Source: Clostridium sp. (GTDB lineage: Bacteria > Bacillota > Clostridia > Clostridiales > Clostridiaceae). From it: DNA of 64,000 nucleotides. Where the stretch lies: assembly GCA_031292145.1 (NCBI GenBank), contig JARLHR010000111.1, positions 82,728 to 146,727 on the forward strand. Reading direction: 5' to 3'. The position numbers were made by a program, and so were the translations under genes. Below the pieces are notes generated by a model. The model was given only the letters and a program-made list of their open reading frames with translations, had not been told where the DNA came from and ran no database searches. Every line of letters begins with the position of its first letter. Within the stretch, counting starts at the first letter, position 1. Below are positions 1 to 64,000 of this stretch, in pieces.

Positions 1-435
1 AAGAAAGTAAATGGCAGGAGAAAAAGTGCTGTAAGAGATAACGTTTCTATATCGGAAGGATTTGTTACAGCAAGTTTATTATTTTGTGTTGGAGCAATGG
101 CAGTTGTAGGATCACTTGAAAGCGGACTTCAAGGAAACAATTCAACTCTTTTTGCTAAATCAATATTGGATGGAATATCTTCAATAATATTTGCATCATC
201 TCTTGGTGTGGGAGTAATGCTCTCTTCAATTCCGATACTAATTTATCAGGGAAGTATAACACTTCTTGCTGGAGTTCTTTCAACGGTGCTTACTGATACA
301 GTAATAGCTAATATGTCAGCAGTTGGAAGCCTTTTAATTGTAGGACTTGGATTTAATATGCTTGGAGTAACCAAAATAAAGGTTGCAAATTTACTTCCAG
401 CCATATTTATTCCAATCATATACGGGTTATTTTAA
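1..435 (+). CDS. DUF554 family membrane protein, C-terminal part
   Basis: The reading frame is open from the first base of the window, so the gene starts upstream and only about 144 C-terminal residues are seen. The first ATG here (97) is internal. The protein is a run of hydrophobic segments with small residues, including GFVTASLLFCVGAMAVVGS and an ESGLQGNN loop, which fits the DUF554 (YdfK-like) integral membrane family. Its function and substrate are unknown. It ends in a short hydrophobic tail and is followed by a strong terminator at 509. Family assignment is by recall of conserved motifs. Confidence 0.75.
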   Translation, partial: KKVNGRRKSAVRDNVSISEGFVTASLLFCVGAMAVVGSLESGLQGNNSTLFAKSILDGISSIIFASSLGVGVMLSSIPILIYQGSITLLAGVLSTVLTDTVIANMSAVGSLLIVGLGFNMLGVTKIKVANLLPAIFIPIIYGLF

Positions 436-508
436 TTTCTAATAAAATAATTAAAATGTATGTTATGTAAGGTTGAGTAAAACAAAACTATAGATATGTA
501 TGGAAAAT

Positions 509-550
509 GAGAAGCAAGCTTTTTATAAATTAAAAGCTTGCTTTTCTCAA
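509..550 (+). terminator. Rho-independent terminator after DUF554 gene
   Basis: GAGAAGCAAGCTTTT pairs with AAAAGCTTGCTTTTCTC across a short AT loop. It closes the upstream gene. The remaining bases to 750 hold no supported gene, only the leader of the next one. Confidence 0.7.
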
Positions 551-750
551 TGTAAAGTATAAGTGCAAGATTTTTAAAACTTAAAGGATGATAAAATCAA
601 AGGAGTAATTAATAATTATATATTAGCAATTAAAGTAAAAGTAAAAATATTTTGTGAAGTTTTAGCTTAGATATTCATATAGTTGAGTTCCCTTGAATAT
701 TATAATTATGCAACACAATTACAATATTAAGTAAAGAAAGAGGGAGAAGC

Positions 751-1428
751 ATGGAAGAAATAGATGTAAGAATTCAAGATATTTTTACGATATTGAAAAA
801 TCGTTGGAAAATTATATTTGGAGTAACATTTATTATAACTTTGATTGTAACAATAATGAGCTTTTATGTAATTACGCCTGTTTATCAGGTAAGTGCAAAA
901 GTTTTTATTGGGAAAGAAGAAACTAATGATCCAAATTATAATAATAATGATGTTCAAATGTATCAAAAATTAATAAAGACATATTCAGAATTAATGAAAA
1001 CCAATGATTTGATTGAAAATGCAATTTATAAGAACGATTTAAATATGACATCAGAACAAGTAACAAGTGCGTTAGAAATTAAATCTAGTGCTGATACTCA
1101 AATATTAGAAGTAAGTTATAAAAATGCAGATAAAACATTATCTAAAGATACATTAGTAGCAATCATAAATGAATTTATCATAGAGACAAAAGAAATTATA
1201 CCAAATGGAAGAGTAAAAGTTGTAGAAAGTCCTGAATTGCCGGAAAATCCAGTTAGTCCAAATAAGAAGCTAAACATTGCAAGTGCTATTTTGGTAGGGC
1301 TAATGATAGGTAGTGGAGTTGCCTTATTAAAAGAATATATCAATGATACGCTCAAATCAAAAGAGCAGACTGAAAAATTAATGGAGCTTCCTGTAATAGG
1401 CATGATACCATGTGGAGAAGAAAATTAA
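751..1428 (+). CDS. Wzz/CapA-type polysaccharide chain-length modulator
   Basis: This 225-residue protein has one transmembrane helix near residues 19-41, an extracytoplasmic coiled region, the proline-rich motif PENPVSPNKK before a second helix (about 170-190), and a short cytoplasmic tail. That is the layout of Wzz-domain proteins (YveK/CpsC), which activate a partner tyrosine kinase and control exopolysaccharide length. The kinase gene follows immediately. The ATG has the site AGAGGGAGAAGC. No glycosyltransferase genes follow, so the pair stands alone. Confidence 0.85.
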   Translation: MEEIDVRIQDIFTILKNRWKIIFGVTFIITLIVTIMSFYVITPVYQVSAKVFIGKEETNDPNYNNNDVQMYQKLIKTYSELMKTNDLIENAIYKNDLNMTSEQVTSALEIKSSADTQILEVSYKNADKTLSKDTLVAIINEFIIETKEIIPNGRVKVVESPELPENPVSPNKKLNIASAILVGLMIGSGVALLKEYINDTLKSKEQTEKLMELPVIGMIPCGEEN

Positions 1429-1442
1429 GTGGGGGGAAGAAA

Positions 1443-2150
1443 ATGTTAGTTGTTGAAGATAAACCAAGATCAATAGAAGCAGAATCATATAGGACTTTAA
1501 GAACAAATATACAGTATTCTTCAGTTGATAACGAGATTAAAAGTATTGTTGTTACAAGTGCTAATCCTCAGGAAGGAAAGTCGACAGTATCAGGAAATCT
1601 AGGATTATCATTTGCACAAAATGGGAAAAAAGTAATTATTATAGATTGTGATTTGAGAAAACCATCTATTCATAAAAAGTTTAAAATATCAAATTTATGT
1701 GGTCTATCAGAGGTAATGATAGGAAAAGAGACTGTGGAAAATGCAATTCAAGAGTATAAATCTAATGTTCATATACTAACAAGTGGAAAAATACCACCTA
1801 ATCCGTCAGAAATGATTAGCTCAACGACTATGAACAATTTATTAGAAGAACTTAAAGAAATATATGATATAATAATAATTGATAGCCCTCCTATTGAAGC
1901 CTTTACTGATGGACAAATTTTATCAACTAAAGTAGATGGAACACTTCTTGTAATAAAAACAGGAGAAAGCAAAATAGAATCTGTTAAAGAAGCAAAGAAT
2001 CTTTTAAATAGAGTTGGCGCTAACATAATAGGACTAGTTATGAATAAGGTAAGCAATGATAAAAAGAAATACAATTACTATTATGATACTGAAAGAGATA
2101 AAACTAAAAAAAGAAAACTAAAAAAGAGTAATAAAACAATAACTGAATAA
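1443..2150 (+). CDS. BY-kinase (CpsD/YwqD-type tyrosine kinase)
   Basis: This is a bacterial tyrosine kinase of the MinD/ParA fold, expected to phosphorylate itself under control of the preceding membrane modulator. Walker A is ANPQEGKST (residues 40-48), the A' motif is IIIDCDLRKPS (about 66-76) and Walker B is DIIIIDSPP (about 143-151). The C-terminal tail has a tyrosine cluster (YNYYYDTE) followed by many lysines, the usual autophosphorylation tail. The start is the ATG at 1443, because GGGGGGAAG lies just before it; an upstream ATG at 1410 inside the previous gene has no such site. Confidence 0.88.
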   Translation: MLVVEDKPRSIEAESYRTLRTNIQYSSVDNEIKSIVVTSANPQEGKSTVSGNLGLSFAQNGKKVIIIDCDLRKPSIHKKFKISNLCGLSEVMIGKETVENAIQEYKSNVHILTSGKIPPNPSEMISSTTMNNLLEELKEIYDIIIIDSPPIEAFTDGQILSTKVDGTLLVIKTGESKIESVKEAKNLLNRVGANIIGLVMNKVSNDKKKYNYYYDTERDKTKKRKLKKSNKTITE

Positions 2151-2678
2151 TTAAACATCAAAATATACATTTAAAACATTAGCAAAAGACCTAAAAATTG
2201 ATGCTTAAATAAACTTAGATAAATAGTTATAGTAATATAGATAATTTAAAAGAATATATATTTTTCAGTTGTCAAATCCGTTATTAAACAACTGTATTTT
2301 CGTATTAAATTGAAGAATATATATTTTTTATTTTTAGAAACAATATCATTTGAAATATCTAAAATCCTTAGAATTGTAAGTCCTTCTTCAGTATGTAAAA
2401 TATTAAGTACAGAGATTGCAAGATTATAGATTAGTGTTATTTACATAATAATTTGAAAATAATATACCCATATGCTAAATATTTTAGATAGTATATATTA
2501 CACGTAAAATAATTGAATCTTTAGTGGAAAGTTGGTAAAGGGTATGATAATAATTGTAATGTATTGTTTACTAGTACTAATTATTTTATGTTTTTTTCAT
2601 GGGGCGAATAAGAAATGGTAATAGTTTAAGTAGAATGAAATATAGAAATTGATAATGAAAACATATAAATGCGTTTAT

Positions 2679-2718
2679 CACCTTCAAATTGTCATAATAT
2701 AATTTGAAGGTGTTTTTT
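2679..2718 (+). terminator. Strong isolated terminator in the 2151-2828 gap
   Basis: CACCTTCAAATT pairs perfectly with AATTTGAAGGTG and is followed by TTTTTT. The nearest upstream gene ends over 500 bases earlier, so it may end an unrecognised short transcript. The gap 2151-2828 is otherwise very AT-rich, with a small hairpin near 2267-2296 (CAGTTGT/ACAACTG) and no supported gene. Confidence 0.75.
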
Positions 2719-2828
2719 GATTGAATTATACAATAATAAATAAAAAAATGTAGCCAAAAATTAAGATAGGAATTATAATAAATAGGTATACTATTATTAA
2801 TAATAGATATAGCTAAGGGGGGCGCAAA

Positions 2829-4124
2829 ATGAAAAAAATAAAAATAGCACTACTAGGATTGGGGAATGTTGGTCGTGGTGTTTGGATGATTTTAAATTCT
2901 AATAAAGAAGAAATCATGAAAAGATGCGGATATGAAGTAGAAGTAGCAAAAGTCCTTGTAAGGGATAAGAATAAGCCAAGAGGTGTAGATATTCCTAATG
3001 AACTTGTAACTACAGATTTTAATGAGATATTGAATGATGATAGTATTAAGATTGTTGTTGAAGTAATGGGAGGAATGGAACCAGCGAGAGACTATATGCT
3101 TAAGTGTATGGATAAGAAAAAGCATATAGTAACTGCAAATAAAATGTTACTAGCAACTGGTGGAGATGAGCTTTTTGAAAAAGCTGATGACAAAGGAATA
3201 ATGTTTAATTATGAAGCAAGCGTAGCTGGAGGGATTCCAATTATAAAGGGAATAGACGAAAGTCTAACTGCTAATAAAATAGAAACTTTGTATGGTATTG
3301 TAAATGGTACAACAAATTATATTTTAAGTAAAATGGAACTTGAAGATGCTGATTTTGGGGATGTTTTAAAGGAAGCTCAAGAAAAAGGTTATGCAGAAGC
3401 TGATCCTACATCAGATATTGAAGCATATGATGCACAATATAAATTAGCAATACTTGCATCATTAGCTTTTGGATCTAAAATAGATGTGAAAAATGTATAC
3501 AGAGAAGGTATCACTAAAATTGAAGCTGTTGATATGAAGTATGCGAAGGAATTTAAAATGGGAATTAAATTACTTGCCATTGCAAAAGAGGTTAATGGTA
3601 AAGTAGAATTAAGAGTTCACCCAACAATGATTCCTAAAAAGCATCCGCTTTCAAATGTTTATGATTCATATAATGCAGTATTTATAAGAGGAAATGCAGT
3701 AGGAGATTTAATGTTCTATGGAAGAGGTGCAGGTGACCTTCCAACAGGTAGTGCTGTAGTAAGTGATATAGTTTCTATAGTTAGAAATAATGTTGAAACA
3801 GAAAATCCGAATCCAGTAGTAAAAAATAACTTATGGAAAAGAGATATATTAGAAATGAGTGATGTTAAGAGTAAGTATTACATTAGGGCTACTGTATTGG
3901 ATGAATCTGGAGTTCTTGGTGAAATAACAGCAATACTTGGAAGACACAATGTAAGTATACGTTCTGTAATTCAAAAAGGTGACGAAGAAAATGGTCAAGT
4001 AACTATTGTTTTAGTAACTCATACTACATATGAAGCTAAAATTAACGATGCAATTAAAGAAATTACGAATTTAAAATCTGTAAATAAGATAGATAACATA
4101 ATAAGAATAGAAGATTTTAAATAA
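2829..4124 (+). CDS. hom: Homoserine dehydrogenase with ACT domain
   Basis: The enzyme reduces aspartate semialdehyde to homoserine with NAD(P)H, the branch point to threonine and methionine. It shows the N-terminal dinucleotide fold (LLGLGNVGRGV, residues 8-18), the VTANK motif, the GIVNGTTNYIL signature near residue 155, and a C-terminal ACT domain (about 350-425) expected to bind threonine as feedback inhibitor. At 431 residues it is the usual length. The start follows AAGGGGGG. It is monocistronic, with a terminator just after; no thrB or thrC is nearby. Confidence 0.95.
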   Translation: MKKIKIALLGLGNVGRGVWMILNSNKEEIMKRCGYEVEVAKVLVRDKNKPRGVDIPNELVTTDFNEILNDDSIKIVVEVMGGMEPARDYMLKCMDKKKHIVTANKMLLATGGDELFEKADDKGIMFNYEASVAGGIPIIKGIDESLTANKIETLYGIVNGTTNYILSKMELEDADFGDVLKEAQEKGYAEADPTSDIEAYDAQYKLAILASLAFGSKIDVKNVYREGITKIEAVDMKYAKEFKMGIKLLAIAKEVNGKVELRVHPTMIPKKHPLSNVYDSYNAVFIRGNAVGDLMFYGRGAGDLPTGSAVVSDIVSIVRNNVETENPNPVVKNNLWKRDILEMSDVKSKYYIRATVLDESGVLGEITAILGRHNVSIRSVIQKGDEENGQVTIVLVTHTTYEAKINDAIKEITNLKSVNKIDNIIRIEDFK

Positions 4125-4150
4125 TAAGATAAATATATATGTATGTTATA

Positions 4151-4193
4151 AAACACTAACTTTAATTAATGATATAAAGTTAGTGTTTTTCTT
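4151..4193 (+). terminator. Terminator after hom
   Basis: AAACACTAACTTT pairs with AAAGTTAGTGTTT and runs into a T-rich tail. Confidence 0.8.
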
Positions 4194-4398
4194 TATATTG
4201 TTATAATAATTTAAATTGTAATTATTAAATTTAATATGTAGAAATGTCTGATTTAGTAAAAAAGTTAAATGCATTATTAAAAAATGTGTTAAATAAAGGT
4301 AGTATATGGTATAATAGGTATATTAATATAGAGAAATAGCTTGTTGACAATATTAGGTGAAAAAGTAATATTTCAATAATTATAAAGGGGTGATTATT

Positions 4399-5754
4399 TT
4401 GCCTGGCAAAATAAAAGAAATGATTGATGAAATTATTAGACAACGTTCAAAAGATAATCCTGCTATAAAAGAAATGACAATAGCTAAATTGATTTTAAAA
4501 GGGATTAATCCAAATAAATTCCATGATGTTTCGCCTGATGATGCAATAATTATGAAGAAGCTTATAAATATTGCTAAGGAATTAAAGATAAAAAGTTTTG
4601 AAAATAATGGAGAAAATATAAAAGCAGCATTTTCTATTAAAGAAATAGAAGAAGATGTTGTATTAGATATAAAGAATCAGTTGAATCTTGATAATGTAAA
4701 GCTAATAATACTTTTTGCTGCTCCTACTTTTAATCAGCAAAAAATTATTAGTTTAATGCATGAAAATTTTTCGGATTGCATGATTATTGGATGCTCTACT
4801 GCTGGTGAGTTTACAAGTGGAAAAATTTTAAAAAATTCTGTTGTTGCAATGGCTATTAATTCTAATATTATTCAAGATGTAAAAGTGGAAGTTGTTGAAA
4901 ATATGAAAGGAAATTTATCACTAGAAACGGCTTTTACTTCTTTCGAGAAATATTATAATGAAAGCTTATATTTTATGGATACTGCAAAGTACGTTGGAAT
5001 AACATTGATTGATGGCTTAAGTATGAAAGAAGAAAAGATAATGGATTTAATCGGAAATAGGACGGATGTATTTTTTGTAGGGGGATCAGCTGGAGACAAT
5101 GGTAGATTTGAAAAGACCTATGTTTATGCAAATGGAAATGTGTATACTGATGCAGCAATTCTTACTATGCTAAAGATAAGCGATGATGCTGAATTTAGTG
5201 TTATAAAAACACAAAGTTTTGAAGTTTTAGACAAAGTATTAGTTGCAAATAAAGTCAATGAAGAAAAGCGTCAAGTAATTGAATTTAATAATAGGCCAGC
5301 TACTTTAGAATATATGGAGGCTGTAAACGCATCTTCCATTGAAGAAATTAGTAATTATTTTATGTCAAATCCATTGGGATTAGTAGCGGGAGAAGACAAT
5401 ATTTTTGTGAGATGTCCGCAACAAGTAAATGGTACAAGTATGTCATTTTATTGTAATATACTTGAAGGTATGGAAGTTAAGCTGCTTAGAGCTACAAATA
5501 TGCTAGAAGACACAAAGGATGCAATTCAAAACAAGATACGTAAATTTGGAAATATAGATGGAATTATAAGTTTTCATTGTATCCATAGAATAACTGAATT
5601 AGAAAGACAAAATTTTATACAAGACTACGCTGAAATATTTACCAATATTCCAACGATAGGTTTTTCTGCTTATGGGGAACAGTTTATAGGTCATATAAAT
5701 CAAACAGCTGCTATGTTGGTTTTTAGGCAAAAACAAATACATAGATCTAGATAA
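4399..5754 (+). CDS. FIST-domain sensory protein
   Basis: After an N-terminal helical stretch of about 85 residues, the protein has a FIST_N-like region (IIGCSTAGEFTSGK near residue 135, VFFVGGSAGDNGRF near 225) and a FIST_C-like end (FSAYGEQFIGHINQTAAMLVF). FIST domains are proposed cytoplasmic small-ligand sensors feeding two-component systems. A histidine kinase follows 65 bases downstream, supporting that role. The start is most likely the TTG at 4399, spaced 6 bases from AAGGGGTG; the GTG at 4390 lies inside that ribosome site. The ligand cannot be told from sequence. Confidence 0.85.
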   Translation: MPGKIKEMIDEIIRQRSKDNPAIKEMTIAKLILKGINPNKFHDVSPDDAIIMKKLINIAKELKIKSFENNGENIKAAFSIKEIEEDVVLDIKNQLNLDNVKLIILFAAPTFNQQKIISLMHENFSDCMIIGCSTAGEFTSGKILKNSVVAMAINSNIIQDVKVEVVENMKGNLSLETAFTSFEKYYNESLYFMDTAKYVGITLIDGLSMKEEKIMDLIGNRTDVFFVGGSAGDNGRFEKTYVYANGNVYTDAAILTMLKISDDAEFSVIKTQSFEVLDKVLVANKVNEEKRQVIEFNNRPATLEYMEAVNASSIEEISNYFMSNPLGLVAGEDNIFVRCPQQVNGTSMSFYCNILEGMEVKLLRATNMLEDTKDAIQNKIRKFGNIDGIISFHCIHRITELERQNFIQDYAEIFTNIPTIGFSAYGEQFIGHINQTAAMLVFRQKQIHRSR

Positions 5755-5819
5755 TTAAAGAATATATAAGCTTATTGATTTATAGGTAAGATAAAATATT
5801 CTGAAATGAGGATACAATA

Positions 5820-7652
5820 ATGGAAAATGTACATTTCTCTTTAAGTGATGCTAATATACTTATTGTTAGCAATAGTGATAAATGTGTATATATATTGACT
5901 AATATACTTAATCAAAAAGAATATTATAATATCATGAGTATTTCAAGAAACGAGCTGACAGTAGAATATTCAAATAAAAATATACCAGACATAATTTTTC
6001 TTAATGTTGATTTACTTGCTAAAGAATGTAATGAAGTTTTTAAAATTATTCAGAATGAGTATTTTAAAGATATTCCTACTGTTTTTATTTGCGATAATAA
6101 CATTAAAGAAGAAAATTTAGTTCATGTAGAAAATATTGATTATTTTATAATTCCCTTTGATTTTTGCGAATTTTTTAAGTGTATAGAGGCACACTTAAAA
6201 GTCAGATTTATGGAACTTGAATTAAAAAAACTTAATATTAAAAATAAACATTTTTTTGGAGAACTAAAACGTGAAAATCAAAAATTAATTATAGAAAATA
6301 GAATTTTAAAGAATGAAGTTCTTGAAAAAGAAAAGCAAATGGAAGAAATAACTCTTGAATTAAAAGAATTCAATATTCTATTAGATGAAGAAATTACTGA
6401 AAGAACAAAAACAGAAGAAGCTTTAAAAGAAAGTGAAAGGCAGTTCCGTAATGCAGTGGAAAAGGCTCCTGTACCGATTATGCTATATGCTGAAGATGGA
6501 ATTGTACGAAAGATTAATAAAACATGGAATGATATTACAAAATACTCAGCTGAAGATTTGCCTACAATTTTTGAATGGTCAGAGATATCAGAAGCATTTA
6601 AAACGGATTTAAAGGATTTAAATAGGAGCAGACTATTCAATTCAAAAAAGAGGCAAAGTGATGGAGAATTTTCTATAAACCCACGAAATGGAGAAGCGCG
6701 AATTTGGAATTTCTATTCGTCTTATATTGGGGAATTGCAGGATGGAAATAGGCTATTTATGAAAGTTGCAATAGATATTACTGAGAAAAAACAAATGGAA
6801 GAGTTGCAGGAAAGCATTAAAAGGGAAAGGCAGAAGCTATATGAAATCAAAGAATATGATAGAATAAAAACGGAATTTTTCTCTAATATTTCCCATGAAT
6901 TAAGAACTCCAATAAATGTTATTTTTTCAGCATTACAAATGCATGAACTTAAATTAATGAATTGCGCATTTAAAAATGAAACTACAGATAAATATAAATA
7001 TACAAAAATAATGAAGCAAAATTGTTATCGCATTCTAAGACTTATTAACAATATAATAGATATAACCAAAATAGATTCAGGTTATTTTGATGTAAATGAA
7101 CAGAATGTTAATATAATAAATCTTGTGGAGAACATAACTTTATCTGTAGCTGATTATATTGAGAATAAAGGGATATCACTTATATTTGATACGGAAATAG
7201 AGGAGAAGTTTATTTCATGTGATCCTGAAAAAATGGAAAGGATTATTTTAAATTTGTTATCTAATGCAGTTAAATTTACCCCTTTAGGTGGCAAAATTAT
7301 GGTTATGATTGAAGAAAGGCCAGAAAGTATTTGCGTAAGGGTTAAAGATACAGGGCGAGGTATTCCGGAGGAAAAACTTAATGTTATATTTGAACGTTTT
7401 ATGCAAGTAGATAAATCCCTCACTAGAGATCATGAAGGGAGTGGAATAGGGCTTTCTCTTGTAAAATGCCTAGTGGAATTACATGGGGGGGAAATAGTAG
7501 TAAAGAGTAGGGTAGACTATGGCACTGAATTTATAATACATATTCCATGCAAATCAGTGAAGCCTGAGAAAGAAGAATTTTATTTTTGTGATTCTATTGG
7601 AGAAAATTATATCGAGAAAATTAATATAGAATTTTCAGATATATATAATTAG
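5820..7652 (+). CDS. Sensor histidine kinase with pseudo-receiver and PAS domains
   Basis: This 610-residue kinase has no obvious membrane segment and is probably cytoplasmic. Residues 1-125 look like a response-regulator fold, but the expected phospho-acceptor aspartate is asparagine (FLNVDL, N62). A coiled coil (about 140-200) and a PAS domain (about 205-320) follow. The HisKA box FFSNISHELRTP carries the phosphorylated H359. The ATPase has the N box NLLSNAVKF, the G1 box DTGRGIP and the G2 region GSGIGLSL. With the FIST gene upstream it probably forms a sensory unit. No separate response regulator is adjacent. Confidence 0.9.
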   Translation: MENVHFSLSDANILIVSNSDKCVYILTNILNQKEYYNIMSISRNELTVEYSNKNIPDIIFLNVDLLAKECNEVFKIIQNEYFKDIPTVFICDNNIKEENLVHVENIDYFIIPFDFCEFFKCIEAHLKVRFMELELKKLNIKNKHFFGELKRENQKLIIENRILKNEVLEKEKQMEEITLELKEFNILLDEEITERTKTEEALKESERQFRNAVEKAPVPIMLYAEDGIVRKINKTWNDITKYSAEDLPTIFEWSEISEAFKTDLKDLNRSRLFNSKKRQSDGEFSINPRNGEARIWNFYSSYIGELQDGNRLFMKVAIDITEKKQMEELQESIKRERQKLYEIKEYDRIKTEFFSNISHELRTPINVIFSALQMHELKLMNCAFKNETTDKYKYTKIMKQNCYRILRLINNIIDITKIDSGYFDVNEQNVNIINLVENITLSVADYIENKGISLIFDTEIEEKFISCDPEKMERIILNLLSNAVKFTPLGGKIMVMIEERPESICVRVKDTGRGIPEEKLNVIFERFMQVDKSLTRDHEGSGIGLSLVKCLVELHGGEIVVKSRVDYGTEFIIHIPCKSVKPEKEEFYFCDSIGENYIEKINIEFSDIYN

Positions 7653-7751
7653 GAGTAAAAAAATTTAAACAAGAGCATAAAAATATAATATTTTCTAAGT
7701 AAATATTGAAATTCTGTGAAATATTTGTTATTATAATATTATATTAAGTGT

Positions 7752-7797
7752 AGAGATAATGGGGTCTCAAAAATAAGAACCCTATTATCTTTTTTTG
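7752..7797 (+). terminator. Terminator after the kinase operon
   Basis: AGATAATGGGGT pairs with AACCCTATTATCT with one mismatch and is followed by seven T. The stretch 7653-8262 otherwise holds a second terminator (7953) and a promoter (8127). Confidence 0.8.
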
Positions 7798-7952
7798 TTT
7801 TATTAATTTAAATATACTCTAAGCCCCCAAAAGGATTATTTCTAAGATGAGAGGAGTGCTTTGCCATTGTATATCTAATCATTTATATAATATAGTTTCC
7901 ACATATTAAATGCTATGTTATTTAGAAATATTGCCTTTTAATAATATATGAG

Positions 7953-7991
7953 CCACTGTATTTTATAGCTTCTAAATACAGTGGTTTTTTT
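7953..7991 (+). terminator. Second terminator, possibly of a small RNA
   Basis: CCACTGTATTT pairs perfectly with AAATACAGTGG and is followed by seven T. It lies 155 bases past the previous terminator with no recognisable gene between, so a short untranslated transcript could end here. Confidence 0.75.
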
Positions 7992-8126
7992 ATATGAAAA
8001 TTTCTATCTATAAACAAGTATCATAGTGAATGGAAAATTGAAATAATAACTAATCATTTTTTTATCGTGACTTATATCAATGAATAAAATTCTAATCATT
8101 ATTTAAGATAACTGTTAAATTAAGTA

Positions 8127-8155
8127 TTGTATTTTAATAGAACATGTGTTATACT
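8127..8155 (+). promoter_or_regulatory. Sigma-A-like promoter of the zinc-ribbon gene
   Basis: TTGTAT (8127-8132) and TATACT (8150-8155) are separated by 17 bases. It predicts an untranslated leader of about 100 bases before the ATG at 8263. Confidence 0.6.
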
Positions 8156-8262
8156 AAAGTAGTTCCAAGAGGGACGAAAATATCAAAGATTTATTTATAT
8201 TAAAATTTCTCCTTATGAGAAAGTATTATTTATCTAAGTCTTTAAATTTGGAGGAATTGAAA

Positions 8263-8418
8263 ATGGAAGATAAAACATTAGTATGTAAAGATTGTGGAAA
8301 AGAATTTATATTTACAGTTGGAGAACAAGAATTCTACAAAGAAAAAGGTTTTGAAAATGAACCAGTAAGATGTGGAGATTGTAGAAGAGCTAGAAAGCAA
8401 CAAAATAACAGAAGATAG
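8263..8418 (+). CDS. Small zinc-ribbon protein
   Basis: This 51-residue protein carries two cysteine pairs, CKDCG near residue 8 and CGDCR near residue 40, separated by a mostly charged stretch (EKGFENEPV). The pattern fits a single zinc ribbon of the type often annotated 'probable zinc-ribbon domain'. The role is unknown; a nucleic-acid or protein contact is plausible. The start at 8263 follows TTGGAGGAATTGAAA; an upstream in-frame ATG at 8215 lacks a ribosome site and would add an unrelated tail. A terminator follows. Confidence 0.8.
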   Translation: MEDKTLVCKDCGKEFIFTVGEQEFYKEKGFENEPVRCGDCRRARKQQNNRR

Positions 8419-8430
8419 TTTCTGTTTGAA

Positions 8431-8468
8431 GATTAAGCTATAAGATATTATTCTTGTAGCTTTTTTTG
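8431..8468 (+). terminator. Terminator after zinc-ribbon gene
   Basis: AAGCTATAAGA pairs with TTCTTGTAGCTT and is followed by a T run. Confidence 0.75.
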
Positions 8469-8533
8469 TATTGATAGAAATATTTAAAAGTAATAAGAAA
8501 GTCGTGAAAAAGTTTAGATAACAAGCTTACTTT

Positions 8534-8604
8534 AGGCACATTTAAAAAATAACAAATCCATCAGCCAGTAATATTTTGGATTAGTTATTTTCTTTTATGT
8601 GCCT
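8534..8604. repeat. GGCACAT palindromic repeat, short copy
   Basis: The ends AGGCACAT and ATGTGCCT are exact inverted repeats. Further in, AAAATAAC pairs with GTTATTTT. The same termini and flanking bases recur at 11158-11357, where the middle is larger, and single ends occur at 17719 and 25899. It lies between convergent genes. A small MITE-like element or a structured RNA are both possible. Confidence 0.7.
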
Positions 8605-8645
8605 TGTTTAATGTTTTTGTTTAATTATATTTTTTAAAGTTCATC

Positions 8646-9125
8646 TTAATTAATAGATAAATTCAAAAAGTCTGTAGCTTCTACTACACTAATATCTTTA
8701 ATTAAAGATATTTCTTCAACGACAAATTTATGAGCAGTGTTAAATAGTTGTTTTTCACTAGCGTTTAGTGATTTTTCTTTATTAACTAGCATTAAGTCAT
8801 AAAGCACTTCGGCGCTGTCCTTAAGTGCACCAGATTTTATTTTATTCATATTACTTTGATATCTCTCTTTAGCTGATGCATTTTCTGAATCATTATTCCT
8901 ATTAGTAAGATTAAACAGTACATTATTAAGAGTAGAGCTATCACTTATTTTACGTAAATTTGAATTTGATATTTTATCGCTTGGAATCATTATCTCAAGA
9001 TTGTTTGATATAATTTTAATTATTATGTACTCTTTATTCTTACCAGAAAAAAATTTATCTTCTATTCTTTCAATAACACCTGTACCTTGCATTGGGTAAA
9101 CAACTTTATCTCCAATTGAAAACAA
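8646..9125 (-). CDS. CarD/CdnL-like transcription regulator
   Basis: The N-terminus (FSIGDKVVYPMQGTGVIERIE) is the CarD/TRCF RNA-polymerase-interacting domain, and the rest is helical, as in CarD family proteins that bind the polymerase beta subunit and stabilise open complexes. Length is 159 residues. The start is the TTG at 9125 because GGAGGTG sits seven bases upstream; the ATG at 9140 overlaps that ribosome site. A promoter lies at 9157-9184. The target genes cannot be told from this window. Confidence 0.85.
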   Translation of the reverse strand: MFSIGDKVVYPMQGTGVIERIEDKFFSGKNKEYIIIKIISNNLEIMIPSDKISNSNLRKISDSSTLNNVLFNLTNRNNDSENASAKERYQSNMNKIKSGALKDSAEVLYDLMLVNKEKSLNASEKQLFNTAHKFVVEEISLIKDISVVEATDFLNLSIN

Positions 9126-9156
9126 AACAAACACCTCCATATTAATATATATCTAT

Positions 9157-9184
9157 ATTATAACATGTAAGTTTGAAAAGTCAA
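9157..9184 (-). promoter_or_regulatory. Promoter of the CarD-like gene
   Basis: Read on the minus strand, TTGACT and TATAAT are separated by 16 bases, placing transcription start shortly before the ribosome site. The remaining bases to 9481 are AT-rich without a supported gene. Confidence 0.65.
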
Positions 9185-9481
9185 AATTTTAATATATCAT
9201 ATATGATATAGCATGTCAATATTGATGAGGTAAAAATTACTAAAATAAATTTTGACATTATAATAAATTTAAATAATAGGAATATTAATGACAACTATAA
9301 TTAGAAAACATAATATAAAGTTAAAAATAGACAACTTAAGAGTAAATATGATTTTGAAGTAAATATTAAAGTAAAGAAATACTAAGAAAAACATAGAAAT
9401 TTAAAATATATAAAAGCTTGATAATAAATAATATGTATTGTAAAATTAAGGAAAAGATTACAACGAGAGGAGGTTGTTGAT

Positions 9482-10291
9482 ATGGGGGGACGTAAAAGAA
9501 AAAAAATAGAGAGCGATAGAAAAATAAATATGAAAAATAAAAATTTGATGATAGATAAGATTTTATCTTATAATCTTAAGTTATTGGAAGGAATTGAGAT
9601 ATATAAGGATGCAAATAGAAACTTCATACTTTTAATATTTCTTGGGGCTTTGTTAATAAATTTTCCTTTAATTTCAGTACCTTGTTGTATATTATCTATG
9701 TTCTATCTTATAAAAATGTTACAATTTATAAGGTATAACAGTATAAATAATATAGTAAAAGAATTGGCTAAAGATTTATCATTTAAAGGTATATATGATA
9801 AAGAAAAAGTGGAGGACATGCTATGTGATTTTAAAGTAAAGTATGGAAAAGACATTAATGAATATACAGAATTAGCAGATATGTTGGAAAAATATGAGGC
9901 TTTTGTAACTAGGATAGAGTATCTATTAAAGAATATTAACAAAAAGGAAAAATCAAGTTGTTGCAAGAATAATATCTCAAATGACGAGGGAATATTATTT
10001 TCCAATGTGAAAAATGATGATACTAGTGATAGGCTTATAAGAAATCATTTCATAAGCAGAAAGGTATATAATTCCTATAAAGATATTAATGAGAAAGTAT
10101 CTGTTTTTTATAAAAAAGAAGACGGACAAATTAAAATAGTAAACAAAGCAATAGAATTTTTTGATAATGAAGGTAATGATTCTTATAATAATGAAAATGC
10201 AGTTATATTGAAAAATATAAATGAAGAAAATAAAAATCTTACGGTATATCTATATAAAAAATCTTCAGATTTACAAAAAAATGCATTATAG
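9482..10291 (+). CDS. Hypothetical membrane-anchored protein
   Basis: I do not recognise a family. The 269-residue protein starts with a strongly basic stretch (GGRKRKKIESDRK), has a hydrophobic hairpin around residues 47-80 that would give one or two membrane segments, and then a long charged, lysine- and asparagine-rich cytoplasmic-type region containing a CCKNN cysteine pair near residue 160. The ATG follows GAGAGGAGG with good spacing, so it is probably translated. It ends before a terminator and has no operon partner. Confidence 0.6.
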   Translation: MGGRKRKKIESDRKINMKNKNLMIDKILSYNLKLLEGIEIYKDANRNFILLIFLGALLINFPLISVPCCILSMFYLIKMLQFIRYNSINNIVKELAKDLSFKGIYDKEKVEDMLCDFKVKYGKDINEYTELADMLEKYEAFVTRIEYLLKNINKKEKSSCCKNNISNDEGILFSNVKNDDTSDRLIRNHFISRKVYNSYKDINEKVSVFYKKEDGQIKIVNKAIEFFDNEGNDSYNNENAVILKNINEENKNLTVYLYKKSSDLQKNAL

Positions 10292-10324
10292 TATATTAAA
10301 CTTTTAAGGAAAAGCATTACATTT

Positions 10325-10387
10325 AACTCCTATTTTATTTTAGTATTTTCAAGATATTAAAACTATATAGGAGTTGTCTTTTTTTGT
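10325..10387 (+). terminator. Terminator after hypothetical membrane protein
   Basis: AACTCCTAT pairs with ATAGGAGTT around a long AT loop and is followed by a T run. The pairing is clear but the loop is unusually long. Confidence 0.6.
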
Positions 10388-10483
10388 GTTTTATAATAAA
10401 ATCTAATAGGCAGTAATTAGATTTTATTATAAATTTATAATTGTTAATAGATACTTATGTATTAAGTTTTGATGGAGGAAAGT

Positions 10484-11104
10484 ATGCAAGATGTAATGGT
10501 GATAGGTATAGCCGGAGGAAGTGGATCGGGAAAAACTACTTTAGCAGAAAATATAAGAGAAGTTTTTAATGATGAAATTGTGATTCTTTGTCATGATTAT
10601 TATTACAAGTCAAACGAAGGAATTCCTTTTGCAGAAAGGAAAAAACTAAATTATGATCATCCTGATTCTTTTGACACAGATCTTTTAATAGATCAGCTAA
10701 AAATTTTGAAGGAGGGAAACATAATACATCATCCGGTTTATTCCTTTGTAGAACATACAAGGCTAACTGAAACTGTGGAAGTTAAACCAGCTAAAGTGAT
10801 TATAATTGAGGGAATATTAATATTCGAAAATAAAGAACTTTGCGATTTAATGGACATAAAGGTCTTTGTAGATACAGATGGAGATGTAAGGATAATTAGA
10901 AGATTGCTAAGGGATGTCCAAGAAAGAGGAAGAGATTTAGATTCAGTAATAAATCAATACTTAAGTACTGTAAAGCCAATGCATGAAGAATTTGTAGATC
11001 CAAGTAAAAGAAGAGCGGATATAATAATTCCAGAAGGTGGGGCAAATACAGTTGCTTTAGAAATGCTTCTGGAAAGAATAAAAAATTTTATAAATGAAAA
11101 TTGA
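10484..11104 (+). CDS. udk: Uridine kinase
   Basis: Uridine-cytidine kinase phosphorylates uridine or cytidine to the monophosphate in pyrimidine salvage. The P-loop GIAGGSGSGKTT lies at residues 6-17, HDYYYKS near 37 forms the nucleoside site, and YDHPDSFDTDLL plus RRLLRDVQERGRD match the family. The length, 206 residues, is normal. The start is the ATG at 10484, preceded by TGGAGGAAAGT; the TTG five codons upstream overlaps the ribosome site. It stands alone with a palindromic repeat downstream. Confidence 0.93.
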   Translation: MQDVMVIGIAGGSGSGKTTLAENIREVFNDEIVILCHDYYYKSNEGIPFAERKKLNYDHPDSFDTDLLIDQLKILKEGNIIHHPVYSFVEHTRLTETVEVKPAKVIIIEGILIFENKELCDLMDIKVFVDTDGDVRIIRRLLRDVQERGRDLDSVINQYLSTVKPMHEEFVDPSKRRADIIIPEGGANTVALEMLLERIKNFINEN

Positions 11105-11157
11105 TATATACATATTGAAAGACTATTGAATACATTTGTAAAAAGTGTATACATATA

Positions 11158-11357
11158 AGGCACAATCAAAAAATAACAAGTTCATCTGCCAGAAAAGTTC
11201 CGTATTGCAGCATAGCTGCTCTTTTCTAATGTGCCTATTTTCCATCATGCTACGTCAGCATATTGCCCAAATAGGCCCGCTATGAGACCAATACGCTTTC
11301 TTGCCTGATGAAAAATAATCATGGCATTTTGGACTTGTTATTTTCTTTCATGTGCCT
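11158..11357. repeat. GGCACAT palindromic repeat, long copy
   Basis: The outer arms pair AGGCACA...AAAAAATAACAAGT with ACTTGTTATTTT...TGTGCCT. Compared with the 71-base copy at 8534, this one has about 130 extra bases in the middle, between GCCAG and ATTTTGGA. The extra part has its own ATGTGCCT end near 11228 and further small inverted repeats (GTATTG/CAATAC). It looks like a nested or expanded element immediately downstream of udk. Confidence 0.7.
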
Positions 11358-11384
11358 AATATAATAAAAATCAGTTCATACAAA

Positions 11385-11460
11385 AGATTTATATATTTCC
11401 AATATTATGGTCGAGAGTTTCTACCTGCTATCTTTAAATTAGTAGACTACGAGATGGTGT
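11385..11460 (+). promoter_or_regulatory. Degenerate purine (guanine-type) riboswitch
   Basis: GTTTCTACCTGC, the loop with TTTAAAT, GTAG and GACTACG reproduce the 3' half of the purine aptamer: J2/3, P3 (CTGCTA pairs with TAGTAG, one G-U), L3 and J3/1. The base after GA in GACTA is C, which in this family specifies guanine or hypoxanthine. The 5' half (TTCCAATATTATGGTCGAGA) fits L2 and P2 poorly and I find no good P1, so the aptamer appears decayed. A terminator follows at 11498, as in an expression platform, but no intact purine gene is downstream. Confidence 0.6.
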
Positions 11461-11497
11461 TTTGGTTTAAAATATTTATTGTATATTTATCTAAAGA

Positions 11498-11530
11498 TAC
11501 GACACCTCATTTTATTTGAGGTGTTTTTCA
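11498..11530 (+). terminator. Terminator after the riboswitch-like sequence
   Basis: GACACCTCA pairs with TTGAGGTGT with one wobble and is followed by TTTT. It is the likely expression platform of the upstream aptamer. Confidence 0.7.
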
Positions 11531-11590
11531 TATTTATATAAATTAAATCGTATATTAAAGCAAAACGCTTGCAAAATTATCATAGTTTAA

Positions 11591-11719
11591 ATGATAGAGA
11601 GGATAAACTCGGGCATTATAGAGGCTGGAATCGTTAGAACTCAAGGTTTGGAGCCAACTATATTTTGTAACAATGATGATGCGAGAACTACAATTTTGTG
11701 GGCGATGGCTGGAGCTTAG
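11591..11719 (+). pseudogene. Short remnant of an unidentified gene after the riboswitch
   Basis: A 42-codon open frame reads like real protein (EAGIVRTQGLEPTIFCNN, then ARTTILWAMAGA) and then stops; a shifted frame continues with LRCWPKDKLDKRLENVK before the next stop near 11766. There is no ribosome site. I do not recognise the family. Its place behind a purine riboswitch suggests the tail of a deleted purine-related gene, but this is inference. Confidence 0.35.
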
Positions 11720-11820
11720 ATGTTGGCCAAAAGATAAATTGGATAAAAGGTTGGAGAATGTAAAATAAAATGTTAATATAGATAGAAAAGCAATCATTTG
11801 ATGAAAAGGGGACAGTAAAG

Positions 11821-12477
11821 ATGAAAAATATTGAAGCAGTAATTTTTGATATGGATGGGGTATTAATAGATTCTGAAAGGATTTCTTTTAAGTGTTTTCA
11901 AGAAATTTTTAAAGAATATAGCTATAAAATGGATGAACAATTTTATTTAAAATTAATAGGAAGAAATTTTAATGGCATAAAAGAAATAATGGAAAGGGAG
12001 TATGGTGCTGATTTTCCGTTTGATATTATATATAAGAAAAAAGCCCAATTAGCATTAGAAACTACAAATAAAAATGGAGTAATAGTTAAGCCAGGAGTGC
12101 ATGAATTAATAGATTATTTAAACGAAGAAGGATATAAAACAGCTGTTGCTACCTCTACTAGAAGAGAGAGAGCACTTGAATTGTTAGCAGAAGCTAAGAT
12201 AAAGGACAAAGTTAACTTTATTATTTGTGGAGATGAAGTTGAAAATTCCAAGCCAGATCCAGAAATTTTTCTAAAGGCAGCAAAAGGGTTAGATGTAGAA
12301 TCTGATAAATGTGTAGTTATAGAGGATTCTGATGCAGGCATAACAGCAGCTCATGCAGCTAATATGAAAGGAATACATGTTCCAGACATGAAGGAATTAG
12401 AAGAGGATACAAAGGATTTAGCATTTAATGTTTGTAAGAATTTAATTGAAGTTAAAGATTATTTGGGAACAATCTAG
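11821..12477 (+). CDS. HAD phosphatase, beta-phosphoglucomutase-like
   Basis: A 218-residue haloacid-dehalogenase hydrolase. Motif I is FDMDGVLIDSE (residues 9-19) with the nucleophile D9 and acid D11, motif II the threonine in VATSTRRERA, motif III the lysine in SKPDPEIF, and motif IV is IEDSDAGITAA. The helical cap between motifs I and II is the type seen in phosphoglycolate phosphatase and beta-phosphoglucomutase relatives. The sugar-phosphate substrate cannot be named. The ATG follows AAAAGGGG. A bidirectional hairpin separates it from ilvA. Confidence 0.85.
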   Translation: MKNIEAVIFDMDGVLIDSERISFKCFQEIFKEYSYKMDEQFYLKLIGRNFNGIKEIMEREYGADFPFDIIYKKKAQLALETTNKNGVIVKPGVHELIDYLNEEGYKTAVATSTRRERALELLAEAKIKDKVNFIICGDEVENSKPDPEIFLKAAKGLDVESDKCVVIEDSDAGITAAHAANMKGIHVPDMKELEEDTKDLAFNVCKNLIEVKDYLGTI

Positions 12478-12514
12478 AAATGTTATAAATGTTCTTTATA
12501 AAGTCTTAAAAGCT

Positions 12515-12562
12515 GAAAAAGAAGGCGTTTCAAAATCATTTTTGAACGTCTTCTTTATTAAT
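12515..12562. terminator. Bidirectional terminator between HAD and ilvA genes
   Basis: GAAGGCGTTTCAAAA pairs with TTTTTGAACGTCTTC with one mismatch. A-rich and T-rich flanks on both sides let it serve both convergent genes. Confidence 0.7.
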
Positions 12563-12571
12563 AGAATAAAC

Positions 12572-13792
12572 TTATTGATAAATCATTTTAGGTTGAATAA
12601 GTTCTGGCTTATAGCCATTATCTATAAGTGCTTGAATAATTGCTTCTTTATGTTCATGACCAAAAGTCTCCATAGTAATATCAAGCTCAACGGCATTATT
12701 ACGATTAATGCTAACAAATTGATTATGATCAAGCTTAATTATATTGCCTTGAGCTTCTGCGATTACTCTAGATACGTTTGTTAATTCACCAGGCTTATCT
12801 GGTAATAGAACAGAAATTGTACAAATACGTTCTCTCTCAATTAATCCGTGCTGAACTAGAGACGCAAAAGTTATCACATCCATATTTCCGCCACTTATTA
12901 TAGAAACAATTTTTTTATCTTTTACATTTAAGTGCTTAAGAGCTGCAACAGTTAATAGCCCGGAGTTTTCTGCAAGCATCTTATGATTTTCGAGCATATC
13001 TAGAAATGCGCCGATTAACTCATGATCTTCAATTGTAATAATATCATCAAGATTTTCTTTAATATATGGAAATATTTTAGAGCCAGGTGTTTTAACAGCT
13101 GTACCATCTGCAATGGTATTAACTAATGGTAGCGTAACAACTTCTCCTGCTTTAAAAGAAGCTTGCATACAATTTGCACCAGCGGGCTCAACACCTATAA
13201 CTTTAATATTAGGGTTAAGAAGTTTAACTAAGGTAGAAACTCCAGCAGCTAATCCGCCACCACCTATTGGCACTAGAATAATATCAACAGTTGGGAGCTC
13301 TTTTATGATTTCCATGGCAATTGAACCTTGGCCAGTTGCAACATCTAGATCATCAAAAGGATGTATAAAAGTATATCCTTCCTTTTCTGCTAGCTCTAAG
13401 GCATAATTGCAAGCTTCATCGTAAACATCACCGTGTAAAATAACTTCTGCACCATAAGCTTTAGTGCGGTTTACTTTCATAAGTGGAGTAGTGGTTGGCA
13501 TAACTACTACTGCTTTCGTATTATATTCTTTAGCAGCATAAGCAACCCCTTGAGCATGGTTGCCAGCAGAAGCTGTTATAAGACCTTTGTTTCTATCTTC
13601 TTCAGTAAGAGTACTTATTTTATAATAGGCACCTCTTATTTTATAAGCACCTGTCTTTTGCATATTTTCTGGTTTGAAATAGATTTTATTTTTTGTAATA
13701 TCAGAATAATAATCACTATAAACTAATTTGGTTTTTAAGATTACTCTTTGCACAATCTCATATGCTTCTTCGAATTTATCTAATGTCATCAT
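12572..13792 (-). CDS. ilvA: Threonine ammonia-lyase with ACT domain
   Basis: A PLP enzyme that deaminates threonine to 2-oxobutyrate. The PLP lysine is K51 in TGAYKIRGA, and the phosphate-binding glycine loop is PIGGGGLAAG near residue 180. After the roughly 320-residue catalytic part comes one ACT-like domain (ISVLLPDKPGELTNVSRVIA). At 406 residues it matches the single-ACT form found in clostridia, which may be biosynthetic (ilvA) or catabolic (tdcB); sequence alone does not decide. The start at 13792 follows AAAGGGGA. Confidence 0.88.
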   Translation of the reverse strand: MMTLDKFEEAYEIVQRVILKTKLVYSDYYSDITKNKIYFKPENMQKTGAYKIRGAYYKISTLTEEDRNKGLITASAGNHAQGVAYAAKEYNTKAVVVMPTTTPLMKVNRTKAYGAEVILHGDVYDEACNYALELAEKEGYTFIHPFDDLDVATGQGSIAMEIIKELPTVDIILVPIGGGGLAAGVSTLVKLLNPNIKVIGVEPAGANCMQASFKAGEVVTLPLVNTIADGTAVKTPGSKIFPYIKENLDDIITIEDHELIGAFLDMLENHKMLAENSGLLTVAALKHLNVKDKKIVSIISGGNMDVITFASLVQHGLIERERICTISVLLPDKPGELTNVSRVIAEAQGNIIKLDHNQFVSINRNNAVELDITMETFGHEHKEAIIQALIDNGYKPELIQPKMIYQ

Positions 13793-14022
13793 TTTTATAA
13801 AATCCCCTTTATTATGTATAAATTGCTTTTTTGCTTCATTATTTTATGATAGCATGTTACTATTTTATGTCAAGTAAGAGTTGTTAGATATCTTTGCAAT
13901 TTGTATTATTTTTGTAGTATAAATATCTATGGAGTATTAAGGTGAATTTTAGATTGGAAGGTAAAGCGACATAAACATATACTTCAGTGTTATGATATAA
14001 ACAAAAGAAAGAAGGCTTTAAT

Positions 14023-15175
14023 TTGAACAGTTGGAAAAGAAATTTAATATTTTGCTGGTTTGGTATGTTTGTTACAATGGTTGGAATAAGCCAAGTTGCG
14101 CCAATATTGCCATTGTATATAAAGGAACTTGGGGTTCAAGATACAACTTTAATTGAAAGGTTTTCCGGAATTGCTTTCGGGGGGTACATTCATAGTTTCA
14201 GCGATTTTTTCTCCAATTTGGGGAAAACTTGCAGATAAAGTTGGAAGAAAACCAATGCTATTACGTGCCAGCTTAGGAATGGCTATAGTTACATTTAGTA
14301 TAGGATTTGTAACAAATATATATAAATTGATAGCACTTAGATTTTTACAAGGGATAATTTCAGGATATGGCCCAGCGTGTACAACTCTTGTAGCAACACA
14401 AACAGATAAAAAGCATGCCGGTTATGCATTGGGAACTCTTTCAACTGCATCTATTGCAGGTTCTCTCTTAGGACCATTAATAGGAGGATACCTAGAAGAT
14501 GCGCTAGGAATGAGAAGCGTATTTATTGTAACTTCAATTCTTTTAATAATCTCATTCGTTACAACATTATTTTTGGTAAAAGAAGATTTTAGTGTTTCGC
14601 AAAGAAAAGTGCCTGATATTAAAGAGGTTTGGAGTATGTTACCAAATACTAGCTTAGTAGTTACAATGTTTTTAACTGCATTTATTTTACAGTTGGCATT
14701 TTATTCAATAGAACCAATTATAACTGTATATGTATCTCAGCTATCAGGAATTGCCAATATATTGGCGGCTCCAAAGCTTGGAAAAATTTCAGATGAGATT
14801 GGACCGCAAAAGGTTATGCTTGTAGCATTAATTATTGCAGGTGTTGTATTTATACCTCAAGCCTTTGTGAAAACACCATTGGAATTAATGGTGTTAAGAT
14901 TTATATTAGGACTTGCAGCAGCCTGATTATTACCGTCAGTTAATATATTGGTAAAAAAGATTGTTCCAGAAGAAGTTACAGGAAGAATTTTTGGATATAG
15001 TGTTTCTGCTCAATATTTAGGAACATTTTTAGGTTCCATACTAGGAGGACAAATAGCTGCTGACTTTGGAATTAGATATGTGTTTTTTGTGACGAGTGGA
15101 TTATTGTTTATAAATGTATTTATAATATATAAAATGGTATATAGTCAAAATATATTAAAACTATCAAGAGCTTAA
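14023..15175 (+). pseudogene. MFS efflux transporter, inactivated
   Basis: Joined, the pieces form a twelve-helix major facilitator of the drug-efflux type (N-terminal VAPILPLYIKELGV, loop motif GKLADKVGRKPML). Three lesions are visible. A run of six G near 14179-14184 shifts the frame; five G would restore FGGTFIVSAIF. Near 14747 the text jumps from YVSQLS to GIANILAAPKLGK, as though part of a helix were deleted. A TGA at 14924-14926 sits where a glycine (GGA) is expected before LLPSVN. The TTG start at 14023 follows GAAGG. The gene is probably dead. Confidence 0.85.
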
Positions 15176-15202
15176 AAGTATTATTTTATTAGAATAATAA
15201 AT

Positions 15203-15249
15203 AAAGGAAGAAGTAAATATCTTTATGGATAATGCTTCTTCCTTTAAAA
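15203..15249. terminator. Bidirectional terminator between MFS remnant and yjdF
   Basis: AAAGGAAGAAG pairs with CTTCTTCCTTT around a long loop, between two convergent genes, with AT-rich flanks on both sides. Confidence 0.7.
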
Positions 15250-15255
15250 TTTTAA

Positions 15256-15678
15256 CTAATGACCTTTATGCTTTTCAAGCTTTTTCTTTTTTCTTAAAAC
15301 AAATTTTCTTAGCTCGTCTTGTTCTTTTTGTTCTTTAGATTTTTTCTTGCGCTCTATTTTACATTGCTCATGTTGCAATTGCATAGCAATTTGTGCTTTG
15401 GTTCCAATCCCTTTTGTAGCAGTTTCTTTTCTAATGCTTCTTTGTAATCTTTTTGGATTTTGTCTCTTTTCAAACATGTTATTTTCAGTAGATAATACTG
15501 GATTGCTAAAGTTTAATGAATAAAACTTTTTTAGTATAAGTTCATGTATTTCTTCATCTTTTGGCTCTGCACCAAAAGTAACTTTACATAACTTATATTC
15601 ATTATCCTCAATAATTTCAAAGATCCCAATCCAAAAAGGTTCATTAAAAAGAACAGTTAATTTAATTTTTGATATCAT
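15256..15678 (-). CDS. yjdF: YjdF family protein
   Basis: The N-terminus (KLTVLFNEPFWIGIFE, KLCKVTFGAEPKDEEI) is characteristic of YjdF (DUF2992), and the C-terminus is a very basic helix rich in KKK and EQ. Its biochemical role is unknown; the family is linked to the yjdF RNA, reported to bind azaaromatic compounds. At 140 residues it is full length. The start follows AGGAGG. The leader upstream (15690-15825) can pair with that ribosome site, so translation is probably controlled by the leader. Confidence 0.85.
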   Translation of the reverse strand: MISKIKLTVLFNEPFWIGIFEIIEDNEYKLCKVTFGAEPKDEEIHELILKKFYSLNFSNPVLSTENNMFEKRQNPKRLQRSIRKETATKGIGTKAQIAMQLQHEQCKIERKKKSKEQKEQDELRKFVLRKKKKLEKHKGH

Positions 15679-15689
15679 AGTTAAAATCC

Positions 15690-15825
15690 TCCTGTGTGTT
15701 TATAAATTCATAGAGAACGGACAACCCCAGGAGGGCAGGTTACTGCTATATTTAATTATATATAGGTTCTGACTACCAACAGAAACTGTGTTTTTATCTC
15801 TTATAGATAATTATAGCGTATACAT
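15690..15825 (-). promoter_or_regulatory. Putative yjdF riboswitch leader
   Basis: The position, immediately before a YjdF gene, and a long structured leader fit the yjdF RNA motif. On the minus strand CCCTCCTGGG (about 15724-15733 on the plus strand) is complementary over seven bases to CAGGAGG, the ribosome site at about 15686-15692, so a sequestered site is directly visible. A sigma-A-like TATAAT lies further upstream near 15811-15816. The match to the published consensus was not computed. Confidence 0.6.
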
Positions 15826-15977
15826 ATAAGAAATTAAATAAAATTAATAATTTTGTATTAATCAATAAGTTATATAAAAATCACCATTGAATACTATAAT
15901 TTGTATGGTTTTACTCAAACAGCTTTTGTAGTTGGTTTAGCACGAAGTGGTGCTTATAAAAATACATTTAATAAGCC

Positions 15978-16093
15978 TTAAGCAAGAAGTTTTATATAGA
16001 CAGTATTTAAAAATTCATCATCACTTATATCGTTGACCGCTTTAGTAATATCAACAACATTATCTTGTGATATTAATATAAAAGCTCTTTTTT
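15978..16093 (-). pseudogene. Frameshifted C-terminal extension of the DUF2812 gene
   Basis: The DUF2812 frame stops at 16073, but shifting by one base at the run of six A (16088-16093, minus strand) continues with KKRAFILISQDNVVDITK and ends TVYIKLLA at 15978. The shifted text has normal protein character and no stop for about 38 codons. It looks like the original C-terminus, lost by a one-base deletion in the A run or reached by slippage. Confidence 0.6.
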
Positions 16094-17290
16094 GCTGCTT
16101 GAATAGACAGTTATATTGTTAGGCAAACTTGTATTGATTTGTACATAATTTAAACCATAACTATTTAGTCTGTTTAATAATCTATTTTCATGGAATTTAA
16201 TTACCCATGGATATTTACTATGAAGAAGAGAATAAGTTAAATAATTACCTTTTCCGTAAGAATAATAGGTTTTTTCAGCTAATATACTTTTACTGTACTC
16301 AATATAAGGTGCTTCAGCAAAAGCATTTTTCACATTAAAATCCTTTAATTCTAGATTAATATTAGTATAGGTATAGTCAGTTTTATCATCATTGATTATA
16401 TTAGAAAAAATTATTCCTGCCATGAGAAATAAAAGTAAAAAAATTAATCCAAATGCACTAGATATAATTATTGATATTTTTGTATTTCTAGTATAGTTTG
16501 TTCTGTTAATAAACTTTGTAATAAAAAAAGAAATAATACAAACAAAAATAATTGCTATAAAAATCTGAAGATTAGATTTTTGTTCTTTGGAATTATCTAA
16601 AAGTATAAATAATAATATTGTAAGTACTGAGATTAAAGAAAAAGTTTGTATTAATATATTTTTTACTTTTAATTGTGTATAAGTATTATAGGGCATAAAC
16701 TCATTTTCTTTTAATTTAAACTTAGCTTTTATTGCCCAAATAAAGAAATTTAGAAACTTTATTATATTTATAAAAATGAGAAGAAATGTTATCGATGATG
16801 TAAATATCGCTAAATTAGAAGAGTGCAAAAAATCTGTGCTTCCACCTGATAACTGCAAATTAAGATTAAATATAAGCATAATTGTAATAAAAAACTCTTT
16901 GAGTATATTGTACAATGATGATTTAAAAACTAATTTGAATTTTTCCTTTTCATCAGTATGAATGGATACAATTTTAGTGTCTCCTTTCGAAGTAAATACT
17001 TGAATTTTACCAGTTTGGCATATATAAGTCCAGCCGGCAGCCTTGCAGTATTCCTGATATTCTAGAAGTTCATCTTCATATACGGAATCCATTATAGAAA
17101 CATCTTTCCTTAGAATATCTACTGAATATTTTATTTTTTGTGGTTCTATTTTTTTGAATTTAAAGATAGCACCTTTAATCCAAATTAATAACCATCCATC
17201 CTCTGCCATTTTCTCAAGATATTTTTCTACAGCGGCACATTCATAGGGTGAATAAATAAAAAATGTTATTTTTGTATCTTTAAATGTCAT
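16073..17290 (-). CDS. DUF2812 membrane protein paired with PadR regulator
   Basis: The N-terminal 110 residues (FFIYSPYECAAVEKYLEKMA ... FKFKKIEPQKIKYSVDI) match DUF2812, a domain that typically accompanies PadR regulators. Several hydrophobic segments follow between about residues 140 and 300, so it is a membrane protein, ending in an extracytoplasmic or C-terminal globular region. Function is unknown; the family is thought to act in signalling or stress response. Its ATG overlaps the padR stop (ATGA), so the two are translationally coupled. The C-terminus appears truncated by a frameshift (see 15978-16093). Confidence 0.8.
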   Translation of the reverse strand: MTFKDTKITFFIYSPYECAAVEKYLEKMAEDGWLLIWIKGAIFKFKKIEPQKIKYSVDILRKDVSIMDSVYEDELLEYQEYCKAAGWTYICQTGKIQVFTSKGDTKIVSIHTDEKEKFKLVFKSSLYNILKEFFITIMLIFNLNLQLSGGSTDFLHSSNLAIFTSSITFLLIFINIIKFLNFFIWAIKAKFKLKENEFMPYNTYTQLKVKNILIQTFSLISVLTILLFILLDNSKEQKSNLQIFIAIIFVCIISFFITKFINRTNYTRNTKISIIISSAFGLIFLLLFLMAGIIFSNIINDDKTDYTYTNINLELKDFNVKNAFAEAPYIEYSKSILAEKTYYSYGKGNYLTYSLLHSKYPWVIKFHENRLLNRLNSYGLNYVQINTSLPNNITVYSSSKKELLY

Positions 17291-17604
17291 AATTTCTCCT
17301 CCATATATACTGTTCCATCTTTTACTAAGGTAATTAATCTTGCATATTCATCTTGCAGTATTTTTTTTCCCTTGTCAGTAATTATATAACTACGTTTTCT
17401 ACCTTGTACCTCTGTTTCTCTTATAATATTTTCTTTTTCAAATTTACCAAGAAGGGTATATAAAGTGCCGGGGCCAACCTGTACACGTCCTTTTGATATT
17501 TTAGAAACAGCCTCCATAATATCTACACCACATCGTTCCGTAATCAAAGCCATTAATATGTAATACATTGGCTCAGTTAAGGTTTGAAATTGTTCTCGTG
17601 CCAT
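17287..17604 (-). CDS. PadR family transcriptional regulator
   Basis: A 105-residue PadR-type winged helix: AREQFQTLTEPMYYILMALI forms the first helices, KGRVQVGPGTLYTLLGKFEKE the recognition helix region, and the wing is REVEVQGRKRSY-like (RETEVQGRKRSYIITDKG). PadR proteins repress their own operon until a ligand binds. The start is placed at ATG 17604, which follows AGAGGTG; the ATG at 17634 lies within an operator and has no ribosome site. It is coupled to the DUF2812 gene and has two perfect operators upstream. Confidence 0.88.
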   Translation of the reverse strand: MAREQFQTLTEPMYYILMALITERCGVDIMEAVSKISKGRVQVGPGTLYTLLGKFEKENIIRETEVQGRKRSYIITDKGKKILQDEYARLITLVKDGTVYMEEKL

Positions 17605-17622
17605 TTGTGCTATCACCTCTTT

Positions 17623-17641
17623 AATATCGAGCATCGATATT
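17623..17641. promoter_or_regulatory. PadR operator O2
   Basis: AATATCGA GCA TCGATATT is a perfect inverted repeat with a three-base centre, lying between the -10 region and the padR start. Confidence 0.65.
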
Positions 17642-17650
17642 TATAGTATT

Positions 17651-17679
17651 ATAGTAATATCGATACTCGATATTGTCAA
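17651..17679 (-). promoter_or_regulatory. padR promoter with operator O1 in its spacer
   Basis: On the minus strand TTGACA (17674-17679) and TACTAT (17651-17656) are 17 bases apart. The 17-base spacer (17657-17673) is itself the perfect inverted repeat ATATCGA TAC TCGATAT, the same site as O2, with the centres 33 bases apart. A repressor bound there would block polymerase directly. Confidence 0.7.
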
Positions 17680-17759
17680 TAATATTTTGTAAGATATTTC
17701 TAGTTGGAAAATTAATTTATGTGCCTTATAGAAAGTGTACAGTTTATTTGTTTATTATA

Positions 17760-17796
17760 ATAATAGCGAACCTAATCAAAGGTTCGCTATTATTAA
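17760..17796. terminator. Terminator of the 34-residue gene
   Basis: AATAGCGAACCT pairs with AGGTTCGCTATT perfectly around a six-base loop, followed on the minus strand by TATTATTATAAT. It ends the small gene at 17799-17903. Confidence 0.7.
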
Positions 17797-17798
17797 TG

Positions 17799-17903
17799 TC
17801 AATCCTTTTTATTTATTTTTTTCTTGTGAGTGGTTTTAGCATTATTTGATTTCTTTTCTTTTTCTTGTTGACTAGCACAAGAAGAATCATGCTTTTCGCT
17901 CAT
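17799..17903 (-). CDS. Small lysine-rich protein, 34 residues
   Basis: A short open frame beginning MSEKHDSSCASQQEKEKKSN and ending in a cluster of lysines. The ATG is preceded by TAGGAGG at good spacing and the gene is followed at once by a strong hairpin, so it looks expressed. It is hydrophilic, has one cysteine and no membrane segment. I know no family. It is too short for a usual gene-finder cut-off. Confidence 0.6.
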   Translation of the reverse strand: MSEKHDSSCASQQEKEKKSNNAKTTHKKKINKKD

Positions 17904-18061
17904 AACTTTTATACCTCCTATAAAACAAGAATTTAGTAGTATTACAATACTATTTTCTTCATTATAGGAATAATAATGCTATGAAATTAATAGAAAAATA
18001 AGAGAATTAATCATCATTATACTTTGCGACGTCTATACCTTAATGTGCAGTTCTTAAATAA

Positions 18062-18100
18062 TAAAAAAGAACTGTTGGATTTTACAACAGTTCTTTATAA
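18062..18100 (-). terminator. Terminator of the ABC-F gene
   Basis: AAAGAACTGTTG pairs with CAACAGTTCTTT, and on the minus strand the stem runs into a T tract. Confidence 0.75.
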
Positions 18101-18108
18101 ACAAAATA

Positions 18109-19665
18109 TTATATTATTTTGGTAGTCCAATCTTCACAATTCCAAGTTTCAGTAATTATATCTCTATAAAATTCAGGTTCATGTGAAACTAAAAGGATTG
18201 TTCCTTTATATTCTTTAAGTGCTCTTTTTAGTTCATCTTTTGCATCAACATCTAAATGGTTTGTAGGTTCGTCTAGGATTAATATGTTTGTTTCATTATT
18301 TATAATTTTACAAAGTCTAACTTTTGCAGCTTCGCCTCCAGATAAAACTCTTATTTGTGATTCTAGCTGTTTAGTTGTAAGACCACATTTAGCAAGAGCA
18401 GCTCTTATTTGATATTGAGTATATCCAGGGAATTCCTGCCATACTTCTTCTATACAAGTATTGCTATTATCGCCTCTATCTTCTTGTTCAAAATAACCTA
18501 TGTATTGATAATCGCCAAGATGAACTTCACCACTTAATGGTTTGATTTTACCAAGCAAGCTCTTAAGTAAAGTTGATTTACCAAGCCCGTTAGCCCCAAC
18601 TAATGCTATTTTTTGTCCTTTTTCCATATATAAGTTAAGAGGTTTTGTAAGAGGAGAGTCATATCCTATAACTAAATCTTTAGTTTCAAAGATGACTTTG
18701 CCTGATGCCCTGGCTGTTTTGAAATTAAATTCTGGCTTCGGTTTTTCTTTTGAAAGTTCAATTACATCCATTTTGTCTAATTTCTTTTGTCTAGATTTAG
18801 CCATATTAGCAGTAGCAACATTAGCTTTATTCCTAGCTACGAAATCTTCAAGCCTTGCAATTTCTTTTTGTTGTTTTTCATAAGCAGCTTCTAATCTCTT
18901 TTTATTATCTTCATATATTCTTTGGAATTCATCATAATCCCCTACATACCTAGTAAGTTTTCTTTCTTCCACATGATAAATTAAATTGACTACTGAATTT
19001 ATAAATGGAACATCATGTGAAATTAAAATAAATGCATTTTCGTATGATTGTAAGTATCTTTTTAACCATTCAATATGTTCTTCGTCAAGATAGTTTGTAG
19101 GCTCATCTAAAAGTAGAATATCTGGAGATTGGAGCAATAATTTACCTAAAAGAATTTTAGTTCTTTGCCCACCTGATAAATCATCAACATCTCTATCTAG
19201 TCCTAAATCTAAAAGTCCAAGACCTTTAGCAACTTCCTCAACCTTTGGATCAATTACATAGAAACCATTATGATCAAGCATATCTTGAATAACGGCAGTT
19301 CTTTCTAACATTTTATTTAATTCATCTTCACTGCAATCGCCCATTTTTTCATATAGAGAATTCATTTCTGATTCTAAATCAAAAAGATATTTAAATGCAT
19401 CTCTTAAAGCATCTCTTATACTTTGTCCTTTTGTTAAAGCAGCATGTTGATCCATATAACCAACTCTAACATTATTTGACCAAGTAACATTACCTTCATC
19501 AGGCATAAGTTTTCCAGTTACTATATTCATAAATGTTGATTTACCTTCACCATTAGCGCCGATAAGACCAACATGTTCTCCTTTTAATAATCTAAATGAA
19601 ACATCTTCAAAAATAGCTCTATCACCAAAACCGTGATTCATATTTTTAACAATAAGTACGCTCAT
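18109..19665 (-). CDS. ABC-F ATPase
   Basis: A soluble protein with two ABC ATPase domains and no membrane segment, the hallmark of ABC-F factors that act on the ribosome. Walker A motifs are GANGEGKST (residues 36-44) and GANGLGKST in the second half; signatures are LSGGQRTK and LSGGEAAK; Walker B motifs are LLLDEPTNYLD and LILDEPTNHLD. The linker between domains is charged and helical (about 240-310). At 518 residues it is the size of YbiT/YkpA-like members. Antibiotic protection is possible but not shown. The start ATG 19665 follows AGGAGG; an upstream ATG at 19719 has none. Confidence 0.88.
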   Translation of the reverse strand: MSVLIVKNMNHGFGDRAIFEDVSFRLLKGEHVGLIGANGEGKSTFMNIVTGKLMPDEGNVTWSNNVRVGYMDQHAALTKGQSIRDALRDAFKYLFDLESEMNSLYEKMGDCSEDELNKMLERTAVIQDMLDHNGFYVIDPKVEEVAKGLGLLDLGLDRDVDDLSGGQRTKILLGKLLLQSPDILLLDEPTNYLDEEHIEWLKRYLQSYENAFILISHDVPFINSVVNLIYHVEERKLTRYVGDYDEFQRIYEDNKKRLEAAYEKQQKEIARLEDFVARNKANVATANMAKSRQKKLDKMDVIELSKEKPKPEFNFKTARASGKVIFETKDLVIGYDSPLTKPLNLYMEKGQKIALVGANGLGKSTLLKSLLGKIKPLSGEVHLGDYQYIGYFEQEDRGDNSNTCIEEVWQEFPGYTQYQIRAALAKCGLTTKQLESQIRVLSGGEAAKVRLCKIINNETNILILDEPTNHLDVDAKDELKRALKEYKGTILLVSHEPEFYRDIITETWNCEDWTTKII

Positions 19666-20008
19666 TAATTTCCTCCTATAACTTTTATTAAATTTATAAT
19701 TTATTTGTGAAAACTTCACTTATGTATAAAAATCTATTGAAATAATTTCAATAATAAATGCATTGTGTAAATTGCATATCCATAATAGTTTAAATGATAG
19801 AAACCTAGTATGTCAAAGTAAATTTATAAAATTTCATGTATATAAAATAAAATAACAAAAAATGATATGATGTATATTTTTTAAAAACAAATTAAATTTT
19901 TATAATAATATTCCTATTTTGGGGCAACCTTATAACATAAATAAAAATATTTTAATTGTTATAATAATTTAAATTATAGTAAATATTTAACGAAAGGAGA
20001 AATTATTA

Positions 20009-20170
20009 ATGGAAAACTTAACAAAAGGAATAAAAGAGAAGGCAGAAAAAATGAGGTATGAAATGCTAGAATTGTTTGAAGATATGGGGGCAGAAATGAG
20101 AAGCATGAGTAGGATTCTAAAGGAGAAAACTGGGAGAATAAGTGATGAGATAAAGAAGAGAATTAGATAA
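20009..20170 (+). CDS. Small helical protein, 53 residues
   Basis: The frame opens MENLTKGIKEKAEKMRYEML and is entirely charged and helical, with regularly spaced Leu, Met and Ile. It has AAAGGAG nine bases before the ATG and a terminator directly after the stop, so it reads as a complete one-gene unit. No family recognised. The 340 bases upstream contain no other supported gene. Confidence 0.6.
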   Translation: MENLTKGIKEKAEKMRYEMLELFEDMGAEMRSMSRILKEKTGRISDEIKKRIR

Positions 20171-20179
20171 GTGTAAAAA

Positions 20180-20222
20180 AGATAGTAAGTGCTTAGATCA
20201 GCATTATTACTATCTTTTTTAT
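20180..20222 (+). terminator. Terminator of the 53-residue gene
   Basis: GATAGTAA plus TGC pairs with GCA plus TTACTATC, followed by six T. Confidence 0.7.
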
Positions 20223-20230
20223 TTAATATT

Positions 20231-20293
20231 ATTAAAAAAAATAACAAGTCAATATATTGGTTTATTTTTCCTCTTGAACTTGTTTTTTTATTT
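20231..20293. repeat. Partial relative of the GGCACAT repeat
   Basis: AAAAAAATAACAAGT and ACTTGTTTTTTTATTT form imperfect inverted arms matching the inner arms of the 11158 copy, but the GGCACAT ends are missing. It may be a decayed copy or a terminator of the minus-strand gene arrangement around it. Confidence 0.4.
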
Positions 20294-20353
20294 CATATGC
20301 ATTACCTAAAAGTAACATAAAAAAAAAGAAATCATATTATATAGTGGACATGA

Positions 20354-21058
20354 TTATAAGGTTAACAAACTACCTCTGTCTATTAATTTTCCTTTTCTCA
20401 GTGCAATAGGTGAGACGTCGTATTTAAATAGAAATTTTTCAACTTGATCTCCCCAGTTGTAGCTATCTAAGTCACCAAAGAAGGCCATTTTGTTATTTGA
20501 GATCATACCACCAGCCCCGCCTATAAAACCATAGTTTAATGAAGGTAGTAATATATCTCCTGGGGGAAGCAAAAGAATATCAAAGTCATAACTCTTTAAA
20601 GATTCAAAAATGCCTTTATCGCTTGTTATTAAAGCCTTTTCTCTAACAGGAAGAATAGAGCACTTAGTATATCCTTGAGGTACATTAATGTGTATTTTGG
20701 ATGCTTGGGAATTTAGAAGATTTTCATCGCTGTATTTTAAAGTGTGAATAAAGTGATTTTCTAGAATTAAGGAATTTAAAATAATGTCATTTGGATATTT
20801 AGATGATAATGCATTTTTTGAAACAATAAAGTTTATATTATTTTTTATTAAAATATCCTTGAAATTCTCTGAAATCTCTCTTTGTACAATAATTTTATTT
20901 AAAGAACTATTTTTTAGTAAATTTAATTGGATATCAGGGTGACCATTTATGGCTTCATAAACAGAATTGCATTTAGGAACTAGAATTGGATTTATATTTA
21001 ATTTTAAAAGATTATTTAGTTCTTCTTTAGTAGATCTATAGTCAATAAAACAATGCAT
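20354..21058 (-). CDS. DUF6873 family protein
   Basis: A 234-residue soluble protein with repeated beta-alpha motifs (NINPILVPKCNSVYEAINGH, DILLLPPGDILLPSLNYGFI, GGAGGMISNNKMAFFGDLDS) that I associate with the DUF6873 GME-fold family of clostridia, related to amidinotransferase-like folds. Activity is unknown. The start is set at ATG 21058, which follows AAGGAGAG; the ATG at 21100 has no ribosome site. It is transcribed opposite to ytxC from a shared upstream region. Confidence 0.65.
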   Translation of the reverse strand: MHCFIDYRSTKEELNNLLKLNINPILVPKCNSVYEAINGHPDIQLNLLKNSSLNKIIVQREISENFKDILIKNNINFIVSKNALSSKYPNDIILNSLILENHFIHTLKYSDENLLNSQASKIHINVPQGYTKCSILPVREKALITSDKGIFESLKSYDFDILLLPPGDILLPSLNYGFIGGAGGMISNNKMAFFGDLDSYNWGDQVEKFLFKYDVSPIALRKGKLIDRGSLLTL

Positions 21059-21355
21059 ATAACTCTCCTTGAAATATATAACGAGTGATTTGTTTTTCAA
21101 TATAGTATAGTTTTCAAATTATATTGTGAGCTTTGAAGCAGAGCATGTCAATTAATAATTAAAATTAACAATTGATTAATAAAATTTAACGTGAAATTTC
21201 TTTACTGTAATTGAAAAAAGTTTATTTCTTTCTTTGAGTATTAATGAAACGTTATTGATTGAAAAATATTTGTATTATTCATTAAAAATAAAATTAAAAT
21301 TTTGCATATCATTAAATTTTTAATACATACTAATATTACGAAGGGAGTGAAATCC

Positions 21356-22255
21356 ATGCTTGTTTTAAAATTAGCTTACAGTGAAGACTTGAGTTTTTCT
21401 AATGACCTAAAAGAGCTAAGAGAATTACTTAAGAAAAAAGATATCTTGATTGGATTTGTTGAAAGTATTGAAGGAAAGACCAATATAATTAAGATAATAT
21501 GTGAAGAAAGCTGTTATAGTGAAAAAATAAAAGAGATTATTAACTTATATGTTAGTAATATTTTATATAGAATAGTTATTGATAAGTATAGAAAAAAAGA
21601 AATGCTGGAATTTTTAATTGATAATTATTTCTTCTTAAAGCAAAGTGAAATACTAGAAGTGGAAGATGAAATAGTAAAAATACTAAAATGTGAAGAAATA
21701 CCTAATAATGATGACTCTATATACTGTTTAAATAGTATAAATTCAATGGTAGAAAAAATTAAAGATTGTATAAGCGAAAAACAAGAAATTAATATAGATG
21801 GTTTTATAACTTTTAGGATGAAAAAACTTAGAAGTGATATAGAAAAAATTATAGATAAAACAGTAGAAAGATATATGGTGGAAAAAGAATATAAAGAATT
21901 TATAAAATTGTTAAAATATTTTGTAGAAATACAGGAATGCAAAATTGAAGAAATAAATATAATAATAGATGAAGATAATAATTATATAGTAAGAGATAAA
22001 GACGGTAAAAATTTATATTATAATTTTATAAATGACATTACAACAGAACAAAACAGCTTGGAATTGAATATTGAGGATATATTAATAAGTGGACTCATAA
22101 CAAATGCACCTAAAACTATAAACATTTTTGGAAAAGAAAATTGTACTAATAAGGAATTCTTAGATACAATAGAAAAAGTATTTGAAAACAAGGTGACTTT
22201 TCATAAATTTAACCAGGATTATAAAACTGAAAAAATAATGGTAAAAAAGTATTGA
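21356..22255 (+). CDS. ytxC: Putative sporulation protein YtxC
   Basis: A 299-residue protein starting MLVLKLAYSEDLSFSNDL, with a charged helical body and the C-terminal pattern ISGLITNAPKTINIFG seen in the YtxC family, conserved in endospore formers next to the infC or thrS region. Its molecular role is not established. The ATG at 21356 follows AAGGGAGTG; the upstream start at 21302 lacks a ribosome site. Its stop codon overlaps the -35 box of the infC promoter. Confidence 0.8.
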   Translation: MLVLKLAYSEDLSFSNDLKELRELLKKKDILIGFVESIEGKTNIIKIICEESCYSEKIKEIINLYVSNILYRIVIDKYRKKEMLEFLIDNYFFLKQSEILEVEDEIVKILKCEEIPNNDDSIYCLNSINSMVEKIKDCISEKQEINIDGFITFRMKKLRSDIEKIIDKTVERYMVEKEYKEFIKLLKYFVEIQECKIEEINIIIDEDNNYIVRDKDGKNLYYNFINDITTEQNSLELNIEDILISGLITNAPKTINIFGKENCTNKEFLDTIEKVFENKVTFHKFNQDYKTEKIMVKKY

Positions 22256-22280
22256 CATGAATAATTAATAATGATATACT
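22252..22280 (+). promoter_or_regulatory. Promoter of the infC operon
   Basis: TTGACA (22252-22257) and TATACT (22275-22280) are exactly 17 bases apart, a near-consensus sigma-A promoter that overlaps the ytxC stop codon. Confidence 0.85.
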
Positions 22281-22284
22281 CATA

Positions 22285-22437
22285 TTCGTTAAGAAGAAAC
22301 AGCCGTTTCTCACCCTACAGTGTTAAAGGTACTACTAGTACGGGTTAATGGATATCTATGCATTGAGTATTGATAATTTTGAGACGGCTATAAGGCCGTC
22401 TTTTTATTATGCATGTAATTTTTCGGAGGTGAAAAAT
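22285..22437 (+). promoter_or_regulatory. L20-type leader with attenuator before infC
   Basis: The leader between promoter and infC carries CAGCCGTTTCTCACC and TACTAGTACGGG segments and ends in a terminator, GAGACGGC tataag GCCGTC followed by TTTTT (22381-22407). The 5' CCGTTTCTC part can pair with GAGACGGC as antiterminator. In Firmicutes this leader binds L20 to control infC-rpmI-rplT. I see the alternative pairing; the L20 contact is from family knowledge. Confidence 0.75.
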
Positions 22438-22950
22438 ATTAATAAAGATTTTCCTATGAATGAAGAAATTAGAGAAAAAGAACTTAGAGTAATTGGAAGT
22501 GATGGGGAACAGTTAGGTGTTATCTCATCAAGTGAAGCAAGAAGACTTGCTGAAGAAAAAGAGCTAGACTTAGTTATGATTTCTCCTAATGCAAAACCAC
22601 CGGTTTGTAAGATTATGGACTTTGGTAAGTATATATATGAGCAATCAAAAAAGGAAAAAGAAGCTAAGAAAAAGCAAAAAATTGTAAGCATTAAAGAAGT
22701 AAGATGCAGTCTAACTATTGAGGAACATGATATTGACATAAAAGCAAAAAATGCTAGAAAGTTCCTATTAGATGGAGATAAAGTTAAAATCACTGTTAGA
22801 TTTAGAGGAAGAGAGATGGAACTTGGCCATATAGGACAAAAGATTCTTGATAATTTTGCTTCTAAATTAGAAGATGTCTGCCTAATAGAAAAAAGACCTA
22901 AAAGAGAAGGCAGAAGCATGACAATGGTTTTAGGGCCTAAAAAGGCATAA
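22438..22950 (+). CDS. infC: Translation initiation factor IF-3
   Basis: IF-3 binds the 30S subunit, prevents premature joining and checks the start codon. The protein has the N-terminal domain ([19 protein letters not shown]), the basic linker and the C-terminal domain ([16 protein letters not shown]... [11 protein letters not shown]). The start is set at ATT 22438: GGAGGTG lies six bases before it, the preceding codons belong to the leader, and IF-3 genes commonly use AUU as an autoregulatory start. A conventional ATG only occurs at 22348, inside the leader, or six codons further in. Length is 170 residues. Confidence 0.92.
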
Positions 22951-22971
22951 CTTGAGAGGAGGATTTTAATC

Positions 22972-23169
22972 ATGCCAAAAATGAAAAGTCATAGAGGTGC
23001 AGCAAAGAGATTCAGAAAGACAGGTACAGGAAAGCTTAAGAGAGCTAAGGCGTTCAAGAGTCACATCTTAACTAAGAAGAGTTCAAAAACTAAGAGAAAT
23101 CTTAGAAAAGCTGGATATGTTTCAAAGACACAAGAAAAAGTAATGAAGAAATTATTACCATACCTATAA
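22972..23169 (+). CDS. rpmI: Ribosomal protein L35
   Basis: A 65-residue, very basic large-subunit protein with the family pattern [19 protein letters not shown] at the N-terminus. It lies 21 bases after infC with GAGGAGG before the ATG, in the standard infC-rpmI-rplT operon. Confidence 0.97.
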
Positions 23170-23197
23170 TATAGAGGTAGTGCAGGAGGTTTAAGTA

Positions 23198-23557
23198 ATG
23201 GCAAGAGTAAAGAGAGCGAAGAATTCTCGTAAAAATCATAAGAAAGTTTTAAAACTTGCAAAAGGATACTACGGTGGAAAGAGTAAGTTATTTAAGACTG
23301 CTAATGAATCAGTAATTAGAGCATTAAGAAATGCTTATGTTGGAAGAAAGAATAAGAAGAGAGATTATAGAAGCGTATGGATTGCAAGAATCAATGCTGC
23401 TACAAGAATGAATGACTTATCATATTCTAAATTCATGAATGGAATCAAATTAGCTGGAATAGACATAAACAGAAAAATGTTATCTGAAATAGCTATAAAT
23501 GATCCAAAAGCATTTACAGAATTAGTAGAAGTTGCTAAGAAACAATTAAATGCTTAA
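23198..23557 (+). CDS. rplT: Ribosomal protein L20
   Basis: L20 is an early assembly protein of the 50S subunit and the feedback repressor of this operon in Firmicutes. The N-terminal extension [20 protein letters not shown] and the [13 protein letters not shown] motif are diagnostic. 119 residues, normal length; CAGGAGG precedes the ATG. Confidence 0.97.
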
Positions 23558-23564
23558 TACATAA

Positions 23565-23592
23565 AATGCGGCTTAGGTCGCATTTTATTTTT
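23565..23592 (+). terminator. Terminator after rplT
   Basis: AAAATGCG pairs with CGCATTTT around a short loop and is followed by ATTTTT. Confidence 0.8.
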
Positions 23593-23751
23593 ATATAAAA
23601 ATATAAGGTATATTACGGAAAATAATAAGTTAGTATGTTTTCTGATAGCTTATATATAATGTAAGCAAATTTTCAGTGCGACAGGAAATATAAATGGAAT
23701 AATAGATTTGTTAATTTCTTTAATATGCTTAGGATTTTGAGGTGTAATGCT

Positions 23752-24534
23752 TTGATATTTATTGAAAGTAAAGAAAATAGCCTGTTTAAAAATACAAAAA
23801 AACTTAAGGAAAGAAAAAATAGAAATAAAAGTAATAAATATATAATTGAAGGGTTTAGACTAGTTCAAGAGGCATTTAAGGCGAAAGTGGATGTAGATTA
23901 TTTAATTGTAGCAGAAGATGCTGAAGAAAGAATTGATGAATATTTAGCACATTATATAAATAAAGAGATTAAAATTTATAAAATAACCAATACTTTATTT
24001 AAGGAACTTATTTCTACAGAAAATCCTCAGGGAATACTTGCAGTCATAAATATGAATACAATAACGTTAAAGTCCGATGGGGATTTTTATTTGCTTTGCG
24101 ATAAGTTGCAAGATCCAGGAAACCTTGGGACTATAATAAGAACAGCTCATGCAGCAGGAGTACAGGGGATTATATTAACAAAAGGAACTGTAGATATATA
24201 TAATGAAAAGACAATTAGATCTACAATGGGATCTATATTTTACATACCTATTCATTATGATGATGAAAATCTATCTTTGGTAAAAGAATTAAAGAGTAAA
24301 GGTTTTAATTTGGTTGTTACTTCCCTTGATACAGATAAAAACTTTTTTCAGGTGAATTTAAAAGGTAAGGTGCTTTTAACAGTTGGTAATGAAGGTAACG
24401 GAGTAAGCGATGAAGTGCGAAATATGTCGGATACAAAAGTTAAAATACCAATGCCAGGCAATGCTGAATCTTTAAATGTGGCAATAGCTGCATCTGTTAT
24501 TATGTATGAAAAAGTTAGACAAAATGACTTGTAA
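23752..24534 (+). CDS. TrmH/SpoU family RNA 2'-O-methyltransferase
   Basis: The 260-residue protein has an N-terminal substrate-binding domain (KYIIEGFRLVQEA) and a C-terminal SPOUT knot with three motifs: LQDPGNLGTIIRTAHAAG, TVGNEGNGVSDEV and IPMPGNAESLNVAIAASV. It transfers methyl from SAM to a ribose of rRNA or tRNA; the exact nucleotide is unknown. The start is TTG 23752, seven bases after GAGGTG; the ATG at 23725 precedes that site. A long-hairpin element begins about 25 bases past its stop and no other terminator is visible. Confidence 0.85.
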   Translation: MIFIESKENSLFKNTKKLKERKNRNKSNKYIIEGFRLVQEAFKAKVDVDYLIVAEDAEERIDEYLAHYINKEIKIYKITNTLFKELISTENPQGILAVINMNTITLKSDGDFYLLCDKLQDPGNLGTIIRTAHAAGVQGIILTKGTVDIYNEKTIRSTMGSIFYIPIHYDDENLSLVKELKSKGFNLVVTSLDTDKNFFQVNLKGKVLLTVGNEGNGVSDEVRNMSDTKVKIPMPGNAESLNVAIAASVIMYEKVRQNDL

Positions 24535-24559
24535 TATAGATAAACAAAGCAAGAATCAA

Positions 24560-24760
24560 ACTTATGGGATAAACCTATCGAAAGAACTGGTAGTCTGTTG
24601 CTCGATTGCTAGAGAATATGGCTGCGGATTTCTAACAGTAGAAGTTGTACCCAATTTAAATTGGAACAACTTCTACTGAAGAAATGCCAGCAGTCATATT
24701 CTCAATGCAACACTGCGCAAAAGACTACCAGTTCTTTTTGGAATGGTATATACTCATAAG
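24560..24760 (+). repeat. Long-hairpin element A
   Basis: An almost end-to-end inverted repeat: CTTATGGGATA...GAAAGAACTGGTAGTCT on the left pairs with AGACTACCAGTTCTTT...CATAAG on the right, followed inwards by GAGAATATG/CATATTCTC and the core AGAAGTTGTACCCAATT / AATTGGAACAACTTCT. It is about 80 percent identical in its left arm to element E (52917) and shares the core with C and D. It contains no open frame and starts just after the trmH-like gene. Confidence 0.8.
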
Positions 24761-24831
24761 ATAAATCAAATTCGTGAATTGATTATCTATAGTTATTACA
24801 ATACGTAAACTAGAGTTAATCACAATCAACG

Positions 24832-24918
24832 GGAATCAAATACATTTATGTTACGCGGGACTATAAAAATTTTGCATCGAAATTTTCAAATGCCTGTTAC
24901 ACACAAATGTATTTTTTT
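24832..24918 (+). repeat. Hairpin element B (short relative of D)
   Basis: AATCAAATACATTT on the left pairs with AAATGTATT on the right; inside, GGACTATAAAAATTTTGCA and TCGAAATTTTCAAATGCC match element D at 57170-57325. The whole distal hairpin found in D, with the ACCCA core, is missing, so B looks like an internal-deletion derivative. The right end reads into seven T, like a terminator. The shared upstream words ACGTAAACTAGAGTTA are also found before D. Confidence 0.7.
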
Positions 24919-25005
24919 ATAATTTAATAATTCATATATTGTGTTACTCCACATACCGTCTCTATAAGCCAATGTATTATCAAAATCCCATAACAAATAC
25001 TTCAC
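24886..25005 (-). pseudogene. Truncated HAD hydrolase cut off by element B
   Basis: On the minus strand GTG 25005 follows AGGAGATG at proper spacing, and the frame reads VKYLLWDFDNTLAYRDGMWS then NTIYELLNY, the clear N-terminus of a HAD phosphatase with motif I DFDNT. After about 29 codons the text becomes the arm of hairpin element B and stops at 24886. No remainder of the gene is found on the other side. The bases from 25006 to 25329 hold no further gene. Confidence 0.7.
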
Positions 25006-25329
25006 TACATCATCTCCTAAGTATACACATATAGTCTTTTTTTACGTAATATTCTTACAATTGTATACTAAAAGTATAATTAAAGTACGGGATAATTATA
25101 ACATTAATTGAAAGACAATATATGTATTATATAAGGATTGGTACTCTTTTTTGAATTTAATGTTTTTGTATAAGTAATTACACACATTAATTTGCAGTAT
25201 AAAATTTATAAATTGTACTGATTTTTTTATTGTATTCAAATAATCGTAAATACTTGAAAAATATAGTATAATTATTCTGTAAAAGTAAATGGATATTTAA
25301 TAACTATTTTAAAAATAAGGTTGAAATGA

Positions 25330-25893
25330 ATGGATGTGTTATATGTGATTTTTGAAGGTAAGAGGGTAAAACTGAATAATGGAAAGGAATGTGTTTTAAG
25401 GAGTCCTGTTGTGGAGGATGCAGAAAAATTGATTGAGTATTTAAAACAAATATCATCAGAAACAGATTTTTTGACACGATATCCAGAAGAAGTTTCTATA
25501 ACTTTGGAGGAGGAAGAAAAATTTATAAAAGAACTTAATAAGAGTCTGAATAATGTTATGATTTCAGCTTTTATTGATGATAGGCTTGTTGGAAGTGCAA
25601 GTATAAATCCTATTGGAGAGAAAATTAGAGTATTACATAGAGCAACTTTTGGAATAGCAATTATAAAAGAAGCATGGAATCTTGGAGTAGGAACTGCTCT
25701 GATAACAGTAATTTTAGATTGTGCTAATAAAGCTGGTTATGAACAGGTTGAGTTAGAGGTGGTAACTCAAAATCAGAGAGCTATAAAGCTTTATGAAAGA
25801 TTCGGATTTAAAACCTATGGAACGAGGGAGAATGCTTTCAAATTTAAAGATGGATCATATAGTTCGGATTACTTGATGATGAAAATCTTGTAA
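25330..25893 (+). CDS. GNAT family N-acetyltransferase
   Basis: A 187-residue acyltransferase of the GNAT fold, with the acetyl-CoA loop region TFGIAIIKEAWNLGVGTALI (residues about 98-117) and the C-terminal NQRAIKLYERFGFKTYGTRE typical of RimJ/RimL-type or small-molecule acetyltransferases. The acceptor is unknown. The ATG at 25330 has only a weak site (AAGG) upstream. A decayed methyltransferase follows. Confidence 0.8.
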   Translation: MDVLYVIFEGKRVKLNNGKECVLRSPVVEDAEKLIEYLKQISSETDFLTRYPEEVSITLEEEEKFIKELNKSLNNVMISAFIDDRLVGSASINPIGEKIRVLHRATFGIAIIKEAWNLGVGTALITVILDCANKAGYEQVELEVVTQNQRAIKLYERFGFKTYGTRENAFKFKDGSYSSDYLMMKIL

Positions 25894-25898
25894 ATATA

Positions 25899-25906
25899 AG
25901 GCACAT
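25899..25906. repeat. Single end of the GGCACAT repeat
   Basis: AGGCACAT followed by TCAAAT matches the left end of the palindromic repeat at 8534 and 11158, without a partner end nearby. A corresponding single right end (ATGTGCCT) is at 17719-17726. Confidence 0.4.
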
Positions 25907-25937
25907 TCAAATCTAAATGATTTTTGGGAGGAGATTT

Positions 25938-26054
25938 ATGATTAAATCGAAAGCTTGGGATTGGAGTAAAAATGAAAGCGACTAATGGGTAAAGCCTTGC
26001 ATAGAATCTTTCTAGTTAGTTGAAATGTGGAAATCAAAAGGGTTTAATAAATAA
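25938..26054 (+). pseudogene. Remnant of a class I SAM methyltransferase
   Basis: GGGAGGAG precedes ATG 25938 and the frame reads MIKSKAWDWSKNESD stop WVKPCIESF stop LVEMWKSKGFNK. Read through the two stops it matches the N-terminus of SAM methyltransferases of the pattern KAWxW...YW..P....YYL..RWK..GF..FLDLGCG. Both stops sit where tyrosine is expected, and the SAM-binding domain itself is gone. Confidence 0.6.
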
Positions 26055-26124
26055 CTAAATCATGATACAAGTGAATGAATATCTACTTTTATAAATATGT
26101 TGTTTTAGGAAGGAAAAAGATTTG

Positions 26125-26658
26125 ATGAAACAAATAGAAACAGAAAGACTCACAATAAGAAGATTTAAAAGTGATGATTGGAAAGATTTTTATGAATATG
26201 TCTCAAATGAAGAAGTTTTAAAGTTTGAACCATACAAACCTTTCTCAAAAGAAGAAATAAAAAAAGAAGCTATAAGAAGAACAACTGATCCAGCATTTTG
26301 GGCAGTATGCCTAAAAGAAAACAATAAGTTAATAGGAAATCTATATTTTGCAGAACGAGATTTTAATACTTGGGAAATCGGATATGTATTTAATCTAAAT
26401 TATTGGGGAAATGGTTATGCAACAGAAAGCTGCAATGCCATAATGAACTACGCATTCAAAGACCTTAAAGCTAGGCGCATCATAGCAAAATGTGATCCTA
26501 AAAACCCAAATTCTTGGAGATTATTAGAAAGACTTACTATGCGCAGAGAAGGCCATTTGAAAGATAACGTCTATTTCTTCAAGGATGAAAACAATAATCC
26601 TATTTGGAAAGATACCTATGAATATGGAATGCTAGAAAAGGAATGGGTTTACTTCTAA
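26125..26658 (+). CDS. GNAT acetyltransferase, RimJ/RimL type
   Basis: This 177-residue protein starts KQIETERLTIRRFKSDDW, the usual N-terminus of the Acetyltransf_3 subgroup, and has WEIGYVFNLNYWGNGYATE as the acetyl-CoA segment and DPKNPNSWRLLERLTMRREG near the end. It probably acetylates a protein N-terminus or small amine. AGGAAGG lies upstream; a TTG at 26122 is an equally spaced alternative start. Hairpin element C begins about 90 bases downstream. Confidence 0.85.
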   Translation: MKQIETERLTIRRFKSDDWKDFYEYVSNEEVLKFEPYKPFSKEEIKKEAIRRTTDPAFWAVCLKENNKLIGNLYFAERDFNTWEIGYVFNLNYWGNGYATESCNAIMNYAFKDLKARRIIAKCDPKNPNSWRLLERLTMRREGHLKDNVYFFKDENNNPIWKDTYEYGMLEKEWVYF

Positions 26659-26746
26659 TTTAACTATAGTTAAATAGTAATTGCATATAATTTTAGGGAA
26701 AGTATAAGTGTTCTAAAAATAACTAATGTTTAAAATTATCATAAAA

Positions 26747-26940
26747 CTAGAAATAAGTAATATGTTGTGTGCAGTGTTTCATTAGGAATTTAGATGGAGT
26801 GATTCTTGAATAGAAGTTGTCCTAAACGGCTAGTTCAAAGCTTGTATTTGAGGCTAGCCATTTGGGACAACTTCTGTTCTTAGAATCACCCATCTAAATT
26901 CCTTAGAAAACGAAACACAACATATTACTTATTTCGGTAG
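26747..26940 (+). repeat. Long-hairpin element C
   Basis: The left arm CTAGAAATAAGTAATATGTTGTG pairs with CACAACATATTACTTATTTCGGTAG, then GGAATTTAGATGG/CCATCTAAATTCC, GATTCTT/AAGAATC, and the core AGAAGTTGTCC...GGGACAACTTCT enclosing GGCTAG/CTAGCC. Its arms differ in sequence from A, B, D and E, but size, nesting and the AGAAGTTGT core are the same. No coding frame. Confidence 0.8.
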
Positions 26941-26965
26941 TTCATGTATAATCTTATAAAAGGTA

Positions 26966-26994
26966 TTGCTATTTTTAGGATTTATTTGTATAAT
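26966..26994 (+). promoter_or_regulatory. Promoter of the pheST operon
   Basis: TTGCTA (26966-26971) and TATAAT (26989-26994) with a 17-base spacer, about 20-30 bases before the T-box leader. Confidence 0.65.
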
Positions 26995-27014
26995 AAGTTG
27001 TATTAATGAAATAT

Positions 27015-27263
27015 TTAAAAACTGTGAATGAGAGAGTAGATATTAGAAAAGTTTTAAGGGAGAGAAGGTCATAGACTGCAAGCCTTCTTAAATAATATAA
27101 TATTGAAGTTCGCTCAGGAGTTCTAGCTGTGAAATCTATAGTAGTAGCTAGCGGCAATAAAAGTCGTTAATTAAATTGAGTTGGGTACTTTTAATTAAAG
27201 TTCCAATTAGGGTGGTAACGCGGATTTTTCGTCCCTTTTTATAGAGGGGGACGATTTTTTTAT
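27015..27263 (+). promoter_or_regulatory. T-box leader, phenylalanine specifier
   Basis: The T-box sequence AGGGTGGTAACGCGG is at 27209-27223 and is followed by the terminator CGTCCC...GGGACG with a T run (27230-27262). Stem I begins with the GAGAGTAGA-type motif, and the specifier loop near 27109-27111 offers TTC, a phenylalanine codon, consistent with pheST downstream. Uncharged tRNA-Phe would stabilise the antiterminator. Between the T-box and pheS there is an imperfect inverted repeat (AACAATTAGCACA and TGTGCATTGTGAATTG) of unknown meaning. Confidence 0.92.
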
Positions 27264-27427
27264 GCAAAAAAGTCTGTGTAATTAACAATTAGCACATAGT
27301 AATGAATAATTTAAGAAAATTTATTGATACATAATATAAAAAATAAAACTTTATCAAAGACGTTTTCTATAATTGCGAATTATTGATTGTGCATTGTGAA
27401 TTGACATTGTTGAAAGGAGAAACAAAT

Positions 27428-28447
27428 ATGAAAGAAAAACTTAAAGAATTACAAGAGCTTGCATTAAGTCAAATTGAAGCTGTTAAAAATAGCAGCGAAT
27501 TAGAAGAAATTAGAGTAAAGTTTTTAGGTAAAAAGGGAGAACTTACTACAATATTAAGAGGTATGGGAGGATTGTCCCAAGAAGAAAGACCATTAGTGGG
27601 AAAATTAGTTAATGAAGCTAAAGCTGTTGTTGAAGAAAAGCTAGAAGGTGTATTAAAAGCTATTAAAGATAAAGAAAAAGCAGAAAAACTTACTAATGAA
27701 ACTATAGATATTTCACTTCCAGGAAGAAAAAAAGTTATAGGAAAAAGACATCCGTTAGACTTGACATTACAAAGTATGGAGGAAATATTTATTTCAATGG
27801 GATTCACTATTGAAGATGGACCAGAAGTTGAATTTGATCACTATAATTTCGAGGCTTTAAATATTCCTAAGAATCACCCAGCAAGAAGTGAACAAGATAC
27901 TCTATATATTAATGATAATATAGTTCTTAGAACTCAAACTTCACCAGTTCAAATTAGAACTATGGAAAATCAAAAACCACCAATAAAAATGATATCACCT
28001 GGTAAAGTGTATAGATCAGATTCAGTAGATGCTACTCATTCACCTATATTCTATCAGATGGAAGGTTTAGTTATCGATAAGGGAGTTACTTTTGCGGATT
28101 TAAAGGGAACTTTAGAATTGTTTGCTAAAAAGATGTTTGGTGATAAAGTTCAAACTAAATTCAGACCACATCACTTCCCATTCACAGAACCATCAGCTGA
28201 AATGGATGCAACTTGCTTTGTTTGCGGAGGAGAAGGTTGCAGAGTATGTAAAGGAAGTGGTTGGATAGAACTTTTAGGTTGTGGAATGGTTCATCCTAAT
28301 GTTCTTAGAAATTGCGGCCTTGATCCAGAAGTTTATAGCGGATTTGCTTTTGGATTTGGTGTTGATAGAATGGTAATGCTAAAGTATGGAATAGATGATA
28401 TAAGATTATTATATGAAAGTGATATGAGATTCTTAAATCAATTCTAG
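27428..28447 (+). CDS. pheS: Phenylalanyl-tRNA synthetase alpha subunit
   Basis: The alpha chain of the tetrameric class II enzyme that charges tRNA-Phe. It has an N-terminal coiled coil for tRNA (about 1-85), motif 2 ([14 protein letters not shown]) and motif 3 ([14 protein letters not shown]). A cysteine-rich insert, [17 protein letters not shown], follows motif 2, as in many clostridial PheS. 339 residues. The ATG at 27428 follows AAAGGAG. Confidence 0.97.
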
Positions 28448-28474
28448 AACGGTAAAAAAAGAGGAGGAAATAAA

Positions 28475-30853
28475 ATGAAAGTACCATATAATTGGCTTAA
28501 AGATTATGTTGATATAAATGTTAGTCCTAAAGAATTAGGAGATAAATTAACTTTAACTGGTTCACAATTAGAGGAACTTGTTATTCAAGGTGATGTAATT
28601 CAAAATGTAGTTACATGTAAAATTAATAAAATAGAAAAGCATCCAGATGCTGAAAAATTAAGTATATGTCAGGTTGATATAGGGACTGAAGAAATACAAA
28701 TAGTTACTGCAGCAACAAACATGAAAGAACAAGATATAGTGCCAGTAGCACTTCATGGTTCAACTCTAGCTGATGGGACTAAAATTAAAAAAGGTAAGCT
28801 AAGAGGCGAAGTATCAAATGGTATGTTTTGCTCAGAAGAAGAATTAGGTACAGCTGGAGATGAACAAGTTCATGGCTTGATGATCTTGCCAGCAGATACT
28901 AAAATTGGAGCTGATATTAAAGAAGTTTTAGGTTTAAATAAGGCTATCTTAGATTTTGAAATAACTTCTAACAGACCAGACTGCTTAAGCATGGTTGGAA
29001 TGGCAAGAGAAACAGCTGCGGCCCTAAGAACAGCTTATAAAATGCCAAGTTTAGAATATACAGCAAGGAATTCTAAAAATATAAATGATGAATTAACTGT
29101 TGAAGTTAAAGATACACTTTGTAACAGATATATGGCGAGAGGAGTTAAAAATGTTAAGGTACAGCCATCACCAGGCTGGATGCAAGAAAGACTTCTTGAA
29201 GCTGGAATAAGACCTATAAATAACATAGTAGATATAACAAACTTTGTTATGCTTGAAATTGGCGAACCAATGCATGCTTTTGATAAAAGAGAAATTACTT
29301 CTAATAAAATAGTAGTAGAAAGAGCTGATGATAAAGAAAAATTCACAACATTAGATGAAGTTGAACGAGAATTAGATGATTCTATGCTTTGTATTAAAGA
29401 TGGAGACAATACTATAGCTCTTGCTGGAGTAATGGGTGGATTAAATTCAGAAATAAAAGAAGATACTACTGAAGTTGTTTTTGAATGTGCAAACTTTGAT
29501 GGTACTAACATAAGAGTAAATTCTAAAAAACTAAATCTAAGAACTGAATCTTCAAGCAGATTTGAAAAAGATATTGATCCTAACTTGGCTGAAATAGCAT
29601 TAAATAGAGCATGCAGCTTAATATGCGAATTAAATGCTGGAGAAGTTATGGAAGGAACTATAGATGTTTATAACAATAAAAAGGAAGTATCAACTTTAAC
29701 TGTTGATTCAAATTGGGTTAATACTTTCCTTGGAACAGATCTTTCTAAAGAGGAAATGAAGAGATGTTTAGACAGTGTTGATTTATTCACAGAAATTAAT
29801 GGTGAAAATTTAGTTATAACAGCTCCGACATTTAGAGTTGATATTGCAATTAGAGAAGATATAGCTGAAGAAATAGCAAGAATTTATGGATATGAAAAGA
29901 TTCCTACAACAATCTTCAAGGTATCTACAGAAAGAGAACCTAGATATAGAAAAGGAATGTTAGATAACAGAGTAGTATTGCTTGCAACAGGAAGCGGACT
30001 AAATCAATCTATTAGTTACTCATTTGTATCTCCAAAGGTATTTGATAAAATTAATTTACCAGAAGATAGTGAACTAAGAAATGTTGTTAAGATAAAAAAC
30101 CCATTAGGAGAAGATTACAGTGTAATGAGAACATCAACACTTCCTTCAATAATGGAATGCCTTGGAAGAAATTATTCTAGAAATAATTCTTATGTTAGAT
30201 TATTTGAAATGGGTAAAGTTTATATTCCAAATGAAGATGAAACAAAGCTTCCAACAGAGAAAAATATCTTAACTATAGGGATGTATGGAGATAGTGATTA
30301 TTTAGATCTTAAGGGTGTTGTTGAAAACATAACTGATGGTCTTGGAATAAAGAATGTTAAATATGAAAGAGAAAGTGAAAATGTAAGTTATCACCCAGGA
30401 AAAACAGCTAAGATTGTTATTGGTAGAAACAATGCTGGAACACTTGGAGAAGTTCACTTAGATGTTTGTGAAAATTATGGATTGGATGTACCATGTTTTG
30501 TAGCTGAATTAGATTTAGATGTTTTATATGAGAATGCTGATATGGATAAAAAGTATAAAGCATTACCTAAATTCCCAGCAGTGACAAGAGATATAGCGTT
30601 ACTTGTTGATGATAGCCTTCTAGTTCAAGAAATTGATGAAACAATTAAGCGAGCTGGCGGAAACTTGGTTGAAAAGGTAGAATTATTTGACATATATAAA
30701 GGAAAGCAAATCCCAGAAGGTAAGAAGAGTATAGCTTATGCTATTTGGTATAGAGATGAAAATAAAACATTAAATGATAAGGATATTTCTAAGGTGCACG
30801 AAAAGATATTAAAATCTTTAGAGTACAAACTTGATGCTACATTAAGAGATTAG
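28475..30853 (+). CDS. pheT: Phenylalanyl-tRNA synthetase beta subunit
   Basis: The 792-residue beta chain, with a tRNA-binding OB fold (about 40-150), the B3/4 editing domain that removes mischarged tyrosine, B5 domains, a catalytic-like core and a C-terminal FDX-ACB anticodon-binding domain ([15 protein letters not shown] onward). It lies 27 bases after pheS with GAGGAGG before the ATG, under the same T-box. A terminator follows. Confidence 0.97.
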
Positions 30854-30867
30854 TGCCTTAATTAACA

Positions 30868-30916
30868 GTAGATAGTATAAAATTAAAATAATAATTTTAT
30901 ACTATCTATTTTTTAT
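30868..30916 (+). terminator. Terminator after pheT
   Basis: AGATAGTATAAAATT pairs with AATTTTATACTATCT and is followed by ATTTTTT. Confidence 0.8.
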
Positions 30917-31026
30917 GCATAAATTTAATTTTACCTCAAGGTTTTAAGTTGTTTATTCATAAAAAATTTAAAAATAATTCATTTCATAGGAGGAAATACC
31001 ACATTTTTATAGAATATATAAGTTTG

Positions 31027-31066
31027 AGTGGTTAAAAGTGGTGTAAAGTGGTTAAAAATAGAGTGG
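31027..31066 (+). promoter_or_regulatory. MraZ-box direct repeats
   Basis: GTGG occurs at 31028, 31038 and 31048, exactly ten bases apart, each in an AGTGGT(TA/GT)AAA context, with a fourth GTGG at 31063. MraZ regulators bind such helical-phase direct repeats in front of their own gene, so this is the probable autoregulatory operator of the division cluster. Confidence 0.75.
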
Positions 31067-31099
31067 AAAACCAACTTATGAAAGTGGGAGCTGAGAATA

Positions 31100-31528
31100 A
31101 TGTTTATTGGGGAATACCAACATGCGTTAGATCCTAAAAATAGAATGATTGTTCCGGCTAAGCTTAGGGAGGGTCTTGGAAATAAATTTGTTATTACCAA
31201 AGGCCTTGATGGGTGTTTATATGCATATCCACTTCAAGAGTGGGAAATATTGGAGACTAAATTAAAAACTTTGCCTTTAACTAACAAGGATGCAAGATCT
31301 TTTGTACGGTTCTTTTTTTCTGGCGCTTGTGAAGTTGAGCTGGACAAGCAAGGTAGAGGATTAATTCCACAAAATTTAAAGGAATATGCAGGTATAGAAA
31401 AGGACATAGTAAGTATTGGAGTATTATCTAGAGTAGAAATATGGAGCAAAGAAAAGTGGAATGATTACAATGAGTCAAATATCGATTTTGACTCTATTGC
31501 AGAAAAAATGAATGATTTAGGAATATAA
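31100..31528 (+). CDS. mraZ: Transcriptional regulator MraZ
   Basis: A 142-residue protein with two SpoVT-AbrB-like half-domains: [20 protein letters not shown] at the N-terminus and [20 protein letters not shown] in the second half. MraZ forms ring oligomers and controls the division and cell-wall operon it heads. The operator repeats lie 35-70 bases upstream. GTGGGAG precedes the ATG. Confidence 0.95.
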
Positions 31529-31539
31529 GGAGTTTTGTT

Positions 31540-32472
31540 ATGGAATTTAAACATGTATCAGTATTATTAAATGAATGCATAGAAGCATTAAGCATAAAGG
31601 AAAATGGAATTTATGTAGATTGTACATTAGGAGGTGCAGGACATTCATCTCATATTGTAAAGTATTTATCAAAAGATGGAATGCTGATTGGAATAGATCA
31701 AGATAAAGATGCTCTTTCCGCAGCTAAAGAAAGACTTAAGGACTATAAAAATGTAAAGTATGTTCATAATAATTTTTATAATATAGACAGTATTTTAAAT
31801 GAATTAGAAATTGAAAAGGTAGATGGAATTTTAATGGATCTTGGAGTTTCTTCATATCAACTAGATGAAGCATCAAGGGGCTTTAGTTATATGCAAGATG
31901 CGCCTTTGGATATGAGGATGAATAGAGAAAATGATTTTTCAGCGTATGATATTGTAAATAATTACGCCGAAGAAGATTTATATAAAATAATAAAAGATTA
32001 TGGGGAAGAAAGATTTGCCAAAAGAATTGCAAATTTTATAGTTAGCAAAAGAGCAGAAAAGCCTATAGAAACAACTTTTGAATTAGTGGATATTATTAAA
32101 GCTGCAATTCCTGCAAAAATGAGGAGAGATGGGCCACATCCAGCTAAAAGAACTTTTCAAGCTATTAGAATTGAAGTTAATTCAGAACTTAAAATATTAA
32201 ACAGGGCTATAGAAGATGGGGTTAATAAGTTAAATAAAGGTGGAAGAATGGCAATAATCACTTTTCATTCTTTAGAGGATAGAATAGTAAAACTTAAATT
32301 TAGAGAATTGGAAAATCCATGCACTTGTCCTAAAGAGTTTCCGATGTGCATTTGTGGAAAAACATCAACTGTTAAAAATATATCCAAAAAAGGGATTATA
32401 CCAACTAAAGAAGAAATTGAAGAAAATCCAAGAAGTAGAAGTGCTAAGGTTAGAGTGATTGAAAAATTATAG
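31540..32472 (+). CDS. rsmH: 16S rRNA m4C1402 methyltransferase
   Basis: RsmH (MraW) methylates N4 of C1402 in 16S rRNA. The SAM site is [13 protein letters not shown] (residues 28-40), and the family motifs [19 protein letters not shown] and [12 protein letters not shown] are present. The C-terminus ends [13 protein letters not shown] as expected. 310 residues; the ATG follows AGGAG, 11 bases after mraZ. Confidence 0.96.
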
Positions 32473-32532
32473 TTAACTTAACATACTATATTGAGAGAGA
32501 AGTTGTAGTTAATTTAACATATTATATTGTAG
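32471..32532 (+). repeat. Imperfect tandem repeat upstream of ftsL
   Basis: TAGTTAACTTAACATACTAT(ATTG) and TAGTTAATTTAACATATTAT(ATTG) are two copies with two differences, offset by about 37 bases, placed between rsmH and ftsL. Function unknown. Confidence 0.6.
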
Positions 32533-32545
32533 GGATGTGAATAAA

Positions 32546-33046
32546 TTGGCAAGAAGAGAATATGATTATATAAAGGGGAATACAGTATTAGCACCTGAAA
32601 GAAAAAGAAGGGTACGTAAACCGGATAAAAAATTTAAGCAAATTAAAAGAAGAAAAGCTAAGAATGCGTTATTAAAAAATAGAAGAAAAAATGATAGAAA
32701 ATATATGATGACTGTTGCGGTGGTGATTTTTACCTTGGGAGTTGCAACAATTGCAGGTGATAATAAAGTATATTCAATGCAAAGAAATGTAACTGATTTA
32801 AATGCTCAAATTAATCAGGCGCAAGAGACAAATGAAGCATTAAAGGTAGATTTGTTAAAATTTTCTTCTTTAAGTAACATCGAAAAAAAAGCAGAAGGTA
32901 ATTTAGCCATGTACGTTCCTAAAAAGGAAGAAGTGGTGAAAATTGATTTTTCGCAAAATTATTTTAGTGATTTAGAATCAAATAGTTCTGGCAGAAATAC
33001 TAAAGAAAGCAACATATTCTCTAAATTAATAAATTTAATTAAGTAA
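32546..33046 (+). CDS. ftsL: FtsL-like division protein
   Basis: A bitopic protein with a long basic cytoplasmic N-terminus (many KRR and RKN), one membrane helix (MTVAVVIFTLGVATIAG, about 55-75) and a short extracytoplasmic coiled coil (NVTDLNAQINQAQETNEALK). That, and its place between rsmH and the PBP genes, fits FtsL, which with DivIB and DivIC activates septal synthesis. The start is TTG 32546, six bases after GGGATGTG; a GTG at 32537 is too close to that site. Confidence 0.85.
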   Translation: MARREYDYIKGNTVLAPERKRRVRKPDKKFKQIKRRKAKNALLKNRRKNDRKYMMTVAVVIFTLGVATIAGDNKVYSMQRNVTDLNAQINQAQETNEALKVDLLKFSSLSNIEKKAEGNLAMYVPKKEEVVKIDFSQNYFSDLESNSSGRNTKESNIFSKLINLIK

Positions 33047-33144
33047 TTAAAAGTCTTGGTTTTACAATAAGGCGTAGAGAATAATATAGAGTACCCGAGT
33101 TTTGATGGATTTTATGAAAAGAAAGGACATGGGGGAAATAGGAG

Positions 33145-35409
33145 TTGGAAAAGAAAAATTATAAAGATAGGGCAAAGATGCGTCAAAGGATGAGCATAGC
33201 GGCATTTGGGTTGACTTTTGTTTTTGCAATACTAATAATAAGATTGTCTTATATAATGATAGTTAAAAGGCCAGATTATGCTGCGAGAGCAGAAGAGCAA
33301 TGGACAAGTGAAGTAAAAATTGATGCTGTAAGAGGACGGATATTGGATCGAAATGGAAAAGAACTTGCTGTATCTGCTAATGTTTACAGAGTTGATTTCG
33401 ACTTGACTTCGATTAGAAATTATTTGAAAAGATCATTAAAGGATTTATCACAAAAAGAAATTGATCATATGAAAAGTGTAGGTATTCCTATACCATCTGG
33501 AGATGAAGGAATAACAAATGATGATATTGCACCTGCAATAGCAAAAGCATTAGATGTAGACGTTGCAGAGATAAAAGATAAACTTGAAACAAAACTTAAA
33601 AGTGGTGCACCAGCAGGTTCTGCCATAGTTAAAAGGAGAATAGAAAAGGATAAGGCAGACAAGGTGAAAGAACTTAATATAAGTGGAGTATTGGTTTCTC
33701 CTGATACAAAAAGATATTATCCAAATAATAATTTCTTAGCTCATGTGCTAGGAAGTACTAATGTTGATGGTAAGGGCTTAACTGGAGTAGAGCTTCAATA
33801 TAATTCATATTTAGCAGGAATCCCTGGTATGAAGATTGCAGAGCTTGATAAGAATAATAGGGACTTGCCTTACACGATATCTCAGTTTACATCGCCTGTA
33901 AATGGTAAAGATGTTACTCTTACTATTGATGAAAATATTCAAAATTTTGCTGAAAAAGCGGCATTGCAAGCCTATGAAGACACAAAAGCTAAAGCAGTAT
34001 CGATATTAGTTATGGATCCTAAAACAGGAGAAGTTTTAGCAATGGTTAATAAACCGGATTTCGACCCGAACAATCCATATGATGGAGCAGATAAATTTGA
34101 TGGAGCAAATAGTGGTGAAAAACTACAAAAAATGTGGAGAAATAGATTAGTTAATGATACTTTTGAACCAGGGTCAATATTCAAGGTGGTGACAGCAATC
34201 ACAGGTTTAGAAGAAGGAGTTGTTAATAAGGATACCCAATTTATAGATAATGGATCCATATCAGTCGGTGGTATTAATCCTAAGTGTTGGAAAGCAGGGG
34301 GGCATGGAGTTCAAAATTTTCCTGATATTATTCAAAATTCATGTAATGTAGGATTTGTTGAATTAGGACAAAAAATTGGTAAGGAAAAATTGTGTGAATC
34401 CATTAATAAATTTGGATTTGGACAATTAAGTGGAGTTGATTTACCAGGTGAGGCTAAAGGAATTGTTAAACCAGTTAATAAGGTGTCGGAAGCAGACCTT
34501 GCAACAATTTCTTTTGGGCAAACTAATACTGTTAATTCAGTTCAGTACATGGCTGCATTTAATGCTGTTGCTAATGGTGGAACACTTATTCAGCCACACG
34601 TAATGAAAGAAGTAACTCATACAGATGAAAATAATGTTAATATTGTAGATGAAACTTTTAAACCTAAAACTTCTACAGTTGCAAGTCCAGAAAAGACAGC
34701 AGAGCTTAGAACTTATCTTGAAAGGGTTGTTACCGGAGGATCAGGAACCGGAACATTTATTGAAGGATACCATATTGGTGGTAAAACAGGTACAGCACAA
34801 AAAGTTATTGATGGTAGATATCAAGATGGTAAATATATATCTTCATTTGTAGGAATGGCTCCAGTAAGCGATCCCAAAGTTACTGTAATGATAACTATTG
34901 ATGAACCAAGCAATAATGGTGTATATTATGCAGCGCAAGTAGCTGTGCCACCAGCAAAGACATTATTTACAGATATTTTTAATTATCTTAATAGCAAATT
35001 CTCAGATGAGAATGTCGGACAAATTTCTAGGGATATAGTTATACCAGAAGTTAGAAATATGAAAGTTGAAGATGCTAAAAAAGTATTAAAAGATGCAAAA
35101 CTAGATTGCAACATAGAGGGAGATGGGGAGTCAATAGTTAATATGACACCATATCCAGGATATGAAGTAAAGGAAGGTTCAAAAATAAATCTTTACACAA
35201 ATAGTGATGCGACTTATAATAATAATGTTGTAATGCCAGATATTAGAGGATATTCCAAGGACGATGCAACTTCTTTATTGAAAAAAATTGGAATAGTTCC
35301 TACCTTTGAAGGTAGTGGCGCTGTTTCAGAACAAGATATTTCTCAAGGGGAAGTTATAAGTAAAGGAACAACTGTTAAATTAACTTTAAGTTCAGATTAT
35401 AAAGATTAA
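33145..35409 (+). CDS. spoVD: Stage V sporulation protein D, class B PBP
   Basis: A 754-residue transpeptidase with one N-terminal helix (about 15-38), a PBP dimerisation domain, the catalytic domain and two C-terminal PASTA repeats. Active-site motifs are SIFK with S344, SCN at 399-401 and KTG in GGKTGTAQK. Cysteines C381 (PKCWK) and C400 (SCN) are 19 residues apart, the spacing of the disulfide pair reported in B. subtilis SpoVD as a StoA target, which supports the spore-cortex assignment. The start is TTG 33145; GGGGG lies upstream. A near copy follows. Confidence 0.88.
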   Translation: MEKKNYKDRAKMRQRMSIAAFGLTFVFAILIIRLSYIMIVKRPDYAARAEEQWTSEVKIDAVRGRILDRNGKELAVSANVYRVDFDLTSIRNYLKRSLKDLSQKEIDHMKSVGIPIPSGDEGITNDDIAPAIAKALDVDVAEIKDKLETKLKSGAPAGSAIVKRRIEKDKADKVKELNISGVLVSPDTKRYYPNNNFLAHVLGSTNVDGKGLTGVELQYNSYLAGIPGMKIAELDKNNRDLPYTISQFTSPVNGKDVTLTIDENIQNFAEKAALQAYEDTKAKAVSILVMDPKTGEVLAMVNKPDFDPNNPYDGADKFDGANSGEKLQKMWRNRLVNDTFEPGSIFKVVTAITGLEEGVVNKDTQFIDNGSISVGGINPKCWKAGGHGVQNFPDIIQNSCNVGFVELGQKIGKEKLCESINKFGFGQLSGVDLPGEAKGIVKPVNKVSEADLATISFGQTNTVNSVQYMAAFNAVANGGTLIQPHVMKEVTHTDENNVNIVDETFKPKTSTVASPEKTAELRTYLERVVTGGSGTGTFIEGYHIGGKTGTAQKVIDGRYQDGKYISSFVGMAPVSDPKVTVMITIDEPSNNGVYYAAQVAVPPAKTLFTDIFNYLNSKFSDENVGQISRDIVIPEVRNMKVEDAKKVLKDAKLDCNIEGDGESIVNMTPYPGYEVKEGSKINLYTNSDATYNNNVVMPDIRGYSKDDATSLLKKIGIVPTFEGSGAVSEQDISQGEVISKGTTVKLTLSSDYKD

Positions 35410-35495
35410 AAAAGAACTGATGAGAATTTATATGGAGATTTTCAGTTTGAATAGTTATATTTTGTAAAGAGTTTATTACAAACTAGACAAATGAA

Positions 35496-35539
35496 AAAAT
35501 AATAGTATGTGGGAATGCTCGCATACTATATTTTTTAGT
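35496..35539 (+). terminator. Terminator after the first PBP gene
   Basis: TAGTATGTG pairs with CGCATACTA around the loop GGAATGCT, then ATTTTTT. The same loop recurs at 37999-38042. Confidence 0.8.
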
Positions 35540-35655
35540 AATAATCTCATTATATATTTGAATTATCTTAGTAGTATTAGTAATTTTAAAAGTAGAAGAG
35601 ATTTTTTAAAGTTTAAATAATTTTATGCAAAAGAAAATATATGGAGGAACAGGTA

Positions 35656-37914
35656 TTGAGAAAGAGAAATAATAGAGATAAAGCAAAAATGCGTCAGAGA
35701 ATGAGAATTACTGCTTTTTCATTAACGGTTATTTTTTCAATATTAATAATTAGGCTATCTTATATAATGATAGTTAAGAGGGCAGATTATGCTGGTATGG
35801 CAGAAGAACAATGGACAAGTGAAGTGAAAATAGATGCTGAAAGAGGAAGAATTCTAGATAGATATGGAAGTGAACTTGTTTTATCCGCTAATGTCTATAG
35901 GGTAGATTTCGATTTGAAGGTGATAGGGGAATACTTAAAAAGATCAGTAAAATCCATTTCAGCTAAAGAGCTTGATCATATGAAAAGTGAAGGTATTCCG
36001 GCTCCAACAGGAGACAATGGGTTGAAGCCTGATGATATTGCACCTGTAATTGCTAAGGTATTGAATATGGATGCATCAGAAATAAAAGCTGATTTAGAAA
36101 AAAAGCTTCCAAGTGGAGCTGATGCAGGCTCTGTTACTGTTGTAAGAAAAATAGAAAAAGATATAGCTGATAAGGTTAAAGAACTTAATATAAATGGAAT
36201 AATAGTTTCGCCAGATACAAAAAGATATTATCCGAATAATAATTTTCTATCACATGTTTTAGGAACAACTGATACTGATGGTAAAGGCTTAACTGGAGTA
36301 GAGTTTCAATATAATTCATATTTATCAGGAATTCCTGGAATGAAGGTTGCAGAATTGGATAAGAATAATAGGGATTTGCCTTACACAGTGCCTGAATATA
36401 CGTCACCAATAAATGGTAAAGATGTAACTTTAACTATTGATGAAAACATTCAAAATTTTGCTGAGAATATAGCTAAGCAGTGTTATGAAGATAATAAAGC
36501 TAAAGCAGTCTCAATACTAGTTATGGACCCTAAAACAGGAGAAGTTTTAGCAATGGTTAATAAACCTGATTTTGATCCTAATAATCCATATAACGGTGCT
36601 GACAAATTTGATGGAGCAAATATTAATGATAAAGTACAACAAATGTGGAGAAATAGATTGGTAAATGATACCTTTGAACCTGGATCTATATTTAAAGTAT
36701 TTACTACTATATCTGGTCTAGAAAATAATGTGGTTAACAAAGATACACAATTTATCGATAATGGATCAATATCAGTAGGAGGTATTACTGTAAAGGACGC
36801 AGAACAAGGACTTGGAACTCAAAGTTTACTTCAAATTTTTCAAAACTCATCAAATGTAGGGTATGTAAGATTAGGACAAATGCTTGGTAAAGAAAAGCTA
36901 TTTGAAACTATTGATAAATTCGGATTTGGAAAAGTGAGTGGGATTGACTTGCCAGGTGAGGCGCCTGGTATTGTGAAACCAGTTGATAAAATTTCTGAAG
37001 CTGACCTTGCAACAATATCATTTGGACAAACTAACACCGTAAACTCGGTTCAATATATGGCTGCATTTAATGCCATAGCAAATGGAGGAACATTGATTCA
37101 GCCACATGTAATGAAAGAAGTAACTCATAATGACGAAAATAATGTTAAGATTGTAGATGAAACTTTTAAACCTAAAACTTCTACAGTTGCAAGTCCAGAA
37201 AAAGCAGCAGAACTTAGAACTTTTCTTGAAGGAGTTGTAACAGGAGGATCAGCAGCAGCTACTTTTATTGATGGATATCATATTGGTGGTAAAACTGGTA
37301 CAGCTCAAAAGCCTAGTAAGAGTGGAGGTTACGGAGAAGGTAAATATATATCTTCATTTGTTGGAATGGCTCCAGCTAATGATCCGAAAGTTACTATTAT
37401 GATAACTGTTGACGAACCTAGCAATGGTGGATATTATGCAGCACAAGTAGCTGTACCATATGCTAAACCATTATTTACAGATATTTTTAACTATCTAAAT
37501 AGTAAATCTTCTGATGAAAATAGCGAAAAAATTAATAAAGATGTTGTTATTCCAGAAGTTAGGAATATGAAAGCTCAAGATGCTGAAAAAGTATTAAAAG
37601 ATGCAGGATTGTATTGTAATATAGATGGGGATGGAGAAACAATAGTAAATATGACTCCATATCCAGGTTCTTCAGTAAAGGAAGGTTCCAAAATAACTCT
37701 TTACACAAGTGGTGATGCGACTTATAATAATGTTGTAATGCCAGATGTTAGGGGATATTCAAAAGAGGATGCTACTACTTTATTAAAAAATCTTGGAATA
37801 GCAGCAACTTTTGAAGGAAGTGGATCTGTTTCAGCACAAGATATTTCAGAAGGGGAAGTTATTACTAAAGGAACAACTGTTAAATTAACCTTAAGTTCAG
37901 ATTATAAAGATTAA
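35656..37914 (+). CDS. Class B PBP, cysteine-free SpoVD paralogue
   Basis: A tandem paralogue of the preceding gene, colinear over its whole length: helix, dimerisation domain, transpeptidase (SIFK with S344, SSN, KTG) and two PASTA repeats. It lacks both cysteines of the neighbour: the ICN-type segment reads TVKDAEQGLGTQ and the second motif is SSN instead of SCN, so it cannot form that redox switch. It may serve vegetative septation. The TTG at 35656 is chosen because TGGAGG lies eight bases before it and the N-termini of both paralogues then align (RKRNNRDKAKMRQR with EKKNYKDRAKMRQR). Confidence 0.88.
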   Translation: MRKRNNRDKAKMRQRMRITAFSLTVIFSILIIRLSYIMIVKRADYAGMAEEQWTSEVKIDAERGRILDRYGSELVLSANVYRVDFDLKVIGEYLKRSVKSISAKELDHMKSEGIPAPTGDNGLKPDDIAPVIAKVLNMDASEIKADLEKKLPSGADAGSVTVVRKIEKDIADKVKELNINGIIVSPDTKRYYPNNNFLSHVLGTTDTDGKGLTGVEFQYNSYLSGIPGMKVAELDKNNRDLPYTVPEYTSPINGKDVTLTIDENIQNFAENIAKQCYEDNKAKAVSILVMDPKTGEVLAMVNKPDFDPNNPYNGADKFDGANINDKVQQMWRNRLVNDTFEPGSIFKVFTTISGLENNVVNKDTQFIDNGSISVGGITVKDAEQGLGTQSLLQIFQNSSNVGYVRLGQMLGKEKLFETIDKFGFGKVSGIDLPGEAPGIVKPVDKISEADLATISFGQTNTVNSVQYMAAFNAIANGGTLIQPHVMKEVTHNDENNVKIVDETFKPKTSTVASPEKAAELRTFLEGVVTGGSAAATFIDGYHIGGKTGTAQKPSKSGGYGEGKYISSFVGMAPANDPKVTIMITVDEPSNGGYYAAQVAVPYAKPLFTDIFNYLNSKSSDENSEKINKDVVIPEVRNMKAQDAEKVLKDAGLYCNIDGDGETIVNMTPYPGSSVKEGSKITLYTSGDATYNNVVMPDVRGYSKEDATTLLKNLGIAATFEGSGSVSAQDISEGEVITKGTTVKLTLSSDYKD

Positions 37915-37998
37915 AAAAGAACTAATAAGAAGTAATAGAGGAATTTTTAACTTAAGCAGTTTTCTTTGCAGAGAATTTAAAGTGAATTAAATAAAGGA

Positions 37999-38042
37999 TA
38001 AAATACTAGCATGTGGGAATGCTCGCATGCTATATTTTTTTA
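37999..38042 (+). terminator. Terminator after the second PBP gene
   Basis: TAGCATGTG pairs with CGCATGCTA around GGAATGCT, followed by ATTTTTTT. Relative to the 35496 copy, one T-A pair has become C-G on both sides. Confidence 0.8.
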
Positions 38043-38085
38043 TTACAACATTTATATAAGATAGATTAGTTAGGAGAGATTCAAT

Positions 38086-39549
38086 ATGAATTTGAAAAGT
38101 ATTCTAAGTGGAATAGATTATGAGGTAATTCAAGGTGAGATTGATGTGGATATCAATAAAATGAATTACGATAGTAGAAAAATTGAAAACCTTGATATTT
38201 TTGTCTGCATAAAGGGATATGCAACTGATGGACATAAGTTCATTGAGAAAGCAATTAAAAATGGAGCAAAAGTAATAGTCGTTCAAGATAATATGGAAAT
38301 AGAAGATAAGAAAATCACTATTATAAAGTGCCCTGATACAAGAAAAGCATTGGCGTTAATGGGAGCGAATTATTATGATAATCCTAGTAGTAAAATGAAG
38401 ATCATTGGTGTTACAGGAACTAATGGTAAAACCACAACCGCTTTTATGCTAAAGGAGATTTTAGAAGCAGATAATAAAAAAGTTGGTTTAATTGGAACTA
38501 TTGCAAATTATATTGGAAGTGAAAAAATTCATACAGAAAGAACAACGCCGGAATCTTTGGAATTACAAGAATTATTTTCTGAAATGGCAAATAAAGGCGT
38601 AGAATATTGTGTTATGGAGGTATCTTCTCATTCATTAGAATTAGATAGAGTTTATGGTGTTAAATTTGAAATTGCTATTTTTACAAATTTGACAAGGGAT
38701 CATTTGGATTTTCATAAAACCTTTGATAATTACTACAACGCAAAATTTAAATTATTCGAAAGAGCAAGAATAAAAATTATTAATCTTGACGATAATTACG
38801 GAAGACAAGTAATCAGTGATTTAAATAATTTAAATTCAAAAAATATTTATTCATTTTCTGTGAAAAATAGTTCGGATTTTGAAGCATTTGATGAAGAAAT
38901 GGGAAGCAGAGAAATTAAATTTAAAATAAACCTTAAAGAGGAAAAACAATTTATTTTAAATATACCTGGGGAATATAATATTTATAATGCTTTAGGTGCA
39001 ATTGTAGCATGTTTCAAGCTAGAAATTCCTGAAGATGCAATAAAGATTGGCATTGAAAATGCTGTTGTACTAGGAAGATGTGAAAGAGTAGCAAAAGAAT
39101 ATAATTTACCTTATGAAATTATTATAGATTATGCTCATACTCCAGATGGTCTTGAGAATATACTTAAAACAGCAAAAGCTTTTACAAAGGGTAAGCTAAT
39201 ATCAGTATTTGGATGCGGTGGAGATAGGGATACGGTAAAAAGACCACAAATGGGTAAGATTTCAATAGATATTGCGGATATTTCAATAATTACATCAGAC
39301 AATCCTAGAAGTGAGGAACCAATGAACATTATTAGAGATATTGAAACTGGTCTTGATAAAGATAACTATATAGTAATAGAAAATAGAAAAGAAGCTATAA
39401 AAAAAGCTATAACAATTGCAGGCAAGGGTGATGTAATTGTTATAGCGGGTAAAGGACATGAAACTTATCAAATTCTAAAAAATGAAACTATACATTTTGA
39501 TGAAAGAGAAGTTGTAAAAGAAATACTTGATTCAGTTAACAGAAAATAA
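38086..39549 (+). CDS. murE: UDP-MurNAc-tripeptide synthetase, meso-DAP type
   Basis: MurE adds the third amino acid to the peptidoglycan precursor. The P-loop is [13 protein letters not shown] (residues about 109-121), and the substrate motif is DNPR (SDNPRSEEP), which in this family specifies meso-diaminopimelate. 487 residues. The ATG follows TAGGAGAGA. It begins the precursor block murE-murF-mraY. Confidence 0.95.
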
Positions 39550-39562
39550 GGGGTGGATGATT

Positions 39563-40936
39563 TTGGATTTGGATTTGACAGAAGTAATTGAAGCGGTAAA
39601 TGGTGAGATTTTATTCAAAAACAATAGTGGCATTTTTAATAAAATTTCAACAGATACAAGAAAAATTGAAAATAATAATTTATTTATTGCTTTAAAAGGA
39701 GAAAATTTTAATGGAAATGATTATACGATTCATGCGATTGAAAAAGGTGCATCCATAGTAATTGTAGATGAAGTGAAATTTCGTAAAGAGCAATTAAATA
39801 ATAAAGGAACAATAATTAAAGTAAATGACACTAAAGCTGCATTAGGTGATTTAGCTAGATTTTATAGAAAGAAGATTGGAATAAAAGTTGTTGGAATAAC
39901 AGGATCTACAGGTAAAACATCGACAAAAGATTTGGTAGCTGCATTTTTAAGTGGTAAATACAAGGTGTTTAAAACTCAAGGCAATTTTAATAATGAAATA
40001 GGTCTTCCTCTTATGATATTTGAACTATCAAAAGATTATGATATAGCAGTACTCGAAATGGGGATGAGTAATTTTGGAGAAATAAATAGATTGGCGAGTA
40101 TTGCACTTCCTGATGTTGCAGCAATAACCAATATAGGAGTAGCACATATAGAATATTTAAAGAGTCGGGAAAATATACTTAAAGAGAAGATATGTGTAAC
40201 TGATTTTTTTGAAAATAAAAATTCATTAATAGTAAACTGTGAAAATGATATGTTACAAACATTAAATCAATCAGGAGAATTTAAATTAGAAAAAATAGGC
40301 TATAATGAAAATTATGATTCCTATGCTCAAAACATAGAGTTAACAAGCGAACATACTTCATTTGATGTAGTCAATAAGGATAAAACTAGTTATAGATTTA
40401 CTTTAAATATGGTAGGGAAGCATAATGTACTTAATGCTTTAATAGGAATACAAATAGCAAAAGATTTTGGACTTACTTTTGAAGAAATGGAGAAAGGCTT
40501 AGGAAATTTCAATGCAACTTCCATGAGGCTTGAATTTATAAAGAAAGATGATTTTACAATTATCAATGATTCTTATAATGCTAACCCTGATTCAATGAAA
40601 GCAGCACTTGAAGTTCTTAAAAATTATTCCGGTAATAGGAAGATAGCAGTTCTTGGAACAATGGGAGAATTAGGTGACTATGCAAAAGGAGCTCACGCAG
40701 AAGTTGGTAAATTTGCAAAGAAAAAAGCAGATGTTTTGTTAACAACAGGAGTATATAAGGAGTGCTATAAAGAAGGATTCGAAGAGGGAGCAATGGTATT
40801 TGAAACTAAACAGGAACTCATGGAAAAATTAGCTGATTTAATTAAGGAAGATGATACTATTTTAATTAAAGCATCTAGAAGTGAAAAGTTTGAAGAAATA
40901 ATTAAATATATAGAAAAAGTTAGGAATATGAAATAA
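39563..40936 (+). CDS. murF: UDP-MurNAc-pentapeptide synthetase
   Basis: MurF attaches D-Ala-D-Ala to complete the UDP-MurNAc-pentapeptide. The P-loop is [13 protein letters not shown], and the central motif [15 protein letters not shown] is diagnostic for MurF. The start is TTG 39563, six bases after AAGGGGTGG; the frame is open upstream into murE, but earlier starts overlap the ribosome site. 457 residues. Confidence 0.94.
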
Positions 40937-40970
40937 AACGAAGGAGGTGACTTGCCTTAGGCAGCACTGG

Positions 40971-41951
40971 ATGGGGGATGCAATAAACTTTATAATTAAT
41001 TCAAAAATTTTAGCACCATTAATAATGGGGTTTGTATTTTCAATAATACTTGGACCAATATTTATACCAATACTTCATAAATTAAAATTTGGTCAAAATA
41101 TACGAAAAGAAGGACCGAAGAGTCATCAAAAAAAATCTGGAACACCAACGATGGGTGGCCTTATATTCTTTATTTCTACAGCAGCAGCCATATTAATTAT
41201 GGGACAAAAACTTATGAGTAAAGAAATGGTTATATTATATTCATTTCTTGCATTTGGTTTTATTGGATTTTTAGATGATATCTTAAAGATAATTCATAAA
41301 GATAATTTAGGATTAAAAGCAGCGCAAAAGATGATGTTATTAATTTTGTTTTCATTAGCGTTAGCATGGTATGGATATACCAATATAGGAACAGATATTT
41401 TAATGCCATTTGTAAACAAAAGTTTCAAATTGAATTTAGATGTCTTTTACATACCATTCGTGATTATATACTATGCAGCAGTAACAAATGCAGTAAATTT
41501 AACAGATGGCATAGATGGACTTGCAACTTCTGTTACAGTAATAGTATTAACTTTCTTTGCTATTATTGGCTTTAGGACAGGTGTTTCCGAAGTGACAATT
41601 TTTTCACTAGCATTGGTTGGGGCATTACTTGGATTCTTGAAATTTAATGCTTTTCCAGCAAAGATATTTATGGGAGATACTGGTTCGTTAGCATTAGGTG
41701 GGGTAATTGGAACAATAGCATTAATGTTAAAGATGGAGCTATTTGTAATAATAGTTGGAGGTATATATTTAATTGAAACATTATCTGTAATAATTCAAGT
41801 TACCTCCTTTAAATTAACAGGTAAAAGAGTATTTAAGATGTCTCCAATACATCATCATTTTGAACACGTGGGATGGAGTGAAGTGAAAATTGTGACAGTA
41901 TTTTCAAGTATTACAGCAATTTTATGTATAATAGGTTTTATAGCACTTTAG
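40971..41951 (+). CDS. mraY: Phospho-MurNAc-pentapeptide translocase
   Basis: MraY transfers phospho-MurNAc-pentapeptide to undecaprenyl phosphate, forming lipid I. About ten membrane helices are visible, with the aspartate motif FLDDILK, the motif [15 protein letters not shown], and the histidine motif [12 protein letters not shown]. The start is uncertain: a perfect AAGGAGGTGA sits at 40941-40950, but the first usable in-frame start after it is ATG 40971, about 20 bases on; directly behind the site is only TTG CCT TAG. The product would have 326 residues. Confidence 0.93.
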
Positions 41952-41976
41952 TTAAGTAAGTTTGGAGGATTTATGT

Positions 41977-43116
41977 ATGAAGGTCATTAGGCCAAAAAGA
42001 AAAGTTAAAATGGGTGAAATAGATTATGGAATATTTTATTCAGTAGCATTACTTTTGACTATTGGAGTAGTTATGGTTTATTCTGCAAGTTCCTATTATG
42101 CTATGTTTACAGCAAACGATAGTATGTTTTATTTGAAGAAACAGTTAATATCAGCAGTTGTTGGGGTAATAGCAATGGCAGTTGCCATGTGCTTTGATTA
42201 CCATAAGATAAAGAAATTTACAGTAGCAGTAATGATAGGGTGTATACCATTATTGTTAGTAGTATTTTTATTTAAAGGTGTCAATGGGGCACAAAGGTGG
42301 ATACCGTTAGGGCCATTTGGTAGTTTACAGCCATCTGAGGTTGCAAAATATGTAGTAGTACTATTTTTAGCATTGAGTCTTGAACTCAAAGGTGAAGGTG
42401 TAAAGAAGTTCTCAACAGGGATAGTACCATACCTAGCTATATCTGGATTTTACGCCGCAATAGTATTGGCAGAAAAAAACTTAAGTATTGCATCAGTTAT
42501 AATGATAGTTACATTTATTGTATTATTTGCAGCTGGTGGTAGATTAAAGCATTTGTTTGGCTATGTTGCTCCAGTACTGGTTGCAGCTGCTGTTGCATTT
42601 ACAGTGTTAGAGCCTTATAGAATGGCAAGATTGCTTAGCTTTACAAATCCTTGGAAAGATGCTGCTGGGGATGGATATCAATTAATACAATCTTTCTATG
42701 CACTTGGTGCTGGTGGAATTACTGGTCTTGGCCTTGGGCAATCAAGACAAAAAACTTTATATATGCCTGAACCACATAATGATTTTATTTTCTCTATAAT
42801 AGGAGAGGAATTGGGTCTTATTGGATGTGTATGTATAATAATTCTATTTGTAATACTTATATGGAGAGGAATCAATGTAGCGATGAAAGCAAGGGATACA
42901 TATGGTACGCTCCTTGCAATTGGAATAACTTCAGTTATAGCGGTTCAATCTCTAATAAATATAGCAGTTGTAACAGGTTCAATGCCGGTTACAGGAGTAC
43001 CATTACCTTTCATTAGTTATGGAGGTAGCGCCCTTGTAATAAATATGACGGCGATAGGAATACTTTTAAATATATCGCGGCAAGTTGAAGGTAAAGAAGA
43101 AATTAAAAAAATATAA
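41977..43116 (+). CDS. spoVE: SEDS glycosyltransferase SpoVE/FtsW
   Basis: A ten-helix SEDS polymerase that builds glycan strands together with a class B PBP. Motifs include GVMVYSASS, KGVNGAQRWIPLG, LQPSEVAKY, and the C-terminal PLPFISYGGSALV. Next to SpoVD-type PBPs in clostridia it is usually called SpoVE, but it could equally serve division. The start ATG 41977 follows TTGGAGG; a nearer ATG at 41974 region is out of frame. 379 residues, then a terminator. Confidence 0.92.
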   Translation: MKVIRPKRKVKMGEIDYGIFYSVALLLTIGVVMVYSASSYYAMFTANDSMFYLKKQLISAVVGVIAMAVAMCFDYHKIKKFTVAVMIGCIPLLLVVFLFKGVNGAQRWIPLGPFGSLQPSEVAKYVVVLFLALSLELKGEGVKKFSTGIVPYLAISGFYAAIVLAEKNLSIASVIMIVTFIVLFAAGGRLKHLFGYVAPVLVAAAVAFTVLEPYRMARLLSFTNPWKDAAGDGYQLIQSFYALGAGGITGLGLGQSRQKTLYMPEPHNDFIFSIIGEELGLIGCVCIIILFVILIWRGINVAMKARDTYGTLLAIGITSVIAVQSLINIAVVTGSMPVTGVPLPFISYGGSALVINMTAIGILLNISRQVEGKEEIKKI

Positions 43117-43119
43117 AAA

Positions 43120-43168
43120 AATGCAGAGCGAAGAATTAAAGCACAAATTCTTTGCCCTGTATTTTTTT
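43120..43168 (+). terminator. Terminator after spoVE
   Basis: AAATGCAG(A)GC(GA)AAGAATT pairs imperfectly with AATTCTTTGCCCTGTATTT, followed by a T run. Confidence 0.75.
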
Positions 43169-43242
43169 GGAAGTGTGAAAATTGCATTTGAATTTTAATG
43201 AAATTATTTGAGTAAAGTGGTATCATTATATCATAAATATTA

Positions 43243-43271
43243 TTGTCTATAAAAATATGTTATTATATAAA
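43243..43271 (+). promoter_or_regulatory. Possible promoter before divIB
   Basis: TTGTCT and TATAAA are 17 bases apart, directly behind the spoVE terminator, which would make divIB the head of a new transcript. Confidence 0.45.
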
Positions 43272-43289
43272 GGATATGTATAGAATAAG

Positions 43290-44075
43290 ATGAATATGAT
43301 AAAAACAAATAATAATAAATTGCCGAAGACTAACAAACTAATATTGAAAGCACAAAGAAGAAAATTAGTAAAAAGAATAATAGTATATAGTATAATAATA
43401 GTTGTAGGAGCAATAATTTTTGCAACTAAATCAGATTTTTTCCTTATTAAAAAAGTTACTATTTTGGGAAATCCAATTATGAGTGGTGAAGATGTTAAAA
43501 ACAGGACAGAAAATATCATTGGTCAAAATATTTTCTTTATAAATAAAAGCAATATAATAAAGGAAGCAAAGAAAAACCCATATGTAGATACTGTTGAAAT
43601 TACTAAAACATACCCTAAGCAAGTAAATATAAAAGTTTTAGAAAAACAAGGAGTATTCTATGTTGAAAAGGATGGATATAAATATGTTTTTGATGACCAA
43701 TCAAACTTGCTTGAAAAGACAGATAATATTGAAAATAGAAGTTTAGTAAAGATTACAGGAATTGATTTAAAAAATGTAGAATTGGGAAATAAAACTTTGG
43801 ATGATACTAGGACATTAAACTTTCTAGATATTTTTTATCAGATTATAAAAAAGAATCCTACGAATTATAATATAGATAGTATTGATTTGAGTGATTTTAT
43901 GAACATAAAAGTCTATATTGGTAAAGTGGAAGGCAGGCTGGGAGATGATGAGAACATACCAGATAAGATGAATAAATTATTGCATATTATTCAAAGTCCG
44001 AATATTGGAATTACGAAAGGTTATGTAGATGTAGGATTCAATGGCGCACCTGTGTATTATAAAGAAGAAAGGTAA
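43290..44075 (+). CDS. divIB: Cell division protein DivIB/FtsQ
   Basis: A 261-residue bitopic protein: basic N-terminus, one membrane helix (IIVYSIIIVVGAIIFA, about 31-46), a POTRA domain (FFLIKKVTILGNPIMSGEDV) and an FtsQ beta domain (KTYPKQVNIKVLEKQGVFYV). DivIB stabilises FtsL and DivIC at the septum. The ribosome site is weak, so the start at 43290 is probable but not certain. Confidence 0.88.
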   Translation: MNMIKTNNNKLPKTNKLILKAQRRKLVKRIIVYSIIIVVGAIIFATKSDFFLIKKVTILGNPIMSGEDVKNRTENIIGQNIFFINKSNIIKEAKKNPYVDTVEITKTYPKQVNIKVLEKQGVFYVEKDGYKYVFDDQSNLLEKTDNIENRSLVKITGIDLKNVELGNKTLDDTRTLNFLDIFYQIIKKNPTNYNIDSIDLSDFMNIKVYIGKVEGRLGDDENIPDKMNKLLHIIQSPNIGITKGYVDVGFNGAPVYYKEER

Positions 44076-44082
44076 GATAGAA

Positions 44083-44811
44083 ATGAAGATCTCTAAATCA
44101 CAAGTATTGATAGCAATTGTTTGTGCACTTTTAGGATTTTTATTAGCATATCAATTTAAGGTATTATCTAATAAAAATATGGAAGCTAATATGAGTAATT
44201 ATGATAAAAATGATATAATTTCCGAAATTGAATCATTAAAGAAAGAAAAAGAAGAATTAACTAGTACAAACTCAAAGTTGTCAGATGAACTAAAGCAAAT
44301 GGAAGAAACAGCGGCTAAAAATGGAGATGTAGGTAAAGATATAAAAAATCAGCTTGATAATGCAAGAATGCATTTAGGAATAGTTGATGTAAAAGGGCCA
44401 GGAATAGTTCTTACAATAAGTCCAAAGAGTTCTATCTTTGGTTCTAATCAAAATGATAGTAGCAGAGATTTAGGAGAAGAGGAATTAGTACATATAGTAA
44501 ATCTACTTTGGTATTCAGGAGCTGAGGCTATATCTATAAATGACATTAGAATAACTCCGCAGACAGGAATAAAGACAGCTGGAAATGGAATTGCTATAGG
44601 TTCTTCTGGGAAGGTATATACTAAAGATAAAATTGTAATTAAGGCAATAGGAGATAAGGCTAGACTTAATGTTGGGATTTCTTTCCCAGGATCTTTAGAA
44701 TACGGTGCTCTTCCAAACTACAATAATGAAGTAAAAGCAGATGATGATATACTTATAGGAAAAGCAACACAATCATTAAAAAGTGACTTTATTAAATCAG
44801 TAAAAGAATAG
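44083..44811 (+). CDS. DUF881 family protein (first copy)
   Basis: A 242-residue protein with an N-terminal membrane helix, a coiled coil (about 45-85) and a DUF881 domain (GIVDVKGPGIVLTIS, GAEAISINDIRITPQTGI). The family is always found near the division genes in Gram-positives; function unknown. ATG 44083 follows AAGGTAAG; an earlier ATG at 44041 lies inside divIB. It is paired with a second DUF881 gene around sbp. Confidence 0.85.
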   Translation: MKISKSQVLIAIVCALLGFLLAYQFKVLSNKNMEANMSNYDKNDIISEIESLKKEKEELTSTNSKLSDELKQMEETAAKNGDVGKDIKNQLDNARMHLGIVDVKGPGIVLTISPKSSIFGSNQNDSSRDLGEEELVHIVNLLWYSGAEAISINDIRITPQTGIKTAGNGIAIGSSGKVYTKDKIVIKAIGDKARLNVGISFPGSLEYGALPNYNNEVKADDDILIGKATQSLKSDFIKSVKE

Positions 44812-44823
44812 GAGAGAGTTAAT

Positions 44824-45216
44824 TTGATCGCAATTATAGGATTATTAATTGGAATTATACTTGGTTTTGTATTAGATGTTAACATATCAGATAAACTGTC
44901 TCCATATATGTCTGTGGCTATACTTGCATGTTTGGATTCGGTTTTTGGGGCGATTAGAGGGAATCTTTCGAAGAATTTTCAAGCAGATATATTCATTTCA
45001 GGTTTCTTCGGAAATGCGCTACTAGCAGCTGGCCTTGCGTATTTAGGTGATAAGCTTGGAATACCAATATATATGGCAGCAGTAATTGTATTTGGAGGAA
45101 GAATATTTGATAACTTTGCAATTATAAGAAGACTATTATTAGAAGAATTTAAAATTTGGCGAAAAAATAAAAAAAAGAAAAATTTACTAGAAAACGAAGA
45201 AAATGATATTAAATAA
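44824..45216 (+). CDS. sbp: Small basic protein, DUF1290
   Basis: A 130-residue membrane protein with three hydrophobic segments (IAIIGLLIGIILGFVL, YMSVAILACLDSVFGAIRG, SGFFGNALLAAGLAYLG) and a basic C-terminal tail, matching DUF1290. It is conserved between two DUF881 genes upstream of the ftsZ region in many Firmicutes; role unknown. TTG start after GGAGAG. Confidence 0.85.
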   Translation: MIAIIGLLIGIILGFVLDVNISDKLSPYMSVAILACLDSVFGAIRGNLSKNFQADIFISGFFGNALLAAGLAYLGDKLGIPIYMAAVIVFGGRIFDNFAIIRRLLLEEFKIWRKNKKKKNLLENEENDIK

Positions 45217-45228
45217 TGAGGTGATGTA

Positions 45229-45975
45229 GTGAGAAATAATAGGGGGGGGTTCTTTGTTTTCATTGCAACCATAATAGTAGGTGCGTTAATATCAATGAAT
45301 TATCATTTAAAAGGAAGTCAATCTTATGAACAATTAAACTCAACCCAGTATCAAAACGCTGTTGAAGAAAGAGCGGCTTTATATAGGCAAGTAGGAAATC
45401 TTAAAGAAGATAATAATGAAAAGCAAAATAAAATTAGGGATTATGTTCAACATGATACAAGAAATGATAAAATTCTTGATGACATGAAAGCTCAAATTAA
45501 TGACTATGAAATGTTTATTGGATTAACTAAAGCAGAAGGACCAGGAATTATATTAAAGATAAATGATGGAACCACTAATGCCCTTGAAGAAAATACTGAT
45601 CAAATAAATAATAAGCTTTTGCATGATAATGATATGGCATTAGTTTTAAATGAACTAAGAGTCGCTGGTGCAGAGGCAATAAGTGTTAATAATCATAGAG
45701 TTGTTCCATGGTCTGGAGTAATATGTAATTGGGCGTTTTTGGGCTTTGACGATGGAAGTATGGAATATGCTCCATTTAGTGTTTATGCGATAGGTGATCC
45801 TGAAAAGTTAAAGGCAGCTCTTTTAGAGGATGGAAGTCATGTGAAGCAACTAATTTTTAGAAAGCTTTATGTAGATATTCAAGTTGTTGATAAAATAATT
45901 ATGCCGCCAACGACATCTAATTCCAATGTTAAATACATGAGTGAAGATCAAAGTAAAGCACAATCAAAAAAGTAA
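45229..45975 (+). CDS. DUF881 family protein (second copy)
   Basis: A 248-residue paralogue of the gene at 44083: membrane helix (FFVFIATIIVGALISMN), coiled coil and DUF881 domain (TKAEGPGIILKINDG, RVAGAEAISVNNHRVVPWSG). The GTG start follows GAGGTGATGTA. The DUF881-sbp-DUF881 order is typical for clostridia. Confidence 0.85.
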   Translation: MRNNRGGFFVFIATIIVGALISMNYHLKGSQSYEQLNSTQYQNAVEERAALYRQVGNLKEDNNEKQNKIRDYVQHDTRNDKILDDMKAQINDYEMFIGLTKAEGPGIILKINDGTTNALEENTDQINNKLLHDNDMALVLNELRVAGAEAISVNNHRVVPWSGVICNWAFLGFDDGSMEYAPFSVYAIGDPEKLKAALLEDGSHVKQLIFRKLYVDIQVVDKIIMPPTTSNSNVKYMSEDQSKAQSKK

Positions 45976-46062
45976 AATTAATTTATATTTTTGAAGGAAA
46001 TTTTAAATTTATATAGAATATAAACTAAGTGAGGGAAAGAAAGGATATTTTGGTGTTACATT

Positions 46063-46722
46063 ATGGGAATTGTTCAAAACATAGAAAAACTTAAATCTGA
46101 AATTCCAGAAGACGTAAAGCTTTTGGCTGTTTCCAAAACGAAGCCGTTAGAATATTTAGAAGAAGCTTATAGAGCGGGCTTAAGAGATTTTGGAGAAAAT
46201 AAAGTTCAAGAGTTAACGAAAAAGGCGGAAAACTTTCATGATGATGTAAGATGGCATTTTATTGGGCATCTTCAAAGTAATAAAGTTAAATATTTAGTAG
46301 ATAAGGTGTATTTAATACATTCTTTAGATAGTATTTATTTACTAAATGAAATAGAAAAGAATTTTAAGAAAGCTAATAAAACTGCTAATACTTTAATTCA
46401 AATAAATATTGGAAGAGAAGCAAGTAAAAGTGGAATTTTTGAAGAAAACTTATATGAATTTATAGAAGAAATTGAAAAGTGTAACCATGTGACTGTAAAA
46501 GGAATAATGGTTATAATCCCAATAGGAAACGAGGAAAGTAATAGAAGATATTTCAAAAGAACAAAGGAAATATTTGATGAGCTTAAAGAAAAAGAATATA
46601 AAAATATCAAAATGAACATATTATCAATGGGAATGACTCATGATTTTATGACAGCTATAGAAGAAGGTTCTAATTTAGTTAGAATAGGAACAGGGATATT
46701 TGGAGAGAGAAATTATATTTAG
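46063..46722 (+). CDS. yggS: YggS/PLPBP family PLP-binding protein
   Basis: A single-domain alanine-racemase-like barrel that holds pyridoxal phosphate and helps PLP homeostasis, without known catalysis. The PLP lysine lies in LLAVSKTKPLEYLEEAYRAG, followed by FGENKVQEL and WHFIGHLQSNKVKYL, and SMGMTHDFMTAIEEGSNLVR near the end. 219 residues; it precedes sepF as in most Gram-positive division clusters. Confidence 0.93.
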   Translation: MGIVQNIEKLKSEIPEDVKLLAVSKTKPLEYLEEAYRAGLRDFGENKVQELTKKAENFHDDVRWHFIGHLQSNKVKYLVDKVYLIHSLDSIYLLNEIEKNFKKANKTANTLIQINIGREASKSGIFEENLYEFIEEIEKCNHVTVKGIMVIIPIGNEESNRRYFKRTKEIFDELKEKEYKNIKMNILSMGMTHDFMTAIEEGSNLVRIGTGIFGERNYI

Positions 46723-46734
46723 GAGGAGTAAATA

Positions 46735-47184
46735 ATGAGTAATGTTTTGTCAAAAGTTAAATCTTTATTAGGATTTGAAGATTATGAGGAGTACGAGGAT
46801 TACGAGGAAGAAGAATATGAAAATGAAAATAAAGAAGAAGAAATAGAACCTGTTATTACAAATAAGAAAAATAGCAAGGTTGTAAATATTCATACATCTT
46901 CGACTACAAAAGTAACAATAACTAAGCCAGTGGATTATGAGGAAGCAACTGAAATTTGTGAAGCACTTAAAAATAGAAGGATAGTATTAGTTAACACTAC
47001 AGTGCTAGAATTAAAAATCGCTCAAAGATTATTAGATTTTATAAGTGGTTCTTGTTATGCATTAGGTGGAGAATTACAACAAATTGAAAAAGGTGTATAT
47101 ATTCTTTCACCTTCAAATGTTGAAGTAACTAATGAATTAAAGAATGAGCTAAGTTCAAAAGCGTTATTTAATTGGTCAAAATAG
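46735..47184 (+). CDS. sepF: Cell division protein SepF
   Basis: SepF anchors FtsZ filaments to the membrane. The 149-residue protein has the short N-terminal amphipathic helix ([12 protein letters not shown]), an acidic linker dense in E and Y (residues 15-45), and the conserved C-terminal domain ([36 protein letters not shown]). AGGAGG precedes the ATG. Confidence 0.95.
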
Positions 47185-47195
47185 GGGGATAAAGA

Positions 47196-47450
47196 ATGAT
47201 ATATAGTGTCTACACAGTTCTTAGCATATTATTTAATTTATTAGAACTAGCTATAATCATAGATTGTATATCTTCATGGATTCCGCAAGCTCAAGGAAAT
47301 AAAATTATAAGCACTATTCATGAGTTTATTTATCCTATTTTAGAACCAATAAAAAAATTGCAAGATAGGCTAATTCCTGGCTTGCCAATAGATCTTTCAC
47401 CTATAGTTGCATTAGTTGTGATAGATTTTATTAGAAATCACATAATATAA
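47196..47450 (+). CDS. YggT family membrane protein
   Basis: An 84-residue protein with two hydrophobic helices and the YggT signature SWIPQAQGNKIISTIHEFIY followed by PILEPIKKL and GLPIDLSPIVALVVIDFI. Function is not well known; it may support division or membrane stress resistance. GGGGGA precedes the ATG. Confidence 0.9.
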   Translation: MIYSVYTVLSILFNLLELAIIIDCISSWIPQAQGNKIISTIHEFIYPILEPIKKLQDRLIPGLPIDLSPIVALVVIDFIRNHII

Positions 47451-47472
47451 TAAGGATGATATAATATAACTT

Positions 47473-48237
47473 ATGAAAGATAAAATAATTAAATATTTTA
47501 CTGATGAAGATAGAGATGAAGCCGTAAATCTATATGAAAGATATGTATTAGCTAAAGAAAAAAATATTACTATGTTTGGCAAAAACTTTTATACCCCAAA
47601 TGTATGGAATTGGTTTGAAAATAATTTGAACAGTAATTATTTTAAAGTTGAAAGTAATGGACTTTTTGAAGATTCTGAAAGAAGAATGGTTTCTTTTAAT
47701 AATATAAATAAAAGTCCATTTCCTATTAAACTACTTAAAATTCAAAATACATCAAAGTTTTCAGCTCTTACCCACAGAGATTTCTTAGGAGCAATTTTAT
47801 CTCTTGGAATAGAAAGAAATAAAATTGGAGACTTATTAGTATCCGAAAATACTTGTTATTTGCCAATACACGAAGAAATCGAAAGTTTTATAATATGCAA
47901 TTTAGAAAGGATTTCTAAAGTTAAGTGTGATGTTGAAATAATTGATAAGGTTGAATTTTTACCTAAATTTACTTTTAAAGAAGAAATTGTTTTAGTTTCT
48001 TCTTTAAGAATAGATGGAATTGTTTCAAAGATTATAAATGTATCAAGAGCTAAAGCACAAGGAATGATTGAACAAGGTCAAGTACTTGTAAATTACGTTA
48101 AGATAAAAGAAAAGAGTTATGAACTAAAGTCTGAAGAAAGAATTACAATAAGAGGTTTTGGAAAATTTATTTTAGGTAATTCAATCGGAAATACTAAAAG
48201 TGGAAAATTAAAGATTATTATAAAGAAATATACATAA
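47473..48237 (+). CDS. ylmH: YlmH, S4-domain RNA-binding protein
   Basis: A 254-residue protein with a distinctive N-terminal domain (LTHRDFLGAILSLGIERNKI) and a C-terminal S4 domain (SSLRIDGIVSKIINVSRAKA, MIEQGQVLVNYVKIKE). YlmH is linked to division in cocci and more recently to ribosome quality control with RqcH, a gene also present at 53187. The second role is from literature memory, not sequence. Confidence 0.9.
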   Translation: MKDKIIKYFTDEDRDEAVNLYERYVLAKEKNITMFGKNFYTPNVWNWFENNLNSNYFKVESNGLFEDSERRMVSFNNINKSPFPIKLLKIQNTSKFSALTHRDFLGAILSLGIERNKIGDLLVSENTCYLPIHEEIESFIICNLERISKVKCDVEIIDKVEFLPKFTFKEEIVLVSSLRIDGIVSKIINVSRAKAQGMIEQGQVLVNYVKIKEKSYELKSEERITIRGFGKFILGNSIGNTKSGKLKIIIKKYT

Positions 48238-48250
48238 TTGAGGTGAAAGC

Positions 48251-48886
48251 ATGAAATTAACACCAATGGATATAAACAATAAGGAGTTTAGAAAAGGTCT
48301 GAGAGGATATAATTCAGATGAAGTTGATGAGTTTTTGGATGAAGTAGTAGAAAATTATGAAGAACTATATAAAGAAAATGCTAACTTAAAAGAAAAGCTT
48401 ACAAATTTGAATGAAAAAGTTGATCATTATTCTAAAATTGAAAATACAATACAAAATACGCTATTACTTGCACAAAATGCTGCAGAGCAAGCTAAAAATT
48501 CAGCACAAAAAGAAGCTGAATTGTTACTTAAAAATGCGAATGAAACTGCTCAAAAGCTTATGGACAAAGCACATAATGATGTAGTACAAATAAATGATGA
48601 ATATGAAAAAGTTAAACAAGAATTTATAAAATTTAGAGTTAAATATAGAAATTTTATGAACACACAATTGCAAACCTTCGATGACTTGGAGAAAGATTTT
48701 ATTAAAAATTACAATGTTTCTGACCCAATTGGAGATGAGGATGTTACTGAAGAAATAGAAGAAAAAGGCATAAACATATCAAATAAAAATTTTGAGCATT
48801 TAGAAAATAATGAAGAATTTAAGGAACCTATTTCATTAAATGATGAATTAAATGAAATCAAAAGTTTTTTTGTTCAAGAGGATTAA
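48251..48886 (+). CDS. divIVA: DivIVA septum-site protein
   Basis: A coiled-coil protein that marks curved membrane at poles and septa. The N-terminal membrane-binding domain reads KLTPMDINNKEFRKGLRGYN then SDEVDEFLDEVVENYEELY, followed by a second coiled coil with many A, K and E (about 75-150) and an acidic tail. 211 residues; GAGGTG precedes the ATG. It is the last gene of the cluster. Confidence 0.94.
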   Translation: MKLTPMDINNKEFRKGLRGYNSDEVDEFLDEVVENYEELYKENANLKEKLTNLNEKVDHYSKIENTIQNTLLLAQNAAEQAKNSAQKEAELLLKNANETAQKLMDKAHNDVVQINDEYEKVKQEFIKFRVKYRNFMNTQLQTFDDLEKDFIKNYNVSDPIGDEDVTEEIEEKGINISNKNFEHLENNEEFKEPISLNDELNEIKSFFVQED

Positions 48887-48891
48887 TATAG

Positions 48892-48957
48892 TTAATTAAA
48901 TCAGTAAGTTAATATGGTTGAACGTAAATAGATATACTAACTTACTGATTTAATTAA
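48892..48957. repeat. Perfect 20-bp inverted repeat after divIVA
   Basis: TTAATTAAATCAGTAAGTTA and TAACTTACTGATTTAATTAA are exact inverted copies around a 26-base loop. There is no T run, and a normal terminator follows at once, so this hairpin has some other role or is a small mobile-element relic. Confidence 0.7.
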
Positions 48958-49001
48958 TCGAAATAAAAAGCCACTTCTCAATAGTGGCTTTTTTATTTCG
49001 A
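48958..49001. terminator. Terminator of the division cluster
   Basis: TCGAAATAAAAAGCCACT pairs with AGTGGCTTTTTTATTTCGA with an internal T run, a strong and roughly bidirectional hairpin. The bases to 49146 contain no gene. Confidence 0.85.
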
Positions 49002-49146
49002 TTATTATTATGAGATTTCTGAACTATTGAATTAGCTGGTAATTGTACTTTTTAATAATTGGATATATTAAGTTTCAATTGTAAAGTGTTGGTTTATATA
49101 TTATAATGTTGAAAGAATATACATAAAAAGAAGGGATTATTGGTTT

Positions 49147-50064
49147 ATGGAGAAAAATGTTTTTATAGTTGATGAAAACGGCAAAGGAGCAAGAATTGAT
49201 AAATATTTATCTGAAATTTTTGTTGATAAATCAAGATCTTTTATTCAAGGACTTATTGAAAAGGATAGCATCAAGGTTAATGATAAAATTCCTAAAAGTA
49301 ACTATAAGGTTAAGGCATTTGATGAAATTGAAGTAATATTTAATGAACCAGAAAGATTAAAATTAGATGCTGAAGATATACCGTTAGGCATTTTATACGA
49401 AGATGAAGATATAGTAGTTGTAAATAAAGAACAAGGCATGGTTGTACATCCAGCGCCAGGAAATTATAATGGTACACTGGTTAATGCATTACTTTATCAT
49501 TGCAAGGATTTATCTAGTATTAATGGGGTTATAAGGCCTGGTATAGTCCATAGAATAGATAAAGATACATCGGGCGTTTTAGTAGTGGCTAAAAATGATG
49601 ATGCTCATAATAAACTTTCTGAACAATTAAAAGACCATTCCATGAAAAGGGAATATTATGCTTTAGTAGAAGGAAGAATAAAAAACGATAAAGGTACTAT
49701 TGATAAACCACTAGCAAGAAACAAAAAAGATAGGTTAAAGATAGGAATAGTTGAAGGTGGGAAAAGAGCAGTAACCCATTATGAGGTTATTGAAAGATAC
49801 AATGGATATTCCTTAATTAAATGTATCTTAGAAACTGGGAGGACCCATCAGATAAGAGTACATATGGCTTCAATTGGTTTTCCATTAGTTGGAGATCCTC
49901 TTTATGGTTTTAAAAAGCAAAAATTTAAAGTAAAAGGTCAAATGCTGCATGCTAAGACTTTAGGTTTTATTCATCCTAAAAAGAATGAATATATGGAGTT
50001 TACTACAGAATTGCCAGAGTATTTTATAATTATCGTAGATAAATTAAGAAATGAACTTAGGTGA
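49147..50064 (+). CDS. RluD family pseudouridine synthase
   Basis: A 305-residue enzyme that isomerises uridines in rRNA or tRNA. It has an N-terminal S4 domain (ARIDKYLSEIFVDKSRSFIQ), the catalytic aspartate in IVHRIDKDTSGVLVVAK (near residue 137), and the C-terminal LETGRTHQIRVHMASIGFPL motif. Position after the division cluster and before pyrR matches YlyB of Firmicutes. The lspA gene that often precedes it is absent here. Confidence 0.92.
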   Translation: MEKNVFIVDENGKGARIDKYLSEIFVDKSRSFIQGLIEKDSIKVNDKIPKSNYKVKAFDEIEVIFNEPERLKLDAEDIPLGILYEDEDIVVVNKEQGMVVHPAPGNYNGTLVNALLYHCKDLSSINGVIRPGIVHRIDKDTSGVLVVAKNDDAHNKLSEQLKDHSMKREYYALVEGRIKNDKGTIDKPLARNKKDRLKIGIVEGGKRAVTHYEVIERYNGYSLIKCILETGRTHQIRVHMASIGFPLVGDPLYGFKKQKFKVKGQMLHAKTLGFIHPKKNEYMEFTTELPEYFIIIVDKLRNELR

Positions 50065-50091
50065 GTATATTAATATTTATGGAGGGGTAAC

Positions 50092-50640
50092 ATGAAATTA
50101 AAAGCAGTGCTACTAGATGAAAAAGCTATAAATAGAACATTAATTAGAATTTCACATGAAATAATTGAAAGAAACAAAGGTGTAGAGGATTTAGTTTTAC
50201 TTGGAATTAAAACTAGAGGATATCCACTTGCTAAAAGAATATCAAATTACATTAAGGGAATTGAAGGAAAAGAGGTTCCAGTTGGATCTGTTGATATAAC
50301 ATTATATAGAGATGATCTGAGTATTGTAAATGAAAAGGTGGAAGCTCACAATTTAGATTTAGGGCTTGAAATAAAAGATAAAAAAATAGTAATAATAGAT
50401 GATGTTTTATATACATGTAGAACTGCAAGAGCTGCTATTGATGCTGTTATAGACGTAAATAGGCCTACAGGTATACAGTTAGCAGTGCTTATAGATAGAG
50501 GTCATAAGGAATTGCCTATTCGTGCAGATTATGTAGGGAAAAATATTCCTACTTCAAAAAATGAAATCATTGCAGTTTCATTAAAGGAAATTGACGGAGA
50601 TGATTCAGTTAAGATATATGAGGGAAATATTAATGAATAA
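50092..50640 (+). CDS. pyrR: Pyrimidine regulator and uracil phosphoribosyltransferase
   Basis: PyrR binds UMP and pyr mRNA to attenuate pyrimidine synthesis genes and has weak uracil phosphoribosyltransferase activity. The PRPP-binding motif is [20 protein letters not shown] (about residues 101-120). 182 residues. GGAGGGG precedes the ATG. No pyr operon is adjacent, so its targets lie elsewhere. Confidence 0.94.
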
Positions 50641-50657
50641 AGGGAGAACACAATATA

Positions 50658-51818
50658 ATGTATGATTTAATTGCAACAAGTACCTTCGGAATAGAAAGTA
50701 TAACAGCAAAAGAACTAAAAGCGCTTGGATATGAAGATTTAAAAATTGAAAATGGTAAAGTAACTTTTGAGGGTGATGAAATGGATATAGCAATATGTAA
50801 TATTCATTTGAGAACGGCAGATAGAGTGCTTATAAAAATGGCCGAATTTGAAGCGAAATCCTTCGAAGAATTGTTCCAAGGTACAAAAAAAGTTGATTGG
50901 AGTAAAATAATTCCCATTGATGGGGTTATGCATGTTGTTGGGAAAAGTGTTAAATCAACACTACATAGTGTGCCGGATTGTCAATCAATTGTAAAAAAAG
51001 CTGTAATTAAGAGCATGAGTGAAAGTTATGGAATAGAGACGTTTAGTGAAACTGGGCCTGTATTTAAAATAGAAGTAGCTATATTAAAGGATATAGTTAC
51101 CCTTACAATAGATACTACTGGACCGGGATTACATAAAAGAGGGTACAGGGAACTTGCAGGAATAGCACCCTTAAAAGAAACATTAGCTGCATCTTTAATT
51201 TTAATATCTAGATGGAATGAAAATTTTGAACTTATTGATCCGTTTTGTGGGTCAGGAACTATATTAATAGAAGCTGCTATGATAGCTCAAAATATTGCTC
51301 CAGGAGTAAATAGGAGTTTTGTATGTGAAACTTGGCCATCTATAGGTGATAACACTTTTAATATAGTGAGAGATGGTGCTAGAAAGTCAGAAAAAAATAA
51401 TGATATAAAATTAATAGGCTATGATATAGATTATAAAGTTCTTAAAGTTGCTATGGAAAATGCTAAAAAAGCCAAAGTAGATAAGTATATAGAATTTCAG
51501 AAAAGGGATTTTATGGAGTTTTCAACTTCTAGAAAGTATGGATTTATAATTTCAAATCCACCTTATGGAGAGAGAATTGGTGAAAAGGAAATATTAAATA
51601 CTCTTTATAAGTATATGGGAAATACAAAGAAAAGGTTAGAAAATTGGGATTTTAATATATTAACTTCCTTTGAAACTTTTGAAAAAGTATTTGGATTAAA
51701 GTCTACTAAGAATAGAAAATTATATAACGGTAAAATTAAATGCTATTATTATCAATATTTTGACAATGAAAAAATTAAAAATCAAGGAGATATTTTAATA
51801 AATAAGTTAATAAATTAA
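50658..51818 (+). CDS. RlmL/YpsC-type 23S rRNA methyltransferase with THUMP
   Basis: An N-terminal ferredoxin-like and THUMP region (about 1-160) is followed by a class I methyltransferase domain of the UPF0020 type, with FCGSGTILIEAAMIAQNIAPG as the SAM site (about 195-215) and ISNPPYGERI as the N-methylating catalytic motif (about 300-310). It probably methylates N2 of a guanine in 23S rRNA. 386 residues; the ATG follows AAAGGGAG. Confidence 0.9.
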   Translation: MYDLIATSTFGIESITAKELKALGYEDLKIENGKVTFEGDEMDIAICNIHLRTADRVLIKMAEFEAKSFEELFQGTKKVDWSKIIPIDGVMHVVGKSVKSTLHSVPDCQSIVKKAVIKSMSESYGIETFSETGPVFKIEVAILKDIVTLTIDTTGPGLHKRGYRELAGIAPLKETLAASLILISRWNENFELIDPFCGSGTILIEAAMIAQNIAPGVNRSFVCETWPSIGDNTFNIVRDGARKSEKNNDIKLIGYDIDYKVLKVAMENAKKAKVDKYIEFQKRDFMEFSTSRKYGFIISNPPYGERIGEKEILNTLYKYMGNTKKRLENWDFNILTSFETFEKVFGLKSTKNRKLYNGKIKCYYYQYFDNEKIKNQGDILINKLIN

Positions 51819-51959
51819 AGATATTTTAATTTAAATTTAATTAATTTAAGATAATTAGGTTAAAAAGTTATTTATCGAAGTTTATGAACTAAGAGGTGTA
51901 AATATATTTACAAAATTTTATGCCAGTGATAAAATTAGCTTAAGTAAAATATGGTAGCA

Positions 51960-51999
51960 AAGGTGCTAACAATTTAAGAATTGTTAGCACCTTTTTTGT
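51960..51999 (+). terminator. Terminator after RlmL-like gene
   Basis: AAAGGTGCTAACAATT pairs with AATTGTTAGCACCTTTT perfectly and ends in six T. Confidence 0.9.
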
Positions 52000-52071
52000 T
52001 CTAAATTATATATCTACGAACTTAGAAATAATAGTATTTTATATGTATGAATTAAGGAAGGAGTTCAAATA

Positions 52072-52917
52072 ATGGCAGAGGTATATCAAAGGATGGCGGA
52101 AAAAATACCCAATATGAGTAAAGCACAAGAAAAAATAGCAAAATATATATTAGCGCATCCAAACAGCACGCCTTTTTTAACTGTAGAAAAATTAGCGAAG
52201 CTATCTGGAGTTAGTATTGCAACTGTTACGAGATTTGTAATCTTTCTAGGATATAAGGGATATCCAGAATTTTTAAAGGATACTCAGGAATCCATGCAAC
52301 AGCAAGTGTCTAAAACTGAACGTATAAAAAATGAATTTGATGGAAATTGTAATGAAGAAAAAGAGGTATATAGTATATTTGAAGAGGATTTAAATAATAT
52401 TAAATTGACTATGGAAGAGTTAGATTTATATGAATTAAAAAAGGCAGTTAATTTATTGATAAATGCAAAAAAAATATATATAGTTGCAAGAAGAAGTGCT
52501 TTAATACTTGGGTCATTTTTGAAGTATTATTTAGATTTAATGTTTAACAATGTTAATTTAATTGAAAACATAGAACAGATACCAAAACAAATTAATGGAT
52601 TTAATGAAGAGGAAGTAATTATCGGAATTAGTTTTGAAAAATATACTAGAAGTACTGTAGAAATTTTTACACATTTAAAGAACCAAGGGGTTACAACTAT
52701 AGCTATTACAGATAATATGTTATCGCCACTAGTTCCACATGCAGATGTTACATTAACAGCACTGAGTAAAGGTTCCACTCAGATAGAATCTTTTGCAGCA
52801 CCACTTAGTTTAATTAATGCTCTAATTAGTTCAATTGAAAAGGAAAAGAAAGACTATTTTAATAGTAATATAGAATTGTTAGAAGAAGCATGGAAAAAAT
52901 TTGACTTATTTATTTAA
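52072..52917 (+). CDS. MurR/RpiR family transcriptional regulator
   Basis: A 281-residue repressor with an N-terminal HTH (SKAQEKIAKYILAHPNST, LAKLSGVSIATVTRFV) and a C-terminal SIS sugar-phosphate domain (NAKKIYIVARRSALILGSF, TTIAITDNMLSPL). Such regulators sense phosphosugars or amino-sugar phosphates. No sugar genes adjoin it, so its target is elsewhere. AAGGAAGGAG precedes the ATG. Hairpin element E starts at its stop codon. Confidence 0.9.
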   Translation: MAEVYQRMAEKIPNMSKAQEKIAKYILAHPNSTPFLTVEKLAKLSGVSIATVTRFVIFLGYKGYPEFLKDTQESMQQQVSKTERIKNEFDGNCNEEKEVYSIFEEDLNNIKLTMEELDLYELKKAVNLLINAKKIYIVARRSALILGSFLKYYLDLMFNNVNLIENIEQIPKQINGFNEEEVIIGISFEKYTRSTVEIFTHLKNQGVTTIAITDNMLSPLVPHADVTLTALSKGSTQIESFAAPLSLINALISSIEKEKKDYFNSNIELLEEAWKKFDLFI

Positions 52918-53145
52918 ACTTGTTCTATAACTTGCCGAAAGAACTGGTAGCCTTTTGCTCGGTTGCTAGAGAATGTAATTGTGGATTTCTATCGGTAGAA
53001 GTTGCACCCATTTCAGCTTGCTCCAATTATACAATTTGACAAGCTGAAATTGAACAACTTCTACCGAAGAAATGACTACAATAACATTCTCAATGCAACA
53101 CTACGCAAAAGACTACCAGTTCTTTCTAGTATGAGATATTTTTCT
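52917..53145 (+). repeat. Long-hairpin element E
   Basis: GAAAGAACTGGTAG on the left pairs with CTACCAGTTCTTTC on the right, then GCTAGAGAATGT/CATTCTC, then TCGGTAGAAGTTG/CAACTTCTACCGA, then CAGCTTG/CAAGCTG with the ACCCA motif on the left side. It is a close relative of element A, with the inner AGCTTGCTC/GACAAGCT hairpin of element D. It separates the convergent rpiR and rqcH genes. Confidence 0.82.
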
Positions 53146-53186
53146 AAGTTTAAATATAATTAGTAGTTTGCTATATTTAGATAAAG

Positions 53187-54920
53187 TTAACTTTTAAATT
53201 TTTCATTAAAATCGCTAGGATTTATAATTAAAGTTTTATTGGTATGGTAAATTACCATACCTGGCTTTGATCCATTAGGCTTTTTTAATTCTTTTACTTT
53301 GGTGTAATCGATAGGTAATTTTGAAGAAGCCTTTCCCTTACTATAGTAACCAGCAATTATAGCTGCTTCTTCAAGAGTTCTATCAGGAACATCAAAAGAG
53401 CAAATAATGACATGAGAACCTGGAATATCCTTTGCATGTAACCACAAGTAATTTTTGTTTGCAAATTTTAAACTCAAATAATCATTTTGTAAATTATTCT
53501 TTCCGACGTAGATATCAATCCCATCACTTGAAACAAAATGATGAGGTTTAGAAGACTTTGATTGTTTTGAATTTTTATTATTTTTCCTATATCGAATATA
53601 TCCAGTTTCAATTAATTCATTTTTAATTTCATCAATTTCATTATAACTTTCTGCATTTAGGATATTTGTAAGAACCGAATTTAAATATTCAATTTCCTGC
53701 ATATTTTTTTCAAGCTGAGCCTTAGCATATTCTTCTGATATTTTTAGTTTATTATATTTTTTATAGTAGCGTTGAACATTTTCGGAAGGAGTTTTTGTTT
53801 TATCTAGAGTTATTTTAATATATTCTTCTTCATTTTCATTATAAAAATTGAGCAAAGTACACTCAACATCACCTTTGTTTATAGTATAAATATACGAAGT
53901 TAAGAGATCACCTTTAATTTTTAAACTTTCTTTTTCTGTACATTCCTTAAGAGTTTCATTAAGGATTTTTGATTTTTTATTACATCTTTCAATATTTGTA
54001 TGAATAAGTTTTTGCAAATCAGTAGATTTATTTTGAAGCCTATCTTGTTTATCTTTATTTTCAAAAAATACATCCATTAATGTATTAGGATCATTATGCT
54101 GTACTGATAGAAATTCTTTCTCTAAGGAATTTAACTTTAATGAATAAAAGTCCTTAACTATTCCACTACTGTCTGTATAAATATTATAAGATATATTATT
54201 GTCTAGGTTATTTATGAATATCTTAAATTTTTCATAAATCTCATGGGTTGTAGGTGAATTATTATCCTTTGTAGTGTTATAATATAAATCATTGGATAAT
54301 AGTTTACTAATTCCAGTAAAGCAATTAGAATAAAATTTATCATCAAAAATAATAGAATTTTTACTTATAAAGGAATTTAGGTCTTCATAGGTAAAAGAAA
54401 AAGGGTTTAATTTAGTTGATATAGGTGGATAAACAAAATTAACTCCAGGATATAGCACTCTATAGGTGTTTATATCGGCTGTAATATGTTTTATCGATTC
54501 CATTACTTTATTATCTCTATTTCTGACTAAAGTTATGTTAGAATGGCGTCCCATAATTTCAATAACAAGGGAATACACGCTATCAAAACCAAGTTCATCT
54601 CTGTTTTCAATTTCTATTATTAAAATTCTATCGCTATCCTTTTGGGTAATATTTGTAATTCTCCCTCCTAAAATGTATTTCCTAAGAACCATTAAATACA
54701 TAGGAGCTTTTATTGGATTTTCCTTAACAATGTTAGTTAAATGAATTCTAGGAAATCTAGGAGATGCAGAAATTAAAAGTTTTAAGTTTTTACGATCTTT
54801 TCGTAAGGTTAAAATAATTTCATCTTTTTCCGGTTGATTTATTTTATCTATTTTTGAATTCAATAATGATTTTTGAAAATCATTCATTAAACTATATAAA
54901 TATATACCATCTAATGCCAT
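53187..54920 (-). CDS. rqcH: RqcH, NFACT-family ribosome quality control factor
   Basis: A 577-residue NFACT protein (formerly FbpA-like). RqcH binds obstructed 50S subunits and recruits tRNA-Ala to add C-terminal alanine tails. Visible are the NFACT-N region (ALDGIYLYSLMNDFQKSLLN, ENPIKAPMYLMVLRKYILGG), long coiled coils (about 280-430) and the NFACT-R domain (NDYLSLKFANKNYLWLHAKD then IPGSHVII). AAAGGATG precedes the ATG. The 330 bases upstream hold no gene. Confidence 0.92.
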   Translation of the reverse strand: MALDGIYLYSLMNDFQKSLLNSKIDKINQPEKDEIILTLRKDRKNLKLLISASPRFPRIHLTNIVKENPIKAPMYLMVLRKYILGGRITNITQKDSDRILIIEIENRDELGFDSVYSLVIEIMGRHSNITLVRNRDNKVMESIKHITADINTYRVLYPGVNFVYPPISTKLNPFSFTYEDLNSFISKNSIIFDDKFYSNCFTGISKLLSNDLYYNTTKDNNSPTTHEIYEKFKIFINNLDNNISYNIYTDSSGIVKDFYSLKLNSLEKEFLSVQHNDPNTLMDVFFENKDKQDRLQNKSTDLQKLIHTNIERCNKKSKILNETLKECTEKESLKIKGDLLTSYIYTINKGDVECTLLNFYNENEEEYIKITLDKTKTPSENVQRYYKKYNKLKISEEYAKAQLEKNMQEIEYLNSVLTNILNAESYNEIDEIKNELIETGYIRYRKNNKNSKQSKSSKPHHFVSSDGIDIYVGKNNLQNDYLSLKFANKNYLWLHAKDIPGSHVIICSFDVPDRTLEEAAIIAGYYSKGKASSKLPIDYTKVKELKKPNGSKPGMVIYHTNKTLIINPSDFNEKFKS

Positions 54921-55248
54921 TTTGTGTCATCCTTTCTTGCTATAACTAAGAATAGTATAACATTAATACTAGATAATTATCAAATATTAGCAAATTGTAA
55001 GTAGGAAAAAGGTTTGCAATATGGAATTTATGGTTATTAAACAGTCAAAAATATTAATATATATGTAGAATGTAAATAAGGATTTAACTTTAACAAAAAA
55101 AATATAAAAATTTTATAAAAAATGTATAGAAAATTTGAGAAATAAGTTATAATTTAAACTTAGTGGTATTATTAAATGAATAAAAAGCCATTTAATTATT
55201 AATACTTATAAGCTATGTAAGAAAAATTGTTACTGAGGGGGAATTTAA

Positions 55249-56076
55249 ATGAATTTTTATAAAATGCAAGGGGCTGGAAATGACTTTGTATTTATTGAAG
55301 ACTTTAATAATGAAATAATGGAAGAGTGTTTACTTGCAAAAAAACTTTGTGATAGGCATTTTGGAATAGGGGCTGATGGACTAGTAATTGTAAGAAAATC
55401 AGAATTAGCAAATGCCAAGATGGTTATAATAAACGCAGATGGTTCAAGAGCTAATATGTGTGGAAATGCTATAAGATGTTTCGGAAAATATGTGTATGAA
55501 CATGAAATAACTGACGGTGTTAAATTTTCAGTTGAAACTGGTGACGGGATTAAAGAAATAGAAATAATTTTAGAAAATGATAAGGTTAAATATGTAAGGG
55601 TGTATATGGGAAAACCATCATATAGTGGATATGATATACCTTTAGTTAACATGGAAAGTCTCATTGAGCAAGATATTTCTGTAGATAATAAAACTTATAA
55701 TATGACTACGCTATTAATGGGGGTTCCACATACAGTTATTTTTGAAAAAAATGAAGAATATAATGTTGTAGCAGATGGATCAAAAATAGAAAAACTAGAT
55801 TTATTTAAAGAAGGAAGTAATGTGAATTTTGTAAAGATAATTGATGATACCCATATAAGGGTAAATACATGGGAAAGAGGTGCAGGAGCGACCCTTGCCT
55901 GTGGTACTGGTTGTAGTGCAGCGGTAGTAGTAGCTAAGAAATTAGGACTTGTAGATAAGAACAAGGAGATATTTGCAAAAGCGCCAGGTGGGGAATTAGT
56001 TATAGAAGTTTTAGGTGATGATGTATATATGAAAGGTCCTGCAGAAGTATCTTTTGAAGGTGAAATTTCTTTATAA
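55249..56076 (+). CDS. dapF: Diaminopimelate epimerase
   Basis: DapF converts LL- to meso-diaminopimelate for lysine and peptidoglycan, in line with the meso-DAP-type MurE at 38086. Both catalytic cysteines are visible: ADGSRANMCGNAIRCF (C near 71) and ATLACGTGCSAAVV (C near 219). 275 residues. GAGGGGGAA precedes the ATG. Confidence 0.96.
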   Translation: MNFYKMQGAGNDFVFIEDFNNEIMEECLLAKKLCDRHFGIGADGLVIVRKSELANAKMVIINADGSRANMCGNAIRCFGKYVYEHEITDGVKFSVETGDGIKEIEIILENDKVKYVRVYMGKPSYSGYDIPLVNMESLIEQDISVDNKTYNMTTLLMGVPHTVIFEKNEEYNVVADGSKIEKLDLFKEGSNVNFVKIIDDTHIRVNTWERGAGATLACGTGCSAAVVVAKKLGLVDKNKEIFAKAPGGELVIEVLGDDVYMKGPAEVSFEGEISL

Positions 56077-56104
56077 AAAATAGCAAATAATGAGGGAATA
56101 GAAA

Positions 56105-57115
56105 ATGAAATTATCAAAAATAAAGTATTTAGGGGTTTTAGCTTTAGTTGTTATTCCTCTGTTTATGTTAGGATGTTCATCTCCCCAAGAGAAAAAAACA
56201 ACTAATGTGGCAGAGGATATTAAATTGAATTCAGGAGCTATATTAAAATTTGAAGACGGAAATTATAAATTATACAATTATCAAAATCAAAAATATTCAC
56301 CAGTAAAAAATAATTATAGTATTTCTTCATATGATAAAAGCAGTTCAACTTATGTTTATACTGATGGAGGAAAAAATTATATAGTTCGTGATAATAAGGA
56401 ATATGAAATTAAAGATTCAAATTATAGTAGTCTTAAGTTATCTAAAGGTGGTGAATATATATCGTATTTTATAGATGATAATGGGCTAAAATTGAAAGTG
56501 TTTAATACAAATGGAAATAAGCCTATGGAAATTAAGTCAAATGTGTCTATATCAGGTGTACTATATGATTGGTATGATAGTAATACATTAATTTATTACG
56601 GCGTTAGTAATGATGGAGTAAATGGATTATTTACGTATAATATAAAAGAAGATAAAGAAGAATTACTTTATAACATTAAAGAAGGATTTTTAGCATTTTT
56701 AAAAGGAACTGATGATAATGTGGTATTTTTGCAAATATCCTTAGAAAACAAAAAACAATTAATTATGATAGATAAGAAATCAAAAGATATTAAGCTTTTA
56801 ACAGATAAGGTATTAGAACTAACTGATATAGTTATGAATAATGGAAATTTGTATTTCACCGGGAAAGCTTCCAATAATATAAATTCCTTATATGAATTAA
56901 TAAATAATACACCTAAAAGATTAGTTTACGATTTCCCAACTGTAGTAAAAATAGATAAAGGATTAAGAGTAGATGAAAATGGAAATATCATATTTATAGG
57001 ATCTGATGGTGGAGATACTGCGGAGGAGCAAATTTATACATATACACAAGATGGAAGCATAAGTGCCATAGCTAAGAATTCAACGGATTATGTATTTTTG
57101 GAATACATAAATTAA
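56105..57115 (+). CDS. Putative lipoprotein with repeat-like beta structure
   Basis: The N-terminus is a lipoprotein signal peptide with the lipobox LFMLGC (lipidated C24). The mature part is rich in short beta strands separated by NG, DG and DN turns (KLYNYQNQKYSPV, YTDGGKNYIVRDNKEYEIKD), like a beta-propeller (WD/DPP4-like or DUF5050) fold. Function unknown. It lies 28 bases after dapF. Hairpin element D begins about 40 bases past its stop. Confidence 0.7.
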   Translation: MKLSKIKYLGVLALVVIPLFMLGCSSPQEKKTTNVAEDIKLNSGAILKFEDGNYKLYNYQNQKYSPVKNNYSISSYDKSSSTYVYTDGGKNYIVRDNKEYEIKDSNYSSLKLSKGGEYISYFIDDNGLKLKVFNTNGNKPMEIKSNVSISGVLYDWYDSNTLIYYGVSNDGVNGLFTYNIKEDKEELLYNIKEGFLAFLKGTDDNVVFLQISLENKKQLIMIDKKSKDIKLLTDKVLELTDIVMNNGNLYFTGKASNNINSLYELINNTPKRLVYDFPTVVKIDKGLRVDENGNIIFIGSDGGDTAEEQIYTYTQDGSISAIAKNSTDYVFLEYIN

Positions 57116-57155
57116 TATGGATAACTACCACGTAATCTAGAGTTATGTGGTGGCT

Positions 57156-57351
57156 AACCGAAATCAAATACGTTTTTATTCCGCAGGACTATGAAAATTC
57201 CGCTGAAAGCACTAAATGAAAGCTTGTACCCACGTTAGCTTGCTCTGAATATTCATTCAGACAAGCTAAAGTGGAACAAACTTTCATTTAGTGCTTTTTG
57301 CAGCGAAATTTTCAAATGCCTGCTTCACAAAAATGTATTTGATTTCTGGTT
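57156..57351 (+). repeat. Long-hairpin element D
   Basis: AACCGAAATCAAATACG on the left pairs with GTATTTGATTTCTGGTT on the right; inside come GAAAATTCCGCTG / CAGCGAAATTTTC, AGCACTAAATGAAAG / CTTTCATTTAGTGCT, and the core TTGTACCCACGTTAGCTTG / CAAGCTAAAGTGGAACAA. The outer part matches element B at 24832 and the inner core matches A and E. No coding frame; the rest of 57352-57569 shows nothing supported. Confidence 0.82.
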
Positions 57352-57569
57352 CAGACATACACTTGGAGTCTAGTAACTATGTATAAATGTTACAGTTATT
57401 TTTTGTTAAGCATTTGAAAGCTTGATGTATAGAACCAACTTTTAAATATATATATATGTTGCAAAATGAAAATTTCAAGAATATTTATTAAGAAAATATA
57501 TCCATTAATATAAATTGATTAAAAGATTAAAACTAAGATATAAAATAAAATTATAGCGAGGTTTTAAAT

Positions 57570-58219
57570 ATGAATGTTTTAGTTCTTAACAAAATTACCG
57601 GGCATGAAAATGAGATTAATGAAATAAAAACTGCTTTAAAATATACAAAAAATATAAGATTATATAAAAGAAATTATGTATTGCTCAAACATTTTGAAGG
57701 TTTTACCAATAGAAAAATAGCTGAATTGGAAAATATAGAGGAGCATACTGTTTCAATTTATATAAAAAATTATAAAGCAAAAGGGTTAGATGGCTTAAAT
57801 ATTGCCCACGGCGGCGGGGCTAGCAAAAAATCAATGAAGAACAGGAAAAAATAATAGTAGAAACTATTACTACAAAAACACCAGAAGATGTTGGTTTTGA
57901 ATCTAAAAAGAATTGGACTATTGAATTGATAAGACAATGGGTTATTAAAGAATTTAATATATCAATGTCACACAGGGGAATAGCCTATGTATTGCACAGA
58001 TTAAATTTAAGTTATACTAGACCAACTTACGTCCTTGCAAAAGCTGATAAAGAAAAGCAAGAAAAATTTAAAAATGACTTTGAAGTTCTAAAAAAATGCC
58101 TTAATGGCTCAGTTGATATTATTTTATCAAAATTAGTTCGATTTGCTGCATTTATATATAAATTTAAAGTTAGAACAGACAAATTTTTAAAAACTAATAA
58201 TTTTCTTAGCTTTTGGTAA
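57570..58219 (+). mobile_element. IS630-type transposase remnant
   Basis: The first frame (57570-57854) is a helix-turn-helix domain (LKHFEGFTNRKIAELENIEE, HTVSIYIKNYKAKGLDGLN) ending GGGASKK, the usual IS630 linker. At the run of six A (57827-57832) the frame must shift by one base to continue INEEQEKIIVETITT ... WVIKEFNISMSHRGIAYVLHRL and YTRPTYVLAKADKEKQEKF. Instead of the DDE catalytic domain an unrelated 30-codon tail follows and stops at 58219. One frameshift plus a large deletion, so no active transposase. Confidence 0.75.
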
Positions 58220-58378
58220 TAGGTGGAAACGTAATGATTATATTGAACTTGAATTTATCTTAAATTTAATAATATTTATTTTTTTGGTCAGAAAATGAGA
58301 TTAAATAACGAATAGTATTAAGTAAAGAAAAAAATATATAATTATGTTTAAACATGAAAACAAGGAGTGTATTGGAAA

Positions 58379-59047
58379 ATGAAAACTAGATTAATTAAAA
58401 AAGTTATGACATTAGCAATTGCAACAAGCACTGCTATAGGGATGTTCTCTATAGGTGCTTCAGCATCATGGAGACAAGATGGTCATGGCTGGTGGAATTC
58501 AAAAGGAAATGGTTATTCAGTTGGATGGGAACAAGTTGAAGGTAATTGGTTCTACTTTAATAATGATGGATATATGAAAACTGGTTGGCTTAAAGACGGG
58601 GACAAGTGGTACTTTTTAAATTCAAATGGAAATATGACGACTGGCTGGCTTAATGAAGGAGGTAAATGGTATTATTTAAATCAAAACGGAGATATGGCAA
58701 CTGGTTGGATTCACGACGGAAACAAATGGTATTACTTAAATAAAAGTGGCGATATGCTATACAATGCATTTATTGATGGATATCGATTAGGTTCTGAGGG
58801 TGCTTGGATAGATGGCAATTTAGATAATGTTACTACAGGTGCAGCAGCAAATGTTATTGTAGACCCAACAATAAATACTACTACAGGTGCAGCAGTAACT
58901 GTACCTTTAAACAATAATTATGCTAATAATTATTTAGATAAATTCAACAAGGAACAAGAAAAGGTGGAAAAGTTTTTAGATAAAACCAAGGAAAAACTAG
59001 ATGAGCAAGCTCAAAAAATGCAACAAAAATTAGATCAAACTTGGTAG
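58379..59047 (+). CDS. Secreted cell-wall-binding-repeat protein
   Basis: A signal peptide (about 1-29, cleaved after ASA) is followed by about five 20-residue repeats of the type TGWLKDGDKWYFLNSNGNM (residues about 40-135), the choline/cell-wall-binding repeat pattern with GW and WYY motifs. A Thr/Ala linker and a charged C-terminal coiled coil (KEQEKVEKFLDKTKEKLDEQ) follow. It has no enzymatic domain, so it may be a surface structural protein. ATG 58379 follows AAGGAGTG. Confidence 0.82.
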   Translation: MKTRLIKKVMTLAIATSTAIGMFSIGASASWRQDGHGWWNSKGNGYSVGWEQVEGNWFYFNNDGYMKTGWLKDGDKWYFLNSNGNMTTGWLNEGGKWYYLNQNGDMATGWIHDGNKWYYLNKSGDMLYNAFIDGYRLGSEGAWIDGNLDNVTTGAAANVIVDPTINTTTGAAVTVPLNNNYANNYLDKFNKEQEKVEKFLDKTKEKLDEQAQKMQQKLDQTW

Positions 59048-59126
59048 TATTTGAATAGATAAAAATTATTATAAGTTTTATATTAAAGTCTACATAGAAT
59101 TATACTTAACATAAAATTAAAAATTT

Positions 59127-59163
59127 TAAGGGTATGGGAGTTATTTAAACTGTACCCTTTATT
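59127..59163 (+). terminator. Terminator after the repeat protein
   Basis: AAGGGTA pairs with TACCCTT around a loop and leads into TTATTATTT. Moderate strength. Confidence 0.55.
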
Positions 59164-59256
59164 ATTTGCGATATAGAGAAAATGTTTACAGCTGACACAT
59201 CATTGACAAAAACGAATGATAATCTATTTATTAGAGAGGACAATGGGTGTCTATAA

Positions 59257-59376
59257 TTGAAAAATGAATTTAGTAACCATAAAAATGATAATGTTTACTA
59301 TGATTATAAAATTGTAATTATTTTAGGACTAAAATTATACCTATATGATTGTATATATGATAGGAAAGTGGGGTGA
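59257..59376 (+). CDS. Possible 39-residue small protein
   Basis: A TTG-started frame (KNEFSNHKNDNVYYDYKIVI, then a hydrophobic LGLKLYLYD) whose stop lies inside the ribosome site of the next gene. GGACAATGGGTG lies before the TTG, and TTGACA occurs near 59212. Very short, with no family, so only tentative. Confidence 0.3.
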   Translation: MKNEFSNHKNDNVYYDYKIVIILGLKLYLYDCIYDRKVG

Positions 59377-59381
59377 GATAA

Positions 59382-59546
59382 ATGGGGAATATAATGAAAA
59401 TTAATATATATGTAGAAGCCAAAAAGAACAACAAATTAAACTTAGAAACTGTAGAAGACGTCATTCAGGAGTATAACAGTTGGTTAAAAAAGACCAATAG
59501 AGAGGACAAAATAGAAAACTATGAGGAATTTTTACAAGCTAAATAA
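59382..59546 (+). CDS. Small hypothetical protein, 54 residues
   Basis: The frame begins MGNIMKINIYVEAKKNNKLN and ends with a helical QEYNSWLKKTNREDKIENYE stretch. GTGGGGTGAG lies before the ATG with good spacing. It resembles small phage or conjugative-element proteins in size and charge but I recognise no family. Confidence 0.5.
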   Translation: MGNIMKINIYVEAKKNNKLNLETVEDVIQEYNSWLKKTNREDKIENYEEFLQAK

Positions 59547-59582
59547 TTATTTTTAAAGGGTAGTAGACAGTAGAAATATTGT

Positions 59583-60080
59583 TTGCCACCCTTATTTTTA
59601 TTTTGTGATGAACAATTTGAATTTATAAAGAATATTGAGAACTTTATTTCTCAGATAAGGGAAGCTAATTTTTATGGAAAAGAAATAAATGAGTGGTTAT
59701 TTACATGCTGTTACAAAGGTAGTACAGGTTCAATAATTCAAAACGCGCAAGAAAAATATAAATTATTTAGGGAAAAATTAATTGCTATTGATGGATGTGA
59801 GTTAGGGTCAAATATAATTACAATGAAAAACGTTCATAATAACAAAATGATTAATGTAGCATTAGATAATATAGAATCAAGTTATAAGCAAATATATTCC
59901 ATAACTAAATTGCAAGATGAAATTAGTATAGTTAATAATTTTTCTGCATGTTTAAATTATTTCGATGATATAACCAATCAATATAGGAAAATAATTCTTT
60001 TAATACAATATGTTAATTTAATAAATACAGATTTATCTAAAGGAATAGAAGAAGTTCCTTTAAGAATAAGATCATTATAG
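59583..60080 (+). CDS. Hypothetical helical protein, possibly 5'-truncated
   Basis: A 165-residue mostly helical frame (FIKNIENFISQIREANFYGK, LDNIESSYKQIYSITKLQDE) with no recognised domain. The only early start is TTG 59583, without a ribosome site, and the preceding bases GGGTAGTAGACAGTAG look non-coding, so the true 5' end may be missing. A weak hairpin (GTTGAA/TTCAAC near 60098) follows. Confidence 0.4.
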   Translation: MPPLFLFCDEQFEFIKNIENFISQIREANFYGKEINEWLFTCCYKGSTGSIIQNAQEKYKLFREKLIAIDGCELGSNIITMKNVHNNKMINVALDNIESSYKQIYSITKLQDEISIVNNFSACLNYFDDITNQYRKIILLIQYVNLINTDLSKGIEEVPLRIRSL

Positions 60081-60301
60081 CGTAGGTTTTGATGAAAATG
60101 TTGAAACTACTTTATATTAGGAATTCAACATCAATTTTTATAGTCTATCCTAAATTTATTTAGAAGAACAAGCGAGAAATAGGTTCTGAATATTAGTACA
60201 TTTGGATGGACACAATAGAATAAATTGCATATATTAATAGGAGAAATTAACTCTGCAACAACAGTTGATGCAGTAAATACTATTATATGGCAGGTGATTC
60301 T

Positions 60302-60769
60302 ATGAAAAATGGTGATATATGTTTAAAAAGAGGCACAGGAATAATAAGTGATGCCATAGAAGAATTTGAGAATAGTAAATATAGTCATGCCACTACTTTT
60401 ATTGATGGACAACTCATTGAAGCAGAAGGGTTTGAGAAAACAGGATATGTTCCAATTAATAAATATAAGGGGCAATTAGACATATTTAATTGTAATAGTT
60501 TAACAGATGAACAACGACAAGGTATAAAAGATTTTCTTAGTAAACAAGTAGGTACACGATATGATTATTTGTTACTAATCATTGAGGCAATAAGATATGC
60601 ATTGCATGTAACTTTGCCTTATAAAGAGCCATTTCATAGACATATATGTTCAACATTGGTAGCTGATGCTTATAAAATAGTAGGAATAGATTTATGCCCT
60701 GGTATTAAATATCCATCACCAAAAGATATATCAGAATCAAAATTATTAAGGAAAGTTAGTACGTTTTAG
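60302..60769 (+). CDS. Permuted NlpC/P60 (YiiX-like) cysteine hydrolase
   Basis: A 155-residue protein of the circularly permuted papain-like type: the histidine comes first (NSKYSHATTFIDGQLIEAEG, H29) and the cysteine later (HICSTLVADAYKIVG, C near 119), as in YiiX/YaeF and LRAT-like enzymes. Such hydrolases cut amide or thioester bonds and are frequent in phage and conjugative regions. No signal peptide. ATG 60302 follows CAGGTGATTCT. Confidence 0.75.
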   Translation: MKNGDICLKRGTGIISDAIEEFENSKYSHATTFIDGQLIEAEGFEKTGYVPINKYKGQLDIFNCNSLTDEQRQGIKDFLSKQVGTRYDYLLLIIEAIRYALHVTLPYKEPFHRHICSTLVADAYKIVGIDLCPGIKYPSPKDISESKLLRKVSTF

Positions 60770-61118
60770 TAATTTAGAACTAACTCACTAAAAGCGACGG
60801 CTTTAGCATTATCCATAATATAAATTTTAAATTTATATTTATTGTTCTTATATTTTGTCATAACAGCGAATATAAAAGCAATAGTCAGAATTAGTTCTGA
60901 TATGCTCTATTTTTTGAGGAATATAAAGAGGGTATATAATATTTTAGGAAAAGTATTTGCTATAATGCCTAATATACTAATTTTACAATAAAAATGTTAC
61001 TCAAAATTTAAAAGGGACTATATATAAAATATAATTCCAGCAATGAAAGGCTTATAATTAGAGCGTGGAAAATATCTTATCTAAGATATTTTATATTAAA
61101 TATATCTAAATAAATAAC

Positions 61119-61156
61119 TAAAGGCAGTAAATTATCAATTAATCTACTGCCTTTTG
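61119..61156 (+). terminator. Terminator in the 60770-61278 gap
   Basis: AAAGGCAGTA pairs with TACTGCCTTT. The gap of about 500 bases has no supported gene; a 29-codon frame near 60901 lacks a ribosome site. Confidence 0.6.
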
Positions 61157-61278
61157 CAACCTGCCAAGCTATAAAGATTGGCAATTATATTATTAGTAAA
61201 GTGCATAAAATTATACTATAGATTATTTTGTTTTAGAGTAATATAATATTTACATTGTAATGCTCAGGTGGTGATTTT

Positions 61279-61431
61279 ATGAGTAATATAACTAAGGATA
61301 CAATAATGGAAACAATAAAAGGTCTTCCGGAGGAGCAACAAGAGATCGTATTACATTTAGTAGAAATATTTGAAGGGGAAGAAGAAGTAATTAATGAGTA
61401 CGTAAAAAACGAATTAAATAAATCGAAATAA
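61279..61431 (+). CDS. Small acidic protein, antitoxin-like
   Basis: A 50-residue acidic frame (MSNITKDTIMETIKGLPEEQ then QEIVLHLVEIFEGEEE). The LPEEQQEIVLHLVE helix resembles short addiction-module or DUF2281-type antitoxins, but no toxin gene is next to it. CAGGTGGTGA precedes the ATG and a terminator follows directly, so it seems a complete unit. Confidence 0.5.
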   Translation: MSNITKDTIMETIKGLPEEQQEIVLHLVEIFEGEEEVINEYVKNELNKSK

Positions 61432-61466
61432 GGTAGCAATGGCAATGAATCGTTGCTACCTTTTTT
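61432..61466 (+). terminator. Terminator of the small acidic gene
   Basis: AGGTAGCAA pairs with TTGCTACCT and runs into six T. Confidence 0.85.
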
Positions 61467-61689
61467 AAAATACTATATTAGGAGATAATATGATACTTAC
61501 ATATATGATTATCGCCAGAAGAGATTGAATTTAATCAATGAATTTTAGGTTGATTTTAGAATCAATTAGACTACAGCTTTTAAGCTATTAAAAAAAGAAT
61601 GTGATAATAATTATTAAAAGATATATAATATTTTATAACAATGTGATATTATATTATTAATCCCAAAAAACCAAAAGATAATTCTACAA

Positions 61690-61726
61690 AGATGCAGCTA
61701 TTAATTTGGCTGCATTTTTCTGCATA
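61690..61726 (+). terminator. Isolated terminator-like hairpin
   Basis: GATGCAGC pairs with GGCTGCAT around TATTAATTT, followed by TTTT. No gene is recognised between it and 61466. Confidence 0.5.
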
Positions 61727-61781
61727 AAAATAGAGATAATATTAGAACATTTAATTAAAATCTGAAATAATAATAGAAGAT

Positions 61782-61889
61782 TTGCATAAAAAAATTGATA
61801 CTTTAATGGAAAATCAAGAGGAAAGCAGAAGAACTCATGAATTATTATTAAGCACAATAGAAGAATTAAGAAAGCAGTTAGGGAAATAA
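61782..61889 (+). pseudogene. Coiled-coil protein fragment, 35 codons
   Basis: An open frame (LHKKIDTLMENQEESRRTHE then LLLSTIEELRKQLGK) with a heptad pattern and a normal stop followed by a terminator, but only an in-frame TTG and no clear ribosome site. It looks like the tail of a small coiled-coil gene, perhaps of phage origin. Confidence 0.35.
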
Positions 61890-61904
61890 ATTTTCTTATG
61901 GGCA

Positions 61905-61945
61905 GAAAAATAAAGCTAAGTTTGATTTGTTAGCTTTATTTTTTT
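61905..61945 (+). terminator. Terminator after the coiled-coil fragment
   Basis: AAATAAAGCTAA pairs with TTAGCTTTATTT and ends in a T run. Confidence 0.8.
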
Positions 61946-62089
61946 GCGTAAAAATAGAGATAGTATTTAGGTTTATGCGGAGAGGTAAAATACTATCTCT
62001 ATAACAGAAAAGTTATGTTTCAATAGGTATTATTGACGAAAATTACAAACGATATACAATTGTGGTACAGAAAAGAGGATGATAAATTT

Positions 62090-62478
62090 ATGAATAAGAA
62101 AATATTTACAAGTTTTTTAATAACACTAATACTATTGGTGTGTGCGGGATTTACTCAAAATGCTTATGCATCATCTGGATGGCAAGAAATTTATACTGGA
62201 TGGGTTTACTTTGAAAATGAAACGATACAGCATTTCAGTTAAAACAAGGTATTCTTACAAGACTTGATACTAGCGAAATAGTAAATACTAAATATACTTA
62301 TGAGCAATGCAAAGATATAGCAGATACATACTTTGATAATTCACATGTTAATGAATATAAATTTACTGTTAATTCAGATCAAAAACTTAATGAATATGGA
62401 GAATATTATTTTACATTTTATTCAACTACAACAAATGCTCAAGAAGATTCTTATTATGTAAGTGCTATAAACGGATAA
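62090..62478 (+). pseudogene. Secreted protein with a single frameshift
   Basis: ATG 62090 opens a clear signal peptide (NKKIFTSFLITLILLVCAGF, cleaved near AYA) and a mature start SSGWQEIYTGWVYFENE. The frame then stops at 62242, but shifting by one base at GAAACGATAC (62219-62228) continues DTAFQLKQGILTRLDTSEIV to a stop at 62478. Restoring one A (GAAAACGAT) would give one 130-residue secreted protein. Family unknown. Confidence 0.6.
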
Positions 62479-62693
62479 GTTAGGAGATAAAAATGAAAGC
62501 TAGGATTAAATTATTTTTCAGAGATTCTTTTTCAAAGTAAAAAATTATATTATATTGAATCTCTGACTTGGATATTTAATTGTTTAATAAGTTTTTAAAC
62601 ATACTTTAAAAGAAATTATTTGGAAAAAATACAAAGCATGTATAATTATCAAATTTCAAGTCTATAATTTACATTAAATAGTAAAGAACGTGA

Positions 62694-63390
62694 ATGGAGG
62701 GACTTGAAATTAAAGAATATAGAATTGAAGATGTTGATTTAAATACAGCGAGAGATTTAAGAAAAGAAATATGTGAAAAGTATAAGATTATTCCAATAAA
62801 AGAAAAATCAAATGAAGTTATAGTTTTAGCATATGAAGAAACTGAAGAAGCAAAAGAATATTTAAAATTTATATATAACAAAAATATAGTTATAAAAGAG
62901 ATTGATGAAAAGAATTACGATAATTTAAAATCAATTATCTTTGGTGATGAAGACAAAGACTTAGAGGAAGTATTAATATTTAATGCAATAAAAGATAAAG
63001 CGAGTGATATACATTTAGAGCCACAAAAGAATTGCACTTATGTAAGATATAGAATTAATGGGAGTTTAACCTTAGTTCATAAAATTGATCCAAAGGAATA
63101 TGTTACGCTAGCATCGAAGATAAAACTTAAAGCTAATATGGATATAACTGAAAAGAGAAAACCACAAGATGGAAAGATAATGATTTATTATAATAATTTA
63201 AAATATGATTTAAGAGTTTCATCCATCCCTGTGGTTTATGGAGAAAAATTAGTTATAAGAATATTATATTCTGATAATTTTGCGTATAAACTTGAGGACT
63301 TAGGATTTTTAGAAAATCAAATCAAATTAATTAGAAAAATCATATCCATGAAAAACGGACTGATTTTATCTTGTGGTCCGACTGGTACGC
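62694..63390 (+). pseudogene. PilB/GspE-type secretion ATPase cut at Walker A
   Basis: The N-terminal part of a type IV pilus or type II secretion ATPase: an N1-type domain (KYKIIPIKEKSNEVIVLAYE), then DKASDIHLEPQKNCTYVRYR and RKPQDGKIMI, RVSSIPVVYGEKLVIRIL, and LILSCGPTGT. It should continue GKSTT, completing the Walker A, but the sequence changes to unrelated RIKVQQKGISM. The break coincides with the end of an inserted element whose recombinase gene lies just beyond. The start is ATG 62694, although GGAGGGACTTGAA directly after it makes an ATT further in thinkable. Confidence 0.85.
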
Positions 63391-63400
63391 GTATAAAAGT
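63380..63400. other. Probable attachment-site junction in pilB
   Basis: The pilB text is intact up to GGTCCGACTGGTAC (about 63376-63389) and foreign after it. The crossover core is probably within CTGGTAC. The exact core needs the other end of the element, which is outside the window. Confidence 0.55.
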
Positions 63401-63430
63401 GCAACAAAAGGGAATCAGCATGAACATCTT

Positions 63431-63890
63431 TTAAGAAAGCTTGAATACTTGTTTTTTTTTATCCTCGCTAGAGCCAAGTGGGTAGATATGTAATGTCTCA
63501 TCATCATTATTATAAACTATCTTATCAACTAAGTAATTAATTATTCTTCTTTGATTCTCAAGTGATTCATTTTTTATATTAATACATTTATCTAGTACTG
63601 CACTAATAAATTTAGAATCAAAAAGTTCAGATGAGTCATTTTGAATACTTTCATTAGCAGAATTTAATTCGGATTCTAAAGTTTGAATTTCTTTTTTTAT
63701 TTGCCTAATTTTATCCATAAGGATATCAGTTAAATCATCAGCTATAGCTAACTTTTCAACAAGACCATTTAATTGTTTTGTTTTCACAGCTATTTGTTTT
63801 TCAATACTAGCTTTTTTATTTTTTTCAGTTTTTATTGAATTATGTTCTTTCTTTAAGCGTTGAATTCTATTTAAGAATTCTTTTTTGTTC
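63431..63890 (-). pseudogene. Large serine recombinase, C-terminal part, interrupted
   Basis: The minus-strand frame carries a long coiled coil (NRIQRLKKEHNSIKTEKNKK onward) and ends ENQRRIINYLVDKIVYNNDD then ETLHIYPLG, the typical C-terminal end of large serine recombinases used by phages and conjugative transposons. Its stop is about 40 bases from the pilB break, as expected for an integrase next to its attachment site. Upstream (towards 63890) the frame runs into a group II intron; the residues encoded beyond that point are not recombinase. Confidence 0.75.
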
Positions 63891-64000
63891 GTCCAGCATG
63901 TTTGCTGAGCCGACAGGCTGAAAGAAGCCTGCGTCGCCGTCCCGATAGGAAGACAACTCGAATGCAAGTGCGTTGCTGGCAACGGTAATGTATGAAGGAA
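63891..64000 (+). mobile_element. Group II intron, 5' end
   Basis: The base composition jumps to GC-rich and the text GTTCGTCCAGCATG resembles a group II intron 5' end (compare GUGUGCCCGGCAUG), followed about 70 bases on by GTGCGTTGCTGGCAACGG and TAATGTATGAAGGAA, which match the domain I words GGCGACAUGG and CUGAAGGAAGC of bacterial introns. The intron is on the plus strand, opposite to the recombinase gene it splits. Directly before it is GAATTCT attta AGAATTC plus TTTTTT, the kind of hairpin-T target used by class C introns. It runs off the window. Confidence 0.7.

Follow-up and report, generated by a model that had tools for sequence, protein, structure and literature searches.

The long hairpin elements in the window, by which we mean the whole 64,000-nucleotide stretch of Clostridium DNA analyzed here, very probably belong to a family of MITEs of an IS630-family IS. 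They carry an unusual hairpin whose arms appear to be matched at the DNA level, and most lie just behind stop codons. This assignment is the most likely one because an IS630 transposon in a relative (locus L231, positions 859-2058) has the same ends. With it, a large family of hairpins in the Clostridium beijerinckii group gains a likely mobiliser. The family also combines strong covariation, usually taken as a sign of a functional RNA, with a lack of the G.U tolerance of RNA stems. For covariation-based RNA discovery it is a caution as well as a test case. In the open-licence PMC literature, searched by titles and the starts of abstracts, we found no description of this hairpin family.

A preliminary description of this DNA had reported two inverted-repeat elements, A and E, with shared arms and a shared core, and the sequences it quoted are present at both places. 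Element A is real, but its span had been drawn too narrowly at 24560-24760, as the complete element extends over 24535-24791. The features that concern us are listed below; R1 denotes a covariance model built from 44 copies of subtype beta.

23725-24534, plus strand: SpoU-type RNA methylase gene, neighbor of A, with its stop codon TAA at 24532-24534.
24535-24791, plus strand: element A, complete, subtype alpha, 257 bp, with ends TATAGATAAACAA and TTGATTATCTATA (R1 match at 7e-14).
24579-24740, plus strand: inner hairpin of A, with conserved loops and the core GTTGTACCCA / TTGGAACAAC (short apical stem).
24830-24923, plus strand: what is left of a beta copy that has lost its middle, a short way behind A (R1 E=7.6e-12; also found by nhmmer).
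26747-26936, minus strand: copy of subtype gamma, whose canonical orientation is on this strand (R1 match over 26747-26937, E=9e-19; nhmmer 1.6e-53).
52936-53128, plus strand: element E, subtype alpha, an inner hairpin without outer ends (R1 match at 1e-23).
57158-57349, plus strand: inner hairpin of a beta copy, among the 44 from which R1 was built.
57570-58219, plus strand: broken IS630-type transposase remnant in two frames, N-terminal part, a short way behind the beta copy.

The first base of A is the base right after the TAA of the SpoU-type gene. Read with its flanks, A runs TA, TAGATAAACAA...TTGATTATCTA, TA, and the TA at each end is likely a target duplication. E follows the gene at 52072-52917 at a distance of 19 nt from the stop codon. 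No adjoining TATAGATA-type end was found beside E at up to 2 mismatches, and none was found beside the gamma copy. Both elements fold far better than shuffled sequences: the region of A (24530-24930) reaches -135.5 kcal/mol (z -12.3; 0 of 100 shuffles as good) and that of E (52920-53150) reaches -98.9 kcal/mol (z -14.5; 0 of 200 shuffles as good). Neither A nor E contains an open reading frame of at least 80 aa. Elsewhere in the window, Rfam models match a T-box leader (27015-27239), an azaaromatic riboswitch (15701-15807, minus strand) and a purine riboswitch (11369-11469).

The family comprises three arm subtypes: alpha (A and E), beta (57158-57349) and gamma (26747-26936). Helix sequences vary, and the core GTTGYACCCA..TGGAACAAC is common to all three subtypes, as are, judged by eye, the small loops CTA/AATG, CTAA/AAG and YAC/AA. 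A DNA query with A found 64 matching places in the window's own genome (G000), and a query with the type at 57140 found at least 80 among the best 40 of 229 candidates; since a palindrome matches on both strands, the copies are fewer than the matching places. We compared 193 distinct copies out of a family that has more, 105 from genomes G000, G008 and G023 and 88 from loci of other species (C. chromiireducens, C. uliginosum, C. beijerinckii, C. sp. LS, C. weizhouense and a MAG). Copies were oriented by the core motif and 12 of the 105 were then turned by eye on the alignment, after which 86 of the 105 had both end markers.

The preliminary description had also suggested searching clostridial genomes with a covariance model and looking for covarying pairs and empty sites. 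Among 68 genomes of the genus group, 18 (own genome counted) gave R1 matches, with at least 38 places in 12 of these 18 and 37, 31, 24, 17, 2 and 1 places in the other six. Covariation was strong and E proved absent from the relative G008, so that the refuting outcome named in that description, neither covariation nor empty sites, did not occur. The DNA query of type beta matched in 3 of 40 genomes, own genome counted, and hence misses diverged copies. No match was obtained for type beta against phages and plasmids, for type alpha against plasmids, or for the core pattern against viral contigs.

Complete copies end in TATAGATAWCCAA, a pattern that occurs 77 times in G000 against once for its reversed control, and 37 times in G008 against 3. 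They mostly measure 216-341 bp (one reaches 400 bp) and have TA at both ends; where two copies adjoin end to end, there is one TA for both. The IS at L231:859-2058, from genome G040, is 1200 bp long with ends TATAGATATCCAAA and TTTGTTTATCTATA, and its right TA is common with the next copy. Its orfA (951-1493) and overlapping orfB (1456-2028) both match IS630 transposase (NF033545 at 80.0 and 107.3 bits, where the cut-off of 100 applies to the whole protein; PF13358 at 6.6e-27). Set beside the ends of five MITEs, the left end of this IS is most like that of MITE L066, in 31 of 37 bases, and its right end most like that of MITE L058, in 30 of 33. By eye, the IS is flanked by a gamma-like copy on the left and a beta-like copy on the right. 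In a further genome, G041, IS630 3' ends are followed by TTGGATATCTATA-type ends.

Comparison with relatives shows a family that is dispersed and polymorphic. The genes preceding A, E and a copy at C272:59880 are ~80-82% identical in G008, where no element follows them. The E site spans 275 nt in G000 and 77 nt in G008, a fairly clean absence. A is missing as part of a 2.4-kb difference that includes two acetyltransferase genes and the gamma copy, and the C272:59880 site measures ~1.2 kb versus ~0.14 kb, which is more than the element. A second clean case, L072 against L141 of C. chromiireducens, lies between two close genes, and this pair and E against G008 are the cleanest cases of presence and absence; the comparisons of L081 with L107 and of L121 with L108 are looser. 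None of the compared empty sites showed a base-by-base insertion with TA duplication, and the assignment of TA rests on the end-to-end copies. Four observations together support the earlier suggestion of a MITE: copies share their ends, TA stands at both ends, presence differs between relatives, and a relative has an IS630-family transposon whose ends are the same. Its qualifier, a MITE without its transposase, fits the window's own genome, in which searches with PF13358 and with orfB each gave 0 matches.

The two acetyltransferase genes lie at 24792-26746, between A and the gamma copy. G008 has neither these genes nor the two elements, as if this stretch had been gained or lost as one unit. 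Separately, ten contigs of G000 (C22, C46, C90, C153, C154, C169, C177, C250, C272 and C276) have a TATAGATAWCCAA end ~150-310 bases into the contig, which looks as though these hairpins interrupt the assembly.

The distribution of the IS itself counts against the IS630-MITE explanation. No intact IS630 of the L231 type was found in G000 or in G008, where PF13358 gave two broken pieces. A search with orfB matched in 11 of 68 genomes and found a full-length match at high identity only in G040 (100%); the others gave pieces at 80-81% in G041, at 46-60% in G053 and at 67% in G054, and elsewhere matches at 29-51% or broken ones. By R1, the hairpin is present in the orfB-positive genomes G040, G041, G053 and G054 and absent in three of the other seven, G052, G015 and G059. 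The IS630 pieces in G053 and G054 had no clear TATAGATA ends, the best being one end with 1 mismatch at L251. Taken together, the genomes with orfB, the genomes with R1 matches and the pieces without clear ends indicate that the present-day IS does not track the hairpin closely. Among the other R1-positive genomes, PF13358 matched in 8 of 16, with 6 over the cut-off.

Other candidate mobilisers were considered and rejected. The IS630 remnant in the window (57570-58219) is broken, with only 17 of 58 residues alike to orfA, and the IS630 remnant in G008 is also broken, with no end at up to 1 mismatch nearby. An IS4-family transposase in G008 belongs to an element that lies between two TATAGATA-type ends but has ends of its own, CATACGCGTAAAGCT. 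This element (L065:2948-4470) interrupts one end of a MITE copy, with a 10-bp direct repeat, TTTGGATATC; given its own ends and this repeat, it is a mere insertion.

The hairpin is also found between other ends. In C. uliginosum it stands between GGGGCTGTCTCA ends, which have 35 matches in the genome against 0 for the control. With R1 run over 65 of 80 loci, all 9 GGGGCTGTCTCA end pairs of 273-277 bp in the examined loci enclose a full-length match (E 6e-21 to 4e-28). Some copies in C. chromiireducens end in AAAGGTATTG. Of five such end pairs, the three shortest (L125, L144 and L163) enclose a full-length match, and the other two span further. No AAAGGTATTG or GGGGCTGTCTCA end pair in the examined loci had a long transposase-like frame inside. 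Since sister species hold the same hairpin between other ends, IS630 ends are not essential to it.

To describe position, we took as genes open frames of at least 90 aa, which are not annotated genes, and left out copies inside an ORF (4 of 105; 0 of 88). In canonical orientation, element and left neighbor gene share a strand in 79 of 96 copies of the first set and 71 of 86 of the second (pooled, 150 of 182; p=2e-19). Among copies with a gene on either side, 68 of 72 and 49 of 65 have the stop codon of this left gene no more than 90 bases from the inner stem. Tandem contexts number 36 versus 11 in the first set and 33 versus 7 in the second. There are 36 and 32 convergent contexts, of which 31 and 25 have the left gene as the nearer one, and 5 and 6 divergent ones. 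The same-strand bias holds for 33 of 47 copies with both ends versus 117 of 135 others (Fisher p=0.015, a modest difference that is uncorrected for relatedness). The weaker bias in copies with both ends fits a loss of wrong-way insertions over time, and the orientation bias, observed as counts, is probably due in part to selective retention. Together, one hairpin core with three end types and a same-strand left neighbor in this large majority of copies are features beyond known IS630 MITEs.

An upstream frame is present for 145 of the 193 copies and yields 6 cross-species pairs in 4 groups, with the subtype differing in 4 of the 6; as a rough estimate gives 2-3 coincident gene ends by chance, we claim no excess of shared orthologous ends. 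The same gene end bears an element in three species (L018 in G000, L063 in G008 and L135 in C. sp. LS), alpha in two and beta in one.

Within the hairpin, changes on the two arms are strongly coupled. We aligned 23 of 25 alpha copies (alignment A1) and 44 of 65 beta copies (A2), leaving out truncated, near-identical and turned ones. In beta, paired cells make up 96.1% of the total, and both sides have changed in 35 of 66 pairs; in alpha, the corresponding values are 97.2% and 31 of 66. Double-change cells number 300 (beta) and 170 (alpha) against 19 and 14 one-sided standard changes. The covariation score was reached by 0 of 500 shuffles in both alignments, and in alpha the number of further pair types was reached by 58 of 500.

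Such covariation, along with the conserved loops, the position behind stop codons and the fact that copies without one or both ends are still 90-98% paired on average, would also suit a conserved structured RNA that transposon ends have spread, whether as part of the 3' untranslated region of the upstream mRNA or as an antisense RNA of its own. We consider this quite improbable. Double changes greatly exceed one-sided ones, and when stems are drawn from Watson-Crick pairs alone, the isolated mismatches on the canonical (mRNA) strand of the 193 copies comprise 46 distinct contexts with G.T and 90 with A.C. Terminator-like stems from these loci show the reverse, 19 G.T versus 2 A.C (22 versus 3 before repeats and element stems were removed). 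Stems without a T-run gave 18 versus 20 (122 versus 148 in a recount), but both strands are read there, so that the ratio is ~1:1 by construction and is no control; T-box leaders, used as a control for G.U tolerance, gave 4 versus 1 events, which are too few, with 1 of 20 leaders untrimmed. No Rfam family reached the gathering threshold in the element regions, and a lax scan of 24500-24950 gave a best E of 0.06. Because most changes are double and G.T is not favored over A.C, the arms appear to be matched at the DNA level and not as a structured RNA of the mRNA strand. On the strand transcribed by the neighbor gene, then, it is not as RNA stems that they are maintained. A structured RNA, the other reading offered by the preliminary description, is not supported for that strand in spite of the strong covariation. 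A weak preference for the opposite strand remains. In 167 of 193 copies the RNA fold of the reverse strand is better than that of the canonical one, and this together with the ~2:1 excess of A.C over G.T on the canonical strand would fit an opposite-strand RNA, although the reverse-strand preference of 90 versus 47 is weaker than in terminator-like stems. DNA-level arm matching leaves both the better reverse-strand folding and the excess of A.C unaccounted for.

DNA hairpins that are read by binding enzymes are familiar from attC sites and REP hairpins, and the elements might likewise be single-stranded-DNA hairpin substrates, with loops read by a DNA-hairpin-binding enzyme and ends that come and go. 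This alternative, which we judge unlikely, would explain why loops are conserved though helix sequence varies, why one core occurs between three end types, why mismatches are not of the RNA type, and why there is a strand preference. Against it, IS630-type ends and TA suffice to explain mobility, and the arms are far longer than those of REP or attC. Ordinary intrinsic terminators or chance AT-rich hairpins could account for the location behind stop codons, but family-wide sequence identity, the ends, and presence and absence contradict them, and behind one copy a separate terminator-like stem with a T-run remains (by eye). We give this explanation virtually no credence.

Under the IS630-MITE explanation, an IS630-family (Tc1/mariner-type) transposase acting in trans would recognize the TATAGATAWCCAA ends, excise the element and insert it at TA. 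The observed ends, TA and presence and absence suggest that it is this transposase that moves the MITEs. What lies between the ends is one imperfect palindrome with a conserved core and a conserved set of small asymmetric loops, and it does not derive from the IS, whose interior is transposase. Its arms would stay complementary because a change in one arm is carried into the other at the DNA level, most likely through copying of one arm onto the other (template switching in the hairpin at replication) and through exchange between copies. Copies lie mainly right behind stop codons, left end facing the stop, probably in part through selective retention.

Published work (PMC8794818) proposes template switching as the source of concerted double changes in stems; the precedent there concerns RNA genes and not MITEs. 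Arm matching of this kind would account for double changes with few wobble steps. We infer arm copying from the pattern of changes and this precedent, and not from an observed event. By eye, the copy at L088:1421-1609 (C272:59880) is a hybrid in which left arms of two different beta variants are joined at the core; from its resemblance to two joined left arms, arms can recombine.

A more far-reaching and tentative idea is that the 190-nt hairpin is an independent DNA module that travels on unrelated ends (TATAGATAWCCAA of IS630, AAAGGTATTG and GGGGCTGTCTCA), with its asymmetric loops kept by something that binds the folded single strand opposite the neighbor gene and its arms kept by copying. 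If true, the hairpin module would be a parasite of parasites, switching transposon vehicles.

Several known systems resemble this family. REPINs of the REP-RAYT system are palindromic, intergenic and present in high copy number, and their REPs are short and linked to tyrosine transposases. The present elements are likewise palindromic, intergenic and of high copy number, but they are much longer and have IS630-type ends and a DDE transposase. For the Correia/NEMIS elements of Neisseria, we know of no fixed orientation behind stop codons. As described in PMC2229807, these are about 107 and 155 bp, and our elements are like them, by that description, in having TA at the ends and inverted repeats whose core is conserved. 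RNase III has been reported to bind them (PMC2649163, abstract). A close parallel is RUP of Streptococcus pneumoniae, a 107-bp repeat reported in 108 copies and proposed as a MITE of IS630-Spn1 (PMC2229807). Like RUP, the present elements are non-coding intergenic repeats, have ends like those of an IS630-family IS and are likely inserted at TA. Unlike RUP, for which the passages considered from PMC2229807 report no further signature of structure or function, they mostly span 216-341 bp and are set apart from its description by a 190-nt hairpin, conserved loops and three subtypes.
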